Shown here piece by piece: positions 1-64,000 of a stretch of 64,000 bases of DNA. The DNA is from Verrucomicrobiota bacterium (GTDB lineage: Bacteria > Verrucomicrobiota > Verrucomicrobiia > JABWAM01): positions 62,001-126,000 of the forward strand of contig JAHFSY010000004.1 of assembly GCA_023269615.1 (NCBI GenBank), in the 5' to 3' direction. Below the pieces are notes generated by a model that saw only the letters and a program-made list of their open reading frames with translations, did no database searches and was not told the DNA's origin. How positions within the stretch are numbered: the stretch's first letter is position 1; every line of letters begins with the position of its first letter. The position numbers were made by a program, and so were the translations under genes.

Positions 1-1139
1 AGCGGCAGCAGCGCGCTCAACAGCGTGAATTCCAGCAGATACCGTTCCTGCCTTCGCGCAAAGAGCGAGGGAATCACCAGCTGGCAGAGGGAAAGCGGAA
101 TGAGGCACCAGACGGCCACGCGAAGAAGGTGGACCATTTCAGGATTCGACCCGCGTCGCAGGAATTGAAAGCCCAGGGGCGCAAGAACCCCGATCGCTGC
201 GGCGGCGGCCACCAGGATCACGGTGCCAAGCGCCAGCGCGCGGCGCACCACGCGCTCCTCCCGCACCGCATCCTCACCCAGATGGGTCGTGGCGGTTTTG
301 GGAAAGACGACAATGGCGATCGGGCCGATCAAGAAAAAAATAATTCTGGCCAGGATGATCACCTGCGAAAAAATGCCGGCCTCGTGCTCGGCGAAGACAT
401 GCCTTACCATCAGCAGGTCGGATGACAGGATGCAATAAAGGGAAATGGCCATCCATGCCGACGCCATCCATTCGGTGCGGGATGGGATGAGCGATCGGAA
501 CGGGAGATCAGACCAGCCGGGCCAGCGGATGTTCCACGCCACAAGGGCGACAAGGATCACGCCGCTGACGCTCGTCGCCATCACTGCGCCGCTGACGGGA
601 ACCTGCCAGTGAATGCCGGCCCAGCCCAGGGCGATGCGCAGCAATGCGCCCGCAACGCTGCCCAGGGCAAGCAACCCAAACCATTGGCGGGCTGTCGCCA
701 GGGGCGCCGCCAGCACCAGCACGGCGCTGATGCCCGCGCCGACCACGGTGACGCTTACCGCGCGGAAATTGGTTGTATGGATCCAGCCCGCGATCCATGG
801 GACGCAGGCAAGAGCGATCAACGTGATGAATGCGTAGGCCACCGTGGCGGCGAGCATGAGGGCACACCAGCTGCGGTCCGCCTCCGCCTCGCGCGAGGAG
901 TGGGTGAGTTCCGCCCACTGGCGTGTCAGCAAGTTTGAAAAGATCATCGCCGGGATCGCGAGCAACCCGGTGAGGTTGACGAAGAGGACGTTCATCAGGC
1001 CGAAATCAGCGTCATTCAGCGCCTGGCGCTTCATCATTGCCTGGAAAATAAAATTCAACACCGCGGCGACATTTCCGAAGCAAAGCAACAGGAGGCTTGC
1101 GGAAAAAAAGCGGGACGGGACGGCTGTGGAGGATTTCAC
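1..1139 (-). CDS. Polysaccharide flippase (Wzx/MATE-like), 3' end outside window
   Basis: The frame is open from a GTG at 1139 to the window edge, so the C-terminus is missing. The roughly 379 visible residues form many hydrophobic helices separated by short charged loops (for example AAVLNFIFQAMMKRQALNDA and LLALGSVAGALLRIALGWAG). This is the pattern of Wzx/MurJ/MATE-type flippases that move lipid-linked glycans across the inner membrane. The GTG overlaps the stop of the upstream YfhO-type gene (GTGA), so the two are probably translationally coupled. The flippase role is inferred from topology and neighbours; no catalytic motif is expected in this family. Confidence 0.7.
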   Translation of the reverse strand, partial: MKSSTAVPSRFFSASLLLLCFGNVAAVLNFIFQAMMKRQALNDADFGLMNVLFVNLTGLLAIPAMIFSNLLTRQWAELTHSSREAEADRSWCALMLAATVAYAFITLIALACVPWIAGWIHTTNFRAVSVTVVGAGISAVLVLAAPLATARQWFGLLALGSVAGALLRIALGWAGIHWQVPVSGAVMATSVSGVILVALVAWNIRWPGWSDLPFRSLIPSRTEWMASAWMAISLYCILSSDLLMVRHVFAEHEAGIFSQVIILARIIFFLIGPIAIVVFPKTATTHLGEDAVREERVVRRALALGTVILVAAAAAIGVLAPLGFQFLRRGSNPEMVHLLRVAVWCLIPLSLCQLVIPSLFARRQERYLLEFTLLSALLP

Positions 1140-3634
1140 AGATCGCTCGCGGTTGGCCGCAGCCCTGGCCTGGGGCTCCACAGGAAGGCCCCAATCCCGT
1201 AGAGGATGAAGACGCCGATGAAGGCCGATGAAATCCAGAACCCGGTTTGATCCGGTCGATATTCCATGCGCACCGTGTGGGTTCCCGGTCGCAGTTCGAC
1301 AGCCCGCATGAGCCAGTTGGCCTTCAGGATTCGCGTGGGCTGATCGTCCACCCATGCCTTCCAGTCGGCGTCCCATTTGTCGCCGACAACGAGAATGGTC
1401 GGGACGTCGGAATCCGTTTTTATCTCAAGGAGGTTGTCTTCGTAGCGGACGAAATGTGCGTCCCGCGTTTTTTTCGCGGGCTGAATTTCCGCCTTGGGAT
1501 GCGCGCCTTTTTTCGCAGGCTCGGGAATTTTCTTCGCAGTTTGAAATTCCGAACCCAGGGGGGTGGATGGCGCATCCTCGAGCACCACCGTTTCGCGCAG
1601 TTTCAACGATGGATGGATCACGGCGCCCATCACCGCGTCGGGCCCGTCCTTCACGACCCTGGCTGATGTGGCGAGCCATGCGCGGGGCATGGGTTCCTCG
1701 CGCTTGTAAATGCGTATGTCGCCCCATTTTGCAAGCGGCTTGAAGCCGCCGTTCTGGACCGCAAGATCCTCCATGCTCAGGATATACTTGATGTTAAAGA
1801 GATCGTAATACCGGTCTTCCCCGAGAAAATGCTTGTCGCAATAATGGAAAAAATCACTGTAATCGGCGGGCATGCGCGACATGGCGATCGGGTCCACCAC
1901 CTGGACCCTGTGGAATGGGAGCAAGTTGCAGACGAGGTCGTTCAGCATGCCGAATTGCTGGGGATGGATCACCTTGACCCGGTACACATCGGCATCCTTT
2001 TTGAAAAACCCCAGCAGCTCGTTGTTCCCAAGATGCTGGCGCCAGTCGTCAAAGATGATGTAGCGCTGCGCATTCACGCCGAGGTCCAGCATGAGCGTGA
2101 GGAGGATGCATCCCCAGATCGTGCGCAGCCTGGATTCGGAAACCCCGGCCTTGCGGCTGGATGTGATGAGCCACCAGAGCGAGGCGGCGGAGAAATAAAG
2201 GAAGATGCCGGTCCGGGCGAGACTGCCCAGCAGCAGGCGCGCCCGCTCGACAAACAGCGGTCCCGTCTCTTGGGTGAACAGCCTGCCGTACCAGAAGCGA
2301 GCCACGCCTGCGTGCAAAAAATACAGGACACCCGCCACGGCGCACAACGCCGTGCTGAACGCCGCAATCACGAGCAGCCATTTCTGCCACTTCGCCCAGT
2401 CGGGCGCGTCATCACTTTCCGCAGGCGATGCCGCCCGCGTCTCCCGCAGCCTTCGCCAAAACCAGTCCACCCCGTACGCCGCCAGGACGCAGACGGCGAG
2501 GGAAACAAAGTAACTCCAGCGATGCGGATTGCGCTGTGCCTTCATGGTGGGAAGGCAATAGAGCAGTTGATACACAATTCCGGCACGTCCGAAGCTCGCC
2601 AGGAGAGATCCCACGGCCATGACCAAAAACAACCGGGCCTGCCAGATCCGCCAGCACGCGACCGCGCCCACAATGGCAAACCCCAGGGGAAGCAATCCCA
2701 TGTAATCGTCCGAACCGCGCAAGGGAGTGGGGTCCCCGTCGTGTCCCCAATACGCCTGGGGCGCCCCAAAATACTGGATGGTGGTGACATAACTGAGAAC
2801 CTCGCTGGGGGGAAAATAGAATTGCGTGGCGAACTGCCAGTTCTCCTGCGAGTCGGCTGCGCCGGCGATGGGCGCATTTTTCTGGAAGTAACCCAGCGAA
2901 TGCAGGGTGGTGGACATTCCAAGGCCCAGGGAGCAGATCATAATGAGCGCGAGCCCGGCACCGCCTTTCACCACGTCCGCTGAAATCTTTCTCTTCATCC
3001 AGGCGTCGCGCGCCAGGGTAAGGATCAGCCACACCGTGTACCACAGCCCAAGATAGTAGGGAATCTGCACCTCGCCGCCCAGCAGGGCCAATCCAAGAAA
3101 CGCGCCCGACACCGCAAAATCCCGGAGCTTTCGATCGCGCAGCGCGCGGACATAAAATGCGAGCGAGAATGGAATCCACGCGTAGGTCATGATCTTGTTC
3201 ACATGCCCGGCATAGACCAGGGTGATGACCGTGTTGGTCAGCATGTACCCGATGCCGCCCAGCATGCATGCCGGCGTGTTGAGGCGGAGCGTCCGCAACA
3301 ACACATACATCCCGAGTGCGGCAATGAAGAGGTTGACTGAAAAAAGCAGGTTCAGTGAAATGGGATAATCCACCAGCTTCAGCATGAGCGTGTTCAAGTC
3401 CGGCGGCAGAGAGCCATAACGCTGGCCCATCCACGGATCGGTGTACCACATGTCGAAAAATCCGCTGGCCAATGCGGCATGCATCCGCCGAAGTCCAAAC
3501 GCCGGGGCGTCCTGCGCGTACAACGCCATGGAGGAGGTCTGAGCAAACAAAACAACCAACGGAAGCGCAGCCAGTGCCGCGTAAATAAAAAAGCGGGACC
3601 GCAATGGGGAAGAGGTGCTCTCGGACGGGTTCAT
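1136..3634 (-). CDS. YfhO-family multispanning membrane protein
   Basis: About 832 residues. The N-terminal two thirds consist of many transmembrane helices, and a soluble C-terminal region follows. The end of the protein carries the YfhO-type signature around VVGDKWDADWKAWVDDQP and GTHTVRMEYRP, followed by one last helix. YfhO proteins act in glycosylation of cell-envelope polymers with GT-C-like topology; the substrate here is unknown. The ATG at 3634 (MNPSES) is preferred over the upstream in-frame ATG at 3679 because it leads directly into the first membrane helix. A Lys/Pro-rich insert (around KKIPEPAKKGAHPKAE) lies before the last domain. It diverges from the PfpI-cupin operon and couples to the downstream flippase. 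Confidence 0.8.
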   Translation of the reverse strand: MNPSESTSSPLRSRFFIYAALAALPLVVLFAQTSSMALYAQDAPAFGLRRMHAALASGFFDMWYTDPWMGQRYGSLPPDLNTLMLKLVDYPISLNLLFSVNLFIAALGMYVLLRTLRLNTPACMLGGIGYMLTNTVITLVYAGHVNKIMTYAWIPFSLAFYVRALRDRKLRDFAVSGAFLGLALLGGEVQIPYYLGLWYTVWLILTLARDAWMKRKISADVVKGGAGLALIMICSLGLGMSTTLHSLGYFQKNAPIAGAADSQENWQFATQFYFPPSEVLSYVTTIQYFGAPQAYWGHDGDPTPLRGSDDYMGLLPLGFAIVGAVACWRIWQARLFLVMAVGSLLASFGRAGIVYQLLYCLPTMKAQRNPHRWSYFVSLAVCVLAAYGVDWFWRRLRETRAASPAESDDAPDWAKWQKWLLVIAAFSTALCAVAGVLYFLHAGVARFWYGRLFTQETGPLFVERARLLLGSLARTGIFLYFSAASLWWLITSSRKAGVSESRLRTIWGCILLTLMLDLGVNAQRYIIFDDWRQHLGNNELLGFFKKDADVYRVKVIHPQQFGMLNDLVCNLLPFHRVQVVDPIAMSRMPADYSDFFHYCDKHFLGEDRYYDLFNIKYILSMEDLAVQNGGFKPLAKWGDIRIYKREEPMPRAWLATSARVVKDGPDAVMGAVIHPSLKLRETVVLEDAPSTPLGSEFQTAKKIPEPAKKGAHPKAEIQPAKKTRDAHFVRYEDNLLEIKTDSDVPTILVVGDKWDADWKAWVDDQPTRILKANWLMRAVELRPGTHTVRMEYRPDQTGFWISSAFIGVFILYGIGAFLWSPRPGLRPTASDL

Positions 3635-3848
3635 GGTCGGTAAAGAAAGCACCCAACGTAGTCGCACCCCATTCCGCAAACAAGGCGGAATGCAGCCGAT
3701 CCGAATCGTCGCGGCACCCCGCCTGACGAATCTTGAATTTTCTGGATTATGGTCTCCTCAAAATGGTATTCATATTTTTCCGCCTCCATTTTAGACACCT
3801 GTGGTGCAGAGGTCAAAACACCGATAGATTCATCCCATCGTAACGATC

Positions 3849-5039
3849 ATGAAAAAAAGGGCGGTCATCATCACGGCGCCGGGGTTTCAGGACGAGGAGT
3901 TCATCTACCCTTACTACCGCCTGCTGGAGGAGGGATTCCAGGTGGACGTGGCGACGAAGGACAAGATCGTGGTTCTTGGCAAATACGGGATTCCCGCAAA
4001 GCCGACCAGGGATGCGAAGGAATTGAAGGAAGAGGACTACGACCTCGTCATCCTGCCCGGCGGCTGGGAGGCGCCGGAACGCGTGCGGTTGATCAAGGAA
4101 GTCCTCACGTTTGTCCGGGAAATGTATGAGGCGGGCAAGGTCGTGGGCGCCATCTGCCACGGTCCATGCATCCTTGTCTCCGCCGGCATCCTCCGCGGAA
4201 AACGCGCCACCTGCTTCGAGGGCATCGCCGATGACCTGATCAATGCCGGGGCGCTGTACGAGGATTCACCCGTGGTCGTCGATGGTAACATCGTCACGTC
4301 GCCCCACTATCGGAACAACGGGGACTTTCTCAAGGCCGTCCTCCGGGAATTCAACAAGCGCTCGATCTCCCGCCCCAGCGTGGTGGATTACCGGAAATTC
4401 GTCGTCAACAAACCGTGGGGCTTCGAATACCTGATGTACGAAAACGACAAGGTCGCCATCTGGTATCTCTTCATCAAGCACGGGGAGGAAACCTCGCTGC
4501 ATTGCCATCCCAACAAGAAAACCGGCCTCATCCTGCTTTCGGGTGAGGCGCGCATCTCCTTTCTCAACGACGCCCAGACCGTCAAGTCGCTTTCCAAGCT
4601 CATGATCCGCCAGGGACTTTTTCATTCCACCGCCGCCGTTTCGCCCGATGGGATTCATGTGATCGAAATCGAGACGCCAACCGACAAGTCCGACCTCGTC
4701 CGCCTCACCGACAAGTACGGCCGCGAAGGACGCCCCTACGGCGCCGAAGGAGCCACACGGCCCATTGACGAAAGTTGCCTCCGCCTGAGCGACGATGGCG
4801 GAAAACACCTCCTTCATGGTTGCTCCCTCTCCATCGAAACCTTCATGGACAGTGCGGGCTTTCGCAACCGCCCGCGCGGCGAAGCCATCGTCGTCCTCCG
4901 CGGTGGAATGGTCAGCCGCAAGGGAATTCCTGTCCTCGCCGCCGGCGACGTCATCTGGTCGCAAAACCTGGATCATCTTCATGACATCTGCGCCGCTCCC
5001 CATGGGGCGACCATCCTGACGATTCGTAAAGAACCTTGA
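3849..5039 (+). CDS. DJ-1/PfpI-domain protein fused to a sugar-isomerase-type cupin
   Basis: Residues 1 to about 175 are a PfpI/DJ-1 domain, with DEEFIYPYYRLLEEG near the N-terminus and the nucleophile elbow AICHGP (Cys103, His104). Residues about 185-396 are a cupin region (KPWGFEYLMYEN, then LHCHPNKKTGLILLSGEA) resembling the type II phosphomannose isomerase/ManC cupin. The usual cupin Glu after HxH is not obvious (HCHPNKKTG). PfpI relatives act as glyoxalases, deglycases or amidases; the cupin suggests a sugar or sugar-phosphate ligand. It is the first gene of a five-gene operon, and the next start lies one base after its stop. I know of no characterised enzyme with this fusion. Confidence 0.85.
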   Translation: MKKRAVIITAPGFQDEEFIYPYYRLLEEGFQVDVATKDKIVVLGKYGIPAKPTRDAKELKEEDYDLVILPGGWEAPERVRLIKEVLTFVREMYEAGKVVGAICHGPCILVSAGILRGKRATCFEGIADDLINAGALYEDSPVVVDGNIVTSPHYRNNGDFLKAVLREFNKRSISRPSVVDYRKFVVNKPWGFEYLMYENDKVAIWYLFIKHGEETSLHCHPNKKTGLILLSGEARISFLNDAQTVKSLSKLMIRQGLFHSTAAVSPDGIHVIEIETPTDKSDLVRLTDKYGREGRPYGAEGATRPIDESCLRLSDDGGKHLLHGCSLSIETFMDSAGFRNRPRGEAIVVLRGGMVSRKGIPVLAAGDVIWSQNLDHLHDICAAPHGATILTIRKEP

Positions 5040-5040
5040 G

Positions 5041-6531
5041 ATGACGTCCGCGACAACACTCGACCTGCTCGTGCTCAATCCCAACGGGCGGAAGCGCATC
5101 TACCAGGAATTGAGTGCGGATCTTGCCGCCATCGAGCCTCCCACGTGGGGTGTTCTCATCGCCTCCGCCGTCCGGAAAGGAGGACATTCGGTGAAAATCC
5201 TCGATGCTGACGCCCTGAATCTCGACGCCGCGGAAACGGCGGAACGCGTCGCCGCCGAAAATCCGCGCCTCGTGGCTGTCATTGTCCACGGACAACAACC
5301 CTCGGCGTCCACGCAAAACATGCCGGCCGCGCACGAAGCCTGCGCGGCGATCCGTGAACGCGCGCCGGGGATCTGGCTCCTGATGGCCGGCACGCATCCG
5401 TCCGCCCTGCCGGAGCGAACATTGCGGGATGAGCCGGTTGATTTTGTATGCCAGGGCGAGGGGCCCGCCACCATTCTCGGTCTGCTGCAAAGCCCGCTCA
5501 ATGAAAACGCGAAATACGGCGCGATCCCCGGTTTGTGGTATCGCGAGGGCGGCGCCATCCGCAGTACTCCTCCCGCGGCGCTCATCGAAAATCTCGACGA
5601 GGTGTTTGGCGGCTTCGCGTGGGACCTGCTGCCGATGGAAAAATACCGCGCCCACAACTGGCATTGCTTCGACCGGATCAAGGAACGCCAGCCTTACGCA
5701 TCCATTTACACGAGTTTTTCCTGCCCATTCAAATGCTCCTTCTGCTGTATCGCGAGCCCCTACGGGGGGCCGGGCGAAGGTTACCGGCGCTTCAGTCCGG
5801 CGCAGGTGATCCGCGAGATCGACGTGCTCGCGAACAAGTACCATGTCCGAAACATCAAGATCATTGACGAGATGTTCGTGCTGAATGAAAGGCACGTGCT
5901 TGGCATCTGCGACCTCATCATCGAGCGCGGCTACGACCTCAATATCTGGGCGTACGCGCGCGTGGACACCATCCGCGACAGCATGCTGGAAAAATTGAAG
6001 AAGGCGGGGTTCAACTGGCTGGGCATCGGCATCGAGTCCGCCAGCAAGTACGTGCGCGATGGAGTGGACAAAAGCTTCGGCGCACGCGACATTCACAAGA
6101 CGTTGGAAAAAGTCCGCGCCGGCGGCATCCGCGTCGGCGCGAATTTCATCTTTGGTTTGCCGGACGACGACTTGAAGACGATGCAGGAAACACTCGACCT
6201 GGCCATTGACCTCTGCCCGGACTGGGCGAATTTTTATTCCGCCATGGCGTATCCCGGTTCAAAGCTTTATACGATGGCCCTCGAGAAAAAATGGGCGCTG
6301 CCTGATTCCTGGATTGGCTACTCGCAGCACGCCTATGAGACGCTGCCATTGCCCACCGATAAAATTTCCGCAACGGAAGTCCTCCGCTTTCGCGACCGGG
6401 CATTCCATGATTTTTTCACCCACCCAAGGTATCTCGAGCACGTCGCCAAACGTTTCGGCACGGACACCCTCGAGCACGTCCGCCAGATGACCGCGCACCA
6501 CCTCAAGCGCAGGCATGTCCCGGAAAAATAG
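5041..6531 (+). CDS. B12-binding-type radical SAM protein
   Basis: 496 residues. The N-terminal ~185 residues look like a cobalamin-binding Rossmann domain (VLNPNGRKRIYQELSADLAA, then PPTWGVLIASAVRKGGHSV). A radical SAM core follows with Cys228-x3-Cys232-x2-Cys235 (SCPFKCSFC), the ligands of a [4Fe-4S] cluster. The layout matches class B radical SAM enzymes, which perform methylations, ring contractions or cyclisations such as BchE and HpnP/HpnR. A canonical DxHxxG cobalamin motif was not seen, so cobalamin use is inferred. It is the second gene of the operon, between the PfpI-cupin gene and the E1 subunits. The substrate is unknown. Confidence 0.85.
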   Translation: MTSATTLDLLVLNPNGRKRIYQELSADLAAIEPPTWGVLIASAVRKGGHSVKILDADALNLDAAETAERVAAENPRLVAVIVHGQQPSASTQNMPAAHEACAAIRERAPGIWLLMAGTHPSALPERTLRDEPVDFVCQGEGPATILGLLQSPLNENAKYGAIPGLWYREGGAIRSTPPAALIENLDEVFGGFAWDLLPMEKYRAHNWHCFDRIKERQPYASIYTSFSCPFKCSFCCIASPYGGPGEGYRRFSPAQVIREIDVLANKYHVRNIKIIDEMFVLNERHVLGICDLIIERGYDLNIWAYARVDTIRDSMLEKLKKAGFNWLGIGIESASKYVRDGVDKSFGARDIHKTLEKVRAGGIRVGANFIFGLPDDDLKTMQETLDLAIDLCPDWANFYSAMAYPGSKLYTMALEKKWALPDSWIGYSQHAYETLPLPTDKISATEVLRFRDRAFHDFFTHPRYLEHVAKRFGTDTLEHVRQMTAHHLKRRHVPEK

Positions 6532-6536
6532 GCGCC

Positions 6537-7454
6537 ATGGCCACCACGATTTCACCACGCTCACCCGACCACGGAATGATTCCGGGCGTGGCGGAGCAAT
6601 GCCCGGCCGACGTCTCCCTGGAAATGTTCCGGCGGATGTGCCGCTCCCGGTATTTTGACGAGCAGGCGTTCCTCGCAAGCAAAGCCGGTCACCTGAAGAG
6701 CCTCATCTATCTTTCCGCGGGACAGGAGTCCGTGGCTGCCGCGATTTCCACGGTAATGAAAGGCTCATGGATTTTCACCCAGCACCGCGGTCATGCCCCG
6801 TACCTGACGTTCGGCGGCAACGCGACGAAGCTCATGGACGAGCTGATCGGGCTCCCCTCCGGGTGTTGCGGCGGCATGGGTGGCTCGCCCTGCATCCACG
6901 ACCCCGACATCCGTATGATCGGGCACGAGGGCTTGATCGCCGAGCATGTCCCCATCGCCGTCGGCGCGGCCTTGGCGGACCCGGGCTCCACGGTGGTCTG
7001 CTTCTTTGGCGACGGCGCGGTGGAGGAGGATTATTTTTTTGGTGCCCTCGGCTTTGCAGCGACGCACAAGCTCAAAATTCTTTTCGTCTGCGAGGACAAT
7101 GATCTCTCGGTGCTGACACCCACCACCGACCGCAGGAGCTGGCAGATCCAGGACGTGGCCCGCTCGGTCGGCATTCGCGCCGTGGATATCACGGATGATC
7201 CATGGCTTGTCCGTCATCACGCAAAGGAACTTGCGGGCGAGCTTCCCGCATTCATCAATTGCCGCACCTGCCGCTGTTACTGGCACGTGGGCGCGGGAAA
7301 GGATGGACCGCCGGAATGGGACCGCTTCGCCTTGGTGAAACAAAAACTGGATGAGCTCGGCCTGGGCGGTGAGGCGGGGAAACTGGAAACGCAGATGAAG
7401 GAGGAAATCGAACTCTTATGGAAAAGTCGGTTGCAGACACTATCCGCGACATAA
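6537..7454 (+). CDS. Thiamine-diphosphate-dependent dehydrogenase E1-alpha-like subunit
   Basis: 305 residues of the E1-alpha (TPP-binding) type. Visible features are the conserved SAGQESVAAAI and HRGHAPYLTFGG blocks, and the ThDP/Mg motif GDG (158-160) running to Asn188 in VCEDNDLSV. In 2-oxoacid dehydrogenases this subunit decarboxylates the substrate together with E1-beta. The next gene encodes that partner and overlaps this one by 37 bases. No E2 acyltransferase or E3 gene is nearby. An acyloin-forming, transketolase-like or two-carbon-transfer reaction on a sugar is therefore as plausible as oxidative decarboxylation. The glycan-type neighbours favour a biosynthetic role. Confidence 0.88.
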   Translation: MATTISPRSPDHGMIPGVAEQCPADVSLEMFRRMCRSRYFDEQAFLASKAGHLKSLIYLSAGQESVAAAISTVMKGSWIFTQHRGHAPYLTFGGNATKLMDELIGLPSGCCGGMGGSPCIHDPDIRMIGHEGLIAEHVPIAVGAALADPGSTVVCFFGDGAVEEDYFFGALGFAATHKLKILFVCEDNDLSVLTPTTDRRSWQIQDVARSVGIRAVDITDDPWLVRHHAKELAGELPAFINCRTCRCYWHVGAGKDGPPEWDRFALVKQKLDELGLGGEAGKLETQMKEEIELLWKSRLQTLSAT

Positions 7455-8329
7455 CCCGCGAGCACCTGGAGAAAGGCAATGGCCTGCTCTTTGGGCAGTG
7501 CATCACCGCCGTTGGATGGATCCAGCACACGGTGCCTCCCAACGCGCCCGGTCTCGTGGAACTCCCCATGGCCGATGTCAGCGGCCCCGGTTTCGCCATC
7601 GGCGCGGCGCTCATGGGTCGCCGTCCCATCTTTGTGCTCCGCTTCCAGAGTTTCATCTGGCTCGCCATCAGCCCGCTCGTGAACTACGCGGCGAAGGCGA
7701 AGGAACTCTGGGGCAAGGGAGTTCCGATTTTCATCCGCGCCATCGCGACCGAGGGCAACGGAACCGGGCCCGTCCACTCCGGCTGTTACCACAGCCTCTT
7801 CATGCACATGCCGGGCACCCTCGTCTGCGCACCCATGACGCCCAACGAATACCACGAAGTGTGGAATGCATTTTGCCGGCAGGACGGCCCCGTGCTTGTA
7901 AGCGAACACCGCCGAAGTTATCTCTCCAGCGCCGAGATGCCGGACCAGGTTCGGAAGGACGCCGTGGTGACGCTCTTTCCGATCTCCGCCACGCGCTTTA
8001 GCGTACTCGATGCGGTTCCCCTCCTGGAAAAGCAGGGCATCCGCTGCAACGTGGTGCATCTTCTCTGGATCAAACCGTTCGAGCTCAACGCGCGCGTGCT
8101 GGAGCCCCTGAAACAATCCGGTTGCGGACTGGTGCTGGACTCGGCCTACGAAGTTGCCGGTGCGTCCCAATCCATCGCCTACGACCTGATGCTTGCCACC
8201 GGCCTGCCCGTGAAGGCGCTCGGCCAGGAGGACCGTTCCCCCGGCGTGGCCCCGCGCCTGGAAAACGGCACGCCCACGCCCCAGCGCATCGTGGACGCCG
8301 TGCTCGGCCTTCTCCGTAAAAAATCGTGA
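7418..8329 (+). CDS. E1-beta / transketolase C-terminal-type subunit
   Basis: 303 residues. An N-terminal pyrimidine-binding domain (VGWIQHTVPPNAPGLVELPM, FAIGAALMGRRPIFVLRFQS) is followed by a transketolase C-terminal domain (VVHLLWIKPFELNARVLEPL, EVAGASQSIAYDL). It should pair with the upstream E1-alpha to form a ThDP enzyme; the 37-base overlap fits stoichiometric co-translation. Its stop overlaps the GTG start of the following GT2 gene. The absence of E2 and E3 genes within the window argues against a standard 2-oxoacid dehydrogenase complex, although those could be encoded elsewhere. Confidence 0.87.
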   Translation: MEKSVADTIRDITREHLEKGNGLLFGQCITAVGWIQHTVPPNAPGLVELPMADVSGPGFAIGAALMGRRPIFVLRFQSFIWLAISPLVNYAAKAKELWGKGVPIFIRAIATEGNGTGPVHSGCYHSLFMHMPGTLVCAPMTPNEYHEVWNAFCRQDGPVLVSEHRRSYLSSAEMPDQVRKDAVVTLFPISATRFSVLDAVPLLEKQGIRCNVVHLLWIKPFELNARVLEPLKQSGCGLVLDSAYEVAGASQSIAYDLMLATGLPVKALGQEDRSPGVAPRLENGTPTPQRIVDAVLGLLRKKS

Positions 8330-9036
8330 GCAAACCCACGGTCACCCTGTTCGTCCCGGCGAGAAACGAAATTGATGGCATGAGGGTTGTCATGCCCAAG
8401 GTCAAACCGGAGTGGGTGGACCAGGTCCTCATCGCCGACGGGCAATCCACCGATGGCACGCAGGAATACGCGAAGGAACACGGATATGACCTCATGGTGC
8501 AATCCAGATTGGGGGGGCGCAACGCGTTTGAGGAGGGATTCAAAATTGTGAAGGGCGACATCGTCATCACCTTCAGCCCCAACGGAAAGTCCGTGCCGGA
8601 ATTGATTCCCAAGCTGATTGAAAAAATGAATGAGGGTTACGACATGGTAATCGTGTCACGCTACCTTCCCCCCGCAAAAAGCGCGGATGACCACCTGATA
8701 TCCCGTTTTGCAAACTGGTTTTTCACCACCGCCATCAACGTGCTGCACGGGGGACATTACACCGACGCGATGGTCCTTTTTCGGGCGTATCACACCCGCC
8801 TTTACCGCGAGCTCGATCTCGACAAGGATGCGGGCTTTGCGCCGGAAAAACTGTTTGGCACGGTGGTTGGAATCGAACCGTTGCTCTCGATCCGCGCCGC
8901 CAAGCGGAAACTCAAGGTCGCGGAGATCGCGGGGGATGAGCCTGCGAGGATTGGCGGTTCAAACAAATTTCCAAAAATCAGCGGCGGCCTTGTGTATTTT
9001 CTCCAGGTCATCCGCGAGCTCTGGCACTGGAAGTAG
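8326..9036 (+). CDS. Glycosyltransferase family 2, polyprenyl-phosphate-sugar-synthase-like
   Basis: 236 residues with a GT-A fold. TLFVPARNEIDGM and QVLIADGQSTDGT form the nucleotide-sugar site, and the block DIVITFSPNGKSVPEL corresponds to the acceptor/metal segment of DPM1-like enzymes. Many homologues have SPDG at that point; here it is SPNG, an Asp-to-Asn change that may weaken metal binding. It starts with GTG overlapping the E1-beta stop (GTGA) and is the last gene of the operon. It converges on purH with a 24-base gap. The likely role is transfer of the modified sugar to a lipid carrier or glycan. Confidence 0.82.
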   Translation: MSKPTVTLFVPARNEIDGMRVVMPKVKPEWVDQVLIADGQSTDGTQEYAKEHGYDLMVQSRLGGRNAFEEGFKIVKGDIVITFSPNGKSVPELIPKLIEKMNEGYDMVIVSRYLPPAKSADDHLISRFANWFFTTAINVLHGGHYTDAMVLFRAYHTRLYRELDLDKDAGFAPEKLFGTVVGIEPLLSIRAAKRKLKVAEIAGDEPARIGGSNKFPKISGGLVYFLQVIRELWHWK

Positions 9037-9060
9037 TCCGCGACGCTTACGCTTCATCCA

Positions 9061-10611
9061 TCAATGACGGAAATGCCGTCGTCCCGTAAAAACCATCGCG
9101 AGATTCCGCTCGTCGGCCGCAGCGATCACTTCGGGGTCTTTCACCGATCCACCCGGCTGGATCGCGGTCGTCGCGCCAGCCTCGGCTGCGGCGATGAGAC
9201 CGTCGGGAAACGGAAAGAAGGCATCCGATGCGATCGCGCTTCCCTTGAGACCCAGGCCGGCCTCCTTCGCCTTCCACACGGCGATGCGGGAGGAATCCAC
9301 GCGGCTCATCTGTCCCGCACCAATCCCCAGCGTGCGGTCGCTCCCCGCATACACGATGGCGTTCGATTTCACATGCTTCACCACGCGCCAGCCAAAACGC
9401 AGCGCCCGCATTTCATTGGCGGACGGGGTGCGCTTCGTCACGACTTTCCAGTCGGGTTCGTTGACGGCCTGGTTGTCCTTCTCCTGGACGAGGACGCCGC
9501 CGGGGCAATCGCGGATGGCGAAGGACGCGGAGGCGCCGGATTGCTTGCGAATCATGAGGCGCAGATTTTTCTTTTTTGAAAGCAGCTCGCGGGCGTCGTC
9601 GGCAAACGCGGGCGCGATGATCACCTCGCTGAAAATTTCCGAGATTTTTTTCGCGAGCGCGAGGTCGAGGGGCCGGTTGACAACGATGATGCCGCCGAAG
9701 GGAGCCTGTCGGTCTGTGGCCAGCGCCTTTTCCCAGGCCTCGGCAAGATTGTCGTCCTGCCCCACGCCGCAAGGATTGGTGTGCTTGAGAATGGCGAGCG
9801 TGGGTTCGGAAAATTCCGCGATGAGATCGGTGGCGGCGGAGAGGTCGAGGATGTTGTTGTAAGAAAGCTCCTTGCCGTGGAGTTGTTCGAAATGGCGGCT
9901 GAAATCCCCGTAAAGCGCCGCCTTCTGGTGCGGGTTTTCCCCGTAACGCAATTCCTGCGCCTTGCGATGCGAGATTGAAAATTCCGCCGGCATGGCTGTG
10001 CTTGCTGTAGGAGCGGCTGTCAGCCGCGATTCCCCGGAAAGATATGAGGCGATTGCGGAATCATACCGCCCCGTGATCTGAAACACCTTCGCCGCAAGCC
10101 TTTGTCTCGTGGCAAGCGTCGTGTTCCCCTCCCGCTTCAATTCCTCCATCACCACGGAATAATCCGCAGGATCCACAACAACGGTGACGCTCACATGATT
10201 TTTCGCCGCGCTGCGCAGCATGGACGGACCGCCGATGTCAATCTGCTCGATGGCTTCTTCGCGCGTGCAACCCGGTTTGGCGACGGTGGATTCGAAGGGA
10301 TACAAATTGACGACCACGAGATCAATCGGCGTGATGCCATGCTCTCGCGCCTGTTTCTCATGTTCCGCGTTGCCGCGAAGGTGAAGCAGTCCGCCATGAA
10401 TTTTCGGATGCAACGTTTTCACGCGCCCATCCATCATCTCCGAAAACCCCGTGTGCTCGCTCACATCCTTCACCTTGAGCCCCGCGTCGCGAAGCGCCTT
10501 CGCCGTGCCGCCCGTGGAAAGAATCTCCGCGCCGGTCTGCGCGACAGTTTTCGCCAGTTCCACGATACCGGTTTTGTCGGAGACGGAAATGAGCGCGCGT
10601 TGAATTTTCAT
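9061..10611 (-). CDS. purH: Bifunctional AICAR transformylase / IMP cyclohydrolase
   Basis: 516 residues, the usual PurH length. The N-terminal MGS-like IMP cyclohydrolase domain shows [14 protein letters not shown] and [17 protein letters not shown]. The C-terminal formyltransferase domain shows [15 protein letters not shown] and [10 protein letters not shown]. It catalyses the last two steps of IMP synthesis in the cytoplasm. The linker before RYGENPHQ ([11 protein letters not shown]) is encoded by a copy of a dispersed palindromic element at 10007-10030, which appears to be an in-frame insertion in a tolerant loop. It is monocistronic as far as seen. Confidence 0.96.
10007..10030. repeat. 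Family C palindromic element inside purH
   Basis: The sequence gtaggagcggctgtcagccg and the four bases after it match, with a few substitutions, the intergenic palindrome seen at 44168-44190, 44217-44239 and 42075-42113. Here it lies within the purH reading frame and contributes a linker peptide without breaking the frame. Confidence 0.65.
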
Positions 10612-10662
10612 GACGCGTTCAAAAAAGCAGAGCGGTGATGCGTCGGCAAGCTTCGAGTGATC

Positions 10663-10731
10663 CGACGGACGCGACGGAGCGCGTCCCTCCGTTTCTGAGA
10701 TAGCGGAGGGACACGCTCCGTCGTGTCCGTG
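10663..10731. repeat. Family A inverted repeat pair (purH upstream region)
   Basis: Two copies of an element of about 27 bases lie in opposite orientation about 12 bases apart (gacggacgcgacggagcgcg and, reversed, its near copy cgctccgtcgtgtccgt). Each copy is itself partly palindromic, so the pair can form a long cruciform or hairpin. Further copies lie at 11533-11562, 31368-31394 and 31498-31525. The arrangement resembles REP/BIME elements. Confidence 0.75.
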
Positions 10732-10785
10732 TCGCGCACCAAATCATCGTTCACTCGCCAAGACCATCGGAACCATGTTTTCTTA

Positions 10786-10816
10786 TTGACCTGTATAACC
10801 ATACGATCGTATGGTT
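10786..10816 (+). promoter_or_regulatory. Predicted promoter with 20-base perfect palindromic operator
   Basis: A -35-like TTGACC at 10786-10791 lies 18 bases from a -10-like TATGGT at 10810-10815. The perfect palindrome aaccatacgatcgtatggtt spans 10797-10816, covering the spacer and the -10 box. This is the expected position for an autorepressor site of the downstream winged-helix regulator. The predicted transcript would start only a few bases before the ATG at 10829, so the mRNA may be nearly leaderless. Confidence 0.65.
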
Positions 10817-10828
10817 TATAAATTCAAT

Positions 10829-11416
10829 ATGAACGCCCTTCAAAACATACTCTCGTCCCGGGTCAAGGCCGAGGTTTTCCGCCTTCTGTTCGGGCTCTCG
10901 GATGGCGAGCTTCACCTGCGCGAGATCGCCAGGCGTGCCGGGCTTTCGATTGGGACAGTCCAGCAGGAGCTGGCGGGGCTGGTGCTGGCGGGACTGGTGT
11001 CCACTAGACGGGATGGGAACCGGCTGTACCATCGGGCGAACCGGAATCATCCGCTCTATCCGGAAATCCACAACATGGTTCTCAAAACTTCGGGGCTCGC
11101 GGAGGTCTTGCAGAAGGCGCTGCATCATTCTTCCATCCAGATGGCGTTTGTCTTTGGCTCTGTGGCACGAAATGAAGCGGGCGCGTCCAGCGATATTGAC
11201 CTGATGATCGTCGGCCAGCTTGGGTTGCGTCTAGTCACGAATATGCTTTCGGGATTGACCGGAACGCTCGGACGGGAGATTAATCCCCACGTGATGAGCC
11301 CCGATGAATTCAAGCGCCGGAAGAAGTCGAAAGATCATTTCCTGTCGAGCGTTCTGGAGTCTCCGAAGATTTTCATTGTTGGAGGCGAGCGTGAGCTTGA
11401 AGCAATGGTCCGATAA
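10829..11416 (+). CDS. Winged-helix DNA-binding / MNT nucleotidyltransferase regulator
   Basis: 195 residues from the ATG at 10829. The in-frame ATG at 10811 lies inside the predicted -10 box and operator, so it is rejected. Residues 1-75 form an ArsR/MarR-like winged helix (LHLREIARRAGLSIGTVQQE). Residues about 100-190 form a minimal nucleotidyltransferase domain with the GS...DxD motif (FGSVARNEAGASSDIDLMIV; G110-S111, D122, D124). Such proteins normally pair with a HEPN-domain protein as a toxin-antitoxin-like module; here the partner is only a stub (see 11391-11525). The palindrome over its promoter suggests autoregulation. Confidence 0.82.
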   Translation: MNALQNILSSRVKAEVFRLLFGLSDGELHLREIARRAGLSIGTVQQELAGLVLAGLVSTRRDGNRLYHRANRNHPLYPEIHNMVLKTSGLAEVLQKALHHSSIQMAFVFGSVARNEAGASSDIDLMIVGQLGLRLVTNMLSGLTGTLGREINPHVMSPDEFKRRKKSKDHFLSSVLESPKIFIVGGERELEAMVR

Positions 11417-11525
11417 CGGATGGCTGCGTTCACCCGGGATCTCAAGAAGACGGTTCTCGACCGACTCAAAAAAAACGCACCTCATCTTCTTGAGAAAAAT
11501 CTGCGGGGATGATTTGCAGCCGTAA
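11391..11525 (+). pseudogene. Truncated HEPN-domain partner gene
   Basis: A GTG at 11391, overlapping the end of the nucleotidyltransferase gene, opens a 44-residue frame beginning VSLKQWSDNGWLRS. This is close to the N-terminal SLKQWxxNGWLxPH motif of HEPN proteins that partner MNT-type regulators. After about 15 residues the similarity stops and the frame ends at 11525, so most of the HEPN domain is missing. In another frame, 11421-11513 reads MAAFTRDLKKTVLDRLKKNA, reminiscent of HigA-like antitoxin N-termini. The 3' end may therefore be a fusion of decayed fragments. Confidence 0.55.
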
Positions 11526-11532
11526 ACTGCTC

Positions 11533-11562
11533 CGACGGACGCGACGGAGCGCATCCCTCCGT
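11533..11562. repeat. Family A repeat, single copy
   Basis: Matches the element at 10663-10691 almost exactly (gacggacgcgacggagcgca and flanking bases). It lies directly after the HEPN remnant and before the acyltransferase stop. Confidence 0.7.
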
Positions 11563-11591
11563 TCCTGAAACTGAACCGGTTCCAAGCCCGG

Positions 11592-11613
11592 GCCGAATTC
11601 TTGCGAATTCGGC
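11592..11613. repeat. Family D palindrome at acyltransferase 3' end
   Basis: Nine-base perfect arms gccgaattc and gaattcggc flank a TTGC loop. The same element occurs at 42882-42907, also directly at the 3' end of a minus-strand gene. Its last base begins the TAG stop codon of the hexapeptide transferase, so the repeat helps define that gene's end. It could act as a weak terminator stem. Confidence 0.65.
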
Positions 11614-12302
11614 TACGGTTCTGAAATTTTCCAATCTGCCGGCCACGTGGAGGCGTTCAGGTCTTTGGTCAGCGGATGCCAGAGGTCGAGGGGCTGGATG
11701 GTGAGCTGGCGGTTGTTTTCCATGTTGAGATTTTCGGGCAATGGCTTGATGCGGCCCGGTGTTCCCACCACAAGGCTCATCGGCGGGATGTCGCCGATCA
11801 CGGTGGCTCCGGCAGCGATGAAGCTTCGCTTGCCGATGGTGACCCCCGGCAGAATGGTGCAGCCGCCTCCGATCACCACGTCGTCCTCGATGGTTGCGCC
11901 TCGCGGTGTTTCCATTTTTTCGCGGCGTCCCGGAAAGCGGTCGTTGAGGAAGATGACGCCGGGGCCGACGAAGACGTTGTCGCCGAACCATGTGCGCGAG
12001 GGGATGTACACGTGGGACATGATGCGCACGCCCTTGCCCATGCGGATGATTCCCTCGAGCGTCGAATGATTCAGCACGGTGCAATAATCGCCGATCCGAA
12101 CCTTCGCGCGGATGACCGTGTAGTGGCCCGTCTGGAAATAATCCCCGATGGTCACGTCGCCGTAGATGATCGTGCCCTTGCGCAGGATGCCGTGATTGCC
12201 GATGCGCGCGCGACCGCAGGCGTTGTGATATCGAAACCCGACGCTGACATCGGGCTCGATGATGGTGTTTTCACCGACGGTGGCGTTATCGAAGGAAGGC
12301 AT
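11613..12302 (-). CDS. Left-handed beta-helix (hexapeptide-repeat) acyltransferase
   Basis: 229 residues from ATG 12302 (MPSFDNATVG). The in-frame ATG at 12344 would translate repeat-like upstream DNA and is not preferred. Successive hexapeptide turns run through the protein (TVGENTIIEPDVSVG, GKGVRIMSHVYIPSRTWFGD, TIEDDVVIGGGCTILPGVTI, SFIAAGATVIGDIP) and end in the typical VVGTPGRIK segment. Members O- or N-acylate sugars, often in surface glycan or sialic acid pathways, as trimers in the cytoplasm. The C-terminal ~35 residues after the helix are not recognised. Confidence 0.82.
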   Translation of the reverse strand: MPSFDNATVGENTIIEPDVSVGFRYHNACGRARIGNHGILRKGTIIYGDVTIGDYFQTGHYTVIRAKVRIGDYCTVLNHSTLEGIIRMGKGVRIMSHVYIPSRTWFGDNVFVGPGVIFLNDRFPGRREKMETPRGATIEDDVVIGGGCTILPGVTIGKRSFIAAGATVIGDIPPMSLVVGTPGRIKPLPENLNMENNRQLTIQPLDLWHPLTKDLNASTWPADWKISEP

Positions 12303-12339
12303 GGGGAAATTGCGGAATTGCAAGAAGTCGGCAGGAACT

Positions 12340-12429
12340 TCCAACTTCCAACTTTGAACATCGAACGTTGAACATGAGAATCATGGTTGTTCTGAAAAAA
12401 GCTGAAGGCTGATTGCTGAAGGCTGACAG
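12340..12429. repeat. Short direct-repeat spacer
   Basis: The spacer contains tandem-like units (aacttccaacttccaac, ttgaacatcgaacgttgaac, ctgaaggctgattgctgaag). The last type also appears inside rimO near 32590-32622. No gene is visible here. Confidence 0.5.
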
Positions 12430-13233
12430 CTACTGCCCCTTTCCGCTCGTCTTGTAATACACCTCGGCCTCGGGCAGGAGCTTTTGGAGGTCGGCGATGC
12501 GTTTGTCGTCGGCGGGGTGCGTGGAAAGGAAGGGTGGGGGAGCGCCGCCTTTTTTCTTGTTGTAGTCGCGGAAGCGTTCCCAGAAGGCGATGGATTCCTT
12601 TGGGTCATAACCGGCCTTTGCCATGTAGGTGAGCCCGATGCGGTCGGCTTCGCTCTCCTGCTGACGGCTGTGGGGGAGCACACGAAACCCGGTGGCTGTG
12701 ATTCCGAAGGCAAGCAACGAAAGGTTTCGGGTGCGCGCACTTTCCCCGCTGGCTTCAAGGCCGATGGCGAGCCCGGTGGCGAGTCCCGCCAAAGCCATCT
12801 GCTCGCTCATGCGTTCCGCGCCGTGGCGCGCGGCGACGTGGCCGATTTCGTGTCCGAGCACGGCGGCGAGACCGGCGTCATCCTTTGTGATTTCGAGGAT
12901 GCCCGTGTACACGCCCACCTTGCCACCGGGCAAGGCGAAGGCATTGGCTTGCGGATTATCGAAAAGCACGAATTCCCATTTGGCGTTGGGGATGTCCTGG
13001 TCCGCGACGGCGGCGATGCGTTTGCCGACGCGCTCGATCATCGCGATATGAACGGAGTTGCTGGAAACGGTCTCCTTCTTTTTGATTTCGTCGAACGCGC
13101 TCACGCCCAGATGCTGTTCCTGCGATGCGCCGATGATGTTGAACGAGGAGCGCCCGGTCTGCGGCACGGTATAACACGCGGCCAGCAGGCAACCGAGGAG
13201 GGCTGTGAATACGACAAGCCGTTTCGCTTTCAT
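12430..13233 (-). CDS. M48-family metalloprotease lipoprotein
   Basis: 267 residues. The N-terminus is a lipoprotein signal with lipobox LLAAC (Cys20). The zinc motif HEIGH at 128-132 and the downstream QESEADRIGLTYMAKAG (third zinc ligand Glu, then SEAD) are characteristic of Ste24/LoiP/BepA-like peptidases. It probably acts as a periplasmic or outer-membrane-anchored quality-control protease. No TPR extension is present, so it is the short LoiP-like form. It lies between repeat-bearing spacers with no clear operon partners. Confidence 0.9.
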   Translation of the reverse strand: MKAKRLVVFTALLGCLLAACYTVPQTGRSSFNIIGASQEQHLGVSAFDEIKKKETVSSNSVHIAMIERVGKRIAAVADQDIPNAKWEFVLFDNPQANAFALPGGKVGVYTGILEITKDDAGLAAVLGHEIGHVAARHGAERMSEQMALAGLATGLAIGLEASGESARTRNLSLLAFGITATGFRVLPHSRQQESEADRIGLTYMAKAGYDPKESIAFWERFRDYNKKKGGAPPPFLSTHPADDKRIADLQKLLPEAEVYYKTSGKGQ

Positions 13234-13237
13234 GGGA

Positions 13238-13389
13238 ATAGAGTCCAGAATCCAGAATCCAGAATCCAGCCAATTATGTTTCGGTTGGAGGTAGGGCGTG
13301 CTCGCCGAGCGCGCCGAAACGGTGGTTCGTGGAAAGTGAACCTTTGATCTTGATGGACAACGATGGCGCGCTCGGCGAGCACGCCCTAC
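13238..13389. repeat. ccagaat tandem and Family B inverted pair
   Basis: A short tandem of agaatccag units (13245-13269) precedes two inverted copies of a 25-base palindromic element. The copies are gtagggcgtgctcgccgagc... at 13291-13315 and its reverse complement at 13365-13389. Other copies lie at 20304-20328, 62104-62128 and 62149-62173. Confidence 0.75.
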
Positions 13390-13403
13390 CTCGGAATCGG
13401 CCT

Positions 13404-14477
13404 TTAGGGCTTGACGTCCACGATGTCAATTTTCGACGGGTCGGCGATGCCCAGATTGGCATCGGCAGCGGCCTGGATGTAGGCGGATTGGTCTTTGATG
13501 GGCTCAAGCTCGGCCCTGGGTCGCTGCAGGTTGATCTGCTGAAGGGCAAGCGCATCCAGCGCCACGGCATCGCGACTGAGATAGATCGTGCCGGGGTTCC
13601 AGCAATAATTGGGGTCGAAACCGGGACCGCCGGCGTATTGGGCGATGAGGGAGTCGAGCACGTGAAGGGCGAATTTTTTCTGGATGAGCGGGTTTGAGAA
13701 AAGCTCGGTGAGCGAATCCTCCCTTGTGTAGCTGGGACGCTGCAGGCGACGGAAGTTGTCAATGAGCGAAAGCGACGCGTTGAGCTGGCAGCCGTAAAGG
13801 CCGAGTGCGGGGTCGGTGGTGGGAACGGCCACGTTGATCACCTTGTCCACCTGCTGGGTGAGGACGCGCGTGAAGTGGGATTTGTTGCTGATCTGGTTGT
13901 CCTCGTCCGTATGATTGGGATCGAATTCGAGGTCGCCCCAAATGAGCTTGCCGGGGATGGGAACGCTGATTTCAGGCTTGGGATCGTAGCCGGCGTTGGG
14001 CACGGAAGGCAGGATGGTGACTCCGTCGGCGCGTTGTCCCGGGGGGTAGCCTGCGGCTTCCATCTTGGGGGCGTAGCGGTCAAAGAGGATGACGTGGCTG
14101 CGCGGGATGCCGGCGAGCTCCAGTCCATCGATGATGGTTTCGACGACCGCGGAGCGGCTGGACATGACGTGGCCCGGAGGGGTGTAGATCTTGATGCCGA
14201 CGAAGTTGGCGGGAAGGATGATTTTTTTCCATGCGCCGCCGACGTCCTTGATACCGGCATATTCCATGAGGGCGGCGTTGAACATTTTTCGCACGCGGTT
14301 GACGTCGGGTGTCTGGAGCTTGACCGCCTGCGGGTCGGTTGCGCGCACGACGCGAGCGTGGGCCGGGGCCGGGGTGGGCGAAGTGGCGGGTGGGGCGGCC
14401 GCGAGCGGGAGGGTGGCGGCCATCATCAGGAACAGGGTACAAGGAAAGTTGCAACCCGTGCTGGAGCGTGGCAACAT
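13404..14477 (-). CDS. Exported DUF362-like protein
   Basis: About 357 residues from ATG 14477 (MLPRSS), which leads into a signal-peptide-like segment (CTLFLMMAATLPLAAAPP). A longer frame starts at 14543. The core (KIYTPPGHVMSSRSAVVETI, SHVILFDRYAPKMEAAG, AVPTTDPALGLYGC, SRDAVALDALALQQINLQRP) resembles DUF362 proteins, some of which bind iron-sulfur clusters or are secreted with unknown function. No ferredoxin-type CxxCxxC cluster motif is seen here. It diverges from the protein kinase gene. Confidence 0.65.
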   Translation of the reverse strand: MLPRSSTGCNFPCTLFLMMAATLPLAAAPPATSPTPAPAHARVVRATDPQAVKLQTPDVNRVRKMFNAALMEYAGIKDVGGAWKKIILPANFVGIKIYTPPGHVMSSRSAVVETIIDGLELAGIPRSHVILFDRYAPKMEAAGYPPGQRADGVTILPSVPNAGYDPKPEISVPIPGKLIWGDLEFDPNHTDEDNQISNKSHFTRVLTQQVDKVINVAVPTTDPALGLYGCQLNASLSLIDNFRRLQRPSYTREDSLTELFSNPLIQKKFALHVLDSLIAQYAGGPGFDPNYCWNPGTIYLSRDAVALDALALQQINLQRPRAELEPIKDQSAYIQAAADANLGIADPSKIDIVDVKP

Positions 14478-14574
14478 GGCCGGGCGGTGATTGCGTAATG
14501 GCATGGAATCTGGCATGGTGGACGTGGCACCAGACTTTGCCAACTCGAAATGCGGTCAACAAGCAATTCTCATC

Positions 14575-16473
14575 ATGGCTGAAGAACAAGATCCACTGAT
14601 TGGCGTCATGGTCCGGGATTACGTCCTGGTGCGTCTCTTGGGCCGCGGCGCCATGGGGTTGGTGTACCTGGCGCAGCATTGTGCGACGAAGAAGGAGGTG
14701 GCGATCAAGTTTCTCTCGGGTGAGTTCTCGTCCAAGAAGGAATTCGTCAGCCGCTTCATGAACGAGGCCGCCTCGTGCGCCGCGCTGGAGCACGCCAACA
14801 TCGTCCGTGTATTCGAGGCCGGTCAGGATGACGGCACGTATTTCATGGTGATGGAGTTTGTGGATGGCGTGGACCTCGCGCATTACCTGGAGGTGCAGGA
14901 CAAGCTGAAGGAGCGGCAGGTGCTGCCATGGCTCAAGCAGTCGGCGATCGCCCTTGGTTACGCGCATTCGCAGGGAATCGTTCATCGGGACCTGAAGCCC
15001 GAAAACATCATGGTCACCAAGGCGGGTGAGATCAAGGTGGCCGACCTCGGCCTCTCGAAAAATCTCGGCATGGATCAGGATTTTTCGATGACGATGTCGG
15101 GCACGGTGATTGGAACCCCCTACTATATCTCGCCCGAGCAGGCGCGCGATGCAAAGCATGTGGATCCGCGCACCGACATGTATTCGTTGGGGGCGACGTT
15201 TTACCATCTGGTGACAGGCTATCCGCCCTTCCAGGGAAGTTCGGCGGCGGAAGTGATGGCCAAGCACATGAACGAGCAGCTTCCTTATCCACAGCGCAAG
15301 AACACAGCCCTGAGCGATGGCCTGAGCGACGTGATCATGAAGATGATGGAAAAGGACCCGGGCCGCCGCTTTCAAACCATGCAGGAGCTGGCGGAGGCCG
15401 TGGATCGGCTGGAGCGCGGGGAGTCGGGCATCGTCAAGAAAATCAAGCTTCGCCAGACTGAATCCATGGTGGAGGTTGCCTCGCAATCTCCTTGGAAATC
15501 CCCGGCGCGAATTGCGTCGCTTGCGGTTGCCGCGGTCGTGGCCCTCCTCGTTGCATGGTGGGTATTGAAGCCCTCCAAACCGGCCCCCTCAACGACGGTT
15601 GTGACGGATCATCCGGGCAATACGGGGACAAACCTGACACCGGTTGTGCCGGATCACCCGGGCAACACGGACACAAACTTGACGCCGGTTGTGACGGATC
15701 ATCCGGGCGACACGGAGACAAATTTGACACCGGTTGTGACGGATCATCCGGGCAACACGGAGACAAATTTGACACCGGTCGTGGCAGATCACCCGGGCAA
15801 CACGGTGACGAACACGGTTTCAACTGGAACCAACATCACGTCGGTGGTGCCGCGTCCCGCACATCCTCCGAAACCTCCGGATCACACTTTGGATCCTGAA
15901 GACAATGGTGGGGGGCTCACCATCAAGGGCACGGGCGGAAGCTCGAGCGGTTCGAGGACCCCCGAAGTGAGCCTCTCGTTTAATTGGGTGGATGGGTTTG
16001 TCATCCTTGCGATCATGGCGGGCGTGCTGTCAACCACCCCGATTGGCTGGTTCTGGGGATCACTGCGTGCGGCGGGAATGTGGCTGGCGGTCATGGTGGT
16101 GTTTTGGTGGTTTGATGACATTGCGCAGTGGCTCCACACCAACGCGGCGGTTCCTGAAGGCACGGCAGTGACCCTGGCTTTCATTTTCTTCTCGCTCGTG
16201 ATGATGATGACGGCCTGGATTGCGACCCATCGCCTGATCGGCCACCAGAAGCAGACGTGGCAGGTGAAACTCAACCGCACGCTTGCCATTGTGCCGGGCA
16301 TCGTGCTGGGCGGGGCATTTGGGGCGTGGATGATCGCGATGCTTGCCGTGTTTGCCTCCAGCACGTTCCCGATTCCAGGTTCGTGGATTGGGTCCCGAGT
16401 GCTGAAAAATTTCCCCGCCGTGCAGAAGGCCGCCGAACTTCAGTTGAAGGAATCCCAAACGCCAGCCAAGTAG
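14575..16473 (+). CDS. Membrane-anchored PknB-type Ser/Thr protein kinase
   Basis: 632 residues from ATG 14575 (MAEEQDPL). The N-terminal kinase domain has the glycine loop LLGRGAMGLVYLAQH, Lys45 in EVAIKFLSG, the catalytic loop HRDLKPENIMV, VADLGLSK in place of DFG, and the SPEQ activation segment. A helix follows (IASLAVAAVVALLVAWWVL), then a Pro/Thr-rich region containing five 15-residue repeats (VVTDHPGNTxTNLTP). Three to four C-terminal helices (FVILAIMAGVLSTTPIGWFW onward) end the protein. The extra C-terminal membrane domain is unusual for Hanks-type kinases. It precedes dnaG by 21 bases. Confidence 0.92.
   Translation: MAEEQDPLIGVMVRDYVLVRLLGRGAMGLVYLAQHCATKKEVAIKFLSGEFSSKKEFVSRFMNEAASCAALEHANIVRVFEAGQDDGTYFMVMEFVDGVDLAHYLEVQDKLKERQVLPWLKQSAIALGYAHSQGIVHRDLKPENIMVTKAGEIKVADLGLSKNLGMDQDFSMTMSGTVIGTPYYISPEQARDAKHVDPRTDMYSLGATFYHLVTGYPPFQGSSAAEVMAKHMNEQLPYPQRKNTALSDGLSDVIMKMMEKDPGRRFQTMQELAEAVDRLERGESGIVKKIKLRQTESMVEVASQSPWKSPARIASLAVAAVVALLVAWWVLKPSKPAPSTTVVTDHPGNTGTNLTPVVPDHPGNTDTNLTPVVTDHPGDTETNLTPVVTDHPGNTETNLTPVVADHPGNTVTNTVSTGTNITSVVPRPAHPPKPPDHTLDPEDNGGGLTIKGTGGSSSGSRTPEVSLSFNWVDGFVILAIMAGVLSTTPIGWFWGSLRAAGMWLAVMVVFWWFDDIAQWLHTNAAVPEGTAVTLAFIFFSLVMMMTAWIATHRLIGHQKQTWQVKLNRTLAIVPGIVLGGAFGAWMIAMLAVFASSTFPIPGSWIGSRVLKNFPAVQKAAELQLKESQTPAK
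15598..15822 (+). repeat. Five 45-base tandem repeats in the kinase linker
   Basis: Five units of 45 bases encode VVTDHPGNTGTNLTP and close variants. Most differences between units are single bases, which suggests recent slippage-type expansion. The repeats form the extracytoplasmic or spacer region between the first helix and the C-terminal helices. Confidence 0.85.
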
Positions 16474-16494
16474 GCCGGCCTCGGGTGCTCCCGC

Positions 16495-18276
16495 ATGATT
16501 GGTTCGAATGGAGATGATTTCCGTGAGCGGGTCCGCTCCGCCAACGACATCGCCGAGGTCATCCAGGCCCTCGGTGTCCCACTCAAAAAAACGGGCAACA
16601 CCTACAAGGCCCTCTGCCCGTTTCACAAGGAGAAGACCCCGTCGTTCAACGTCAACCCGCAGCGCCAAAGCTTCAAGTGTTTCGGGTGCGACGCGGGAGG
16701 AGATGTGTTCAAGTTCGTGATGTTGCGCGAAAGCCTGGACTTCGTCGGGGCGTTGCACCGCCTCGCCGAGCGCGCGGGCATTCCCATTCCCGAGGATGCG
16801 CGCGGGCCGTCGGGGCCGGGGCGCGAGGTGAAGGAAAAGCTTTATGCCTTGCACGTGCAGGTTCGCGATTGGTTTCACACGAACCTCATGCGCTCGCGAC
16901 ATGCCGCGACAGCGCGTAAATATCTCAAGGAACGCTCTTTCACGGGCGCGACGGCGCGTGAGTTTCACCTGGGTTATGCGCTCAACGGGTGGGATGGCCT
17001 GATCCGCTGGGCGCGGGAGCACGGGGTGGACGCCGCGTTGCTGGAACAGGCGGGTCTCGTGATCACAAGTGAAAAGGGCGCGTACGATCGTTTTCGGGAC
17101 CGCCTGATGATTCCCATCGCCGACGACCAGGGGCGCGTGGTGGGGTTCAGCGGGCGTGTGCTGGCGGCGGACGCAAAGGAAGCCAAATATGTAAACACGC
17201 CCGAGACGCCGATTTTTCACAAGGGACGCCTTCTGTTCGGACTCGACCGCGGCAAGCGCGCCATGCAGGAGAGCCGCGTGGCGGTGATGTGCGAGGGGCA
17301 GCTCGACTGGATCCGCTGCTACGAGGCGGGTGTCCAGAACATGGTGGCGCCCCAGGGGACGGCGTTTACCGAGGACCAGGCGCGCATCCTCGCGAGGTAC
17401 GCCGACCAGGTGGTGCTTTGTTTCGATGCGGACGCAGCGGGACAAAAAGCCACCTGGCGCACCGCGGAAATCATGATCGGCGCCGGGCTTTCCGTGCGCG
17501 CGGCGCGCATGCCGCCGGGCGAGGACCCCGACAGCTTCATCCGCAAACAGGGCGCGGACGCCTTTCGCAAGCAACTGGCCGAGGCCGAGGACGTGTTCGA
17601 GTACAAGGCGCGGTCGCTTTCCACGGGACTCAACATGCGCGATCCGCGCAACCACCAGAAGGTCGTGGTGGAGATGGCGCCGCTGCTCGCGAAGGTGGAC
17701 AGCGAGCCGCAACGCCAGCGGCTGGTTCACAACGTGTGCGACATTCTCAAGATGGACGTGGCCGCATTTCTCGCGGAATACCGCAAGCAGGTGCGGCGCC
17801 TGCAAAAGTCCGTGCCCCGCGCCGAGGCGGAGGAAAAGCCGGCCAGCGACGCCATCCTGCAAAACCAGAATTACCTCCTGCTGCTGGCACTGACCGAGCC
17901 GCAGGCGGCGATGATGCTGGCCGAACACCTCGACCCGTCGTGGTTCGAGAATTATGATTTGCGGGCGATCCTGTTCCACATCATCCAGAAGGCGCGGGAG
18001 AATCGCTGGAAGCCGGGATGGGAGGGGATGGACCTGGACTTGAACGATGAGGACAAGAAGCGGATCGCGTGGCTGCTCACCCACCCGATTGCCATGAGCC
18101 AGCGGACGATGGCCACGGGATTGCAGGAGGCCGTGATGATGCTTCACAAAGCTTATCTCGCCAGGGAATATCGGGAGCGCATGCGCCGATTGCAGGCCTC
18201 TGACCTTGGCGAGGACGAGCGCGTGCGTTGCCAGAAGGATCTCCTTGACTTGGCTCGGAGGATGAAGAATCTTTAG
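16495..18276 (+). CDS. dnaG: DNA primase
   Basis: 593 residues. The N-terminal CHC2 zinc-binding domain has Cys41, His44, Cys62 and Cys65 ([22 protein letters not shown]). The TOPRIM region shows [16 protein letters not shown] and [15 protein letters not shown] DnaB-interaction-type C-terminal domain follows. It synthesises RNA primers at the replication fork. It is followed after 40 bases by rpoD, the dnaG-rpoD order of the classic macromolecular synthesis operon. ATG 16495 directly precedes the conserved N-terminus. Confidence 0.95.
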
Positions 18277-18316
18277 CGGTTTCCGCTTGGAAGGTCGGCG
18301 GAACCCTCAGGACTGC

Positions 18317-20206
18317 ATGAAACACAAGAAATCTGCCTCTCACAAATCCGCCAAGCCCGCGAAGTCCGTCTCGAAAAAGACCGCTCGCCATCCGAAGCCG
18401 GAGAGCAAGGCTAGAGTCGCCACCAAGCCAACCGCCCAGGTTGCCGCCCAGTTACCCCCCCCGTCCGGCAAACTCCGCAAAGGCCAGCCCATCCCGCCCA
18501 TCCTGGTGAAAGGCAGGGCGAAGCTCGAAGCGCACATTCTCAAATCCTTCCAGACGCGCAATGATGACGGGACTGAGCGCCCGCATATGAACCGGGAGAT
18601 GAAGAACGAGAAGATCAAGGAGCTCATCAAACTCGCGCAGGAACAAGGTTATCTCACCTACGGGGACATCAATGACGTCCTCCCCGACAGCGTGGTCTCG
18701 GCCGAAGAACTTGACTCGGTGGTGATTCTTCTCCGTGGGCTCGAGATCGAGATTGTGGACGCCTCCGAGGTGGACCGCATCAAGCAGCGGGATGACGCCG
18801 AGGAGGAGGCGAAGATCCAGTCGAAGATCGATGTGCTCGACGATCCCGTGCGCATGTATCTCAAGCAGATGGGGCAGGTGCCGCTTCTCACGCGCGAGCA
18901 GGAGGTCGAGATTTCCAAGCGCATCGAGGAGGCCGAGGAAAAACTGCAGGTGCTGTTGAACCTGTTCGGCTTCATCGCCCGTGAACACCTCGACATTTCC
19001 GAGCGCCTGCTGCAGGGCAAGGAACGCTTCGACCGCGTGATCCTTGACAAGAAAATCGCCAGCCGTGAAAAATATCTCAAGACCCTTCCCCGCCTCTGCT
19101 TGATTGTGAAGAAGCAGGATGATCACGTCCTGAAAATTTACGATCGCCTGCGCCAGGCCACCAAGGGTCACCAAAACTCACTCAAGCGGGATTTCGACAA
19201 GGCGCACGGCAAGCTCAAGCATTTTTACCCGCGCTTCTACCTCAAGCAGAAGGTCACCGAGGAGATGGTGGACAAGACCGAGGATTTTCGGCGCGAGGTC
19301 GAGCACGCCATCCATGATGTGGATCGCTGCCGCAAGCTCAAGACCCCCGACGCCCGCTCCCGCTTGCGCGACAGCCATCACAAACTCACCGAGATCGAGC
19401 GCCGCGTCCGCATGCCGCTCGAGACATTCATCAAGACGCATGACGAGCTGAAGGTCTGGCTTTCCCGCGCCCTGAAGGCGAAGACCGAGATGGTCGAGGC
19501 CAACCTGCGCCTCGTGATTTCCATCGCCAAGAAATACACCAACCGCGGTCTTTCCTTTCTCGACCTGATCCAGGAGGGAAACATGGGATTGATGAAGGCG
19601 GTGGAAAAATTCGAGTACCGCCGTGGCTACAAGTTCAGCACCTACGCCACGTGGTGGATCCGCCAGGCCATCACCCGCTCCATCGCCGACCAGGCCCGCA
19701 CCATTCGCATTCCCGTGCACATGATCGAGACGATCAACAAGCTCATGCGCGTGCAGAAATCCCTCCTGCAGGCCTACGGGCGCGAGCCCACGCCGGACGA
19801 AATCGCCGACGAAATCCAGATGCCCGTCGAGCGCGTGCGCGCCATCATGAAGATGGCCCAGCAGCCCATTTCCCTCCAAAGCCCCGTGGGGGATTCCGAC
19901 GACACCAGCTTCGGCGATTTCATCGAGGACAAGGCCGCCGAGAATCCCTCGGAGATGACGTCCCACATGCTGCTCAAGGAAAAGCTGAAGGATGTGCTGG
20001 GCAGTCTCACCGAGCGCGAACGCGCCGTGCTCACCCTGCGCTTCGGATTGGGCGATGGGTATTCGCGCACGCTCGAGGAAGTGGGACGCCAGTTCCGCGT
20101 CACGCGCGAACGCATCCGCCAGATCGAAGCCAAGGCGCTGCGCAAAATGCGCCACCCCACCCGCATCCATCAGCTCGAGGGATTCCTGGAAGTCAGCAAA
20201 GAATGA
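18317..20206 (+). CDS. rpoD: Primary RNA polymerase sigma factor (sigma-70)
   Basis: About 629 residues from ATG 18317, starting with a Lys/Ala/Pro-rich tail of about 60 residues ([17 protein letters not shown]) of the kind found in PVC sigma factors. Region 1.1 ([20 protein letters not shown]) and region 1.2 ([20 protein letters not shown]) are intact. Regions 2.1-2.4 are visible in [20 protein letters not shown] and [20 protein letters not shown]. Regions 3 and 4 end with the helix-turn-helix [18 protein letters not shown]. It is probably co-transcribed with dnaG. Confidence 0.95.
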
Positions 20207-20276
20207 TTGGAACGCGGAACGCGGAATCCGGCTCGCCGTCGCGACGAAGCGCTTTGGCGTAGTTGGAATTGCGGAA

Positions 20277-21037
20277 TGAATGTGAGCCCGAAAAATTCCG
20301 AAGGTAGGGCGCGTTCGCCGAACGCGCCTCCGCAGCGAAGCCCCGCGGTTTTCGTCGTCGGCCTCCTCACCCTCGTTGCTCTCTGGCTTCCGCCGCTACC
20401 TTGCACGGTACACGCAGCGGATTTGCCGAAGCCGCTGTTCGACCTTCTCCATGCCATCCGCTCCATCAAACCGGATGAATCATGGCGTCTGAGGTGGGAT
20501 TATTTCGTCATCCCCCCGCTCTTCATCTACGCGCTGTGGGTGACCTGGAAGTCACGGGTGTCGCTCGCGGAATCGGGCCTGGGATTTCGCCATTTCATCG
20601 GGGCCCTCCGCCAGCTCGCCCTTCCGACGCTCGTCGGCGCGGCGATTCTGCTGGCGGTCGGGTGCGCCTGCCACTCGCTCAGCATCTCGGATCGCTTTTG
20701 GAAGCGGCTCAATCCCCTCAGCGGGCTCGTCCAGCAGATGGCCATCCAGCTTTTCTTCCACCGCCAGCTCATGCCATGGTTTGGATCAGGCCGAAAAACC
20801 GCGTGGATCCTCGCAATCTTCTTCGCAGCGTTGCATGCGCCGAATCCCGCGCTGATGATCGGCACCCTTTGTGGCATGTATTTCTGGGCACGGGCATACC
20901 AGAAGGCGCCCAACCTGTATGCGATTGCGATTTCGCACGCGTTGTTGAGCGCGCTTCTCATGCACACCATGCCCCGCAGTTTCATGCCCAGCGTTTCCGT
21001 GGGACATCGTTACATCGAGAAGGTCTGGGGCTTCTGA
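20277..21037 (+). CDS. CPBP-family-like membrane protein lacking the EE motif
   Basis: 253 residues with about six hydrophobic helices. The block LVQQMAIQLFFHRQL occupies the place of motif 1 (EExxxR) of CPBP/Abi intramembrane proteases. FFAALHAPNPALMIGTLCGM and YAIAISHALLSALL match motifs 2 and 3 with their His residues. Glu-Glu is replaced by Gln-Gln, so proteolytic activity is doubtful. The first ~20 residues (RARSPNAP) are encoded by a Family B palindrome, so the real start may be downstream (for example near VFVVGLL). Function is unknown; homologues are linked to bacteriocin immunity or membrane protein processing. Confidence 0.65.
20304..20328. repeat. Family B palindrome in the CPBP-like gene 5' end
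   Basis: The sequence gtagggcgcgttcgccgaac plus the next five bases matches the Family B element at 13291 and 62149. It lies within the predicted N-terminus of the CPBP-like protein, either as coding sequence or as an upstream repeat if translation starts later. A direct repeat of cggaacg-type units at 20209-20228 precedes it. Confidence 0.7.
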
Positions 21038-21131
21038 GATCTTTCTGGATTGAGATTTATCAACCAAGGGCTTACCTTTTCATCGAATCAACCGCGCGGT
21101 TGTGACCGGTCTTTTTCCAGCCAAATAATTT

Positions 21132-21563
21132 ATGATGTTTCTCATTTGTCGACAACATGGCGGACATGGCGCCATGGCGGTCTGCCCGCATATCTCGGAA
21201 GTGGTTCGTGCCGGCGGCGGGCCTCGCTCGGATGTTGAAATGTATCCTGTCACCGTCTCTTACATCGGCCATCGTCTGGGGCCCGCATGGCATTGCGCGG
21301 AGTGCGCCCAAAAACATGAAATCCCCGCCGAGGGACTGGCTCTTGAGGGCGAGGCCGGGATGGACCGGTTTTGGGTCAAGCTGGGACTCGTTCCCGTTTG
21401 CTCGGTTTGTTTTCAGGAGATCTTGGGCGCTCTTGCCCAAGCGCGCATTTCAGCGATCGCATTGGCAGTCGCAGTCGCATCTGCACCCATGCCCGAACCA
21501 GAACCAGAACCCGAACCAGCACCTGAGCCAGAACCCGAAGCGGCGCCCGAACCGAGTCCGTGA
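21132..21563 (+). CDS. Small Cys/His-rich protein with Pro-Glu tail
   Basis: 143 residues, function unknown. The N-terminal half has paired metal-ligand-like motifs: CRQHGGHGAMAVCPH, then HCAECAQKH, then CSVC. They could form one or two zinc or iron sites. The tail (about residues 117-143) is an acidic Pro-Glu repeat (PEPEPEPEPAPEPEPE), probably extended. The longer overlapping frame at 21157 is a shadow. It lies between the CPBP-like gene and the VOC gene without overlaps. Confidence 0.6.
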   Translation: MMFLICRQHGGHGAMAVCPHISEVVRAGGGPRSDVEMYPVTVSYIGHRLGPAWHCAECAQKHEIPAEGLALEGEAGMDRFWVKLGLVPVCSVCFQEILGALAQARISAIALAVAVASAPMPEPEPEPEPAPEPEPEAAPEPSP

Positions 21564-21568
21564 CTCGG

Positions 21569-21600
21569 TGATCTCAAATCTCAAGTTTGAAATTTCAAAT
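21569..21600. repeat. atctcaaatctcaa-type repeat between genes
   Basis: Units of atctcaaatctcaag and gaaatttcaaatc occur here. In the opposite orientation the same unit lies in frame inside rimO (32523-32555) and priA (45666-45690). In this copy it forms the spacer before the VOC gene. Confidence 0.6.
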
Positions 21601-21610
21601 CACCCACTCC

Positions 21611-22000
21611 ATGGCAACCATCAGCAAACTTCTCCACACGCGCTATCGCGTGAACGACCTCGAAAAAACCGTCCGCTTCTACAAGGACATCCTCGGCCTT
21701 GCCGAGGTCAGCCGCCACAAATCCCCGCGCGGATCGGAGCTGGTCTTCATGAAAACTCCGCAAAGCGAGGAACTCATCGAACTCTGCAGCTTCCCCGCCA
21801 GCGGCCCCGTGCAGGTGCAACCCGATCTCACCCACCTTGCTTTTCAAGTGGACGATCTCGATGCATTCGCGAAAGAAGTCGAAAAGAAAGGCTGGAAACT
21901 GAGCGACGGCCCGACAAAAAGTTCCAGCGGCAGCATCTTCGCCTTTATTGACGCCCCCGAAGGATACGAGATCGAGCTGATCCAGAAGCCGGGGAGCTGA
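21611..22000 (+). CDS. VOC-family (glyoxalase I-like) metalloenzyme
   Basis: 129 residues from ATG 21611. It reads HTRYRVNDLEKTVRFYKDIL, then SELVFMK, THLAFQVDDLDAFAKEVEKK and PEGYEIELIQK, the paired beta-alpha-beta-beta-beta units of the vicinal oxygen chelate fold. Likely metal ligands are His8 (LLHTRYRV), His near THLAF and Glu in YEIELIQ, as in lactoylglutathione lyase. It may detoxify methylglyoxal or be a related lyase. Two bases separate its stop from the rhodanese gene start. Confidence 0.88.
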   Translation: MATISKLLHTRYRVNDLEKTVRFYKDILGLAEVSRHKSPRGSELVFMKTPQSEELIELCSFPASGPVQVQPDLTHLAFQVDDLDAFAKEVEKKGWKLSDGPTKSSSGSIFAFIDAPEGYEIELIQKPGS

Positions 22001-22002
22001 CG

Positions 22003-22578
22003 TTGGTCTTGCTCATGGGAAAGCATCGCGCGCATATCGTCCACGTTGTTATGATGGATCTAAGTGGGGTTCTTGTCCTGGCAGCTCTCTCCATGGGACT
22101 TGGGCTTGGCATGAACCACCTTCGCGCAAGACCTTTGGATGCGATGTACAGGACACCCAGGGAGCGAATTTTGGCCTCCGAGCTGTTGCAGGTTCAACCA
22201 GGTGTCAAGATGGGTGAGATTATAGAAATCTCCATGAATGAAATGCGTCGTCTGACATCTCTGCAAAATGTCATAATCCTTGATGCACGACCGGATCTTT
22301 TCTACGAGGATGGACACATCCCCTCCGCTCTGAACCTCCCGCGTGATGATTTCGACAGGCGCCTGCCTGGAATTCTGTCGGCGTTGAGGGATCCCAAAAT
22401 TCAAAAAATTGTCGTATATTGTGCAGAGGAATCCTGCGAGGACGGTCACACGGTCGCGCTCGGTTTGCAGCGGCTCGGGCTGGGTGACATCCATATTTTT
22501 CGCGGCGGCTGGAGTGCGTGGGACAAGGCCAGATTCAAGGTGCAAAGGGGAGCGCCGAGCAGCATTGAAAGCCGATGA
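22003..22578 (+). CDS. Membrane-anchored rhodanese-like protein
   Basis: 191 residues from a TTG at 22003, which has GGGGAG about 6-7 bases upstream; ATGs at 22015 and 22051 are alternatives. A single N-terminal helix (LSGVLVLAALSMGLGLGM) precedes a rhodanese domain: VIILDARPDLFYEDGHIPSA, active loop VVYCAEESCEDG with Cys140, and IHIFRGGWSAW. The domain likely faces the periplasm and handles persulfide or thiol chemistry. Its stop overlaps the MauE-like start (ATGA). The loop contains a second cysteine (Cys145), which is not standard. Confidence 0.88.
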   Translation: MVLLMGKHRAHIVHVVMMDLSGVLVLAALSMGLGLGMNHLRARPLDAMYRTPRERILASELLQVQPGVKMGEIIEISMNEMRRLTSLQNVIILDARPDLFYEDGHIPSALNLPRDDFDRRLPGILSALRDPKIQKIVVYCAEESCEDGHTVALGLQRLGLGDIHIFRGGWSAWDKARFKVQRGAPSSIESR

Positions 22579-23099
22579 GCAAGCACTCCACATTACGGCA
22601 AGGATCAATGGCATTTGTCCCGGCAAGACTTGTGAGTCTCGCTTCACTTGCGCTGGGAATGATCTGGTTGTATGCGGGAATCACGAAGGCCGCCTCGCCC
22701 ATGCAGTTTGCCGATAGTGTGGCCAGTTTTCAAATATTGCCCCCGTCTTTGATCCAGTCATTCGCCCTCAGCCTGCCATGGTTGGAGATTCTCATGGGAA
22801 CATTTCTTGTGCTGGGTATTTTTCAGACCTATAAACCTTCGGTGGCGCCGCTTGTCCGCATGGGACTTCTTGGAAGCAGTCTTCTCCTGATCCTGTTCGC
22901 CGCGGCCATTTCCTGGTCACTCGCAAGAGGAATTCAAATCGATTGCGGATGCTTCGGGGCCAGTCGTCTTTCATCGACTGCCAGGACGTGGCTCGCATTG
23001 GTTCGGGATGGAGTGCTTTGTTCAATAGCCTTGGTTGCTTATTATTATAGTATAATAACAACATCTTTTGAAATACAGAGTCGTGCTGTTCAAGTTTGA
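22575..23099 (+). CDS. MauE/DoxX-family redox membrane protein
   Basis: 174 residues with four helices (LVSLASLALGMIWLYAGITK; ALSLPWLEILMGTFLVLGIF; VRMGLLGSSLLLILFAAAIS; VRDGVLCSIALVAYYYSII). The motif IDCGCFG (Cys124, Cys126) sits in the loop before the last helix, as in MauE-type proteins that help form disulfides in exported partners. Co-translation with the rhodanese (ATGA overlap) suggests a shared thiol pathway serving the Cys-rich exported protein encoded at 26495-27121. Confidence 0.85.
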   Translation: MSKHSTLRQGSMAFVPARLVSLASLALGMIWLYAGITKAASPMQFADSVASFQILPPSLIQSFALSLPWLEILMGTFLVLGIFQTYKPSVAPLVRMGLLGSSLLLILFAAAISWSLARGIQIDCGCFGASRLSSTARTWLALVRDGVLCSIALVAYYYSIITTSFEIQSRAVQV

Positions 23100-23129
23100 C
23101 GCATATGGAGAACTCGCTACGATCATGCT

Positions 23130-23867
23130 ATGTTGATGTATCGAATCCATGCAGGGTCGGGAAAGCGGTTTGCTTTCAGCTTGATTGAGCTTTTGGTGGT
23201 GATGGGCATCCTTGGAATTCTTGCAGGCATGTTGCTTCCGGTGCTATCCAACATGGTGGAACGCCGTCGTCGTGTTGTTTGTGTGAACAACCTGTCACAG
23301 ATTGCCAAGGCAACCCAGGTGTATGCCAACGAGAATGATGGCTATGCCCCAAACATGCTTCTGGCCACGCACGGGCTTCTTCCCTACCTGCAACTCAAGA
23401 GTGTGGATGACCTCAATAATACGAGACATGTCTTTTACTGTCCTTCGGCCAGCGGAAAACTGATCGTCACGACTGGCAGCCCAACCACGCAGTTTGTGCC
23501 CGATGCAGTATATGGCGGGGCTTATTCCACGATGGGGGGATTGCAGTGCTATGGTTACAACGTCGGCCTGCTGCCGGGGTTCGAGGTAAACAATGAATGG
23601 CTTCCCATTGGTTACCCGGGGGTGCTGAGACTGTCGGCGGTGTCGGATGCGAGCAAGGTTCTTTGGTCCATGGACGGCGGCGGCTATTGGATGTATCTCT
23701 TGTTCCCCAATGTTGCCGTTCAGCGCCACGGGAGAACGGATTGGGGACGTGGCATCGGATTCAACGCAGCCTTTGCCGATGGTCATGTTGAGTGGATTCC
23801 ATGGGCCAAATTTGATGCCTGGCACCAGTCAGGCTATCCACATGGCGAACCTTATGCCTGGTGGTGA
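23130..23867 (+). CDS. Prepilin-like secreted protein (type II signal), DUF1559-like
   Basis: 245 residues. The N-terminal segment RFAFSLIELLVVMGILGILA is a class III signal: Phe16 would be +1 and Glu20 +5, followed by a hydrophobic stretch. The position before the cleavage site is Ala15 rather than Gly. The C-terminus has FADGHVEWIPW, the ending typical of PVC prepilin-like paralogues (H-x-DGHV). Many PVC genomes encode dozens of these with unknown roles. It is followed by the C39-like gene after 6 bases, within the same operon as the rhodanese and MauE genes. Confidence 0.88.
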   Translation: MLMYRIHAGSGKRFAFSLIELLVVMGILGILAGMLLPVLSNMVERRRRVVCVNNLSQIAKATQVYANENDGYAPNMLLATHGLLPYLQLKSVDDLNNTRHVFYCPSASGKLIVTTGSPTTQFVPDAVYGGAYSTMGGLQCYGYNVGLLPGFEVNNEWLPIGYPGVLRLSAVSDASKVLWSMDGGGYWMYLLFPNVAVQRHGRTDWGRGIGFNAAFADGHVEWIPWAKFDAWHQSGYPHGEPYAWW

Positions 23868-23873
23868 ATCGCA

Positions 23874-24482
23874 ATGATTCTTTCACTCCTTCGTCGCGGC
23901 TGCTTCATGGTCGTGGCCTTCGTCATTCCCGGTGCACTCGCGGCCCAGGTTCCGGCGCCAGCGGCTGAATCGCTGGGAAAAGAATGTTTTCTCATGGCGT
24001 GTCGGCATGCGCAGAGATCCTTTGCTTTCGATGAAAAACGTGCGGCTTCCATGAAGTTCGAAACTTTGGAGCAGATGGATCACCATGCGAAGGCGCTGGG
24101 TCTGCAGGCCTGTTTGGCACAACTCACCCCGCGGCAAATCGGACAACTCCACGATGCGGCGATCTGCATGGACTCCGAACTGACTGGCGATGCTTCGCGC
24201 CCCTTGGCCGTGATGATGCGCGACGATGACGGCGTTCATCTGTGCGTTCCAGGGCGGCGAAACGTCACCATCGAGATGCCGCAGTGGAAACTCTTTCCGA
24301 AGAGGGTGCCCGCACTGGTCATCGCACGTGAAAGACTCCCCCTTTGGCTCTACATTCCCTGGTGGGCGCGGTCTCTGGAAACGGTTGTCCCCGTTTTTTT
24401 TGCCGTGGCAGTTCTGGTGTTGTACTTTCGGAAACGGCAGGCCGCATCCCGGCAGAAGCCAGATCGCAGGAAAGCCGCGTGA
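23874..24482 (+). CDS. C39-peptidase-like protein lacking the catalytic Cys (pseudopeptidase)
   Basis: 202 residues: signal peptide (MVVAFVIPGALAAQ), a C39-like domain, and a C-terminal helix (VVPVFFAVAVLVLYF). It aligns with the neighbouring C39 protein (24550-25158) across its length: LGKECFLMACR against CGPDCLYIALK, ALGLQACLAQLTPRQIGQL against SKGFHTSLAQLSHREIART, and VHLCVPGRRN against NHFIIARSIGN. Leu34 stands where the partner has catalytic Cys37; His122 is kept. It is therefore probably an inactive homologue acting as chaperone, inhibitor or partner. The two genes converge and are paralogues of equal length. Confidence 0.72.
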   Translation: MILSLLRRGCFMVVAFVIPGALAAQVPAPAAESLGKECFLMACRHAQRSFAFDEKRAASMKFETLEQMDHHAKALGLQACLAQLTPRQIGQLHDAAICMDSELTGDASRPLAVMMRDDDGVHLCVPGRRNVTIEMPQWKLFPKRVPALVIARERLPLWLYIPWWARSLETVVPVFFAVAVLVLYFRKRQAASRQKPDRRKAA

Positions 24483-24549
24483 GGAGTTGTCGTGGAAACC
24501 GGTCGGCGCGGAGGCCGCAACAGGCATTCAGGCGAGTTCAATAATTGAT

Positions 24550-25158
24550 TCACTTGATCCTCAACAGTCCCCTGACTTTCCTGGAGGACAGGCAGAGCGA
24601 AAGGATGATCGTAAGAGCCGACGAATACCAGATCCAGCTTGGCCAGAATCGGTAGAATCGAATCGGCGTCTGGCTCAGGACAAGGCACCCGTACTTCGTG
24701 TCTGGGTGCTCATCAAATTCAATGGATTTTTCATGGACGAAATCAGGTGGGTTGATGAACTGGACGAAATCATTGCCGATGCTGCGAGCAATGATGAAGT
24801 GATTTGGCCCCTTGAAGGTCGCCATTTCTTCCACAGATTTGTCGAACGCGATGACGAACACGCCGGTGCGGGCAATTTCCCGATGGGACAATTGCGCCAG
24901 GGATGTATGGAAGCCTTTTGATTTTGCGTACGTCTGCATCTCCACGAGTGTGAGCCCAGCCTCCCCTGGATGGAGGTCCAATATCAGCTCGTCGTACGTT
25001 GCCCGCTTGTCGAAGAGTTTCAGTGCGATGTAGAGGCAGTCTGGTCCACAGAGTTTGGCATCCGGGTTGGCAGCCTGTCCGTCGCCTGTGATTACCGCAA
25101 GAAAGCTGGCGGTTAGAAGAACGGTCAGGATCCGTCGCATGGGCTCGTGGAATGTCAT
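24550..25158 (-). CDS. Membrane-anchored C39-family cysteine peptidase
   Basis: 202 residues. A signal peptide (ILTVLLTASFLAVITGDGQA) precedes a C39 fold: KLCGPDCLYIALKLF (catalytic Cys37), LTLVEMQTYAKSKG, NHFIIARS (His120) and QFINPP (Asn136). A C-terminal helix (WYSSALTIILSLCL) anchors it. C39 peptidases cut leader peptides after Gly-Gly, usually as part of ABC exporters. This one is stand-alone and exported, so it would act outside the cytoplasm. Its ATG overlaps the stop of the upstream gene (ATGA), which supports the start at 25158. Confidence 0.82.
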   Translation of the reverse strand: MTFHEPMRRILTVLLTASFLAVITGDGQAANPDAKLCGPDCLYIALKLFDKRATYDELILDLHPGEAGLTLVEMQTYAKSKGFHTSLAQLSHREIARTGVFVIAFDKSVEEMATFKGPNHFIIARSIGNDFVQFINPPDFVHEKSIEFDEHPDTKYGCLVLSQTPIRFYRFWPSWIWYSSALTIILSLCLSSRKVRGLLRIK

Positions 25159-26234
25159 GACGCAGGCCGCCCCGATTTACCCCGACGCGTTGGAGCCGCC
25201 TGCTCCTTCGAAGCAAGAATCAACGCGTCCAATATTGTTTCGCGGGACTGCTGGTCGGCTGCATTTGAGTTTCGATGAATCTCGTAGGCGCGGCCCTCAA
25301 TATTGTCCCAAACCCGCGTTTGAGGAGGAAATTCGGGAGAAAAAATTTCATCCTTGATTTCCCCATTGAGACGGACGCTGTTCTTAACGATCTCAATCAC
25401 ATATTTCCCATGGCCCAATGAATTGTCTTCGGTAACTTCGATCCGGGTTGGAAGCCATGTATCTCCAAAACGCTCACTGGTGATGTCCATCGTTGTAGAT
25501 GTCATCCTTCCGTGATCTTGCATGCGCACCTCGGTTCTCACAAGCGATCCATTTTCAATGTCAACCCAGTATATGAAACACGGCTTGTCGGGAGGCGGTG
25601 CTTCCTCGGGGCCCGCTAATGGGTCGGGGTGCCCGGCCTGCATGCAATCGATCCCAACAACCGCTCTTCCGTTGATGGATTCATTTGATGCAACCATTTT
25701 GAAGCGTACATCCTGATTTGGCTCTGTTAGTAGGGTCTTCCATGTATCGATGTATGAAAAGACACTCATCGGAATGACGACGTTGATGCTGCCGTCTGCC
25801 ATCTTCAGCGGGTCGCCGTTGGAATCGACACCTAGTTGATATTCACGAGGGTGTGCGAAACGGTGCCACTTCATCCATTTTGATCCGTCGTACGCCGTAG
25901 TTTCCAAACCACGCAGCACTGACGCATCTGCCTCGCCGTAGTATCGCGTGACAATTTTCTGCTGAAGTTTTTCACGTTTAAAGTTGTAGGTGGTCAGACT
26001 CGGAGCAGTTAACCGGAATGGATATTCTACAGGCGTATTCGCTGCAAAAACATGCGGCCCGGGTGTCATACGGTACTCCAGAGAGAGCGTTTGAATGGTG
26101 TCGTAGTTTTGTTTACACAATCCCAAAATGACACCTCTCGTCGGGATCTCTTCCCCGAAAGCGATCGCAGTACACCCCACACATGCGAACAAGCGGGCCA
26201 ATAGAAACAAGTTGTTTTGCGCAATTGAAGCCAT
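25155..26234 (-). CDS. Secreted LolA-like protein of unknown function
   Basis: 359 residues with an N-terminal signal peptide (FLLARLFACVGCTAIAFG, cleavage near GEE). The rest is beta-rich (QNYDTIQTLSLEYRMTPG, KPCFIYWVDIENGSLVRTEV, LPTRIEVTEDNSLGHGKYVI). This recalls the LolA/outer-membrane-lipoprotein-sorting fold found in many PVC secreted proteins, but the match is loose. It is coupled to the C39 peptidase gene by an ATGA overlap and lies downstream of the Cys-rich protein, so the three probably form one operon. No catalytic motif was seen. Confidence 0.6.
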   Translation of the reverse strand: MASIAQNNLFLLARLFACVGCTAIAFGEEIPTRGVILGLCKQNYDTIQTLSLEYRMTPGPHVFAANTPVEYPFRLTAPSLTTYNFKREKLQQKIVTRYYGEADASVLRGLETTAYDGSKWMKWHRFAHPREYQLGVDSNGDPLKMADGSINVVIPMSVFSYIDTWKTLLTEPNQDVRFKMVASNESINGRAVVGIDCMQAGHPDPLAGPEEAPPPDKPCFIYWVDIENGSLVRTEVRMQDHGRMTSTTMDITSERFGDTWLPTRIEVTEDNSLGHGKYVIEIVKNSVRLNGEIKDEIFSPEFPPQTRVWDNIEGRAYEIHRNSNAADQQSRETILDALILASKEQAAPTRRGKSGRPAS

Positions 26235-26494
26235 AATTTATTAAAGTGGTTCCAAAAGCATCTCAGTGAGATGAGCATACAAGCGATATGGAAAAATGCC
26301 CGATAAATATGGATGTGGCGCCCATGGCGGACAACCAGACGCCAACAGTTTCCAATCCACGCGAGAGTTCGTTTGAATTTCCAGCGTTTGCGATAGCGAC
26401 GCAGGGGTCTGCCATCTTGCTATGCCGCCGGGCGCTTGCGGCCCCTGTCGATGCGGACACGCTTGTAAACGGCTGCAAGGACGCTCTGAAGCGT
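26235..26494. other. Spacer of 260 bases with no recognised gene
   Basis: It lies between the Cys-rich gene and the LolA-like gene. Short frames exist on both strands (71 residues minus, 77 plus), but neither has a recognised domain. It could hold a promoter for the LolA-like/C39 pair or a small unrecognised gene. Confidence 0.5.
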
Positions 26495-27121
26495 TTAAGG
26501 CAAACAGATATATTGCTTTAAGCAGGTTGCGTTTGGGGCCTGGTTTCCCAAGGGGCCGCAGGTGCCGGCTGCGGTCTGTGTTTCAATCCGAGTCCACGTG
26601 GTGACTTTTTTGACCTTCACATGTGTCAGGGATATCACTGCCTTCGTTGTCCAGACTGCTGCCGCGGCAGGCGCGACGGCAGGTGCAATCTTTCCTTCAC
26701 AGTCCTGATGCACCGTCTGTGAGCACGTATCCGGTTCACCATTTTCCCGGGTTCTGGCATCTTCTTGGCAGTACTTGTTTACCGCGACGTCACACTTCGG
26801 CGCGCAAGCGTCTTGAATTGCCGGGGCAACTGTTACCGTTGTGGTCACGGGCCCCGGGACATTCTGTGGTGACGTCGTTGTCCATACGAGTTTCGCCGTC
26901 CTTACCCATGTTGATGTGGTTGGCGCCGAATTTACACACCCTGCTGGGTCATTCTGGAGAGTTTGACACTCATCAACGCAAGCATCCCCAGGAGCACCAC
27001 CTGCGATCACCCGTAGTTGAATTGGAAGCTGATGGGCCAGTGTTTCGGCCGCCATGCTTAGAATGCTGAGCGTGCCCAGCGAGACAATCGCCGTCTTGAT
27101 ATGTTTTGTCGTGATCTTCAT
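26495..27121 (-). CDS. Secreted Cys-rich protein with Gly-Gly site
   Basis: 208 residues, unrecognised. A hydrophobic signal-like segment (TAIVSLGTLSILSMAAETLA) is followed by LPIQLRVIAGG, a Gly-Gly at 41-42 with Leu and Ile at the -7 and -4 positions of a double-glycine leader. The rest has 11 cysteines (48, 52, 62, 106, 110, 118, 133, 141, 188, 200, 206), partly as CxxxC pairs, in a Thr/Ala/Pro/Val-rich background. With a C39 peptidase and MauE/rhodanese genes nearby, it is a good candidate substrate for cutting and disulfide formation. It diverges from the large secreted protein gene. Confidence 0.62.
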   Translation of the reverse strand: MKITTKHIKTAIVSLGTLSILSMAAETLAHQLPIQLRVIAGGAPGDACVDECQTLQNDPAGCVNSAPTTSTWVRTAKLVWTTTSPQNVPGPVTTTVTVAPAIQDACAPKCDVAVNKYCQEDARTRENGEPDTCSQTVHQDCEGKIAPAVAPAAAAVWTTKAVISLTHVKVKKVTTWTRIETQTAAGTCGPLGNQAPNATCLKQYICLP

Positions 27122-27392
27122 GGATGAATCCTATGTTGGTGTTTGATTAATAGTATTATATGTAACGTAGTTTGTACGTATATTCTCAACTTGCGGGTTG
27201 CGTTGTTGCGGAACTTGCGTATCGTGTCAAATCTTTATTTTAGGAAATATGGAATACAGCAGTACACAACCACATACGCAGGAGTATGGCGGTTCGATGC
27301 TCGAACGGCAAATGGCCTCGCAGGGCGAGATGTCCATTGCGCCAACGGTCCCTTCAATAATCGACCACCTCCTGACGAAGCGAAACATTTCC

Positions 27393-29261
27393 ATGACAAT
27401 CATTGCACACTTCTCTCTCTTTTGGCTCGCGGCGCTCTTCTTTTGCCTTGGCGATGCCAACGCCGCGAATCGGCCCGCTACCGATCGCTTGGTGGAGACC
27501 ACCGTGCCGATGACGACGGATCTCGTTCTAGCCGACGGAAGCATGGACGGAGCGGCCATAGTAAGTGATGGATCGCCTTCAGGAAAGTTCCGAGCCGAGG
27601 CTCAATACAGGGCGCCGATCGCACCCACACCCGCTTATTTGGATGTTCAGGTGCATCCGTTCAGGCCCAACACCGATTCAAAGAGGGTTCCACCGGTGAG
27701 GGCTGCCGAGGAATTTTGCTTCGTTGAAGCTTATCTTACCAATCAAGCCGATCAGCCTGTGGAGTGGACGAAGGCCTTTCTCAATGGACAGAAACTGGGA
27801 GAGGTATTTCCTCAAAGGGATCTTGTCTGGTGGCAGTTTTATCCCACTCCAATGGCGAAGCCCGGGGAGACGATTGAACTTCAGATTTGTCTGGCTCATC
27901 AACCGAAGGAGGCGTTGAAAATTGAAGCAGAAACCAGGATGGGGCAACGTGTCGGAACGGAAATCAGTTCGTATGTGAGTCCGAGCCATCAAATCACCGG
28001 CGTCAGCTTCAGCTCGGATCGTCGAAAGGTCAATGCAACGTACGACGCGCCGCCGTTGAGCGAGGTTGTTGAGATTGAGGTCAATGGGATCGATCGGACG
28101 AAGTCCGCGCGCATTCTGGGCCAACCGGATCCCGCGAGGGAGTTTCCGGGCATGATCGAGGTCACAGTTCCTGATCCGGTGGCCGCAGGCGAGCTTGTCG
28201 ATCTTCGACTTCACTTCAAGAATCAGGCCGCGGCGCATTGTATCGTTCGGGCGTCCAAGGGGATTTTGCTGGATGCATTTGGGGTTCCTCCCGCCAATAG
28301 CCGTATCAGAAAACTTTTGGGGGTCGATCTTGCGCCAAATGCCGTGATGACCGGCAGTGACCCTGCCTGTTGCGACCGGGATCCCGCAATGATTCCAGGT
28401 GCCGATGCTTCGTACGTTCTCAACGAGCGAAGGTCAATGTATGGATCAGGGGATCAGCGGCTTGCGTTGACATTTACGTGCTGGTCCACTACTCCTGCGG
28501 CCACCCTGCCGATCTACGGGCAGTGCGCCGACGGGATTCTGACAAGCCCGTATCGCCTGGGTCATTCTGAGTTTATCCCAAACGAACTAAGTCGTTTTCT
28601 TGACGAGGAGGAGAACGCGTTCCGTTGGGCGCAGCTCGGCGCTCAGCCGCGCCCTTGGTACTGGATTCCGGAGTGCTATGTCCTGGGCGAAAACCCATTT
28701 ACGCGGCATCATCGAATGCTCGAAAACAAGGAATTGCGTTCGTTGGCGTACGCGGCGCTCGGGCATGGCGCAAAAGGCATCAACTATTTCTCGTTTGGTG
28801 TATTCGGTGCAATGGATCCGTGTCGGGCGATCGGTTTTATCAACAGCGTTCCATTGACAGAAGAAATCAAGAAACTGAACGCCGATATCCGCAATCTCGA
28901 AGCGCCTTTATCCTCATCGCTTCCAATGACAAGCAAGACGATCGGTGATGGCCTGACTGGGCTGCGCTACTATCTGCTGGGTAGCCCGCAGGACGGAATG
29001 GTGTTGATTGTTCGAAATCTCGATTACAGAACCGATTTGCAACAAAACGAATTGGGCGACAAGCCGAGGTTCTCATCGGTTGTCAAAAAGGACGTTAACT
29101 TGCGAATCGAGTTGCCCACTTGGGCCGCTGTATCCGAGGCCTCTGAGGTGATGAAGGAGGAGGGAGGAGGCTTTAATTGTCGGATCGAGGGGAAGCAGGC
29201 GGTCATCCAACTGGGCAATCTTTCCGTCGGGCGGGTGATCTGGCTCAAGCCGATGCGCTGA
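27393..29261 (+). CDS. Large secreted protein, glycoside-hydrolase-like C-terminal half
   Basis: About 622 residues from ATG 27393, which opens a good signal peptide (MTIIAHFSLFWLAALFFCLG). The frame itself is open from 27198, but the preceding 65 residues look non-coding. The N-terminal half is beta-rich (around DVQVHPFRPNT, ITGVSFSSDRRKVNATYDAP). The C-terminal half has TIM-barrel-like segments such as LRSLAYAALGHGAKGINYFS and FGVFGAMDPCRAIGF, which recall GH42-type hydrolases. No catalytic Glu pair was identified with confidence, so a hydrolase role is inference. The DUF1573 gene follows after 46 bases. Confidence 0.6.
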   Translation: MTIIAHFSLFWLAALFFCLGDANAANRPATDRLVETTVPMTTDLVLADGSMDGAAIVSDGSPSGKFRAEAQYRAPIAPTPAYLDVQVHPFRPNTDSKRVPPVRAAEEFCFVEAYLTNQADQPVEWTKAFLNGQKLGEVFPQRDLVWWQFYPTPMAKPGETIELQICLAHQPKEALKIEAETRMGQRVGTEISSYVSPSHQITGVSFSSDRRKVNATYDAPPLSEVVEIEVNGIDRTKSARILGQPDPAREFPGMIEVTVPDPVAAGELVDLRLHFKNQAAAHCIVRASKGILLDAFGVPPANSRIRKLLGVDLAPNAVMTGSDPACCDRDPAMIPGADASYVLNERRSMYGSGDQRLALTFTCWSTTPAATLPIYGQCADGILTSPYRLGHSEFIPNELSRFLDEEENAFRWAQLGAQPRPWYWIPECYVLGENPFTRHHRMLENKELRSLAYAALGHGAKGINYFSFGVFGAMDPCRAIGFINSVPLTEEIKKLNADIRNLEAPLSSSLPMTSKTIGDGLTGLRYYLLGSPQDGMVLIVRNLDYRTDLQQNELGDKPRFSSVVKKDVNLRIELPTWAAVSEASEVMKEEGGGFNCRIEGKQAVIQLGNLSVGRVIWLKPMR

Positions 29262-29307
29262 TGCGATGTCCGCATCCCTGACGGCGATCTGACAGAAATC
29301 CTCCCTG

Positions 29308-30381
29308 ATGTTCCATTTTATGAAATCCAGAATCCTGACTCCATCAAAAATCACCATCGGCGTCCTCCTTATTCTCATCCTGATCCTGTTGCCTCATGGG
29401 CCGCAGGCGGAAATGCTAGAACCCTCCTTTGACGCAGGCATGCTTCCGAGCAATGGCTCGCTTTCCGTCACACACGAGTTTCCCATCCGCAATCGAGGTT
29501 TCGGGATCCTGCGCATACCGGCCATGGAAGCGACCTGTGGCTGCACCCATCTCAGCGGTCCGAAATCCATCTGGCCCATGTGCAGAGGAACCGTCGTCGC
29601 CACCCTTACTTTTGACGCGCGCGCTTGGGGTCACAAGGACACTCTGATTTACGTCAAAACCAATGATCCCAACCACCCCATTCTGAAGACTCAGATTTCT
29701 GCGACGGCTCCTCTCGGAGTCGCGATGGTTCCAGCCAGTGTTGACTTTTCCGAGGTTGACGCCGGCCATTCAAAGGAGTTCGCAATCACAGTCCTTGCGG
29801 CAAAGGAATATGTTGGGAATGACTTCCATATCGAGTGTCTTCCCCCAAGCGCTCCGGACGGCGTGGGGGTCGTCAGCAATCATGTTGCGTACTCGGAGTC
29901 TGCTGTCTTGTCCACGCCGTGCCACAAGGCAACCTTCAAGATTGCGATCAATGGAAAAGGACCTGTCGGAGCCCGAAGCGAGAGCCTCAAGTTGGTGACA
30001 AAATCCTCCCTGCATGGCGGGACGGAACTTGTTCTGCCAGTCAAGTGGAAGCTTCTTTCGGGAGTACATTTTCGGCCCGAGAGTCTCTTTTTTGGAATGC
30101 GCTCGATGCCTTGCACCGTCACGAACAGTGTGGAGTTGATTTCCAGCACCCGTCCGATCACGCCGATGGACGTCTCCATCCCATCGCCGATTTTTCGCGT
30201 CGTCGAGAAGACCAGGATGGACGAACATCGGTGGAAACTCTCCATGGTCATGTCATCCGGCGATGCAAAGCCGGGCCGTGTCGAGTCGGAGATGATCGTC
30301 AAGTTCAAGAACGCCCCGGACGCCAGGCTCAAGCTGGGGGTTCTCCTGCTCGCGCCGTCAGATGCGTCGTCTGGCAAATGA
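29308..30381 (+). CDS. Secreted DUF1573-domain protein
   Basis: 357 residues. A signal helix (ITIGVLLILILILLPHG) is followed by immunoglobulin-like repeats. The first carries the DUF1573 hallmark ATCGCTHLSGP after VTHEFPIRNRGFGILRI; a second unit runs VDFSEVDAGHSKEFAITVLA. ATG 29308 or 29320 are both possible starts. DUF1573 proteins are widespread in PVC and Bacteroidota, where they often neighbour MauE and small exported Cys peptides. The CGC motif suggests redox or metal involvement. It ends the 22-30 kb block. Confidence 0.88.
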   Translation: MFHFMKSRILTPSKITIGVLLILILILLPHGPQAEMLEPSFDAGMLPSNGSLSVTHEFPIRNRGFGILRIPAMEATCGCTHLSGPKSIWPMCRGTVVATLTFDARAWGHKDTLIYVKTNDPNHPILKTQISATAPLGVAMVPASVDFSEVDAGHSKEFAITVLAAKEYVGNDFHIECLPPSAPDGVGVVSNHVAYSESAVLSTPCHKATFKIAINGKGPVGARSESLKLVTKSSLHGGTELVLPVKWKLLSGVHFRPESLFFGMRSMPCTVTNSVELISSTRPITPMDVSIPSPIFRVVEKTRMDEHRWKLSMVMSSGDAKPGRVESEMIVKFKNAPDARLKLGVLLLAPSDASSGK

Positions 30382-30660
30382 GTAACTGACTCCATTATTC
30401 TGCGAAGCACCGTAGGGAAGAATGGTGCGGCGCTTCTCTGTTCTGTCATCGCTCTCCATATTTCGCCTCGCCGGTCGCGGTCGGCGACCGCTCCTACACT
30501 GGCAACCCGAAGGGGCGACCACGCAGGGTTGCCCCTTAGTTTTCTGGAAATCTGCGTCTCTCTGCGTGAATCTGCGGAGAAAAATCCGACGGGATCAGGG
30601 TCTTGCGTCCCTCATTTATCCGTGTTTCATCCGTGCCCATCCGTGGCAGAAAATCAGGAT
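30382..30660. repeat. Repeat-rich spacer
   Basis: It contains a Family C-like fragment (ggtcggcgaccgctcctaca near 30479), an 8-base hairpin arm pair ggcaaccc/gggttgcc at 30501-30533, and a Family E stretch (tgcgtgaatctgcggagaaa near 30562). It then has atccgtg-type direct repeats (30620-30650). Family E recurs at 62829-62846 and 63052-63088. No gene was seen. Confidence 0.65.
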
Positions 30661-31256
30661 GTGCGGACGAGGGACCAGTTTTTATGAAAGTAGCTCCAGC
30701 CGGAATACAGGCTGCTGAGAAGGCAGGCGGGGTAGAGAATCCAGAATTCAAGCGGCGCATAGCCTGGTGGTTTGGAAAACTTCCAGCCCCAGTCCTCAGA
30801 CAGGGCGTAATGCGCGCAGAGGATCCCGATCGTCAGGAGCTGGACGAAGGTTTTGATTTTTCCGCCGGCTTCCGCGGCCACCGTCACGTTTTCCTGCGCA
30901 GCCATCATGCGCAGCCCTGACACGGCAAAATCGCGGGCGAGCAGCACGAGCACGATCCATGCGGGGATGGCGTGGTTGGCCACGAGCGTCACCCACGCGG
31001 CCGTGACGAGGATCTTGTCGGCGATCGGGTCCCAGAGTTTTCCGAAGTTGGTGATCTGCTTGCGCTTGCGCGCGAGATAGCCGTCCGACCAGTCCGAGAT
31101 ACAGGCGAGGACGAGGCAAAGCAGCGCCCATGTGTGGTGATACGGGATCGGCGGAATGTCCGGTAGCAGATCGCGGAACGGGCGGTCGAAAAAGAAAACG
31201 AAAAAGATCGCCGTCAGCGGCAGGCGGAAAAGCGTGATTTTGTTGGGAAGATTCAC
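30654..31256 (-). CDS. pgsA: CDP-diacylglycerol--glycerol-3-phosphate 3-phosphatidyltransferase
   Basis: 200 residues with five to six helices. The CDP-alcohol phosphotransferase motif is complete: D55-x2-D58-G59-x2-A62-R63-x8-G72-x3-D76-x3-D80 (SDWSDGYLARKRKQITNFGK and following). It makes phosphatidylglycerophosphate, the first committed step to phosphatidylglycerol and cardiolipin in the inner membrane. The N-terminus MNLPNKITLFRL is standard for PgsA. It lies downstream of rimO on the same strand but is separated from it by a repeat-rich gap. Confidence 0.93.
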   Translation of the reverse strand: MNLPNKITLFRLPLTAIFFVFFFDRPFRDLLPDIPPIPYHHTWALLCLVLACISDWSDGYLARKRKQITNFGKLWDPIADKILVTAAWVTLVANHAIPAWIVLVLLARDFAVSGLRMMAAQENVTVAAEAGGKIKTFVQLLTIGILCAHYALSEDWGWKFSKPPGYAPLEFWILYPACLLSSLYSGWSYFHKNWSLVRTS

Positions 31257-31264
31257 TGGAGGGG

Positions 31265-31525
31265 AGCTGCTGGCTGCTAGCTTCTAGCTGCTAGCAGCTG
31301 AGTGTTTCCAGCTTTTTGCGCGAGTGTTGAAAAAGGTTCTTTACGATTTCCGGTGGTTGTCAGAGCAACGGAGGGACACGCTCTGTCGTGTCCATTGGTG
31401 AATCGGTCCACAACCGGGCAAATGATCGCGAACCCTGGCCGCGCGCATTTGTCACTCTCAAAAAACATCATTGCTTGAAAATCCATTCGTAAAGTGGGCG
31501 GACACGACGGAGCGTGTCCCTCCGT
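31265..31525. repeat. Family A inverted pair plus agctgctagc-type repeats
   Basis: The left end (31265-31304) holds ctgctggctgctagcttcta and related units. A Family A copy at 31368-31394 faces an inverted copy at 31498-31525 (gacacgacggagcgtgtccc). The ctgctagc unit recurs inverted at 31536-31575 within the rimO 3' end and near 62250-62270. No gene was seen. Confidence 0.7.
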
Positions 31526-31549
31526 TTTCATCACAAAAAAGGCCAGCAG

Positions 31550-32971
31550 CTAGAAGCTCGCAGCCAGCAGCTTCTCCGCCGGCTCGGCGACGAGATCGTA
31601 CTCGGTGGAGGCGGTGATTTTTGCCTGCTGGAATTCGCCGGCTTGCCAACCTTTGCCTTTCAGGCGGACGCGGCCGTCGATGTCGGGGGCGTCGGACTCG
31701 GTGCGGCCGATCAATTTTTTGCCATCCTTGTCCACGAGGATGCGGAGGGTCTTGCCCACGCGCGAGGCCATGAGCTCGGCGGAAATTTTTTGCTGGGCGG
31801 CCATGAGTTTGTTGTAGCGCGCTTTTTTGGTGCGCGTGGGAACCTGGCTTTCCATGCGTCCTGCCAACGTGCCGGATTCCTTGGAATACTCGAAGACGCC
31901 GAGGCGCTCGAAGCGGGCGTCCTTCACGGACTGGAGGAGGGTTTCAAAATGGACGTCGGTTTCGCCGGGGAAGCCGACGATGAAGGTGGTGCGGATGGCG
32001 ATGCCGGGGACGATGGCGCGGGAGCGGGCGATGATGTTCTCGATATGGGCGCGGGATGTTTCGCGCCGCATCTTCATGAGCATGGCGTCGTCCATGTGCT
32101 GGAGCGGCATGTCAATGTAGCGGCAGACCTTGGGGGAGGCGGCGATGGTTTCCATCACGCGTTCGTTCCAGTGCGCGGGATGCGTGTAGAGGATGCGGAT
32201 CCAGAAATCGCCCTCGATGGCGTTGAGGCGCGTGAGCAACCGGCTGAGTCCGTCAGCCACGCCGAGATCTTTTCCGAAATAGGTGGTGTCCTGCGAGATG
32301 AGGAGGAGCTCCTTCACACCGTTGGCAACGAGCGCGCGCGCCTCGGCCTCGACGTCGTCAATCGTGCGGCTGCGGTGGCGTCCACGCATGATGGGAATGG
32401 AGCAGAAGGCGCAGGGGTGATTGCAGCCTTCGCCGACCTTGATGTAGGCGTAGTGCGAGGGGGTGAGCTGGTAACGCGGCGTGGCAAAGTCGTAGAGGTA
32501 GGTGGGCTTGCGGGAGACGAAGGATTTGAGATTTGAGATTTGAGATTTGAGATGACCGGAGTGCGGAGTGTCTTTTGGAGCTGGACGATTACTGACTGCT
32601 GACCGCTGAGGGCCGACAGCTATTTCTTCAATGATTTCGTGGATTCTTGGCACCTCGTTGATTCCGATGAAGGCGCTGACTTCGGGGAGTTCCTTTTGGA
32701 GATCGGTGGCGAAGCGTTGGGCCATGCAGCCGGCGACGAGGAGTTTCTGGCCGGGCTTGATCGAGTGGACCTGGTTGGCCTCGAGGATGGCCTCCACGGA
32801 TTCCTTGCGCGAGCTTTCGAGAAACCCGCAGGTGTTGATGATCACCACGTCGGCGTCAGCCTGGTTGGGCTCGATGGTGTGGCCTGCCTTGAGAAGCGTG
32901 CCGAGCATCACCTCGGAATCCACGAGATTTTTCGCGCATCCGAGGCTCAGGAGATGGACGGACGATTTCAC
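31550..32971 (-). CDS. rimO: Ribosomal protein S12 methylthiotransferase
   Basis: 473 residues. The UPF0004 domain starts with LLSLGCAKNLVDSEVMLGTL. The radical SAM cluster motif is GCNHPCAFCSIPIMRGRHRS, and a TRAM-type C-terminal domain follows. It methylthiolates an Asp of ribosomal protein S12. Between the UPF0004 and radical SAM domains sits an extra stretch of about 35 residues ending HLKSQISNLKS, encoded by repeat DNA. The C-terminal EKLLAASF is also repeat-encoded. Its start overlaps the RodZ-like stop (ATGA). Confidence 0.93.
   Translation of the reverse strand: MKSSVHLLSLGCAKNLVDSEVMLGTLLKAGHTIEPNQADADVVIINTCGFLESSRKESVEAILEANQVHSIKPGQKLLVAGCMAQRFATDLQKELPEVSAFIGINEVPRIHEIIEEIAVGPQRSAVSNRPAPKDTPHSGHLKSQISNLKSFVSRKPTYLYDFATPRYQLTPSHYAYIKVGEGCNHPCAFCSIPIMRGRHRSRTIDDVEAEARALVANGVKELLLISQDTTYFGKDLGVADGLSRLLTRLNAIEGDFWIRILYTHPAHWNERVMETIAASPKVCRYIDMPLQHMDDAMLMKMRRETSRAHIENIIARSRAIVPGIAIRTTFIVGFPGETDVHFETLLQSVKDARFERLGVFEYSKESGTLAGRMESQVPTRTKKARYNKLMAAQQKISAELMASRVGKTLRILVDKDGKKLIGRTESDAPDIDGRVRLKGKGWQAGEFQQAKITASTEYDLVAEPAEKLLAASF
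32523..32622. repeat. Repeat DNA inserted in frame in rimO
   Basis: 32523-32555 is a gatttga-type direct repeat (the same unit as in priA at 45666-45690). 32590-32622 contains tgactgctgaccgctgaggg-type units like those at 12405-12429. Together they encode an insert (around RSAVSNRPAPKDTPHSGHLK) absent from typical RimO proteins, without breaking the frame. Confidence 0.65.
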
Positions 32972-33534
32972 TGGCCGTGATGGGGCTCGGCAGGCGGGGC
33001 GTTGGTGCCGGACGCGGGAGACGATGGAATACCAAAGGAATTACCAGACGGTTCCACAGCTTCGACTGGGGGCCGCGGTTTTGGAGCTTCAGCCGGCGGA
33101 GTGGGTTGCGTGGTGTCCATGTTGTTGATGATCCACCACATGCAGGTGCCGACCAGGATGAGAATGAGGAGCGCGGTCAGGATCACGGTTTTTCCCGTGG
33201 TGGTGAGAAAGAAGGAGGTGGAGGGTGAGGGGACATGGCGTTGGACGGGGGAACGGCTGCGTTGTTCCTCGGTGATTTCAAAGACGGGCTTGATGGGAGG
33301 CGCCGGGTTTTCGTCCAGGAATTGTTGCACGAGTGCATTGCTGTCGAGCCCGAGATACTCTGCATAATGGCGCAGGAAGCTGCGGACGTACACATGGGCG
33401 GCGAACTGGTCGTACCGCCCCTCCTCGAGGTCACGGAGGCGGTCGATCTTGATCTTCAGCGCGCGCGCGGCGGTTTCCTGGGAGACCCCTTTCTTTTTTC
33501 GAGATTCCTGCAGAGTTTCACCGATGGTTGGCAT
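32968..33534 (-). CDS. RodZ-like helix-turn-helix membrane protein
   Basis: 188 residues from ATG 33534 (MPTIGETLQESRKKKGVSQE). Residues about 1-75 form a RodZ-type XRE helix-turn-helix (ARALKIKIDRLRDLEEGRYD, then HVYVRSFLRHYAEYLGLDSN). A Ser/Pro-rich link, one helix (VILTALLILILVGTCMWWII) and a Pro-rich periplasmic tail follow. RodZ couples MreB to the cell-wall machinery. No DUF4115 domain is seen in the short tail, so the call is RodZ-like. It overlaps rimO (ATGA) and follows ftsK. The longer upstream frame overlaps ftsK and is rejected. Confidence 0.85.
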   Translation of the reverse strand: MPTIGETLQESRKKKGVSQETAARALKIKIDRLRDLEEGRYDQFAAHVYVRSFLRHYAEYLGLDSNALVQQFLDENPAPPIKPVFEITEEQRSRSPVQRHVPSPSTSFFLTTTGKTVILTALLILILVGTCMWWIINNMDTTQPTPPAEAPKPRPPVEAVEPSGNSFGIPSSPASGTNAPPAEPHHGQ

Positions 33535-33577
33535 GGGGTGGTAGTAGGAAGAAAGAAGGGAAAATGAAATCTCAAAA

Positions 33578-36112
33578 TCAGCCTGTGGGCGATGCGCCAT
33601 CCATCGGGAAGAGGATGTCGCGGTCCTTGGAACCATTGGAGGGGCCGACCATGCCCCGGTCCTCGAGGAGGTCCATGATGCGTGCGGCCCGGGTGTAGCC
33701 GAGGCGGAGGCGGCGTTGCATGAGGGAAACCGAGGCGCGGCGTTCCTGCTTGATGACCTCGATGCACTTCTGCACCACCTCCTCGTCCTCCTCGCTCGCC
33801 TCCTCGCCATTGGAGGACGCGGGCTTGGAAAGTTTCTCGTGAATTTCCACGTCGTAACTGGCTGGAACCTGCTTCGCGCACGATTCCACGATGATCTTCA
33901 CCTCGTCGTCAGAGATGAAAGCCCCTTGCGCACGCTGCATCACCGAGGATTCGGCGGATTTATAAATCATGTCGCCCTTGCCCAGCAAATTCTCCGCGCC
34001 GTTCTCGTCGAGGATCACGCGCGAATCAATCTTGGAGGCGACCCGGAGCGAAATCTTGCAGGGGAGGTTGGTCTTGATGGTGCCTGTCACGACATTGGCC
34101 CGGGGTGTCTGTGTGGCCACGACCAGGTGGATGCCTGCGGCGCGCGCCATCTGGGTGATGCGCGTGATGGCGGCCTCGGCGTCCACGGAAGCGGTCATCA
34201 TCAGGTCAGCCAGCTCGTCAATGACGACGACGATGTAAGGCATGCGATCGGGGACGATGACTTCGTCCTCGGGAATAAGAAGCGGCTGCGGATCCTCCTC
34301 CCCGCCCTCCTCGACGGCTTTCTGGAGATCGGCGAGGTCTTCCGTTTTCACGGCGGCTTTCTCCTGCTTCGGGCGGGCGTTGAAGGTGGTGATGTTGCGG
34401 ACGTTGACCTTGGCCATGATCTTGTAACGCTTTTCCATCTCGCGGATCACCCAGCGCAGCGCGACGAGGACCTTCTTGGGATCGCTGACAACCGGCACGA
34501 CGAGGTGCGGCAACGTGTTGTAGATCTGGAGCTCGACGACCTTGGGGTCGATGAGGATGAGGCGCATGTCCTCGGGCGAGAAGCGGTAGAGGATGCTGCT
34601 GATGATGGAGTTGATGCAGACGGATTTGCCGGAGCCGGTGGAGCCTGCGATGAGGAGGTGCGGCATTTCGGCCAGGTCGGCGATGAGCGTCTTGCCATAG
34701 ACATCCTTGCCCAGCGCGAGCGGGATCCTGGCCTTGGTGTTTTGAAATTCGGGGCTGGCGATCATTTCGCGGATGAGCACAGGGGGTTTTGTGGTGTTGG
34801 CCATTTCGATGCCCACAGTGCCCTTGCCGGCGACGGGCGCGAGGATGTTCACGCGTTCTGCTTTCAGCGCGAGAGAAAGGTTGTTCGCCAGGTTCACGAT
34901 GCGTTCCACTTTGACGCCTGGCGAGGGGATGACCTCGTAACGCGTGATCGTGGCGCCCTGCGTGATTTCGCCCATCTGGACCTCGATGCCAAAATCCTTG
35001 AGTGTGGTTTCGATGAGCGCGCCGCGCCGTGCGATCTCCTCCTTGCTGTCCTGCAGGATGGTGCTGCTGACGGAGGTTTTCAACAGGCTGAGCGGGGGGA
35101 GATTGTAAGGGCCGGCAAGCGTGAGCTGGGTGGGCGCACGGGGGATGGCCTTGGGCTTTGCGGGGCGCGTGATCTTGTATTCCGGTTTTTCAACCTTGGG
35201 TGCCGGAGCTGGTTCGGATGGCGTCACGGGCGCCGGAGCAACGGTGACCGGAGCATGGGAAACCGGGGCGGGCGGGGCTTCGGATACAGGAGCGGGAGGC
35301 TTCTCGGTTTTTGCGGGGGATTTGGAGGGTGTCGGTGTTTCATCCACCGTTTTTTCAACCTTGGGCGCGGGCGTTGGTTTGGCTGGTTCCACCTTGTCAG
35401 GCTCGGACGTTGTTGCCCTGGCCTCCGTGGGAATCTTGCGGCTGCGGCGTACGAGTTCACGCTCGAGAAGTTTCTGGCGCTCGGTGATTTCCTCCTCGCG
35501 CGTGCGCAACACCGTCTTGATGTCGCCACTGCGGAGCGCTTCCTCGCGTTTCTCCGTGCGCCTTGCGCGGAGCTGCTCCCGCGTGAGTTCGATGAGTTCG
35601 CGCGGGTTGAGCTGGAGCGACATGAACAGGCTCGCCGCGCTGCCGATGAAGAAGATGATCAGCGCCCCGTGCTTGAGAAAATGCCAGAAGATTTTTCCGC
35701 CAATGTACAATCCCGTGAAACCACCGTAACCGAAGAAGTGACGCGGGGATGACTTCCACGCCACTTCGCCGCCGCTCAGCACCTGGATCAGGCATGTCAT
35801 CGAAAAAACAAACGCCAGCATCCAGAGCGCGCTGCTCTTGAGGCGGTAGTCGCTTCGGAACAACGCCGAGCAGCTGAGGAACAGGGCGACGAGCGGGAGG
35901 ATGTTTGCCGTGCCACCCACGAGTGAATACATCGCCCATCCGATGTACGCGCCCGTGATCCCGATCCAATTATGCGATGTGGGTGGCGACGAAAGCCAGG
36001 GGATGTCCCGCGGGTCGTATGAGAAAAGAATGCACGCGAGCAGGATGCTGACGGAGAGATAGATGATGCCCGAGAGTTCGCGGCTGATGGCGTTTTTTGC
36101 TTGTTTCGGCAT
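33578..36112 (-). CDS. ftsK: DNA translocase FtsK/SpoIIIE
   Basis: 844 residues. Four N-terminal helices (ISRELSGIIYLSVSILLACI onward), then a Lys/Pro/Ala-rich linker (PAPKVEKTVDETPTPSKSPA). The motor domain has Walker A GSTGSGKS and RLILIDPKVVELQIYNTLPH. The C-terminal gamma winged helix (ASVSLMQRRLRLGYTRAARI) reads KOPS-like DNA. It pumps chromosomal DNA at the division septum. It leads the ftsK-RodZ-like-rimO set on the minus strand and diverges from manA. Confidence 0.95.
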   Translation of the reverse strand: MPKQAKNAISRELSGIIYLSVSILLACILFSYDPRDIPWLSSPPTSHNWIGITGAYIGWAMYSLVGGTANILPLVALFLSCSALFRSDYRLKSSALWMLAFVFSMTCLIQVLSGGEVAWKSSPRHFFGYGGFTGLYIGGKIFWHFLKHGALIIFFIGSAASLFMSLQLNPRELIELTREQLRARRTEKREEALRSGDIKTVLRTREEEITERQKLLERELVRRSRKIPTEARATTSEPDKVEPAKPTPAPKVEKTVDETPTPSKSPAKTEKPPAPVSEAPPAPVSHAPVTVAPAPVTPSEPAPAPKVEKPEYKITRPAKPKAIPRAPTQLTLAGPYNLPPLSLLKTSVSSTILQDSKEEIARRGALIETTLKDFGIEVQMGEITQGATITRYEVIPSPGVKVERIVNLANNLSLALKAERVNILAPVAGKGTVGIEMANTTKPPVLIREMIASPEFQNTKARIPLALGKDVYGKTLIADLAEMPHLLIAGSTGSGKSVCINSIISSILYRFSPEDMRLILIDPKVVELQIYNTLPHLVVPVVSDPKKVLVALRWVIREMEKRYKIMAKVNVRNITTFNARPKQEKAAVKTEDLADLQKAVEEGGEEDPQPLLIPEDEVIVPDRMPYIVVVIDELADLMMTASVDAEAAITRITQMARAAGIHLVVATQTPRANVVTGTIKTNLPCKISLRVASKIDSRVILDENGAENLLGKGDMIYKSAESSVMQRAQGAFISDDEVKIIVESCAKQVPASYDVEIHEKLSKPASSNGEEASEEDEEVVQKCIEVIKQERRASVSLMQRRLRLGYTRAARIMDLLEDRGMVGPSNGSKDRDILFPMDGASPTG

Positions 36113-36163
36113 GATTCAGATGGAACTTATGCACGAAGCAAGGCGTTTACGCAAGTCGTTGAT

Positions 36164-37195
36164 ATGCAATCTGTTTTCTGTTTTCGACCAATCTATCAGG
36201 AGCGTCCCTGGGGTGGTCATGCCATTGGACGCTGGGGAGGGCACAAGGATTGCCCCGCCGGTAAAAAAATCGGCGAGGCGTGGGAGATTTCAGATCGTCA
36301 GAACGACGAGAGCATCATTTCCAACGGCGAGTTCGAGGGCAAGTCCATCCGCTGGCTCCTGGATCATCACGGCATGTTTGTGATGGGGCGCGCATGGGAG
36401 CGCGGGCGCCGATTTCCCCTGCTCATCAAAATCCTCGATGCCGCCCACCGCATGTCCCTGCAGGTCCATCCTCCTCCTGAAATTGCGAAGACTCTCGGTG
36501 GCGAACCCAAGACGGAGATGTGGTACCTGCTTGATGCGCAACCGCGCGCCGGGCTCGTGGCGGGATTGAAACGGAACGTGACGCGGGAGGATTTTGAAAA
36601 AGCCCTGCGGGAGGAGAAGCTCGATCCGCTGCTTCACCATGTCCCGGTAAAACAAGGCGACGCCCTCCATATCCCATCCGGGCGCATTCACGCGATCGGC
36701 GGGGGTTGCCTCATATTCGAGGTGCAGCAGAATTCGGACACGACGTACCGCGTGTACGACTGGGGCCATGTTGGCCTCGATGGAAAGCCGCGCCCTCTCC
36801 ACGTGGAGCAATCGTTGAAGTGCATTGATTTCGACGATTACGAGCCGGGACTCCTGCAGCCCGCGGAGGTGCACACCTCCGATTGCCGTCGAAGCCGAAC
36901 ATTGTTCAAGAACGCAATCCTGCCTGGCAACGTGAACCGCCTGCTCGTTTCCTCCGAGCACTTCACCGTGATCTGGCATCACGAGCGTCGTGACCGCCGG
37001 ACCTTTCACGACATGACGAATCTCGATGGCCCTGTCGTGATGCACATCCTGAATGGTGGCATGGAAATTTCAGGCGAGCATGGCGAGTCTGTTCACGTGG
37101 AAAAGGGCGACACCGTGCTGCTGGCCGCAACCGTGCACAAAATCCATCCGCACGAAACCGGCGCCGAGTGTTTGATCGTCCTGGAAAAAGAATGA
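36164..37195 (+). CDS. manA: Class I mannose-6-phosphate isomerase
   Basis: About 343 residues from ATG 36164. Conserved blocks are YQERPWGGHAIGRWGGHKDC, LLIKILDAAHRMSLQVHPP (with the zinc ligand His), KTEMWYLLDAQPRAGLVAG and LHIPSGRIHAIGGGCLIFEV. It interconverts mannose-6-phosphate and fructose-6-phosphate, supplying GDP-mannose for the surface glycans suggested by other genes here. The C-terminal half is a second cupin (VVMHILNGGMEISGEHGESV). Its stop overlaps the start of the next gene (ATGA). Confidence 0.92.
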   Translation: MQSVFCFRPIYQERPWGGHAIGRWGGHKDCPAGKKIGEAWEISDRQNDESIISNGEFEGKSIRWLLDHHGMFVMGRAWERGRRFPLLIKILDAAHRMSLQVHPPPEIAKTLGGEPKTEMWYLLDAQPRAGLVAGLKRNVTREDFEKALREEKLDPLLHHVPVKQGDALHIPSGRIHAIGGGCLIFEVQQNSDTTYRVYDWGHVGLDGKPRPLHVEQSLKCIDFDDYEPGLLQPAEVHTSDCRRSRTLFKNAILPGNVNRLLVSSEHFTVIWHHERRDRRTFHDMTNLDGPVVMHILNGGMEISGEHGESVHVEKGDTVLLAATVHKIHPHETGAECLIVLEKE

Positions 37196-37797
37196 TTCAA
37201 CCCCGGCACCGATCAAAACCACGACGTTTTCGTCCTGTTTTGAGGCTTGCATGGGGAGCCAAAAATCGGCATGAATCCTCCCTTGTGCGCACCCATTTTC
37301 TGATTGCCATCCTGCTGGCTTTTGCCCTGCCTGCATTCGCGGAAGGGGAGAACAACGGCTATGCAGTGATGAAGGTGAACCACGAGTTCCTGAACGACGC
37401 TGGTGAAACACATTCTGAAATCGGCGATTTGACTGCCAAGGCACGTTACCAGCAGACACTGGAAAAATCCGGCAAGTACACCGGCATCCGCTTCATCGTC
37501 CACTGGAAGGCGCCCTCCAGCGGCATCGCCAATTTTGTCGTCAAGATCGAGGCCCGCGGCCTGGATGCCGGCAGCCAGAAGGAAAACATCCAGACTCTTC
37601 TCAAAACCTACCCGCGCTCCGAAAGCTCCAGCGGCTGGGAGTTCATGGACATCACGGACGACACCCTCAAGCGCTTCGGCAAGCTCATGGCGTGGAAGGT
37701 GACGCTTCTGTCCGACGGCAAGCCCATGGCGGAACGCCACTCTTTCATGTGGGATGACACCATCCTGGGGACTGAAAAAACAACCGAAACCAAATAA
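37192..37797 (+). CDS. Secreted protein of unknown function
   Basis: 201 residues from ATG 37192, which overlaps the manA stop. A GTG at 37285 (VRTHFLIAILLAFALPAFA) would give a clean signal peptide of normal length and may be the true start. The mature part (SEIGDLTAKARYQQTLEKSG, TGIRFIVHWKAPSSGIANFV, MAWKVTLLSDGKPMAERHSF) is mostly beta and has no recognised domain. It probably acts in the periplasm. Confidence 0.7.
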   Translation: MIQPRHRSKPRRFRPVLRLAWGAKNRHESSLVRTHFLIAILLAFALPAFAEGENNGYAVMKVNHEFLNDAGETHSEIGDLTAKARYQQTLEKSGKYTGIRFIVHWKAPSSGIANFVVKIEARGLDAGSQKENIQTLLKTYPRSESSSGWEFMDITDDTLKRFGKLMAWKVTLLSDGKPMAERHSFMWDDTILGTEKTTETK

Positions 37798-37830
37798 TCC
37801 CGCGCGTCGGGATCCCATCGAAAAAATCCT

Positions 37831-38034
37831 ATGGCCTACAGCGTCATCAGCAAAAAATCCAACAAACCCTACTACCTTCACACCCGCGAAACCCCGCTGG
37901 CGAATGGCAAAGTCCGCAAATTATTTTTCTTCGGCGGGAAGATTCAGGATGGCGCCCTTGACGCGCTGCCGGAAGGATACGAAGTGTTCGAAAACGAACG
38001 CACCGGCCTCCCGATGCTGCGCGGCAAGAAGTAG
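37831..38034 (+). CDS. Small conserved hypothetical protein
   Basis: 67 residues, basic, beta-like (SNKPYYLHTRETPLANGKVR, KLFFFGGKIQDGALDALPEG). No domain recognised and no signal peptide. It follows the secreted protein by 33 bases and converges on the nitrilase gene with two bases between stops. Short proteins of this pattern (YYLH...LFFFG) occur widely, so it is likely real. Confidence 0.68.
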   Translation: MAYSVISKKSNKPYYLHTRETPLANGKVRKLFFFGGKIQDGALDALPEGYEVFENERTGLPMLRGKK

Positions 38035-38036
38035 CA

Positions 38037-39011
38037 TCACGGTTCTGCGCCCCAATTGGTTTTCTGAAGGCGGCGAAACGCCCTTTCGGAAAGGAACGCT
38101 TTCTGGACGTCGCGCGACGGTTTTGCTTTCCGGATCTCTTTCATCGTGCCCACGTACCACTTGTGATGCATCCGCTTCTGGGCCCTCTGAAATTCACGGA
38201 CGCAGGCCCGAAGGGTTGACGGCGAGGAACGCACGGGAACATCAATCTCCGCGACCGTGATCCGGTCCTCGCCCCATGTGTAAGCGGCGATCTCGCCCCG
38301 GCTCACGATCATATTCATCCCCACGTTGGCCTGCACGATCGGCAGGCCGTTTTCCCGCGCCCGCGCCAGCACCGCCACCGTCTGGCTTTTTGTAATCGTG
38401 CCGAAGGTCGGGATCACGAGAAACTGGGCGTCGTCGAGGGCCAGCGTCCGAGCCAGGATCGAAAACCAGCGGTCGGCGCAGATGAGAATCCCGCAACGCC
38501 CGAGTGGCGTGTCAAACGCGCGGATATGATCGCCCATGCGCGCAAAATTCCAGGAAGGATGCGTGGTTTCCGCAAGCTTGTGATGCGTCCCATAAACGCG
38601 CCCGTCATTTCCAATAAACACCGCGCTGTTGAACGCATCCCGCCCGATCCGCTCTGCAAACCCAAAGCAGAGGCATGTCCGAAGTGATTTCGCGAGTTTT
38701 TGAAACCGCCGGATATAAGGCCCGTTGATGGGTTCGGCGATATCAATGAGCGCCCCCGCACGTTCGCGGTGCCACGTGGCATCCGAAACCACGTACCCCT
38801 CCAGCATTCCCTCGGGGGCGACGATCAGGTGGGGTTTCTTGCGGGCCGCCTTCCGAAAAAAATCCTCCATCTTGTCCGCATTCCCCGCCTTGTCCCATTT
38901 CGCCGGCCGCAAGCTCACGGCGGCGGCGGTGAAACGCGAAAACATGACATTCGCGTCAATCGGTTCGGCATCCCACACACAGATGCGTTCAAGGCGGCGT
39001 TTGGATTTCAT
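38037..39011 (-). CDS. Carbon-nitrogen hydrolase (nitrilase superfamily)
   Basis: 324 residues with the full catalytic triad: Glu67 (IVAPEGMLEG), Lys145 (THHKLAETTHPSWNF) and Cys178 (GILICADRWF). Substrates of the family include amides, nitriles, carbamoyls and acyl chains; this one cannot be placed further. Its start overlaps the ParE-like toxin stop (ATGA), so it is translated with a toxin-antitoxin locus, an uncommon pairing. Confidence 0.88.
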   Translation of the reverse strand: MKSKRRLERICVWDAEPIDANVMFSRFTAAAVSLRPAKWDKAGNADKMEDFFRKAARKKPHLIVAPEGMLEGYVVSDATWHRERAGALIDIAEPINGPYIRRFQKLAKSLRTCLCFGFAERIGRDAFNSAVFIGNDGRVYGTHHKLAETTHPSWNFARMGDHIRAFDTPLGRCGILICADRWFSILARTLALDDAQFLVIPTFGTITKSQTVAVLARARENGLPIVQANVGMNMIVSRGEIAAYTWGEDRITVAEIDVPVRSSPSTLRACVREFQRAQKRMHHKWYVGTMKEIRKAKPSRDVQKAFLSERAFRRLQKTNWGAEP

Positions 39012-39298
39012 AATGGAGGTTCACGTCGAGCGCCATGCCAGTAGCGCATGATTTCGACTGATTGTTGACGGTCATTGATTCGGTAGTAAATCACGTAGGG
39101 ATTTGAAATCAGTTTGCGCACGCCGGGTCTTCTACGATAGGGCTGCCCAATTTCCGGAAAACTCCCGAGGATCGCAACCTTGTCAATCAATGCGTTGCCA
39201 AGCCTCAAAGCAGCCTCTGGATTGCTTCGAGCGATGTATCGAACGGCCTTTTCCAGATCGGCAATCGCTTGCGGGGAGAAAACTATTTTGCAGCCCAT
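39008..39298 (-). CDS. ParE/RelE-family toxin
   Basis: 96 residues: KIVFSPQAIADLEKAVRYIA, LGSFPEIGQPYRRRPGVRKL, VIYYRINDRQQSVEIMRYWH. These match the ParE pattern (N-terminal helix-pair, P-x-G-R-x3 loop, YR...I.V..I.HGAR end). ParE toxins poison gyrase and RelE cuts mRNA; the loop form favours ParE. It follows its antitoxin with a 16-base overlap and overlaps the nitrilase gene downstream. Confidence 0.85.
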   Translation of the reverse strand: MGCKIVFSPQAIADLEKAVRYIARSNPEAALRLGNALIDKVAILGSFPEIGQPYRRRPGVRKLISNPYVIYYRINDRQQSVEIMRYWHGARREPPL

Positions 39299-39507
39299 GA
39301 AGCCATCCGATTCCGCACCTCGTCCAATGTCACGCCTTTGCCCGAGTCGAGGTCCCGTGCGGCTTCATCCAAGGAACGCAAAAGGGCCTCCTCCTCAACC
39401 GCACTCAAAACCGGTTCAGCTTGTGAACTGAGCCACGCGGACAGCGCGTCCTTCTCCTTTGAAGGAAGATGGGTGATGGCCTCCTGAATTTCCAGCAACG
39501 TATTCAT
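39283..39507 (-). CDS. Antitoxin partner of ParE-like toxin
   Basis: 74 residues, acidic and helical (IQEAITHLPSKEKDALSAWL, EEALLRSLDEAARDLDSGKG, then VTLDEVRNRMASWAAK). It fits the small antitoxins that precede ParE toxins, with the toxin-binding part at the C-terminus. No DNA-binding domain is obvious. The locus promoter should lie between 39508 and the divergent lipoprotein gene. Confidence 0.8.
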   Translation of the reverse strand: MNTLLEIQEAITHLPSKEKDALSAWLSSQAEPVLSAVEEEALLRSLDEAARDLDSGKGVTLDEVRNRMASWAAK

Positions 39508-39680
39508 GACTTGAATTTAAGCGGTTTTTGGGTGGAAAGCAAAGTGGTTTTCCGTACGTTTCGGCCATCCCAAATTGAATGTTCCAAAAGGCGCGCTGGG
39601 CAGTATATTCAAACAAGCCGGATGGACACAAAAGGATCATTTTGAAATACGGATATTCCTCATCACCCGCCGTTTCAAGC

Positions 39681-41762
39681 ATGCGCGCGCGCTGGCAAGC
39701 TGCCATGCTTCTTCTCGCGATCGGATGTTGCATCTTCACCTCGGGCTGTTCCAGGTCGGTGAACGGATCTGAAAAAATCAGGGCGGCCAAGACGGACGGG
39801 AACCTCGAGCCTGAGCCAGCGTCCAGACTTTCGGGAAGGGTTTCGACCCCCGAGGGTAAGCCCGTCGTGAGTGCGCGTGTGGCGTGGATTGCCAAGGGTG
39901 AACAATCCGGCGGAATCGAACTGGCCTCCACCAGGACGGATGAACAAGGACGATTCCTCTTCGAAAACAGCGGCGCTCTCCGAGCCAAGGGAACCTGGCC
40001 ATCGCTGCTTATCGAAGCGCCGGGGTGGGGAATGACGCCTGCGATGGTGCCGGAAGCCGCGACCCAAATGGATGTCACCTTGAGACCAGCGACAGAGGTG
40101 TCGGTCTTGGCTGTGGATGCTTCCGGCAAACCCGTAACGGGGGTGCTCCTAAATCCGTATTTCCTCATGGCGCCCAACATGGAATTTTATTTTAGGTTTC
40201 CGCAAGATATGAAGACGCGTCTTGGCCGGCGGACCGACGCCCATGGACTCTGCCGGTTTGAGTTCTTTCCGCCGGGTGTGAAGCTCAGGTTGGAGGTTGC
40301 GGACGACCGTTTTGCCCACCTCGATTTTTCCGAGGACCTCTCCCTTGGCCAGAGCACTGGGAACTCCCGTCATCAGATCACCCTGCTGCCCGCTGCCTCC
40401 ATTCAAGGGCGGATCACTTATGGTCCTACAGGAAAACCCGCTGCCGGCATCCGAATTGGCGCTCAAGGGGTCGGGCCATCAGCCCTCGGAGGCGAGGGAG
40501 TCAGCACCGATCAAGGTGAATATCTCATCAAACAAATGAGACCCGGCATCTACAATCTCACCCCTGATCTCCGAGGCGAGGTTGAAAAATCCTGGACGGC
40601 GTGTGCCCACGAGAAAATCCCTGTTTCGCAAGCCGAGCAGGTCAAGGGCGTGGATTTCCAGTTGATCAAGGGAGGAGTGATCACGGGAAAGGTCACGGCG
40701 GCGGACAACGGCGATCCTGTCGTTGGGCTTTCTCTCTGCGTCTATGGACCGGCTCACCCCCGATCCAGCGGCGGGGTCCAGCGTTCTGACTCGGGAAAAG
40801 ATGGAGGTTATTTCTTGCGCGTTCCCCCCGGCGAACATTTTCTCTACATCGGTGGCCGTCCTCCCGGGCGCTTTCTCGAGAACGCCTGGAGTTCACGTGA
40901 TGTCACGGTCAAGGATGGCGAAACAGTCACCATCAACATCGCCTTGCCGCGTCGCGCAGAAACCAAGCCCGTTTTGGGAAGGGTGATTGGTTGGGATGGA
41001 AAACCAGTGCCCGAGGCGCACATCGAGGCCCTTCCCGATGACAATCACGGGGAATTCGGCGTCCAGATGACACAGAAGAGCGACAAGGATGGGCGCTTCC
41101 AGATTGACATGAACGAGCAACCCGGCCCTGTCAAGCTGAGGGCGCGGCTTGGCAATAACACAACCACACTGAATGTGCGGGTTGAGAGCGGGGACGAGGT
41201 GACCCTCCAACTTCAAACCAACGCATTGTGCTCCCTGTCAGGCCGGGTGCTGGATGCCAACGAGAAACCGATCTTCGACGCACCGATCCAGTTGACTGAG
41301 TTCAGTCTTGGACAGGGTATTGGCCGGGTTGTAACCACCACCGATCGTGAAGGCCGCTTTCAAATTGGCAGCCTGTGGCCGGATTGTGGTTACGCTGTGT
41401 CGGCAACGGCGAAGGGATACGGGCGGAATGAGTCGCGGATCATGCAACTGGAGCCTGGACATACCCGTGAACTCGTTGACTTCATCTTGAAACGGGCGAC
41501 AAAGAGCCTTGCGGGCAAGGTGGTCAACGAAAAAGGTGAAGTCTTGATGGGTCTGACGGTCTGGATGGACAGCGAAGAATCCGCCCACCAGAACGTGACC
41601 ACGGATCGCGAGGGGCTGTTCCGATTCGATCAGGTGGTCGAGGGAGAGGTTCGCCTCAGCGTCACGGGGCTGGTTGGTCAGGGTGCAAACGGAACTTTTC
41701 AGGCGGGTGAAACCAATCTCGTGATCAAGGTGGAAACTGAGGTCAAACCCACGGCCCGGTGA
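39681..41762 (+). CDS. Surface lipoprotein with repeated carboxypeptidase-regulatory-like domains
   Basis: 693 residues from ATG 39681; the open frame begins at 39579. The signal ends in the lipobox TSGC (LLLAIGCCIFTSGC), so it is a lipoprotein. The body contains about six to seven beta-sandwich units of the CarboxypepD_reg/Cna-B type (SGRVSTPEGKPVVSARVAWI, QGRITYGPTGKPAAGIRIGA, LGRVIGWDGKPVPEAHIEAL, LAGKVVNEKGEVLMGLTVWM). These proteins usually act in adhesion or polysaccharide binding at the surface. No catalytic domain was seen. Confidence 0.85.
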   Translation: MRARWQAAMLLLAIGCCIFTSGCSRSVNGSEKIRAAKTDGNLEPEPASRLSGRVSTPEGKPVVSARVAWIAKGEQSGGIELASTRTDEQGRFLFENSGALRAKGTWPSLLIEAPGWGMTPAMVPEAATQMDVTLRPATEVSVLAVDASGKPVTGVLLNPYFLMAPNMEFYFRFPQDMKTRLGRRTDAHGLCRFEFFPPGVKLRLEVADDRFAHLDFSEDLSLGQSTGNSRHQITLLPAASIQGRITYGPTGKPAAGIRIGAQGVGPSALGGEGVSTDQGEYLIKQMRPGIYNLTPDLRGEVEKSWTACAHEKIPVSQAEQVKGVDFQLIKGGVITGKVTAADNGDPVVGLSLCVYGPAHPRSSGGVQRSDSGKDGGYFLRVPPGEHFLYIGGRPPGRFLENAWSSRDVTVKDGETVTINIALPRRAETKPVLGRVIGWDGKPVPEAHIEALPDDNHGEFGVQMTQKSDKDGRFQIDMNEQPGPVKLRARLGNNTTTLNVRVESGDEVTLQLQTNALCSLSGRVLDANEKPIFDAPIQLTEFSLGQGIGRVVTTTDREGRFQIGSLWPDCGYAVSATAKGYGRNESRIMQLEPGHTRELVDFILKRATKSLAGKVVNEKGEVLMGLTVWMDSEESAHQNVTTDREGLFRFDQVVEGEVRLSVTGLVGQGANGTFQAGETNLVIKVETEVKPTAR

Positions 41763-41768
41763 TCAACG

Positions 41769-42014
41769 TTACGATTGGCCATAAACCAACCGGTCCGTGT
41801 CGTCATGATTCAAGGGACCGAGAGTGCTGGCTTGCGACAGCTTATGAATGTGAAAGAGCGGGTCGTTTGAGGAATTCAGGCTTCTATCGCGAACCGGCTC
41901 CAAACACGCCACCGCTTTCCCTCGATAGGTAAGGGTCAAGCGCCGCCCCTGCTTTAACATCCGGATGATCCGCCGGAAATCCTGACGCAGTTTCGATGTG
42001 GTGATGATCCTCAT
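41769..42014 (-). CDS. Orphan Phd/YefM-like antitoxin
   Basis: 81 residues from ATG 42014 (MRIITTSKLRQDFRRIIRML). The first 45 residues fit the Phd/YefM DNA-binding fold (KLRQDFRRIIRMLKQGRRLT, YRGKAVACLEPV). The tail is unlike the neighbouring antitoxin. No toxin gene follows on the same strand (only 6 bases to the lipoprotein stop), so it appears to have lost its partner or acts in trans on another toxin. Confidence 0.65.
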   Translation of the reverse strand: MRIITTSKLRQDFRRIIRMLKQGRRLTLTYRGKAVACLEPVRDRSLNSSNDPLFHIHKLSQASTLGPLNHDDTDRLVYGQS

Positions 42015-42074
42015 GGAAATCGACTTAACCTTGAAGTTGATGTTTGTCAATGCGTTGCTGGTCGTTCAATTTTG

Positions 42075-42113
42075 CAGGAGCCGTTGTCAGCGGCGATCTC
42101 CGCAAGGTCCCAT
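42075..42113. repeat. Family C palindrome, single copy
   Basis: The element aggagccgttgtcagcggcg and its flank atctccgcaaggtcccatca match the pair at 44168-44239 with a few changes. It lies between the orphan antitoxin and the PIN toxin gene. Confidence 0.7.
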
Positions 42114-42141
42114 CATGAGTTCGGGGCAATCATGCTCAAGC

Positions 42142-42528
42142 TTACCAAAGTGTTTTGAGACCTGGATATTGGGCGATGTGGCGGTCGGGAGTCAGGAGGG
42201 TCAGGCCATGTTCCAGGGCGGTGGCGATGAGGATGCGGTCGAAGGGATCGCGATGAAGCGGCGGCAGAGAGGCGCTGTTCCCGGCAATTTCAAATGTAAC
42301 CGGAATTTCAACAATCCCACGCCGATGGCAAATCTGGTGCATCCACTCGCCGGCCGTGAGGGGAAGACGGATGGTCCCGCTTGCAACTTTAAGGCCAATT
42401 TCCAACGCACTGATTCCTGAAGCAAAACAACCTTTTGTGGTGTCAGCCAATGCGGTACCTGCCGTTGAGGTGATACGGTCCGGACTTTGTTCGAGCCAGT
42501 AGAGGACGCAGGTATCGAGCAGCATCAT
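42142..42528 (-). CDS. PIN-domain toxin (VapC-like)
   Basis: 128 residues from ATG 42528 (MMLLDTCVLYWLEQSPDRIT). It has the acidic PIN residues: Asp in LLDTC, Glu in ISALEIGLK and Asp in HRDPFDRILIATAL, then the late acidic residue in TPDRHIAQY. PIN toxins are Mg-dependent endonucleases that cut RNA such as tRNA. Its ATG overlaps the antitoxin stop (ATGA), the usual arrangement. Confidence 0.9.
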   Translation of the reverse strand: MMLLDTCVLYWLEQSPDRITSTAGTALADTTKGCFASGISALEIGLKVASGTIRLPLTAGEWMHQICHRRGIVEIPVTFEIAGNSASLPPLHRDPFDRILIATALEHGLTLLTPDRHIAQYPGLKTLW

Positions 42529-42770
42529 CGAAACTCCTCCGGCCATTCCTCATTCGTGGCAGGAGCTGCAGGGTCAAAGTCCGGTGCGACGTAGATCGGT
42601 TTTAGATCGGGATGGGGTGTGAGGCGATTCACAAATGGTTTGATCGAGGCTGTAATCTCTGCCACCGGCTTTCCATGGCGACAAAGAATCACCACTTCGT
42701 GCTTCTCCTCGACCGCCTTGACCAGTTCGGAGAGACGGGTTTTGGCTTCGTGCATATTGACTGTAATCAT
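42525..42770 (-). CDS. Phd-type antitoxin of the PIN toxin
   Basis: 81 residues: MITVNMHEAKTRLSELVKAV and EVVILCRHGKPVAEITA are the classic prevent-host-death fold that dimerises on DNA. The C-terminal part (PIYVAPDFDPAAPATNEEWP) is likely the toxin-binding tail. ATGA overlap with the toxin. The gene start is close to a repeat (ggttagctaacctagctaa near 42772) that may be the operator. Confidence 0.88.
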   Translation of the reverse strand: MITVNMHEAKTRLSELVKAVEEKHEVVILCRHGKPVAEITASIKPFVNRLTPHPDLKPIYVAPDFDPAAPATNEEWPEEFR

Positions 42771-42790
42771 GGTTAGCTAACCTAGCTAAT
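42771..42790. promoter_or_regulatory. Possible palindromic operator of the PIN/Phd locus
   Basis: Just upstream of the antitoxin ATG (minus strand) the sequence ggttagctaacctagctaat contains the palindrome ggttagctaacc and a following agct core. Its position before a Phd-type autorepressor fits an operator, but this is inference from symmetry alone. Confidence 0.5.
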
Positions 42791-42881
42791 CTCGATGATT
42801 TTTGCAAGTTGTTTTGAAAACGGCGGGCAGGATGCCCGCCCTCCCGTATGATGGGTGCCAATGATTGGGGCGCACTGGGAG

Positions 42882-42907
42882 GCCAAATTCTTGCGAATTC
42901 GGCTACG
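42882..42907. repeat. Family D palindrome at a glycosyltransferase 3' end
   Basis: The element ccaaattcttgcgaattcgg and flanking bases match the copy at 11592-11613, and again lie directly next to the stop of a minus-strand gene. The recurring position next to stops may reflect a terminator role. Confidence 0.65.
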
Positions 42908-42908
42908 T

Positions 42909-44090
42909 TTAGACTCCCAACTCGGACATCATCTTCCCGACCACCTTCTCCGCCGCAAAATATTCGCGGGCGATCTCGACGGCCTTGCGACTGTGGCGTG
43001 CGTAGTCCGATGTAATTTTTTCGGCGGCATTTTTGATGTCTTCCATGGTTTGGAACGAGAAGAGGCCTTCGCCGGTTGGAATGTATTTTTCAAAGGATGT
43101 GTCCTGCGTGATCACGGGGCGGCCGGCGGCGAGGTAGCATGCGCTGCGGTCGCTGAACCATCCTGTCTTCAAGCGGATGTATTGGTCCTTGGCCACCGTC
43201 CACTCGGCGTCACTTTCTTGGATGTAACGGATGTAGGCGTCGAAATCGGCGGAGATGATGTGCGGGCTTGTCAGCTTCCAGCCCTGACGTTCAAAAAGCT
43301 GCTTCGATGCGGGATCATGATTCATGTCGGTGGCCAGTTCCCACGCGCAGCGCGGGGCGCACCTCGGCGCGTCACAGAATTTCAAAAACTCGAAGGTCTT
43401 CGACCAGTAGTAAATTTGATTTTTCCACGCGATGTCTTTTCCCTTGGTCTCCCAGTTGGCGATCGTGGTGAAGCGCGGCGGCGTTTTCAAATTTTCTGCC
43501 GCAGGGCGTTCCCAGAGTTCGAGTGCAACGGGCTGACGCGTGGCATGCCACTTGAATCCACCGGTCGGGAGCGGGCAATCTTTTTGTCCGACATTTTCGC
43601 CAAATGTGAAATGAGCATGATGACGCGCCAGGTAATCGCGCGTGTCCTGGATTCCCTTGTCGAGCTTGATCTGTTCCACGCCGGGGTCGCTTTCGACATA
43701 GACGAGGCAGCGGGACTTGAGCACCTCGTCGTGCAATTCCTGTCCGCCGCAGATGTTGAGCGTGGCGTCGGCGTTGGCGAAGGCGTCGGCGATCTGGCAA
43801 TCGGTGAGATCGCCGTAAATCTGCATCGGCTGGGTGAAGCGCGCGCGGTAGGCCCAGCGGAAGCCGAAGCGGCTGGCGAGCTTGCGCATGATCTCCGCCA
43901 CCTGGGGCACGGCGGCTTCGCCCACCTCGAAGGTTTCCGGATTGTAAGGGTGACGTCCCGTGTCCTCGATGTAGATGGGTTCGAAGCCGAGTTTTTTCAG
44001 GCCGAGGATGTAGTGGATGTGCTGCCACACGACCCCGGCGATCGGGCAGGTGGTCATGAACCCGGCGACGAGGATGCGTTTGCTCTTCAC
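42909..44090 (-). CDS. GT-B-type glycosyltransferase
   Basis: 393 residues. The N-terminal half (ILVAGFMTTCPIAGVVWQHI, LGLKKLGFEPIYIEDTG) and the C-terminal half (WFSDRSACYLAAGRPVITQD, EGLFSFQTMEDIKNAAEKIT) form the two Rossmann-like domains of a GT-B enzyme. SACYLAAGRPVI corresponds to the donor-binding E/D...G segment. Donor and acceptor are unknown. No operon partners. Together with manA, the acyltransferase and the carbamoyltransferase it points to decorated surface glycans. Confidence 0.78.
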   Translation of the reverse strand: MKSKRILVAGFMTTCPIAGVVWQHIHYILGLKKLGFEPIYIEDTGRHPYNPETFEVGEAAVPQVAEIMRKLASRFGFRWAYRARFTQPMQIYGDLTDCQIADAFANADATLNICGGQELHDEVLKSRCLVYVESDPGVEQIKLDKGIQDTRDYLARHHAHFTFGENVGQKDCPLPTGGFKWHATRQPVALELWERPAAENLKTPPRFTTIANWETKGKDIAWKNQIYYWSKTFEFLKFCDAPRCAPRCAWELATDMNHDPASKQLFERQGWKLTSPHIISADFDAYIRYIQESDAEWTVAKDQYIRLKTGWFSDRSACYLAAGRPVITQDTSFEKYIPTGEGLFSFQTMEDIKNAAEKITSDYARHSRKAVEIAREYFAAEKVVGKMMSELGV

Positions 44091-44167
44091 GCCTCATCGT
44101 GTAAGCGAGGGAAACATGAGTCGCAAGATTGGAATGATTGTGAGATCTGCCCGTTCGGTTTCGGAAT

Positions 44168-44239
44168 GTAGGAGCCGCTGCCAGCGGCGATCTCCGCACG
44201 GACCCATCACTCCCGGTCGCCGCTGGCAGCGGCTCCTAC
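44168..44239. repeat. Family C inverted pair
   Basis: Two arms of 23 bases, gtaggagccgctgccagcgg... at 44168-44190 and its exact reverse complement at 44217-44239, lie 26 bases apart. Each arm contains its own small palindrome (gccgctgccagcggc), so the unit has the nested structure of REP/BIME elements. It lies between the glycosyltransferase and priA. Confidence 0.8.
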
Positions 44240-44259
44240 AAGATGAGAGGATTTTCGAG

Positions 44260-46347
44260 TTACAACAACTGCGTGGGGTCCACGTCGGCGGAGACCATGA
44301 CGTCGGCCTGGCGTGGGAGTTCGGCGAGGATGAGTTGGAGTGCGGTTTTTTGCGATTTGTTGCGGGCGTCACGGAGCAGCAGGTGGTAACGGAATTTGCC
44401 CCGGAGTTTTTCGATGGGCGCGGGCGTGGGGCCCAGGATGCGGAGCGAGGCGCCCAGGCGTTCCTCGAGCAATTTGCGAAGATGCGACGCCACGAATTCC
44501 GCCTTGCTCGCCTGCGCGGAGGAGCATTCGATCTTGGTCAGGTGGTTGAACGGCGGATAGCTCAGCTCTTTTCGGAAGCGTGATTCTTCGTTGTAGAACG
44601 CCTCAAAATCCTGGCGGCGTCCAAACTGGATCGCGGAATGTTTGGGCGTGAACGTTTGCACGATCACCTCTCCCGCGACTTCGCCGCGACCGGCGCGGCC
44701 GGCCACCTGCGTGATCTGCTGGAAGGTGCGCTCGCCGCTGCGAAAATCCGGCACGTGGAGTCCGACGTCCGCGTGCACGATCCCCACGAGCGTCACGCGT
44801 GGGAAGTCGAGGCCCTTGGCGATCATCTGAGTACCGAGGAGGATGTCGAGGCGGCCCATCTTGAAATGCAGCAGCGTGCGCTCGTAATCGCGACGGTGCT
44901 TCATCGTGTCGGAATCCATGCGCGCGATGCGCGCCTTGGGGAACATTTTGGTGACGACCTCCTCGAGCTTTTCCGTGCCGAGGCCGGAGTAGCGGATGGA
45001 GGGATCGCCGCAGGAGGGCTCGGGACATTTTCGCGGGGCGGGCTTGAGGTGGCCGCAGAAATGACATTTCAATTTTTGTTCCCGCATGTGGTATTTGAGG
45101 CTCACGCTGCATTCGGGGCACATGGCGACATAACCGCACTTGCGGCAGATCATGGCGCTGGCGTAGCCGCGGCGGTTGAGATACAGGATGACCTGCTCGC
45201 CGCGGTCGAGGCGAAGCTCGATGGCGCTCTTCAGCGGCTGTGAAAAAATCGTGAGCCCCTTCTCCTTGATCATCTCGATGCGCATGTCCACCACGCGAAT
45301 GGTGGGGAGCTTGCGCGTGTCCACGCGGTCGGGCATCCGGCAGAGTTCGAACTTTCCGCCCGACGTGTTGTGGAACGATTCCATCGAGGGGGTGGCCGAG
45401 CCGAGCACGACGACTGCGCGCTCAAAATGCCCGCGCATCACCGCCACGTCACGCGCGTGGTAACGGGGATTCTCCTCCTGCTTGTAGGTGTTCTCGTGTT
45501 CCTCATCCACGACGATGAGGCCAAGATTGGCGACGGGGGCGAAGATGGCCGAGCGCGCTCCCACGACGAGACGGGCCTCGCCGGAACGGATGCGTTGCCA
45601 TTCGCGGAAACGCTCCCCTTGCGAGAGGCCGCTGTGCAGGACGGCGAGGAGCGAGGACGCAATTGGAGATTTGAGATTTGAGATTTGAGAGGGGAGGCTG
45701 TCGAAGCGGGCTCTCAGGCGATCGACTGTTTGAGGTGTCAGGGCGATTTCGGGGACGAGGAAGATGGAGCCTTTGCCTTCCTTCAACATGCGGGCCATGG
45801 CCTGGAGATAGACCTCGGTTTTTCCACTGCCTGTGACGCCGAAAAGGAGGATGGGTTTGGGCTGCGGCGTGGCGGATGAGGCGAGGACGCGCTCGAGTGC
45901 TGCGGCTTGTTGCGGCGAGAGCGTCAGGGGTTGGGTGGGAAGCAGTGAAGCCGAGGCTTCGTCGAGTTCCGCGTCCACGCGCGCCTTCACATTCCGCATT
46001 GCGCTGCGTTTCTGGACGATGGAGGGCGACACGCTGCGAAGGACGAGGTCAAGCGGGCAAAGATAATATTCGGACATCCACTGGGCGAGCTGCAGGAGCG
46101 CGGGCGTCAGCAGCGCGGATGAGCCGATCACTTCCAGCACGGACTTGAGTTCGCCCGCGGCCGGGTTTGCGTCGCGCAGATGGATGACCGTGCCGAGGAT
46201 CTGGCGGGATCCGAAAGGCACGCGCACCCGCGCACCTGCGACGACGCGCCCCACGAGCTCGGGCGGGATCCGGTAATCGAATTCCCGGTTGATGCGCATG
46301 TCCACACGCACGGCGGCGATGGGAAGGGTTGTCGTGGCGTCACTCAT
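44260..46347 (-). CDS. priA: Primosomal protein N' (replication restart helicase)
   Basis: About 695 residues from ATG 46347 (MSDATTTLP); the frame extends to 46464 with an unlikely leader. An N-terminal DNA-binding region precedes the helicase with Walker A LFGVTGSGKTEVY, DEEH box VVDEEHENTYKQEENPRYH, and zinc-binding cysteines (CRKCGYVAMCPEC, CHFCGHLKPAPRKCPEPSC). Motif VI is TQVAGRAGRGEV. It reloads the replisome at stalled forks. An extra segment (SLPSQISNLKSPIASSLL) after the Walker A domain is encoded by repeat DNA. Confidence 0.95.
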   Translation of the reverse strand: MSDATTTLPIAAVRVDMRINREFDYRIPPELVGRVVAGARVRVPFGSRQILGTVIHLRDANPAAGELKSVLEVIGSSALLTPALLQLAQWMSEYYLCPLDLVLRSVSPSIVQKRSAMRNVKARVDAELDEASASLLPTQPLTLSPQQAAALERVLASSATPQPKPILLFGVTGSGKTEVYLQAMARMLKEGKGSIFLVPEIALTPQTVDRLRARFDSLPSQISNLKSPIASSLLAVLHSGLSQGERFREWQRIRSGEARLVVGARSAIFAPVANLGLIVVDEEHENTYKQEENPRYHARDVAVMRGHFERAVVVLGSATPSMESFHNTSGGKFELCRMPDRVDTRKLPTIRVVDMRIEMIKEKGLTIFSQPLKSAIELRLDRGEQVILYLNRRGYASAMICRKCGYVAMCPECSVSLKYHMREQKLKCHFCGHLKPAPRKCPEPSCGDPSIRYSGLGTEKLEEVVTKMFPKARIARMDSDTMKHRRDYERTLLHFKMGRLDILLGTQMIAKGLDFPRVTLVGIVHADVGLHVPDFRSGERTFQQITQVAGRAGRGEVAGEVIVQTFTPKHSAIQFGRRQDFEAFYNEESRFRKELSYPPFNHLTKIECSSAQASKAEFVASHLRKLLEERLGASLRILGPTPAPIEKLRGKFRYHLLLRDARNKSQKTALQLILAELPRQADVMVSADVDPTQLL
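45666..45690. repeat. gatttga repeat in frame in priA
   Basis: Three to four copies of the unit gatttga occur in priA and encode SQISNLKS on the minus strand, the same peptide as in rimO. The insert interrupts an otherwise typical PriA helicase domain (RLRARF ... LLAVLHSGLSQGERF). Confidence 0.65.
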
Positions 46348-46420
46348 GGCGTGGGACAATCTTCCGCCTTTCAACTTGGGCGCGTCAAGGCGATGTGGCC
46401 ACGTTCTCATGGGCTTGCGC

Positions 46421-46455
46421 CGGTCGCCCCGACCAGTCGGGGCTCCTACAAGATG
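46421..46455. repeat. Family C-like repeat fragment
   Basis: The stretch gaccagtcggggctcctaca and agatga match the end of the Family C element at 44217-44246 (ctcctacaagatga). It lies between priA and the lytic transglycosylase gene. Confidence 0.55.
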
Positions 46456-46513
46456 AATGGGCAAGTTCGTTCTCAGCTTTCAACTTTCCTTGGCTGCGAC
46501 TTCGTTCTAGCAT

Positions 46514-47113
46514 GTGAGCGTGGCAAAATCTGATTCCAACAAGCGTATTCCCTCCACGGTGTGGTGGGCTCTTTTTTGGGGTGCGCTGCTGGCGGGCATT
46601 CTTGTCGGGGTTCCCATGTGGCGGATTCACATGGCGATGCGGCAGGATCGGTTTGACTCCATGATTCTTCGCGCGGCGGGGGAAAATGGCTGCGATCCGA
46701 GCCTGGTCAAGGCGGTGATCTGGAGGGAGAGCCGTTTCGATCCCACGGTGCACGGGAAGGATGGCGAACTTGGGCTGATGCAGGTGATGCCCTCGGTGGC
46801 GATCGAGTGGGCGAAGGCGCGCGGGCTGAAGGATTTCAACAGCAGCGAATTGCTCGACCCCGCCACCAACATCCGCATCGGCTCGTGGTATCTTTCCAAG
46901 TCCATCCAGCAATGGGTGCAGGCGTCCGAGCCAGTCCCCCTCGCCCTTGCGCAATACAATGCGGGGCGGAGCAATGTGTTGAAGTGGGTGGATGCCGGTT
47001 CGATGGGCGATGCCGAGCATTTCATCCAGCAGATTCAGTTTCCTTCCACCCGTTCCTACGTGCGGGATATCCTCACGCAATACCGGCTTTACCGCCATCG
47101 CGGGGAATTTTAA
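46514..47113 (+). CDS. Lytic transglycosylase (SLT, Slt35/EmtA-like)
   Basis: 199 residues, GTG start at 46514. An N-terminal helix (VWWALFWGALLAGILVGVPM) anchors the protein. The SLT domain shows the catalytic Glu in AVIWRESRFDPTVHG, the GLMQVMP motif and ALAQYNAGRSNVLKW. It cleaves peptidoglycan to 1,6-anhydro products in the periplasm. It converges on the carbamoyltransferase gene, their 3' ends overlapping by 4 bases. Confidence 0.9.
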   Translation: MSVAKSDSNKRIPSTVWWALFWGALLAGILVGVPMWRIHMAMRQDRFDSMILRAAGENGCDPSLVKAVIWRESRFDPTVHGKDGELGLMQVMPSVAIEWAKARGLKDFNSSELLDPATNIRIGSWYLSKSIQQWVQASEPVPLALAQYNAGRSNVLKWVDAGSMGDAEHFIQQIQFPSTRSYVRDILTQYRLYRHRGEF

Positions 47114-48831
47114 ACGCCAGCGCGTTTCACTTCATGACTTCCGAGGAACAGGGCGTCCATGCTCGTGTTCAGGAAACAATGAATCGCATCGGCGGGTGTG
47201 CAGACGATGGGCTCGCTGTCGTTGAAGGATGTGTTGATCACGATGCCGTGGCCGGTGCGGTCCTTGAGCTTCGCGAGCAGGCGGTGGTAACGTTCGTTCT
47301 GGTCGGACCTCACCGTCTGCAACCGCCCCGTGCCGTCCACGTGAAGCGCGCCGGGGATGTTCTGGATCTGCCCGGGTTTCGCTGCGTGTACCAGCAGCAT
47401 GTAGGGCGAGGGTGTGGTCTGCTCGAAATAAATGCCGGTGTCCTCCTCGAGCAGCGAGGGCGCGAAGGGGCGGAATGTTTCGCGATGCTTCACGCGCTCG
47501 TTGAGAATCTGCTTCATGTCGGGCCGCCTCGCATCGGCCAGGATGCTGCGGTTGCCGAGTGCGCGCGGCCCAAACTCCATCCGCCCCTGGAACCAGCCAA
47601 TCACTTTGCCAGCCGCAATGGCTTGCGCGGCGGCGTCCTCGGGATCATCGAGACGCCGTGATGCGAGCCCGGCATCCTTGATGGCGGACTCGATTTGCGC
47701 GTCGGAAAACGCGGGACCCCAGTACGCGTCATTCATCACGAACGTGCGCGGCCTGCCGAGGATTGAGTGCTGGATGGCAAACGCGCTGCCGATGGCCGTG
47801 CCGTCGTCGGCCGCGGCTGGCTGGATGAAGAGTTCACGAAAAGGCGTTTCCGCGAGGATGCGTCCGTTGACCACGCTGTTGAGCGCGACCCCGCCGGCGA
47901 GACAGAGGCGCGTTTCGCGCGTGAGGTCGGCCAGGTGGGCGACGATGTGGAGGACGATTTCCTCGAGGTGAAGCTGCATGGACGCCGCGACATCGTAAAA
48001 ATGTTGTGTGAGAGCCTTGCCTTGTTCGCGCGCGGGGCCAAGCAGGCCGATGAGTCGTTCGCTGTAAAGAGCGCCGATTTCGGGTGAGCCGTCGCCCCAG
48101 GACATCGCCACGCCCCGAGTGTGATGCGTGAAATATTCGAGCCCGAGCCTCGCGAGGTTGCGCGAGTCGAAACGGAGCAGCCGTCGCATTTCGCGGAGAT
48201 ACGTGGGTTTCCCGAACGATGCCAGGGCCATCACTTTTCCCTCGTCGCCATAATGCGGGAAGCCAAGATACTGCGTCATCGCCGTGTAAAAAACGCCGAT
48301 GGAGTGGGGGAAATGAATGCGGCGCAGCACGCGGATGCGGCTGCCCTCGCCCACGCCGAGGAGGCCGCTTGAGAAATCGCCAAAGCCGTCGAGCGTGAGA
48401 ATCGCGGCGCGGTCGAAGGGTGAAACGAAGAACGCGCTGGCGGCGTGGCAGAAATGATGTTCGACGTGATGGATGCGCGCATGCGATGCGAGCCCGCCCT
48501 CCCATTCGCGGGCGAAGCGCGCCCGAAGGCCGCCGATGGAAGCGACGGCGGCGGCCGATCGCCAGGCGTGTCCGGAAAAAGCACGGCGAAGGCTGAGGGC
48601 GATCTTGCGATGCAGGTTGGCCCATGGGCAGCGCGAGATGCCGACATGGTGGATGTCCGAGAGGCGGAGCCCCACCGTGTCCAGGCATGATTCCACGGCG
48701 AGCTTCGGGAAGCCGGCGCAATGTTTTTTGCGATTGAAGCGTTCCTCGGCGGCCGCGGCCACGAGGCGCCCGTCCACCACGAGGGCTGCTGCTGCATCGC
48801 CATGGAAAGCGTTGACGCCGAGAATGTTCAT
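47110..48831 (-). CDS. NodU/TobZ-type carbamoyltransferase
   Basis: 573 residues. The N-terminal YrdC/Kae1-like nucleotide-binding part shows NILGVNAFHGDAAAALVVDG and VEHHFCHAASAFF (metal-binding His). The C-terminal carbamoyl-transfer domain contains RMEFGPRALGNRSILADARR and GHGIVINTSFNDSEPIVC. It uses carbamoyl phosphate and ATP to O-carbamoylate sugars or small molecules, as in NodU or antibiotic clusters. The substrate is unknown; surface glycan or a secondary metabolite are options. Confidence 0.9.
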   Translation of the reverse strand: MNILGVNAFHGDAAAALVVDGRLVAAAAEERFNRKKHCAGFPKLAVESCLDTVGLRLSDIHHVGISRCPWANLHRKIALSLRRAFSGHAWRSAAAVASIGGLRARFAREWEGGLASHARIHHVEHHFCHAASAFFVSPFDRAAILTLDGFGDFSSGLLGVGEGSRIRVLRRIHFPHSIGVFYTAMTQYLGFPHYGDEGKVMALASFGKPTYLREMRRLLRFDSRNLARLGLEYFTHHTRGVAMSWGDGSPEIGALYSERLIGLLGPAREQGKALTQHFYDVAASMQLHLEEIVLHIVAHLADLTRETRLCLAGGVALNSVVNGRILAETPFRELFIQPAAADDGTAIGSAFAIQHSILGRPRTFVMNDAYWGPAFSDAQIESAIKDAGLASRRLDDPEDAAAQAIAAGKVIGWFQGRMEFGPRALGNRSILADARRPDMKQILNERVKHRETFRPFAPSLLEEDTGIYFEQTTPSPYMLLVHAAKPGQIQNIPGALHVDGTGRLQTVRSDQNERYHRLLAKLKDRTGHGIVINTSFNDSEPIVCTPADAIHCFLNTSMDALFLGSHEVKRAGV

Positions 48832-48859
48832 GCTGGGGGGCGCGTTCTGGCGGGCGTGG

Positions 48860-50041
48860 CTATTCTTTTGCCCCGGCCTTTTTCAGGATTTCCACGACGA
48901 TGGCGTGGCCATTCTCCCTGGCGTAAGAGAGGGCCGTCTTGCCGTCGGCGTCCTTTGCTTTCACGTCGGCCTTTGCGGCGAGAAGCAGGGCGACAATTTC
49001 GTCGTTGCCCTTGCCTGCGGCGATGATGAGGGCCGTGGTGTTGTGTTTTGTCGTGGCATTGACGGCGGCATTTTTTGCCAGGAGAAGTTTGACGATGATG
49101 GGGTTGCCCTGGAAGCACGCGAGCATGAGAGCGGTCCAGCCGTCGTTGTCCGTGGCGTTCACGTTTGCCCCTTGGTCGAGCAGGTTTTGCGTTTTTTCGC
49201 CGCGTCCTTCCATCGCGGCGCGCATCAACGCAGTCCGTCCATCGGCATCTTTTTGATTAAGCTCGTCCTTGGCCGGGGGCGGTTCATCCGCAAGTTGCGC
49301 CTCGATGCTGCTGGCGGTTGGTGCGGACTCCCTGGTTGGAACGGCGGTTGGCGGCGTGGTGGTCGGTGCTTCCGCAGCGGGTTTGAGCAGCGCGATCATT
49401 TCAGACTGTTTCATGTCCCCGGCGTAGCGCAGGGCTGTATAACCGTGGTCGTCGGTTTTCGAGGGGTCGGCGCCCTTTTCGAGCAGCATCTTCACGATCT
49501 CCTTGTTTTTGCCGATGACGCCGAGGATGAGGGGTGTGACTTTTCGAAGTTTTCCCTGGGCATTGACGTTGGGATTGTGGGCGAGGATGGCCTCGACGAC
49601 CGCGGGGTTGCCGGAAAACGAACCGCCCATGAGCGGGGTGAAGCCGTCGTCCGTGGCAGCGTTGACATCCGCGCCCTTGTCGAGGAGGAGACGGACACAA
49701 TCGTCATGGCCGGTTCGCGCGGCCGCGATGAGGGCCGTTTCACCGTTGGGGCACGCCGCCTTGACGTCGGCGTTTTTGGAGAGGAGAGCCTCCACGATTT
49801 TTGTGAGACCCTTTGAGGCGCAATAGACGAGGGCGGGCGTGTCATTGTCCGGCGGCTTGGTGTTTGGGTCGGCGCCTTGATCGAGGGCGGCGATGGCCGC
49901 GGCGACATTGTTTGTGGAGATCGCCGTGATGAGGTCGGCGTTGGGATTGGGTTCCCCGGCCAGCGCCGCGAGCGCGAAGAAAAGCAGGAGTGCGGGCGTC
50001 GTGAGACGGGCGGCGGCGGAAGGGGGGAGCATGTAAATCAC
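48860..50041 (-). CDS. Exported ankyrin-repeat protein
   Basis: 393 residues. A signal peptide (ALLLFFALAALAGEP) is followed by about nine ankyrin repeats (NADVKAACPNGETALIAAARTG-type units of 33 residues, each with the TALMLA/GADPN signature). A Pro/Thr linker separates two blocks of repeats. Ankyrin repeats bind other proteins; the partner is unknown. It overlaps the upstream ankyrin gene by four bases (ATGA), so both are made together. DNA repeats of about 99 bases reflect the protein repeats. Confidence 0.9.
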   Translation of the reverse strand: MIYMLPPSAAARLTTPALLLFFALAALAGEPNPNADLITAISTNNVAAAIAALDQGADPNTKPPDNDTPALVYCASKGLTKIVEALLSKNADVKAACPNGETALIAAARTGHDDCVRLLLDKGADVNAATDDGFTPLMGGSFSGNPAVVEAILAHNPNVNAQGKLRKVTPLILGVIGKNKEIVKMLLEKGADPSKTDDHGYTALRYAGDMKQSEMIALLKPAAEAPTTTPPTAVPTRESAPTASSIEAQLADEPPPAKDELNQKDADGRTALMRAAMEGRGEKTQNLLDQGANVNATDNDGWTALMLACFQGNPIIVKLLLAKNAAVNATTKHNTTALIIAAGKGNDEIVALLLAAKADVKAKDADGKTALSYARENGHAIVVEILKKAGAKE

Positions 50042-52110
50042 TCCTTGGCGCCAGCCTTTTTCAACAGCGCGATGACGGCGGCATGGCCTTTCTCGGTGGC
50101 ATAGGCGAGTGCGGATTTGTTATCGGCGTCCTTCGCGGCCACATCCGCCTTGGCGGCGATGAGCATCTCGACGATATCGGCGTGGCCTTTGCCGGAGGCG
50201 GCGATGAGGGCGGTGGTGTTCTTTTTTGTCCTGGCATTCACGGCGGCATTTTTTCCGAGGAGGGACTTGACGATGATGGGGTTGCCCTGGAAGGCGGCGA
50301 GAATGAGGGCGGTCCAGCCATCTGCATCGGCGATACTGACGTCCGCGCCCTGGCTTATGAGGATTTGGGCGATGTCGGAGTTGCCTCCCGATGCGGCATG
50401 CATGAGGGCGGTCCACCCGTCGGCGTCCTTTTCGTTGGCGTTGGCGCCTTTGGCGAGCATGTCCTTGACGGCCTGGGTTTCGCCTCGTGCGGCGGAAGCC
50501 GTGATGGAGGATTTGGGGGTGGGGGCGGGATCATCCGCCATGGTGATGCTTATTCCATCATTGGCCGGGGCGGCTGGCGCAGGAGCTTTCTGGGGGGTTG
50601 CCTGGTTCTGGAGCCATTGCGCGAGTTCATTGAAGTTGTTGTACTCGGCGTAACGGAAAACGGGCACTCCACGATCATCCTTTGCGGCCGGGTCAGCGCC
50701 TTTGGCAATCAGCATCTCGGCGATGGGCCGGTTGCCCTTGGTGGCGGCAATCATGAGGACGGTCATGCCGCGAAATTCCTTGCGCGACCCGTCCTCATTG
50801 AGGGCGAGGTAGGTGCCGCGGACTTTCGGGTCAGCGCCCTTGTCGAGAAGGAGTTTGACCATTTCCGCTCGTGAATCCTGCGCTGCGACCATGAGTGCGG
50901 TGAGCCCCGTCTTGTCAGAGATGTTCGGGTCGGCGCCTTTGTCGAGAAGAAGTTTGACGAATGGAAGGCTGTTTTTGGTGATGACCTGCATGAGGGCGGA
51001 GTTGTTGTTTTTGGCCTCCTTGGCATTGGGATCTGCACCCTTGGTGAGAAGCAACTCGGCGACCGTTGCCTGGCCTTTCAAGAAAGCGAGCATGAGCGGG
51101 GTGATATCCTGCGGGCCTTTCACGTTCGGATCGGCGCCTTTATTGAGCAGTGCCATGGCGATTTCAGTCTGTCCCTTGTCGATGGCGAACATGAGTGCGT
51201 TTAATTGGCCGGGACCTTTTGGTTGGACCTTCATGTCCACTCCTTTTTCGATGAGGCACAGCGCAATCTCCTTGTTGCCCTTGTCGATGGCGCGCATGAG
51301 GGCGGTGGCGTACCCGGCATCCTGTAGATTCATGTTTGCGCCCTTGGCGACAAGAACCTTCACCGTTTCAAGGCTGCCCGTGTTGGCGGCAAGCATGAGT
51401 GCGGTCCAGCCCTGGTTGTTCTGGAGGTCGGGCTTGGCGCCGGAGTCGAGGAGAGCCTGCACGGCGGAAACACGCCCCAGTTTCGCCGCAAACATCAGCG
51501 CGGTGGCATTTTCTTCGTCGGTCACATTCACGTCGGCCTTTTTTGCGACAAGTGCTTTGATCACCTCGGGGTGACCCTCCTGCGCAGCCCAGAACATGGC
51601 GGTGCTCTTGTTTTTGTCGCGCGTGTTGGGATCCGCGCCGCCGTCGAGCAAGGCTTTTACGGTGTCCGTGTGGCCATTTTGCGCGGCCATCATGAGGGGC
51701 GTGAGCCCGCTTCCGCCCTGCGGCTGCTCGCGGCCGTTGTCGTCAGCAATGGCACGGTTGATGCCGGCCCTGCCGCTTACATCGGAATCGGCCTGGTTCG
51801 GATTCGCTCCGTGGGCAAGGAGAAATTTTACAGTGTCGGTCTTTCCATGGAGGGAGGCCATGCTCAAGGCGGTCCATCCCTCCTTGTCCTTGGCGTCCAC
51901 CTCCATCTTGCCCTTGATGAAGAGTTCGATGTCTGGGGTGTCGCCTTCTGCCGCGCAGGCGACGTAGGCGTCCTTGGTGAACTCGATGTGTTTTTCAGCA
52001 AGAAGTTTCACGGGGCTTTTCCCGCAGGAGCAAAGCGTGAGCAGGAGGGACGCGGCGAAGATCCGACGCGCGATGAAGGCCGTTTTTTTCATCCAGTGTT
52101 TGGTTTCCAT
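50038..52110 (-). CDS. Large exported ankyrin-repeat lipoprotein
   Basis: 690 residues from ATG 52110 (METKHW); the longer frame at 52470 runs into pheA and is rejected. The signal (ASLLLTLCSC) gives a lipobox with Cys30. About 18 ankyrin units follow (GWTALSMASLHGKTDTVKFL, TPLMLAFLKGQATVAELLL and so on). A Pro/Ala linker (APAPAAPANDGISITMADDP) separates the last block of repeats. It probably sits at the outer membrane as a binding scaffold with its coupled neighbour. Confidence 0.9.
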   Translation of the reverse strand: METKHWMKKTAFIARRIFAASLLLTLCSCGKSPVKLLAEKHIEFTKDAYVACAAEGDTPDIELFIKGKMEVDAKDKEGWTALSMASLHGKTDTVKFLLAHGANPNQADSDVSGRAGINRAIADDNGREQPQGGSGLTPLMMAAQNGHTDTVKALLDGGADPNTRDKNKSTAMFWAAQEGHPEVIKALVAKKADVNVTDEENATALMFAAKLGRVSAVQALLDSGAKPDLQNNQGWTALMLAANTGSLETVKVLVAKGANMNLQDAGYATALMRAIDKGNKEIALCLIEKGVDMKVQPKGPGQLNALMFAIDKGQTEIAMALLNKGADPNVKGPQDITPLMLAFLKGQATVAELLLTKGADPNAKEAKNNNSALMQVITKNSLPFVKLLLDKGADPNISDKTGLTALMVAAQDSRAEMVKLLLDKGADPKVRGTYLALNEDGSRKEFRGMTVLMIAATKGNRPIAEMLIAKGADPAAKDDRGVPVFRYAEYNNFNELAQWLQNQATPQKAPAPAAPANDGISITMADDPAPTPKSSITASAARGETQAVKDMLAKGANANEKDADGWTALMHAASGGNSDIAQILISQGADVSIADADGWTALILAAFQGNPIIVKSLLGKNAAVNARTKKNTTALIAASGKGHADIVEMLIAAKADVAAKDADNKSALAYATEKGHAAVIALLKKAGAKE

Positions 52111-52171
52111 GGGAAATCGCGTGGGGAATTCGTAGCGCAGGAAACCACGAAACGGAAGCCAAGAAGTTGCG

Positions 52172-53020
52172 TCAGGATCCGTATCTGGGGCGGATGAAAT
52201 ATTCGCCGAGGATGTCGAGGAAGGTGGTGGTGGCCTTGAGTTCCCGGAGGGCGCGCCTGAAAATATCGTGTCCCACGCGGATATCCACATCCACCCAGAA
52301 GAGGTAGGCGTCGGGCTCGAATTTACCGGTGCGATGCGCGAGGGGGCGCGAGAGGATGCGCGTGAGATTGAGGCCATGTCGTGCGAGGATGGTGAGGGCG
52401 AGGGCGAGGGCGCCGGGGCGGTGCTTGAGCCCGAAGCAAAGCACGGCGTGTGTGCTGCGACCGCGTGCAAGAGGGCGCGGGGCGATCACGCAGAAGCGCG
52501 TGAGGTACTCGTGGGACCTGGAGAGGCGGGCGCGCAGGATGTTGAGTTTGTAAATGCGCGCGGCCTGCGGGCCGGCGATGGCGGCTGCGCCGTCTTGCTC
52601 GCTTGCAAGCTGGGCGGCTTCCGACGTGCTCACCGTCTCAAAAACTTCCGCGCGCGGGAGGTTTTTTTTCAGCCAGCGTGAGAGGTAACGGATGGGATAG
52701 GGATGCGAATAGATGCGCCGGATTTCGCGCGCGGGATGCCGTGACAGGAGCGCAAGCTGCGGCGCGATTTCAAGATGCTCGCGGATCTTCAGGCGGCTGT
52801 GGACGAAGGTCGGCGACACGAGCGTGTCAATGGATTCCATGACGATGCCAGCGACGGAGTTCTCGAGCGGGAGCACGCCGACCGAGGCGCGGCCCGCGTG
52901 AAGGGCGTCCACGACCTCGGGATGGGTGGGGCAGGCGATGTAGCGCGCAGCGCCTCCGAAGCGCCGCGCGGCGGCCTGGTGCGCGTAGCTTCCTGCTCGT
53001 CCGAAGTAAGCGACTCTCAC
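52172..53020 (-). CDS. pheA: Prephenate dehydratase
   Basis: 282 residues. The catalytic domain shows VAYFGRAGSYAHQAAARRFG, VLPLENSVAGIVMESIDTLV and the conserved TRF motif in SHEYLTRFCVIAP. An ACT domain (HRPGALALALTILARHGLNL) provides phenylalanine feedback. It converts prephenate to phenylpyruvate in phenylalanine synthesis. No chorismate mutase domain is attached. It overlaps the trxA stop (ATGA), a coupling that seems accidental to function. Confidence 0.95.
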   Translation of the reverse strand: MRVAYFGRAGSYAHQAAARRFGGAARYIACPTHPEVVDALHAGRASVGVLPLENSVAGIVMESIDTLVSPTFVHSRLKIREHLEIAPQLALLSRHPAREIRRIYSHPYPIRYLSRWLKKNLPRAEVFETVSTSEAAQLASEQDGAAAIAGPQAARIYKLNILRARLSRSHEYLTRFCVIAPRPLARGRSTHAVLCFGLKHRPGALALALTILARHGLNLTRILSRPLAHRTGKFEPDAYLFWVDVDIRVGHDIFRRALRELKATTTFLDILGEYFIRPRYGS

Positions 53021-53346
53021 AGATGCGCGGCGATCTTGGATTCGAGGTCGCGCTTGCTGACGGCCCCGACGAGCTGGTCCTTGACCTCGCCGCCCTTGAA
53101 AATGAGGAGGGTGGGAATGGCGCGGATGCCGAACTCGGCGGCGAGCTCCTGATTTTCGTCCACGTTGACCTTGACGATCTTGAGCTTGCCCACGTTGGCA
53201 TCAGCGAGTTCGTCGAGCATGGGGGCGATCGCCCGGCATGGCCCGCACCATTCGGCCCAGAAGTCGACGAGGACGGTGGTTGCGGATTTTCTGACTTCGG
53301 AGTCAAAGTTGTCGGGTAAGATCTTGACGATATTTTTGCTGGCCAT
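53017..53346 (-). CDS. trxA: Thioredoxin
   Basis: 109 residues with the redox site FWAEWCGPCRAIAPML and the cis-Pro loop IRAIPTLLIFKGGEV. This is a typical cytoplasmic thioredoxin that reduces disulfides in partners such as ribonucleotide reductase. It is the first gene of the trxA-pheA pair. There is no signal peptide, so it is separate from the exported redox system at 22-30 kb. Confidence 0.95.
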   Translation of the reverse strand: MASKNIVKILPDNFDSEVRKSATTVLVDFWAEWCGPCRAIAPMLDELADANVGKLKIVKVNVDENQELAAEFGIRAIPTLLIFKGGEVKDQLVGAVSKRDLESKIAAHL

Positions 53347-53446
53347 ACGTGAGGGAGTGGTTGGGATTTTCTGATGAAACGAAGGAAACGCGTGTACGCC
53401 TTTGAATCAACTTACTTCACCGGCCTGAAGATACAAGCGGTGAATA

Positions 53447-54679
53447 TCAGATCATGAGCCAGAAGACGGCTGCGGCACCGCCGGCGGCGAGCATGGCGAC
53501 TGCGGAGAGAAGGACATCAACCACGGTGGCGCCACTTCCACCGGAAGATGAAGCGCCGCCCTGGATGGGCATGGGCATGGTGGAGCCGGCGCCCATTGCG
53601 GGTGCAGGCGAGAGCTTGACGGTGGCGGAGGTGGCTGGCTCGGGGGCGGCCTGCATTTTGACCGTGGGAGCAGTGGAGGGAGGAGCCGGTGGAGACTGTA
53701 CTTTCACAGTGGCGGGCGCGGCCGCCGCAACAGGGGCAGGCGGTGGCGGGGCGGAGGGAGCAGGAGGAGGAGGGGCAGCCCGCGGAGCAGGTGGGGCGGA
53801 AGGAGCAGGAGGAGGAGCAGCAGCTCGCGGGGCGGGCGGGGCCGGAGGTGCGGAAGGAGCAGGAGGGGGAGCGGGTGCCGCGGGTGGGGGTTTGGGCGCA
53901 GATGCGGGCAAAGGGGCGGCGGGGCGGGCGGGGCCGGATGTGAGGCCTTTCGGCATGCCCGGCGGAGATATGGGCGCGGTGCGTGCAGGAGGTGATGGCG
54001 GGGTTGAAATCATGGTGGGACCAGTACCGACGGAAGCTGGCGCGGCGGGAGGCGGTCGGGGTGGCGCGACAGGAGCGGCGGCAGCGGGGGCTGGAGGCCT
54101 TGGAGGAGCGGGGGCAGCGGGAGCCGGGGCTGGAGGTTTCGGAGGGGCGGGAGCCGGAGCGCTTGGAGCCGCTGGTGCCGGTGCCGCAGCCTTGGGCGCG
54201 GCGAGTGCTTGCGGCGAGGGAGGCTTGATCGCCGTGGTCGCAGGCGCCGCCGCTTTAGCAGGAATTGCGGGAGCGGGAGCCGGGGCAGGAGGTTTGGGCG
54301 CGGCGGGAGGTGGGGGAGCTGACGGAGCCGCAGGAGCCGGCGGTTTTGCGGCCGGGGCCGCGATCATGGTGGGGCCTCCACCTTGGGGGGCGGGGGCTGG
54401 AGGTTTCGGCGCAGCGGGTGCTGCGGGTGCCGCCGTCGCAGCGGCAGCAGGAGGCGTGGGAGGCTTGGGAAGTGCGGGAGATGAAGGTGCACCGGCGGGC
54501 TTGTTGCCGCCCACCGTGGGCCCCGCCGCTTTACGAAGCAAACTGGGAGGCAGGCTGATGCGGACGGTTTCCTTCCTCTCACCCATCTTGCTATCGCCGG
54601 CGGCCACCGGCGAAGCGGGAGCCAGATTGGTTTTTGCGCCTGTAGGTGAAGGCGGTGGTGGTGGAGGGGGAGCTGCCAT
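53447..54679 (-). CDS. Pro/Ala-rich tail-anchored protein
   Basis: 410 residues, mostly Pro/Ala low complexity, with recurrent phrases such as GPTMISTPPSPP and ATVKLSPAPAMG. Near the N-terminus it has KETVRISLPPSLLRK, a phrase I associate with Verrucomicrobiota proteins. The C-terminus is one helix (VLLSAVAMLAAGGAAAVFWL), so the chain is tail-anchored and largely disordered. It might be a scaffold or polymerisation domain partner. The opposite-strand Gly/Ala frame at 53454-54800 is a shadow of this composition. Confidence 0.75.
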   Translation of the reverse strand: MAAPPPPPPPSPTGAKTNLAPASPVAAGDSKMGERKETVRISLPPSLLRKAAGPTVGGNKPAGAPSSPALPKPPTPPAAAATAAPAAPAAPKPPAPAPQGGGPTMIAAPAAKPPAPAAPSAPPPPAAPKPPAPAPAPAIPAKAAAPATTAIKPPSPQALAAPKAAAPAPAAPSAPAPAPPKPPAPAPAAPAPPRPPAPAAAAPVAPPRPPPAAPASVGTGPTMISTPPSPPARTAPISPPGMPKGLTSGPARPAAPLPASAPKPPPAAPAPPPAPSAPPAPPAPRAAAPPPAPSAPPAPRAAPPPPAPSAPPPPAPVAAAAPATVKVQSPPAPPSTAPTVKMQAAPEPATSATVKLSPAPAMGAGSTMPMPIQGGASSSGGSGATVVDVLLSAVAMLAAGGAAAVFWLMI

Positions 54680-55107
54680 AATTTACAGGGGGGAATTGTT
54701 ACGAAATGAAGGAATCGTGTCAAACTCAAAATTCACAACATCCTGTAGGGCAACGTATTCGGTGGCAGATGGGACCGTGCATCACCGGGCCCCGGGTTGA
54801 AAGCAGGGTCGGAATCATCATTGCACGATTCGCCGCGTGGTGACTTTTGGATTCTGGATGCCTGAGCAGCGCGTTGCATGAAACATTCAGCTTTACTTCA
54901 TCTCGCCCCCTTGACAACTACAGCACTCTCCCGCTTGACAGCTTGGCTGCGAATTCGCATATCAATTTGCACGCCATCATTTCATTCAGTCTCATGCTTC
55001 GAGGAGGGGCGTTGCAGTTGAATGAAAGCCGTTCACGAAAAATGTGGAGCGGCCCGACACGGGGTTGATGATGGTTTCCCGTCAAGGTTATCAAGAGGAG
55101 TAAATCA
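54680..55107. other. 428-base gap with possible promoter
   Basis: No gene recognised. TTGACA at 54935-54940 lies 17 bases before CATATC at 54958-54963, a possible sigma-70 promoter for the DUF3276 gene downstream. Another TTGACA is at 54911-54916. Immediately before the next gene an AAGAGGAG at 55093-55100 is a good ribosome-binding site. Confidence 0.5.
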
Positions 55108-55335
55108 GTGAATGATTCATTGCATAGCGACAAGATACAGGTTGAGCGGAAGCAATTCTTTTTCGATCTCAAGGAAAATCCTCGCGGGCGCTTTCTGCGC
55201 ATCACCGAGGACGTAAACGGGCGGCGCAACGCGATTGTGATCCCGACGGTGGGGATGGAAGACTTCCGCCGCATCATTGGCGACATGATTGAGCAGAACA
55301 AAAAGCTGGGCGAGAGTGTGGCTCCCACCGTCTGA
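55108..55335 (+). CDS. PurA-like ssDNA/RNA-binding protein (DUF3276)
   Basis: 75 residues, GTG start at 55108 with AAGAGGAG seven bases upstream. It reads DKIQVERKQFFFDLKENPRG, RFLRITEDVNGRRNAIVIPT and DFRRIIGDMIEQNKKLGE, the single PUR-repeat pattern of the DUF3276 family. Members bind single-stranded nucleic acid in the cytoplasm and occur in Bacteroidota, spirochaetes and PVC bacteria. It converges on the MFS-HEAT gene (20 bases between stops). Confidence 0.93.
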   Translation: MNDSLHSDKIQVERKQFFFDLKENPRGRFLRITEDVNGRRNAIVIPTVGMEDFRRIIGDMIEQNKKLGESVAPTV

Positions 55336-55355
55336 CGACGCACCTGGGCTGGCTG

Positions 55356-57701
55356 TCAGGTATAGCCAAGCAGCTTGCGCAAGAGGCAGTAGGCAAGGAT
55401 TGTCTCCTCGCTGACCTGGCGGCTTGTGGCCGCAGTTTCAAGTTTCAGCAGGGCTTCAGCCAATCGCAGGCTCAGCACGAGCCGTGATCGTGTCACAGCC
55501 AGGTCGGCGATGGTTTGTTTGAGGGGTTTCAACGCCTTGTCCAGTGTGCGTGGATTGGAAATCATTTCGTCGGCGACATGCTGCGGCACGATCTCGAGGC
55601 AGGTCAACGCGGCCAGGGTGAAATCGAGCGCGGCCTCCTGCCAGTGTGCTTCCATGTAGTGCTGCTCCGCCTTGTGGCAAAGGGCCGCGGCCGCCGTGCG
55701 GATGTGAGCGGGCTTTTCGCGTCCCGCCGGCGAGCGGCTGATCATGTGAGACTGGGCGGAGACCACCTCCCCGCGCACGCGCAATTCCTGCTGCAGCACG
55801 GAATAAAAATCAATGGGTGCGACGGTCATCTTCGCAAGCGCCATAGCGGCCTGCCATCGGGGAAGTTCATGGTTGCAGTCGCGCACGAATTGAAGGCACG
55901 CCGGGATGCAGCTTTCGTCGCCGAGGTTGCATCCCACTTCCAACGCCGTGGCACGCAGCTCGGGCGGGGAAGAATCGCGGAACGCCCACACACGAACGGC
56001 ATCGAGCGAGGAGGGATCCTGCAAGTCGCCCAACCCGCGAAGCGCCGGCAGGCGCAGGACGGGATCATCGAGCTGGCTGATGAGGAAGGGTGTGAGCGAG
56101 CGGTCGCCCAGGCGGCCGAGGGCCTCGATTGCCTCGGACTGGATTTGTGACTCGGGCGCGCGTGCTGCGGCGAGGAGCGCGGGAATGCTCGACGTCTCGC
56201 CGATTTCAACGAGGGCTCCCACGGCGCCGCGGCGCACGTCGAGACTCGGGTCGCGCAACGCGAGAACGAGTTGCTCGGTGGCAATGTCGCTCCCCGCATC
56301 GGCCAGTTCATGCACCGCGTCCACCCGCGCCGCCTCCTGCACGCTTTCGTTCAGGACGTAGCTGTGGTGGATGACCTTGAACGGGTTCGCGTCAATGAGC
56401 CGCTTCACGAGCATGGCGGTGGTGGTCCCCTTGGTTTCCTGGAGCTTCGACGGAAAGCAGAGCATGGTGAAGATGCGCATGCAGGCGGCGACGAGGAAAA
56501 GCAGCTGGAAATTGTTAAGCGAGCCGATGAGATCCTTGTGGTGTGCCGACCAGTCGAGAAAGTATCCGCCCAGGATGGAGAAGAGTGCGCCCGTCAGTCC
56601 GCCGGCCGCGATGTTGTAGGAGACGTACAAGGATTTGTTTTGCGGCGGGGTGATGCCGAGCAGGAGCGCGTTGTACGCGGTGTCCAGGCCCACGTTGAAA
56701 AATCCCATGTAAACGTGGATCGCCAGCAACGTCGTCCACGGGTGCGAATATCCCCAGAAAACAAGCGCCAGAGGCCAGATGGTGAGGCAGTTGCCGCAGA
56801 TGCGCACCACCACTGCATGGCCGAAACGATCGCCCAGGAATCCCCAGTACCGCGCCATCAGCCAGCGCATGATCCACATCAAGCTTGCCGCAAACGCGAT
56901 GAATGACTGGGTGAGATGCAGCTCGTTGAGGCAGAAAAACACCACCGCCCAGTCGGCAAAATAAACCGCCCCGTTATACATGCAGGTGAAGAGCAGGAAC
57001 CTGCGAAAGTTTTTCCGGCGGAACGGCTCGACGACCAGGTCGAGAATCAGGCCCGAGCCGGCGGCTGGGGCAACGGGCGGCTCGGGCACACGGTTGTGGA
57101 TGAAGATTTCAAACTGCCCCACCACCGCTGCCATGAGAAACAGAAGCCCGAACGGAAGCAGGCTGCCCTGCGGAAAACTGTCGGCAAACCAACCCAGGGG
57201 AATCACCAGGATGTTCAGCATGCTGACCATCGCCATTCGCCTCCCCCAGAATTTGCCGGTCTGGTCCTTGGGAACCAGGTCCGCCATCCACGAAAACCAG
57301 AGCGGCGCGGACATGGACCCGAGCATGCTGCTCAGGAAAAAGAGCACCAAAAAAATCACCAGCGCGGGCCCCGATGCCAGGTCGAGATATCCAACCAGGA
57401 AGGGGATGGCCGCCAGCGGGAACCAGATGAGGCGGTGGATGATCGCCAGCCAGAACCAGTATGGCTTGCGCTGGCGCAGATGTTGCAGAAGCAGGGTCGT
57501 GATCAGTTGCACCGCCAATCCGAGCATCGGCAGCGCCGTCAGCATCGCCACCTGGATGTAGCTCGCATGAAGCGTGTTGAAAAATCCTGTCAGGAACTGG
57601 CCGGCAATGCAGACGCCAAACCATGACCCAAAAATGCTCGAGATGATGCTGCGACGCATCCCGCGCGACACATCGAGCGAATTCAGTTCCGACTTGTTCA
57701 C
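55356..57701 (-). CDS. MFS transporter fused to HEAT repeats
   Basis: 781 residues. Residues 1 to about 440 have about twelve helices of an MFS carrier (IFGSWFGVCIAGQFLTGFFN, then GWFADSFPQGSLLPFGLLFL and others). From about 470 on are HEAT/PBS-lyase-like repeats (AARVDAVHELADAGSDIATE, DPSLDVRRGAVGALVEIGE, LRLPALRGLGDLQDPSSLDA). The last ~130 residues form helices of unknown type. The repeats are cytoplasmic and may regulate transport or bind a partner. Its ATG overlaps the stop of the HEAT lipoprotein gene (ATGA), so both are co-translated. Confidence 0.88.
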   Translation of the reverse strand: MNKSELNSLDVSRGMRRSIISSIFGSWFGVCIAGQFLTGFFNTLHASYIQVAMLTALPMLGLAVQLITTLLLQHLRQRKPYWFWLAIIHRLIWFPLAAIPFLVGYLDLASGPALVIFLVLFFLSSMLGSMSAPLWFSWMADLVPKDQTGKFWGRRMAMVSMLNILVIPLGWFADSFPQGSLLPFGLLFLMAAVVGQFEIFIHNRVPEPPVAPAAGSGLILDLVVEPFRRKNFRRFLLFTCMYNGAVYFADWAVVFFCLNELHLTQSFIAFAASLMWIMRWLMARYWGFLGDRFGHAVVVRICGNCLTIWPLALVFWGYSHPWTTLLAIHVYMGFFNVGLDTAYNALLLGITPPQNKSLYVSYNIAAGGLTGALFSILGGYFLDWSAHHKDLIGSLNNFQLLFLVAACMRIFTMLCFPSKLQETKGTTTAMLVKRLIDANPFKVIHHSYVLNESVQEAARVDAVHELADAGSDIATEQLVLALRDPSLDVRRGAVGALVEIGETSSIPALLAAARAPESQIQSEAIEALGRLGDRSLTPFLISQLDDPVLRLPALRGLGDLQDPSSLDAVRVWAFRDSSPPELRATALEVGCNLGDESCIPACLQFVRDCNHELPRWQAAMALAKMTVAPIDFYSVLQQELRVRGEVVSAQSHMISRSPAGREKPAHIRTAAAALCHKAEQHYMEAHWQEAALDFTLAALTCLEIVPQHVADEMISNPRTLDKALKPLKQTIADLAVTRSRLVLSLRLAEALLKLETAATSRQVSEETILAYCLLRKLLGYT

Positions 57702-58810
57702 GGCTGTTTTTTCTGCGTCGGCACCGCGTAATCGTTGGGCGATGGCTGCGTGAACCGGGCGCCCGTTTCCTTCTGGACTTTCAGGATGATTTCACGCGCC
57801 ACGATCGCCGCGGCGATCCGCACGTTACGGTCCTCGTGCTCGTCGTACGCCATGCGCTGCAGCTCATGCACCGAATCCTCGTCCGCCAGCTTCTGGATGC
57901 CCGCGATCGCCTCCATCCGCACCCGCACCTCGGGATCCGAGAGCCGTTTGCGGATGGCGGGCAGGGCCGGTTTCTCCCCGAGCGCGATCAATCCCGAGAT
58001 CGCCCCGCGCCGCACCTCCCAGTCCGAATCCTCCAGCAGGGCCAATAACAGTGGCGTCGCATGGGAATCCTTCAGCCGCGCCATCGCCAGGATCGCCGTG
58101 ATGCGCGTCGGGCGGTTTTCGCTCTGCAACAGCGCCGTGAGCTGGGGCAGGTGGGAAGGCTGCACAAGTTCCATGATCGCGCGTTCCGCCATGTGCCGCA
58201 CATATGAATCGTCATCCTTCAGCAGCGCGAGCAGGCCGGGCACCGCGCCGTGGTCGCCGATTTTTCTCAGCGCATCGGCGGCGTCCGACCTCACGAGCCA
58301 GCTCGGATCCTTCAGCGCCTTGCGCAGTGCGTCGGCAGACTGTGTCGCGTGCAGGTTGCCCAGGGCATCCACGGCCGCGCGGCGGATGTTGACATCCTTG
58401 TCCTCCAGCAGCCGCGAGAGCGGGCGCACCGCGCGCTCGTCATGCTGAAAACCGGCAAGGCGCGCGGCGCCCTCGCGCACGCTGTTGTTTTTATGCGCGA
58501 GCGCCGACACCAGGAAATCATCGCGGGGATATTTTTTGAGAAGCGCCGCGTATTCCATCCCGGCGGCCTCCACGCGCCCGGCTGCCAGCAGCGTGATCAC
58601 CAGCGCCTCGGCAAACCGCGGCTCATCGGGATGCGCCTTGATTTCATCCCTCAGCAGGTTCAGCGCCTTGCCGTACTCGCGGAATTCCACAAGCGTGTCC
58701 ACCTTGCGCAACGCCTCCCTTGTGGCTGAGGAACCGCATCCTCCCATGAGCAACAGCAGCGCCAGCAGCGGGAGGCTGGAAAAGGTCTGACATCGAAACA
58801 ATGCGGCCAT
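57698..58810 (-). CDS. HEAT-repeat lipoprotein
   Basis: 370 residues. The lipobox LLLMGGC (Cys25) makes it a lipoprotein. Residues about 35-100 look TPR-like (EFREYGKALNLLRDEIKAHP). Thereafter HEAT repeats of about 31 residues run to the end (AVRPLSRLLEDKDVNIRRAA, PSWLVRSDAADALRKIGDHG, DSDWEVRRGAISGLIALGE). It couples to the MFS-HEAT gene by an ATGA overlap. One would sit outside and the other in the inner membrane, so a trans-envelope pair is possible. Confidence 0.9.
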   Translation of the reverse strand: MAALFRCQTFSSLPLLALLLLMGGCGSSATREALRKVDTLVEFREYGKALNLLRDEIKAHPDEPRFAEALVITLLAAGRVEAAGMEYAALLKKYPRDDFLVSALAHKNNSVREGAARLAGFQHDERAVRPLSRLLEDKDVNIRRAAVDALGNLHATQSADALRKALKDPSWLVRSDAADALRKIGDHGAVPGLLALLKDDDSYVRHMAERAIMELVQPSHLPQLTALLQSENRPTRITAILAMARLKDSHATPLLLALLEDSDWEVRRGAISGLIALGEKPALPAIRKRLSDPEVRVRMEAIAGIQKLADEDSVHELQRMAYDEHEDRNVRIAAAIVAREIILKVQKETGARFTQPSPNDYAVPTQKKQP

Positions 58811-59062
58811 GGTGCGGAATTAGACAGAAGGGGGTCCGGGAAGCAAGCCTGCCAGAAAAGCCGCGAGGAAGTTCTCCCTCGCAATGTCAATCACTTCCCA
58901 ATGTGCGGCTTGCATGGCGCCTTGTTGAACCGGCGCCCGACAAAAATTCAACTGAAAAATCTGGATGTGGCCGCGTTCGCCAGAACGCGGTTCCGCGGGA
59001 CACCCGGCACGCACATCCCTTGAAATTTGACTTTCATCGTGGGAAGGCGTTCCAATGACCGC
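58811..59062. other. Intergenic stretch between HEAT lipoprotein and pyruvate kinase
   Basis: Divergent promoter region of about 250 bases. A palindrome ccgcgttcgccagaacgcgg at 58971-58990 is a diverged relative of Family B. No gene or clear promoter boxes were fixed. Confidence 0.5.
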
Positions 59063-60496
59063 ATGAGCGCCCCGGTTCGTCTCCCTCCCCCGCGCAAGAC
59101 GCGCATCATCGCCACGGTGGGGCCCAGCAGCGAATCGTTCGAGCGCCTCCGCGAACTCGCCGAGGCGGGCGTCAATGTCTTCCGCCTCAATTTCTCCCAT
59201 GCGAAACACGACTGGGCGCGCGGGGTCGTCACCCGGATCCGCGAACTCGAACAACACCTTGGCCGCCCGATTGCAATCCTCATGGATACCCAGGGGCCGA
59301 GCATTCGCACGGGCGAGCTCCCTGTCCCGCTCACGCTCGTCAAGGGGGGCATCTTCACCTTCACGGTGGGCGCTGAAAAACCCGACGACGGCCCTGGCGT
59401 GGGCGTGAATTACGACAAGCTCGACGACGATCTTTCGGTGGGCGACACCGTTCTCGTGGACAATGGCGTCATTCGCATGAAGGTGCTGGAAAAGAAACGC
59501 GACCGCATCCGCTGCGAGGTGCTCACCCCGGGCATCATGGGGAGCCGTCGCCACATCAACCTCCCCGGTGTCAAAGTCAGCCTGCCTTCCATCACCGAAA
59601 AGGATTTCGTTGATGTGCGCTGGGGTGCTGAGAACGGCCTCGACTTCGTCGCCCTCTCGTTCGTCAGGACGCGCGCCGACATCGAGCAGTTGCGTGAATT
59701 CCTGACCAGCCTCAGATCGCCCATGCGCATCCTCGCAAAGATCGAGGACCAGGAGGCGGTCCGGAACTTTGACGAGATTCTCCATGCGGCCGACGCCGTG
59801 ATGGTCGCCCGCGGCGACCTCGGCGTGGAACTCCCTTTCGAGGAACTGCCCATCCTCCAGCGTCGCATCGTGCGATCCTGTCTCCGCTTCAACAAGCCCG
59901 TCATCGTCGCCACGCAGATGCTCGAGTCCATGATCGAGAATCCCATGCCGACCCGCGCCGAAGTCACCGACGTCGCCAACGCCGCGTATGAGCAGGCGGA
60001 TGCCGTGATGCTTTCAGGCGAGACGAGCGTGGGACGTCATCCCGTGAAGTGTGTGGAAGCGCTCGACGCAATCACCCGTCGCATGGAGCGGGAGGAAGGA
60101 GCCAGCTTCACAAGCGAGGCTGTGTTCACCAATGACCGCCAGCGCCTTGTCGCATCGGCCATCATGCTCGCCAACGAATTGAAGGCGGTCGGTGTCGTGG
60201 TCTTCACCCACGCCGGCAACATGCCACGGATGGCGTCGTGGCTGCGTCCGCAATCGTCCCACATCTACGCCTTCACGCCGAACGAGACGATCTGGCGCCA
60301 GATGTGTCTCCTGTGGGGCGTGCGCGCATTTCAAATGGATTTGAAGGATGAGGACCCGGAAGTTTCGGTCCAGTCAGCCATCAAGGTCCTGAAAAAGGAA
60401 AATCTCGTGCAACCCGGCGACACCCTCGTGTTTCTTACGCAGGTACGAATGCACAACCAAGCTCACGACTCAGTCCAGCCGCGGAAGGTGACCTGA
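59063..60496 (+). CDS. pyk: Pyruvate kinase
   Basis: 477 residues from ATG 59063 (MSAPVRLPPP). The barrel shows KTRIIATVGPSSESFERLRE, VFRLNFSHAKHDW and IAILMDTQGPSIRTGELP. The phosphoenolpyruvate/metal site is MVARGDLGVELPFEELPILQ, and the C-domain begins ATQMLESMIENPMPTRAEVT. It makes pyruvate and ATP in glycolysis. The upstream in-frame start at 59027 is not preferred, as it extends the conserved N-terminus. Confidence 0.95.
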   Translation: MSAPVRLPPPRKTRIIATVGPSSESFERLRELAEAGVNVFRLNFSHAKHDWARGVVTRIRELEQHLGRPIAILMDTQGPSIRTGELPVPLTLVKGGIFTFTVGAEKPDDGPGVGVNYDKLDDDLSVGDTVLVDNGVIRMKVLEKKRDRIRCEVLTPGIMGSRRHINLPGVKVSLPSITEKDFVDVRWGAENGLDFVALSFVRTRADIEQLREFLTSLRSPMRILAKIEDQEAVRNFDEILHAADAVMVARGDLGVELPFEELPILQRRIVRSCLRFNKPVIVATQMLESMIENPMPTRAEVTDVANAAYEQADAVMLSGETSVGRHPVKCVEALDAITRRMEREEGASFTSEAVFTNDRQRLVASAIMLANELKAVGVVVFTHAGNMPRMASWLRPQSSHIYAFTPNETIWRQMCLLWGVRAFQMDLKDEDPEVSVQSAIKVLKKENLVQPGDTLVFLTQVRMHNQAHDSVQPRKVT

Positions 60497-60675
60497 CCCA
60501 AATGGCACGAAGATAAGCTCTTTCAGATGTAGAGGCCCTTCTGTGAAGCGCCGTTTCCATTCGGACTTATTTGCCTCCGGCGAATTGCGATTTACCGAAC
60601 CACAACTATCAAGTCGCGAATCTTCATGCAGCCAATTCAACTTGATATATGTATCAAATATGATATATATGAGGA

Positions 60676-61000
60676 ATGGAGCATCGTCCGATTGCGGTAA
60701 AATTTTTCCGAACCGATGCCGGAAATGAACCTGTGAGGGATTGGTTGAAAAGCCTCCCCAAAGAGGATCGGTGAAGATATTCTCACTGTTCAATACCGAT
60801 GGCCGGTGGGAAAGCCCTTGGTGGATATCCTTGGCGACCAGCTTTGGGAAGTGCGCTCCCGTCTTAAAAACACGATAGCCAGAACACTTTTCACGATTCA
60901 CGGCCAGGAAATGGTCCTTCTTCACGGATTCATCAAAAAGACCCAAAAAACGCCCGATCAGGATTTAAAAACCACGCGTAAAAGAAAGGCACTGCTATGA
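60676..61000 (+). pseudogene. Frameshifted HigB-like (phage Gp49 family) toxin
   Basis: From ATG 60676 the frame reads MEHRPIAVKFFRTDAGNEPV, then RDWLKSLPKEDR and stops at 60772-60774. In the next frame, from about 60767 to 61000, it continues IGEDILTVQYRWPVGKPLVD, then LWEVRSRLKNTIARTLFTIH and MVLLHGFIKKTQKTPDQDLK. These together make a normal Gp49/HigB toxin of about 105 residues. The frames differ by +1 with no slippery signal noticed, so a recent frameshift mutation (or an assembly error) is most likely. The antitoxin gene overlaps its end (ATGA) and is intact. Confidence 0.75.
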
Positions 61001-61287
61001 ACAGGAACAAACACATTGGAAGCGACTTGAGGGATTTCCTCAAAGACGAAGGGATTTTGGAAGAAGTCGAATCCCGAGCCGTTAAACGCGCTCTCGTCAT
61101 GGAATTGGAAGCCACCATGCACAAGCACGCCATGAGCAAGGTCCGTCTCGCCACCCGGATGCGCACGAGCCGCGCCGCACTCGACCGGCTCCTTGACCCG
61201 GATAACACCTCGGTGACCCTGACAACCCTGGAAAAAGCGGCTCTCGCCCTCGGTAGAAAAGTGAGAATTCACCTGGTTGCAGCCTGA
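60997..61287 (+). CDS. HigA-like XRE antitoxin
   Basis: 96 residues. The end (MRTSRAALDRLLDPDNTSVT, LTTLEKAALALGRKVRIHLV) is a XRE-type helix-turn-helix. The start (RDFLKDEGILEEVESRAVKR) is the helical part that holds HigB. It begins within the toxin stop (ATGA), the usual HigBA order of toxin first. As the toxin is broken, the antitoxin may now be free to act as a lone regulator. Confidence 0.87.
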   Translation: MNRNKHIGSDLRDFLKDEGILEEVESRAVKRALVMELEATMHKHAMSKVRLATRMRTSRAALDRLLDPDNTSVTLTTLEKAALALGRKVRIHLVAA

Positions 61288-61483
61288 TGATCTGCCGCTG
61301 ACGGATCATTTTGATCATCGTGTGCAAAATGGCTCGGCGGGAGGAAAACAGGAGCTTTTTGGAATTAGGACACACCGATCATGCAAGCAGTGTTGAAATG
61401 TGAGAATTTGACCCGGCACCACGGCTGCGGTATGGTGCGAATACGCACCGTTCAACGAGGTTGGGACGGGCAATCTTCAGAAG

Positions 61484-61981
61484 ATGACCACGATCAAAAC
61501 ATATTTTAACCGTGGCGAGGCCAACCACGACATACCAATTCTTGAGGCCAACGGCGTCCAATGCTATCTGGCCGATGAAGATTCCACAATCTTTAGCGAT
61601 GGGATTGGTGTCCGTCTCCGGGTTGAAGATGGTGATGTCCGAAGGGCCGCTGAAGTTTTGAAGGAGCAGCAAATGATTCACCCGCTCCCGACGATTTCAA
61701 AGAGCAAAGTCGGTCTGTTGGTTTTCACCTTGCTGCTTTTCACTCTGACCATACCCTGGCTTGTGGCTTCGTTTGGAGTTTCCATGTTGATCATCCTACA
61801 GGTGGGCTTGATCGTGGCGGGAGGTTTCTTTGTCATCTACCTCCGCCGTTGTCCGCATTGTGGCCTGCGCATGAAATACCACAATGAGTACATCGGGATT
61901 CATTATCGACCGCTCTACGACTGCCGAGGTTGTGGACGTGTCTGGAGCGGGCCTTGGCGCGATGCGGGCAGCGGCGGATGA
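61484..61981 (+). CDS. DUF2007-like membrane protein with zinc ribbon
   Basis: 165 residues. The N-terminal 60 residues (TYFNRGEANHDIPILEANGV, then GIGVRLRVEDGDVRRAAEVL) resemble DUF2007/PII-like signal proteins. Two helices follow (VGLLVFTLLLFTLTIPWLVA, SMLIILQVGLIVAGGFFVIY). The C-terminal part is a zinc ribbon with CPHCGLRM and CRGCGRVW. Function unknown; possibly a membrane-linked sensor. It stands alone with a 196-base gap upstream. Confidence 0.75.
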   Translation: MTTIKTYFNRGEANHDIPILEANGVQCYLADEDSTIFSDGIGVRLRVEDGDVRRAAEVLKEQQMIHPLPTISKSKVGLLVFTLLLFTLTIPWLVASFGVSMLIILQVGLIVAGGFFVIYLRRCPHCGLRMKYHNEYIGIHYRPLYDCRGCGRVWSGPWRDAGSGG

Positions 61982-62103
61982 CCCGACCACGCACGTGGGC
62001 GTAATTGATTTTCATTTTCCCTGCTCCAATTCACCCACATTCAAAAACCAGCAGCTAGTGTAGTGTTCAATAAATGAGTGGACCATTCCCCCGGTCCCAC
62101 CAC

Positions 62104-62173
62104 GGCGCTTTCGGCGAAAGCGCCCTACCTTTGCTTGGATTGCCGATGGTAGGGCGTGCTCGCCGAGCGCGCC
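62104..62173. repeat. Family B inverted pair
   Basis: ggcgctttcggcgaaagcgc... at 62104-62128 faces gtagggcgtgctcgccgagc... at 62149-62173. They are inverted Family B copies about 20 bases apart. The gap from 61982 to 62265 holds no gene. Confidence 0.75.
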
Positions 62174-62265
62174 GTCGGGGTGAGGACATGGAACGGGAAA
62201 TGACCACTCATTTGATGAACAGCACACTAGAGGAGAGGAGAGAGAAGCCAGTGGCCAGCAGCCAC

Positions 62266-62775
62266 TCAGCTATCCTTCCTCGACCAATCGTAGGGAATCT
62301 TCTTCGTATGCGCGGGAAGACGAAATTCGTCGGGCTTGTCTGCGTTGTAGGGCTCGGTCACGGTGTTGATCACGATCGCCTCGGTGTCGCTGATGCACTT
62401 GAAGCCGTGGAATACTCCGGGCGGGATCTTGACGACGATAGGGTTGTGTTCGCCTGCGAAAAATTCGTTGACGCTTTTGCGCGTCGGCGAACCCTTGCGG
62501 TCGTCAAAGCACACGATCTTCATCATGCCGCGCACGACGAAGAAATTGTCCTCCTGCCTGCGATGAAAATGCCACGCCTTGGTGACGCCCGGGTAGGCGG
62601 TCGTCATGTACACCTGCCCGAACTTGTTAAAGAAGGGCTCGTCGCGCTTGAGGATTTCGACGAGGCGGCCGCGTTCGTCGGCATGGACGTCGAGGCGTTT
62701 GACCTGGATTCCGCGGATCCTCGGGTGGGGTGATGTGGCTTTGTACATTTTCATGGGGAAATGCGGGCGGGGCAT
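62266..62775 (-). CDS. RmlC-like cupin (dTDP-4-dehydrorhamnose 3,5-epimerase family)
   Basis: 169 residues; the starts at 62754 and 62748 are alternatives. GIQVKRLDVHADERGRLVEI, then GVTKAWHFHRRQEDNFFVVR and IVVKIPPGVFHGFKCISDTE carry the RmlC/FdtA core with the active-site His of WHFH and metal-free cupin folds. It may epimerise or isomerise a dTDP-sugar or similar substrate; the usual RmlC is about 180 residues, so it is near full length. The stop lies in a ctgagtggctgctgg-type repeat seen also at 31290. Confidence 0.82.
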   Translation of the reverse strand: MPRPHFPMKMYKATSPHPRIRGIQVKRLDVHADERGRLVEILKRDEPFFNKFGQVYMTTAYPGVTKAWHFHRRQEDNFFVVRGMMKIVCFDDRKGSPTRKSVNEFFAGEHNPIVVKIPPGVFHGFKCISDTEAIVINTVTEPYNADKPDEFRLPAHTKKIPYDWSRKDS

Positions 62776-63101
62776 CCAGTAAATGAGCGTCCGCGTTTAT
62801 TGTCGAGCACGGAATGGGAACCCTTGGCCCCGATTTCTCCGCAGATTCCCTTTGACCCGTCGGAGTTTTGACAGGATTACAGGATTAACAGGATTTTTGA
62901 ATGACATTCCACCGCGTCATTCTGGTCGTCACCAAAGTGACGACCAGAATGGCGCGGTCGGGCTCAAGTGCAGACTTTGCGACTTCGCGTCTTCTCGCCT
63001 CGCCGAAGCCTACGGCGTAGCGCGGGTGCGTGAGGCACGGGACCAAGGGAAAAATCTGCGTCTGCCTGCGTTGATCTGCGGAGAAATCGGGAATCAGGGG
63101 T
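62776..63101. repeat. 326-base repeat-rich gap with long hairpin
   Basis: 62871-62897 contains aggatt-type units. A 21-base stem with a CAAA loop spans 62912-62957 (ccgcgtcattctggtcgtca with one G-T pair). Family E elements lie at 62829-62846 and 63052-63088 as an inverted pair (tttctccgcagat / atctgcggagaaa). No gene was seen; no U-run follows the hairpin on either strand, so it is not a standard terminator. Confidence 0.65.
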
Positions 63102-63419
63102 TCAGCCTGGCTTGAAGAAAATCTTCCCGGATTCAATCTTCACTGGATACGTTTTCAAATCCACGCAGACTGGAGCCGCCTTGGCTTTTCCGGTCGTGAA
63201 ATCAAAGCGCCCGTTGTGCTTGGGGCATTCGATGATGTTCCCCTGCACGAAGCCGCCGGCGAGATGCACCTTTGCGTGGGTGCACAAACCATCGGTTGCA
63301 AAATATTGGTCGTCGGCCGTCCGATAGATGGCAAATGTCCGATCCCCCTGGTCGAAACGCATCACGTCTTCCTTTTCAATATCACCACTCTGGCAGGCTT
63401 CGATCCAATCGTCGCTCAT
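63102..63419 (-). CDS. MocE-like Rieske ferredoxin
   Basis: 105 residues with the Rieske ligands Cys46-x-His48 (GLCTHAKVHL) and Cys65-x2-His68 (CPKHNGRFDF). It resembles MocE of rhizopine catabolism, a small [2Fe-2S] electron carrier. It lies 12 bases downstream of the desaturase gene and probably feeds it electrons. No ferredoxin reductase gene is within view. Confidence 0.87.
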   Translation of the reverse strand: MSDDWIEACQSGDIEKEDVMRFDQGDRTFAIYRTADDQYFATDGLCTHAKVHLAGGFVQGNIIECPKHNGRFDFTTGKAKAAPVCVDLKTYPVKIESGKIFFKPG

Positions 63420-63431
63420 GGCAATGTCCGT

Positions 63432-64000
63432 CTAGGCCGTCGCCATGGCGGCGGGTGCGTGGGTGGTGACGGGTTGGATGGCGCGCGGAAGCTGGCGCTG
63501 GACGTGATACGTGGGATCCTTCACCTGTTTCAACAACGCGGGAATGATTTCCCGGTAGGCTTCCAGAAGGCCGTTGTAAGGTTTTGGCATGTCGTCTTTC
63601 AACTCCCTGTGGAGTGATCCCAGCGCGTGATAGGGGACCATGGGAAACATGTGATGCTCGACGTGGTAGTTCATTTCCCAGTAGAGAAACCGGAAGACCG
63701 GGTTCATGTAAATCGTCCGGCAGTTGAGGCGATGATCCAGCACGTCCTCGGCAAGCCCCGCATGCTGGGTGAGCCCGAACACGACCATCAGCCACGCGCC
63801 GTAAAACGAAGGCAGCCCGATGTACATCAGCGGCAGAAAACTGCGGGTGGCGATCGCGCAGGCGATGACCGACGCATGGATCAGGATGTAAATGCGCGCG
63901 TTGCGGTAAACCTTGTGGCGTTCCACGTCGGGAATGTAGGTTGCCTCGGCGGGATTGAGGCGGCCAAAGCAATGCATCACCATCTTGCCGATTTCCTTCG
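63432..64000 (-). CDS. MocD-like fatty-acid-desaturase-family oxygenase, 5' end outside window
   Basis: The frame is open to the window edge; about 189 C-terminal residues are visible. LTQHAGLAEDVLDHRLNCRT, then NYHVEHHMFPMVPYHALGSL show the last histidine boxes of the membrane di-iron desaturases, in the form seen in MocD. Helices ILIHASVIACAIATRSFLPL and FYGAWLMVVFGL flank them. It likely hydroxylates or desaturates a substrate using electrons from the MocE-like partner. The substrate is unknown. Confidence 0.85.
   Translation of the reverse strand, partial: KEIGKMVMHCFGRLNPAEATYIPDVERHKVYRNARIYILIHASVIACAIATRSFLPLMYIGLPSFYGAWLMVVFGLTQHAGLAEDVLDHRLNCRTIYMNPVFRFLYWEMNYHVEHHMFPMVPYHALGSLHRELKDDMPKPYNGLLEAYREIIPALLKQVKDPTYHVQRQLPRAIQPVTTHAPAAMATA

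Follow-up and report, generated by a model that had tools for sequence, protein, structure and literature searches.

Do the nine genes at positions 22003-30381 of the window, the whole stretch of 64,000 nucleotides analysed here, form a single pathway, or do several unrelated units lie side by side? The original prediction had read them as one route by which a Cys-rich protein is exported, furnished with disulfides via MauE and rhodanese, and cut at Gly-Gly by a C39 peptidase. All nine open reading frames, named g1 to g9 in positional order (Table 1), are present at about the positions first proposed, on contig C104 of a draft genome of 4.48 Mb in 131 contigs, and model matches confirm the identities suggested for the rhodanese, the MauE protein, the prepilin-like protein, the C39 peptidase and the DUF1573 protein. 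The genes form three transcription runs, g1-g4 and g8-g9 on the plus strand and g5-g7 on the minus strand, with one convergent (g4/g5) and one divergent (g7/g8) junction, rather than the two convergent and two divergent runs originally described. Genes g1-g4 are closely packed, the first two overlapping by 4 bases. The neighbourhood is real and has at its base a conserved cassette of three genes, to which mostly orphan exported proteins specific to the lineage are added. We give about an even chance to the reading that its core is a periplasmic thiol relay made up of g1, g2 and g9, with g7 as the likeliest local client and with the C39 pair and the prepilin as a separate module.

Table 1. Genes of the block, with positions in the window and the basis of each assignment.
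Gene	Feature	Position	Strand	Basis
g1	Membrane-anchored rhodanese, C140-x4-C145 loop	22003..22578	+	PF00581 1.1e-15
g2	MauE/DoxX-like redox membrane protein, C124-x-C126	22575..23099	+	PF07291 3.6e-23
g3	Prepilin, H-X9-DG C-terminus	23130..23867	+	PF07963 5.8e-6, TIGR04294; N-methylation motif
g4	C39-like pseudo-peptidase, signal peptide and C-terminal transmembrane helix	23874..24482	+	Alignment with g5
g5	C39 peptidase domain, predicted periplasmic, C-terminal transmembrane helix	24550..25158	-	PF03412 4.2e-7
g6	Exported, weakly LolA-like	25155..26234	-	PF17131 E 0.064, sub-threshold
g7	Exported 11-Cys orphan, candidate thiol-relay client, signal peptide about residues 1-29	26495..27121	-	Sequence
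g8	Large secreted protein, beta-sandwich parts, poorly modelled centre	27393 (probable start)..29261	+	Own-genome paralogues; structure model
g9	Exported DUF1573 protein, C77-G-C79	29308..30381	+	PF07610 3e-8; NF041425 1e-11, below its cut-off

The cassette emerges from comparison across the phylum, which gene content suggests to be Verrucomicrobiota. A match to g2 is present in 89 of 289 genomes sampled from it, and the neighbourhoods of 80 MauE genes were read with the help of profiles seeded by g1, g2 and g9. A rhodanese gene lies on the same strand within 300 bases of MauE at 57 of the 80 loci and a DUF1573 gene within 3 kb at 33, all of which have the rhodanese as well; since the profiles were trained on the same loci that they counted and the genomes are related rather than independent, these counts describe the sample only. 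The rhodanese and DUF1573 models gave no match in 391 kb of sequence around other loci of the phylum. Reading in the direction of transcription, the order is DUF1573-rhodanese-MauE in 27 cases, rhodanese-MauE in 22 and rhodanese-MauE-DUF1573, the order of the block, in 6. When families are compared, rhodanese/MauE (in 28) and DUF1573 (in 16) alone recur widely as neighbours; the cluster that comes next reaches 8. Thus only three of the nine genes, those for the rhodanese, MauE and DUF1573, form a conserved unit, and the nine are not kept together as a set in related genomes.

The cysteine pairs of the trio are nearly invariant. The CxC of MauE is kept in 81 of 81 sequences, both cysteines of the rhodanese CxxxxC motif in 58-59 of the 59 homologues near MauE, and the CxC of DUF1573 in 32 of 33. 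Moreover, one genome (G150) carries a natural MauE-rhodanese fusion (L090:8999-10078), which is adjoined by separate MauE and rhodanese genes. The proposed association of MauE and rhodanese is thus supported by adjacency, fusion and invariant cysteines, and DUF1573 belongs with them. In selenoprotein relatives of DUF1573, which are predicted redox proteins, UGC or UxC stands at the CGC position (PMC9312934, PMC2398784), and because a Sec-Gly-Cys form exists among them the CGC of DUF1573 is likely a redox site. Near rhodanese-MauE genes, UGA-containing (Sec) forms of DUF1573 were sought and none was found; a rhodanese match with two in-frame UGA codons looked like noise. Our literature search yielded no paper on the rhodanese-MauE-DUF1573 trio or on DUF1573 and MauE together, and no experiment on any rhodanese-MauE pair; the few papers in which MauE, DoxX and rhodanese are all named do not, to judge from titles and term counts, treat the MauE-rhodanese pair. 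To our knowledge, the biochemical role of MauE and of DUF1573, widespread families both, is not settled. The trio points to rhodanese as the partner of MauE in this phylum and, with its near-invariant cysteine pairs and a natural fusion, offers a concrete and testable electron-transfer chain. Its interest is broader than that of the nine-gene block.

How does the block itself compare with the cassette? The rhodanese and MauE genes g1 and g2 are adjacent on the same strand, as in the counted pairs, g2 being the sole MauE match at E<=1e-5 in its genome, and all the cysteine pairs of the cassette are there (C140/C145 in g1, C124/C126 in g2 and C77/C79 in g9). In a tree of moderate support, g2 groups with MauE proteins of the same family and of genome G150 in a nine-row clade (96/78), the nearest split (81/26) not being resolved. 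Gene g9, on the other hand, is separated from g2 by six genes and 6.2 kb, outside the 3 kb of the full three-gene form, and as this is farther from MauE than in the 33 counted loci, g9 is placed in the cassette by analogy.

From these features we infer how such a relay might work. The CxC pair of MauE would exchange electrons at the inner membrane and pass them to, or take them from, the CxxxxC loop of the membrane-anchored rhodanese, which in turn would act on the exported CGC protein of the DUF1573 family and on exported Cys proteins, keeping their thiols in the right state. The relay may run in either the oxidising or the reducing direction, and a persulfide step is conceivable. In the lineage of the block, genes for exported proteins (g3-g8) lie between MauE and DUF1573, and the 11-Cys protein g7 would be the local protein most likely to have its disulfides formed as a client, much as the methylamine dehydrogenase light chain may be for MauE. 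The C39 pair and the prepilin would form a separate, duplicable module of a periplasmic or pseudopilus/secretion type that contributes no step to the redox pathway.

Several known systems resemble parts of this arrangement. The mau cluster, in which MauE and MauD serve the maturation of methylamine dehydrogenase, shares with the block a MauE with CxC and a linked exported Cys-rich client; however, the block lacks a light chain (PF02975), the neighbour of its MauE is a rhodanese, and g7, which matches no Pfam model, contains an odd number of cysteines. A periplasmic-type rhodanese together with a membrane thiol redox protein is also found in the TsoB rhodanese/DsbD fusion-like selenoprotein (NF045694) and in the rhodanese-related (seleno)protein (NF041203), models that g1 and its homologues match weakly and far below the curated cut-offs, yet the partner in the block is MauE and not DsbD. 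With the OS_HP2/DUF1573 (seleno)proteins (NF041425, PF07610) g9 has in common an exported DUF1573 domain and a CxC at the Sec-x-Cys position, although it is a Cys form and reaches 45 bits where the cut-off is 100. Finally, candidate RiPP clusters found with decRiPPter in Streptomyces combine MauE with a small precursor-like gene (excerpts of PMC7794033); they come from another phylum, no rhodanese-DUF1573 trio is named in those excerpts, and the likeness is one of description only. The block is best read as a previously undescribed form of the MauE-type thiol relay in the periplasm, accompanied by a candidate client.

But is there a client? According to excerpts of the same paper, which cites van der Palen 1997, the setting of MauE is methylamine dehydrogenase maturation, where disulfide formation in the beta-subunit has been speculated (PMC7794033). 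Three loci in our sample, all from one family and without a rhodanese, encode a 15-Cys protein close to MauE (L208:7114-7656, L211:4665-5207, L212:7141-7683), and the one of the three that was scanned, at L208, is a methylamine dehydrogenase light chain (PF02975 6e-47), an internal positive control. Relatives from the block's own family encode exported Cys-containing proteins and a protein with RHS repeats in the vicinity of rhodanese-MauE. At L249, L250, L253, L090 and L182 a conserved secreted hydrolase-like gene and an O-antigen ligase gene are followed by rhodanese and MauE, and in the first three of these the pair is followed or flanked by genes for an RHS-repeat protein and for an exported protein that contains Cys; L261 has rhodanese-MauE with RHS and Cys proteins and no ligase, and the short contig L251 has MauE, RHS and Cys proteins. 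No homology was detected between the relatives' Cys-containing proteins and g7, or among them, at the sensitivity used. Exported Cys-containing proteins are not enriched near MauE generally, crude counts by locus class being 18 of 38, 11 of 29 and 15 of 26, with a background of 21 in 408 kb. Taken together, the light-chain precedent, the Cys proteins of the relatives and the grouping of g2 with the MauE of most of them make g7 a reasonable client, and an exported Cys-rich protein as the client of MauE is, by analogy, plausible.

The candidate client itself stands alone. Of the exported 11-Cys protein that had been predicted, the signal-peptide-like start and the count of exactly 11 cysteines hold; its frame, on the other hand, is not conserved at the protein level, with no convincing homologue in 269 genomes, no Pfam match, and nothing in tblastn searches of plasmids and viral contigs. 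Its codon signal is weak, but it is as weak in g2, an undoubted gene. What speaks for g7 as a real gene is the AGGA and TATAAT upstream of its ATG, its signal peptide and its open length. The role envisaged for it is accordingly upheld in part: there is precedent for an exported Cys-rich protein as a client of MauE, yet g7 is an orphan and the general enrichment is lacking.

The second half of the original prediction, cleavage by the C39 enzyme, fares less well, even though the peptidase pair is as described. Genes g4 and g5 are paralogous (BLASTP 2e-7). The catalytic pair corresponds to C37 and H120 in g5, where N136 takes the position of the Asp; in g4, which itself matches no family model, the alignment with g5 shows the catalytic Cys and His to be absent. 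A profile search with g5 leads to ComA (6e-12), and the best PDB matches of its structure model (pLDDT 74) are the peptidase domains of PCAT and ComA (E 2.6e-5). It thus shares with these double-glycine peptidases the C39 fold and an intact Cys and His, but differs from them in the Asn and in being a stand-alone protein of 202 amino acids with no ABC exporter in the block. Moreover, its N-terminus resembles a signal peptide and basic residues come after its C-terminal helix, from which a domain anchored in the membrane and facing the periplasm is predicted. The C39 domains known to cleave at GG are located at the cytosolic face of ABC exporters. The residues before G41-G42 of g7, with I at P4 and L at P7, do resemble a double-glycine leader; however, the phi-x-x-phi-x-GG pattern occurs near the N-terminus in 5 of 68 signal-peptide-like open reading frames, so that its occurrence in g7 is not above chance, and Gly-Gly cleavage is not supported. 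The adjacency of all the genes and the intact catalytic residues of g5 speak for a single pathway in which g7 is exported, receives its disulfides from MauE/rhodanese and is cut after Gly-Gly, the dead C39 perhaps serving as an adaptor. Against this stand the chance frequency of the pattern, the lack of conservation of g7, the predicted location of g5 and the absence of C39 genes from all 80 MauE loci, and we consider it improbable. We give similarly little credence to a version in which the relay sets disulfides or persulfides on the exported Cys-rich protein and the membrane-anchored C39 enzyme then processes it in the periplasm with the dead paralogue as adaptor.

What, then, are the C39 pair and the prepilin? 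A search with g5 in 338 genomes found no second genome with a homologue, and a profile built from the two sequences g4 and g5 returned from 208 genomes of the class only the block copies, one extra copy in the same genome and two marginal matches; tblastn of g5 in plasmids gave nothing, and none of the C39 (PF03412) neighbourhoods inspected in the phylum resembled the block. On contig C28, the extra copy makes up the N-terminal part of an ankyrin-repeat protein of 1206 amino acids (L129:6677-10297); it has a membrane helix and lacks the catalytic Cys. Divergent from its gene lies that of a prepilin 79% identical to g3 (L129:10342-11082), and no MauE, rhodanese, DUF1573 or active C39 is found beside this pair. 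As the dead-C39/prepilin pair recurs without the redox genes, it looks like a separate module, which together with the 80 loci argues against C39 as a step of the redox pathway. The genome encodes at least 31 related prepilins with a common N-terminal region, the next closest to g3 after the copy on contig C28 being only 45% identical; a prepilin near any one gene is therefore weak evidence, but the repeated prepilin/C39-like pairing is not. This twofold pairing could mean that the module is an accessory of a type II secretion or pseudopilus system, in which the C39-like domain, anchored in the membrane and exposed to the periplasm, guides a pseudopilin or its cargo, or trims it, while the redox cassette keeps the disulfides of the cargo in order. 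A fold match of g5 to the periplasmic domain of EpsAB of Vibrio type II secretion (4g54) points the same way, but it is weak (E 0.015), the block holds no other secretion genes, and near MauE prepilins occur in 2 and C39 genes in none of the 80 loci, so that we regard such an accessory as rather unlikely. It is unusual, though it matters less than the cassette, to find a C39 enzyme with a membrane anchor and a predicted periplasmic location next to a dead copy and a prepilin.

The remaining exported proteins are g6 and g8. The LolA-like nature ascribed to g6 holds as to export and a weak likeness, but its score for PF17131 of 13.3 bits is below the curated cut-off of 30, and no convincing homologue was found in 269 genomes. 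No Pfam model matches g8, and two paralogues of it, about 33% identical, are encoded elsewhere in the genome, away from redox genes. An initial guess that it is a glycosidase was not established, as its structure model is of low confidence (pLDDT 55) and gave no usable fold match.

Could the nine genes then be no system at all? Such a reading would have the redox cassette, the module of C39 and prepilin, the orphan g7 and a member of the g8 family brought together in a variable region by insertion or drift, with functional links only among rhodanese, MauE and DUF1573. The lineage-specific character of g4-g7, the own-genome paralogues of g3, g4 and g8, the many prepilins and the three transcription runs are in keeping with it. 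So is the composition of the g1-g9 stretch, which is distinct: GC3 is 0.50-0.67 in these genes, whereas the closest flanking genes (rpoD, CPBP, glyoxalase-like, pgsA, rimO, ftsK) have 0.72-0.82, as do two more distant genes of the window (9061-10611 and 59027-60496), one other window gene (39579-41762) having 0.64. The stretch is either foreign-looking or under relaxed codon selection. No comparable block was found at the rimO locus of family relatives wherever contigs allowed a view, and a search around the block for marks of a mobile island found neither a tRNA gene nor a terminal repeat. However, the tight packing of g1-g4 and the 4-base overlap of g5 and g6, a coupled layout, suggest co-expression, and exported Cys proteins accompany rhodanese-MauE in the relatives too. 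We therefore hold it possible, if somewhat doubtful, that the nine genes share nothing beyond the cassette, and keep to a thiol relay with g7 as its candidate client.

Two repeat structures were noted in passing. Between pgsA and rimO, the window contains two nested imperfect inverted repeats with arms of 31 and 27 nt (31265-31572). Elsewhere in the genome, spurious open reading frames on several contigs (L162:13780-14487, L168:1094-1393 and L169:6343-7554) have in common a stretch of approximately VGRDRRARRCAADGPAVRPYL, which suggests a dispersed intergenic repeat.
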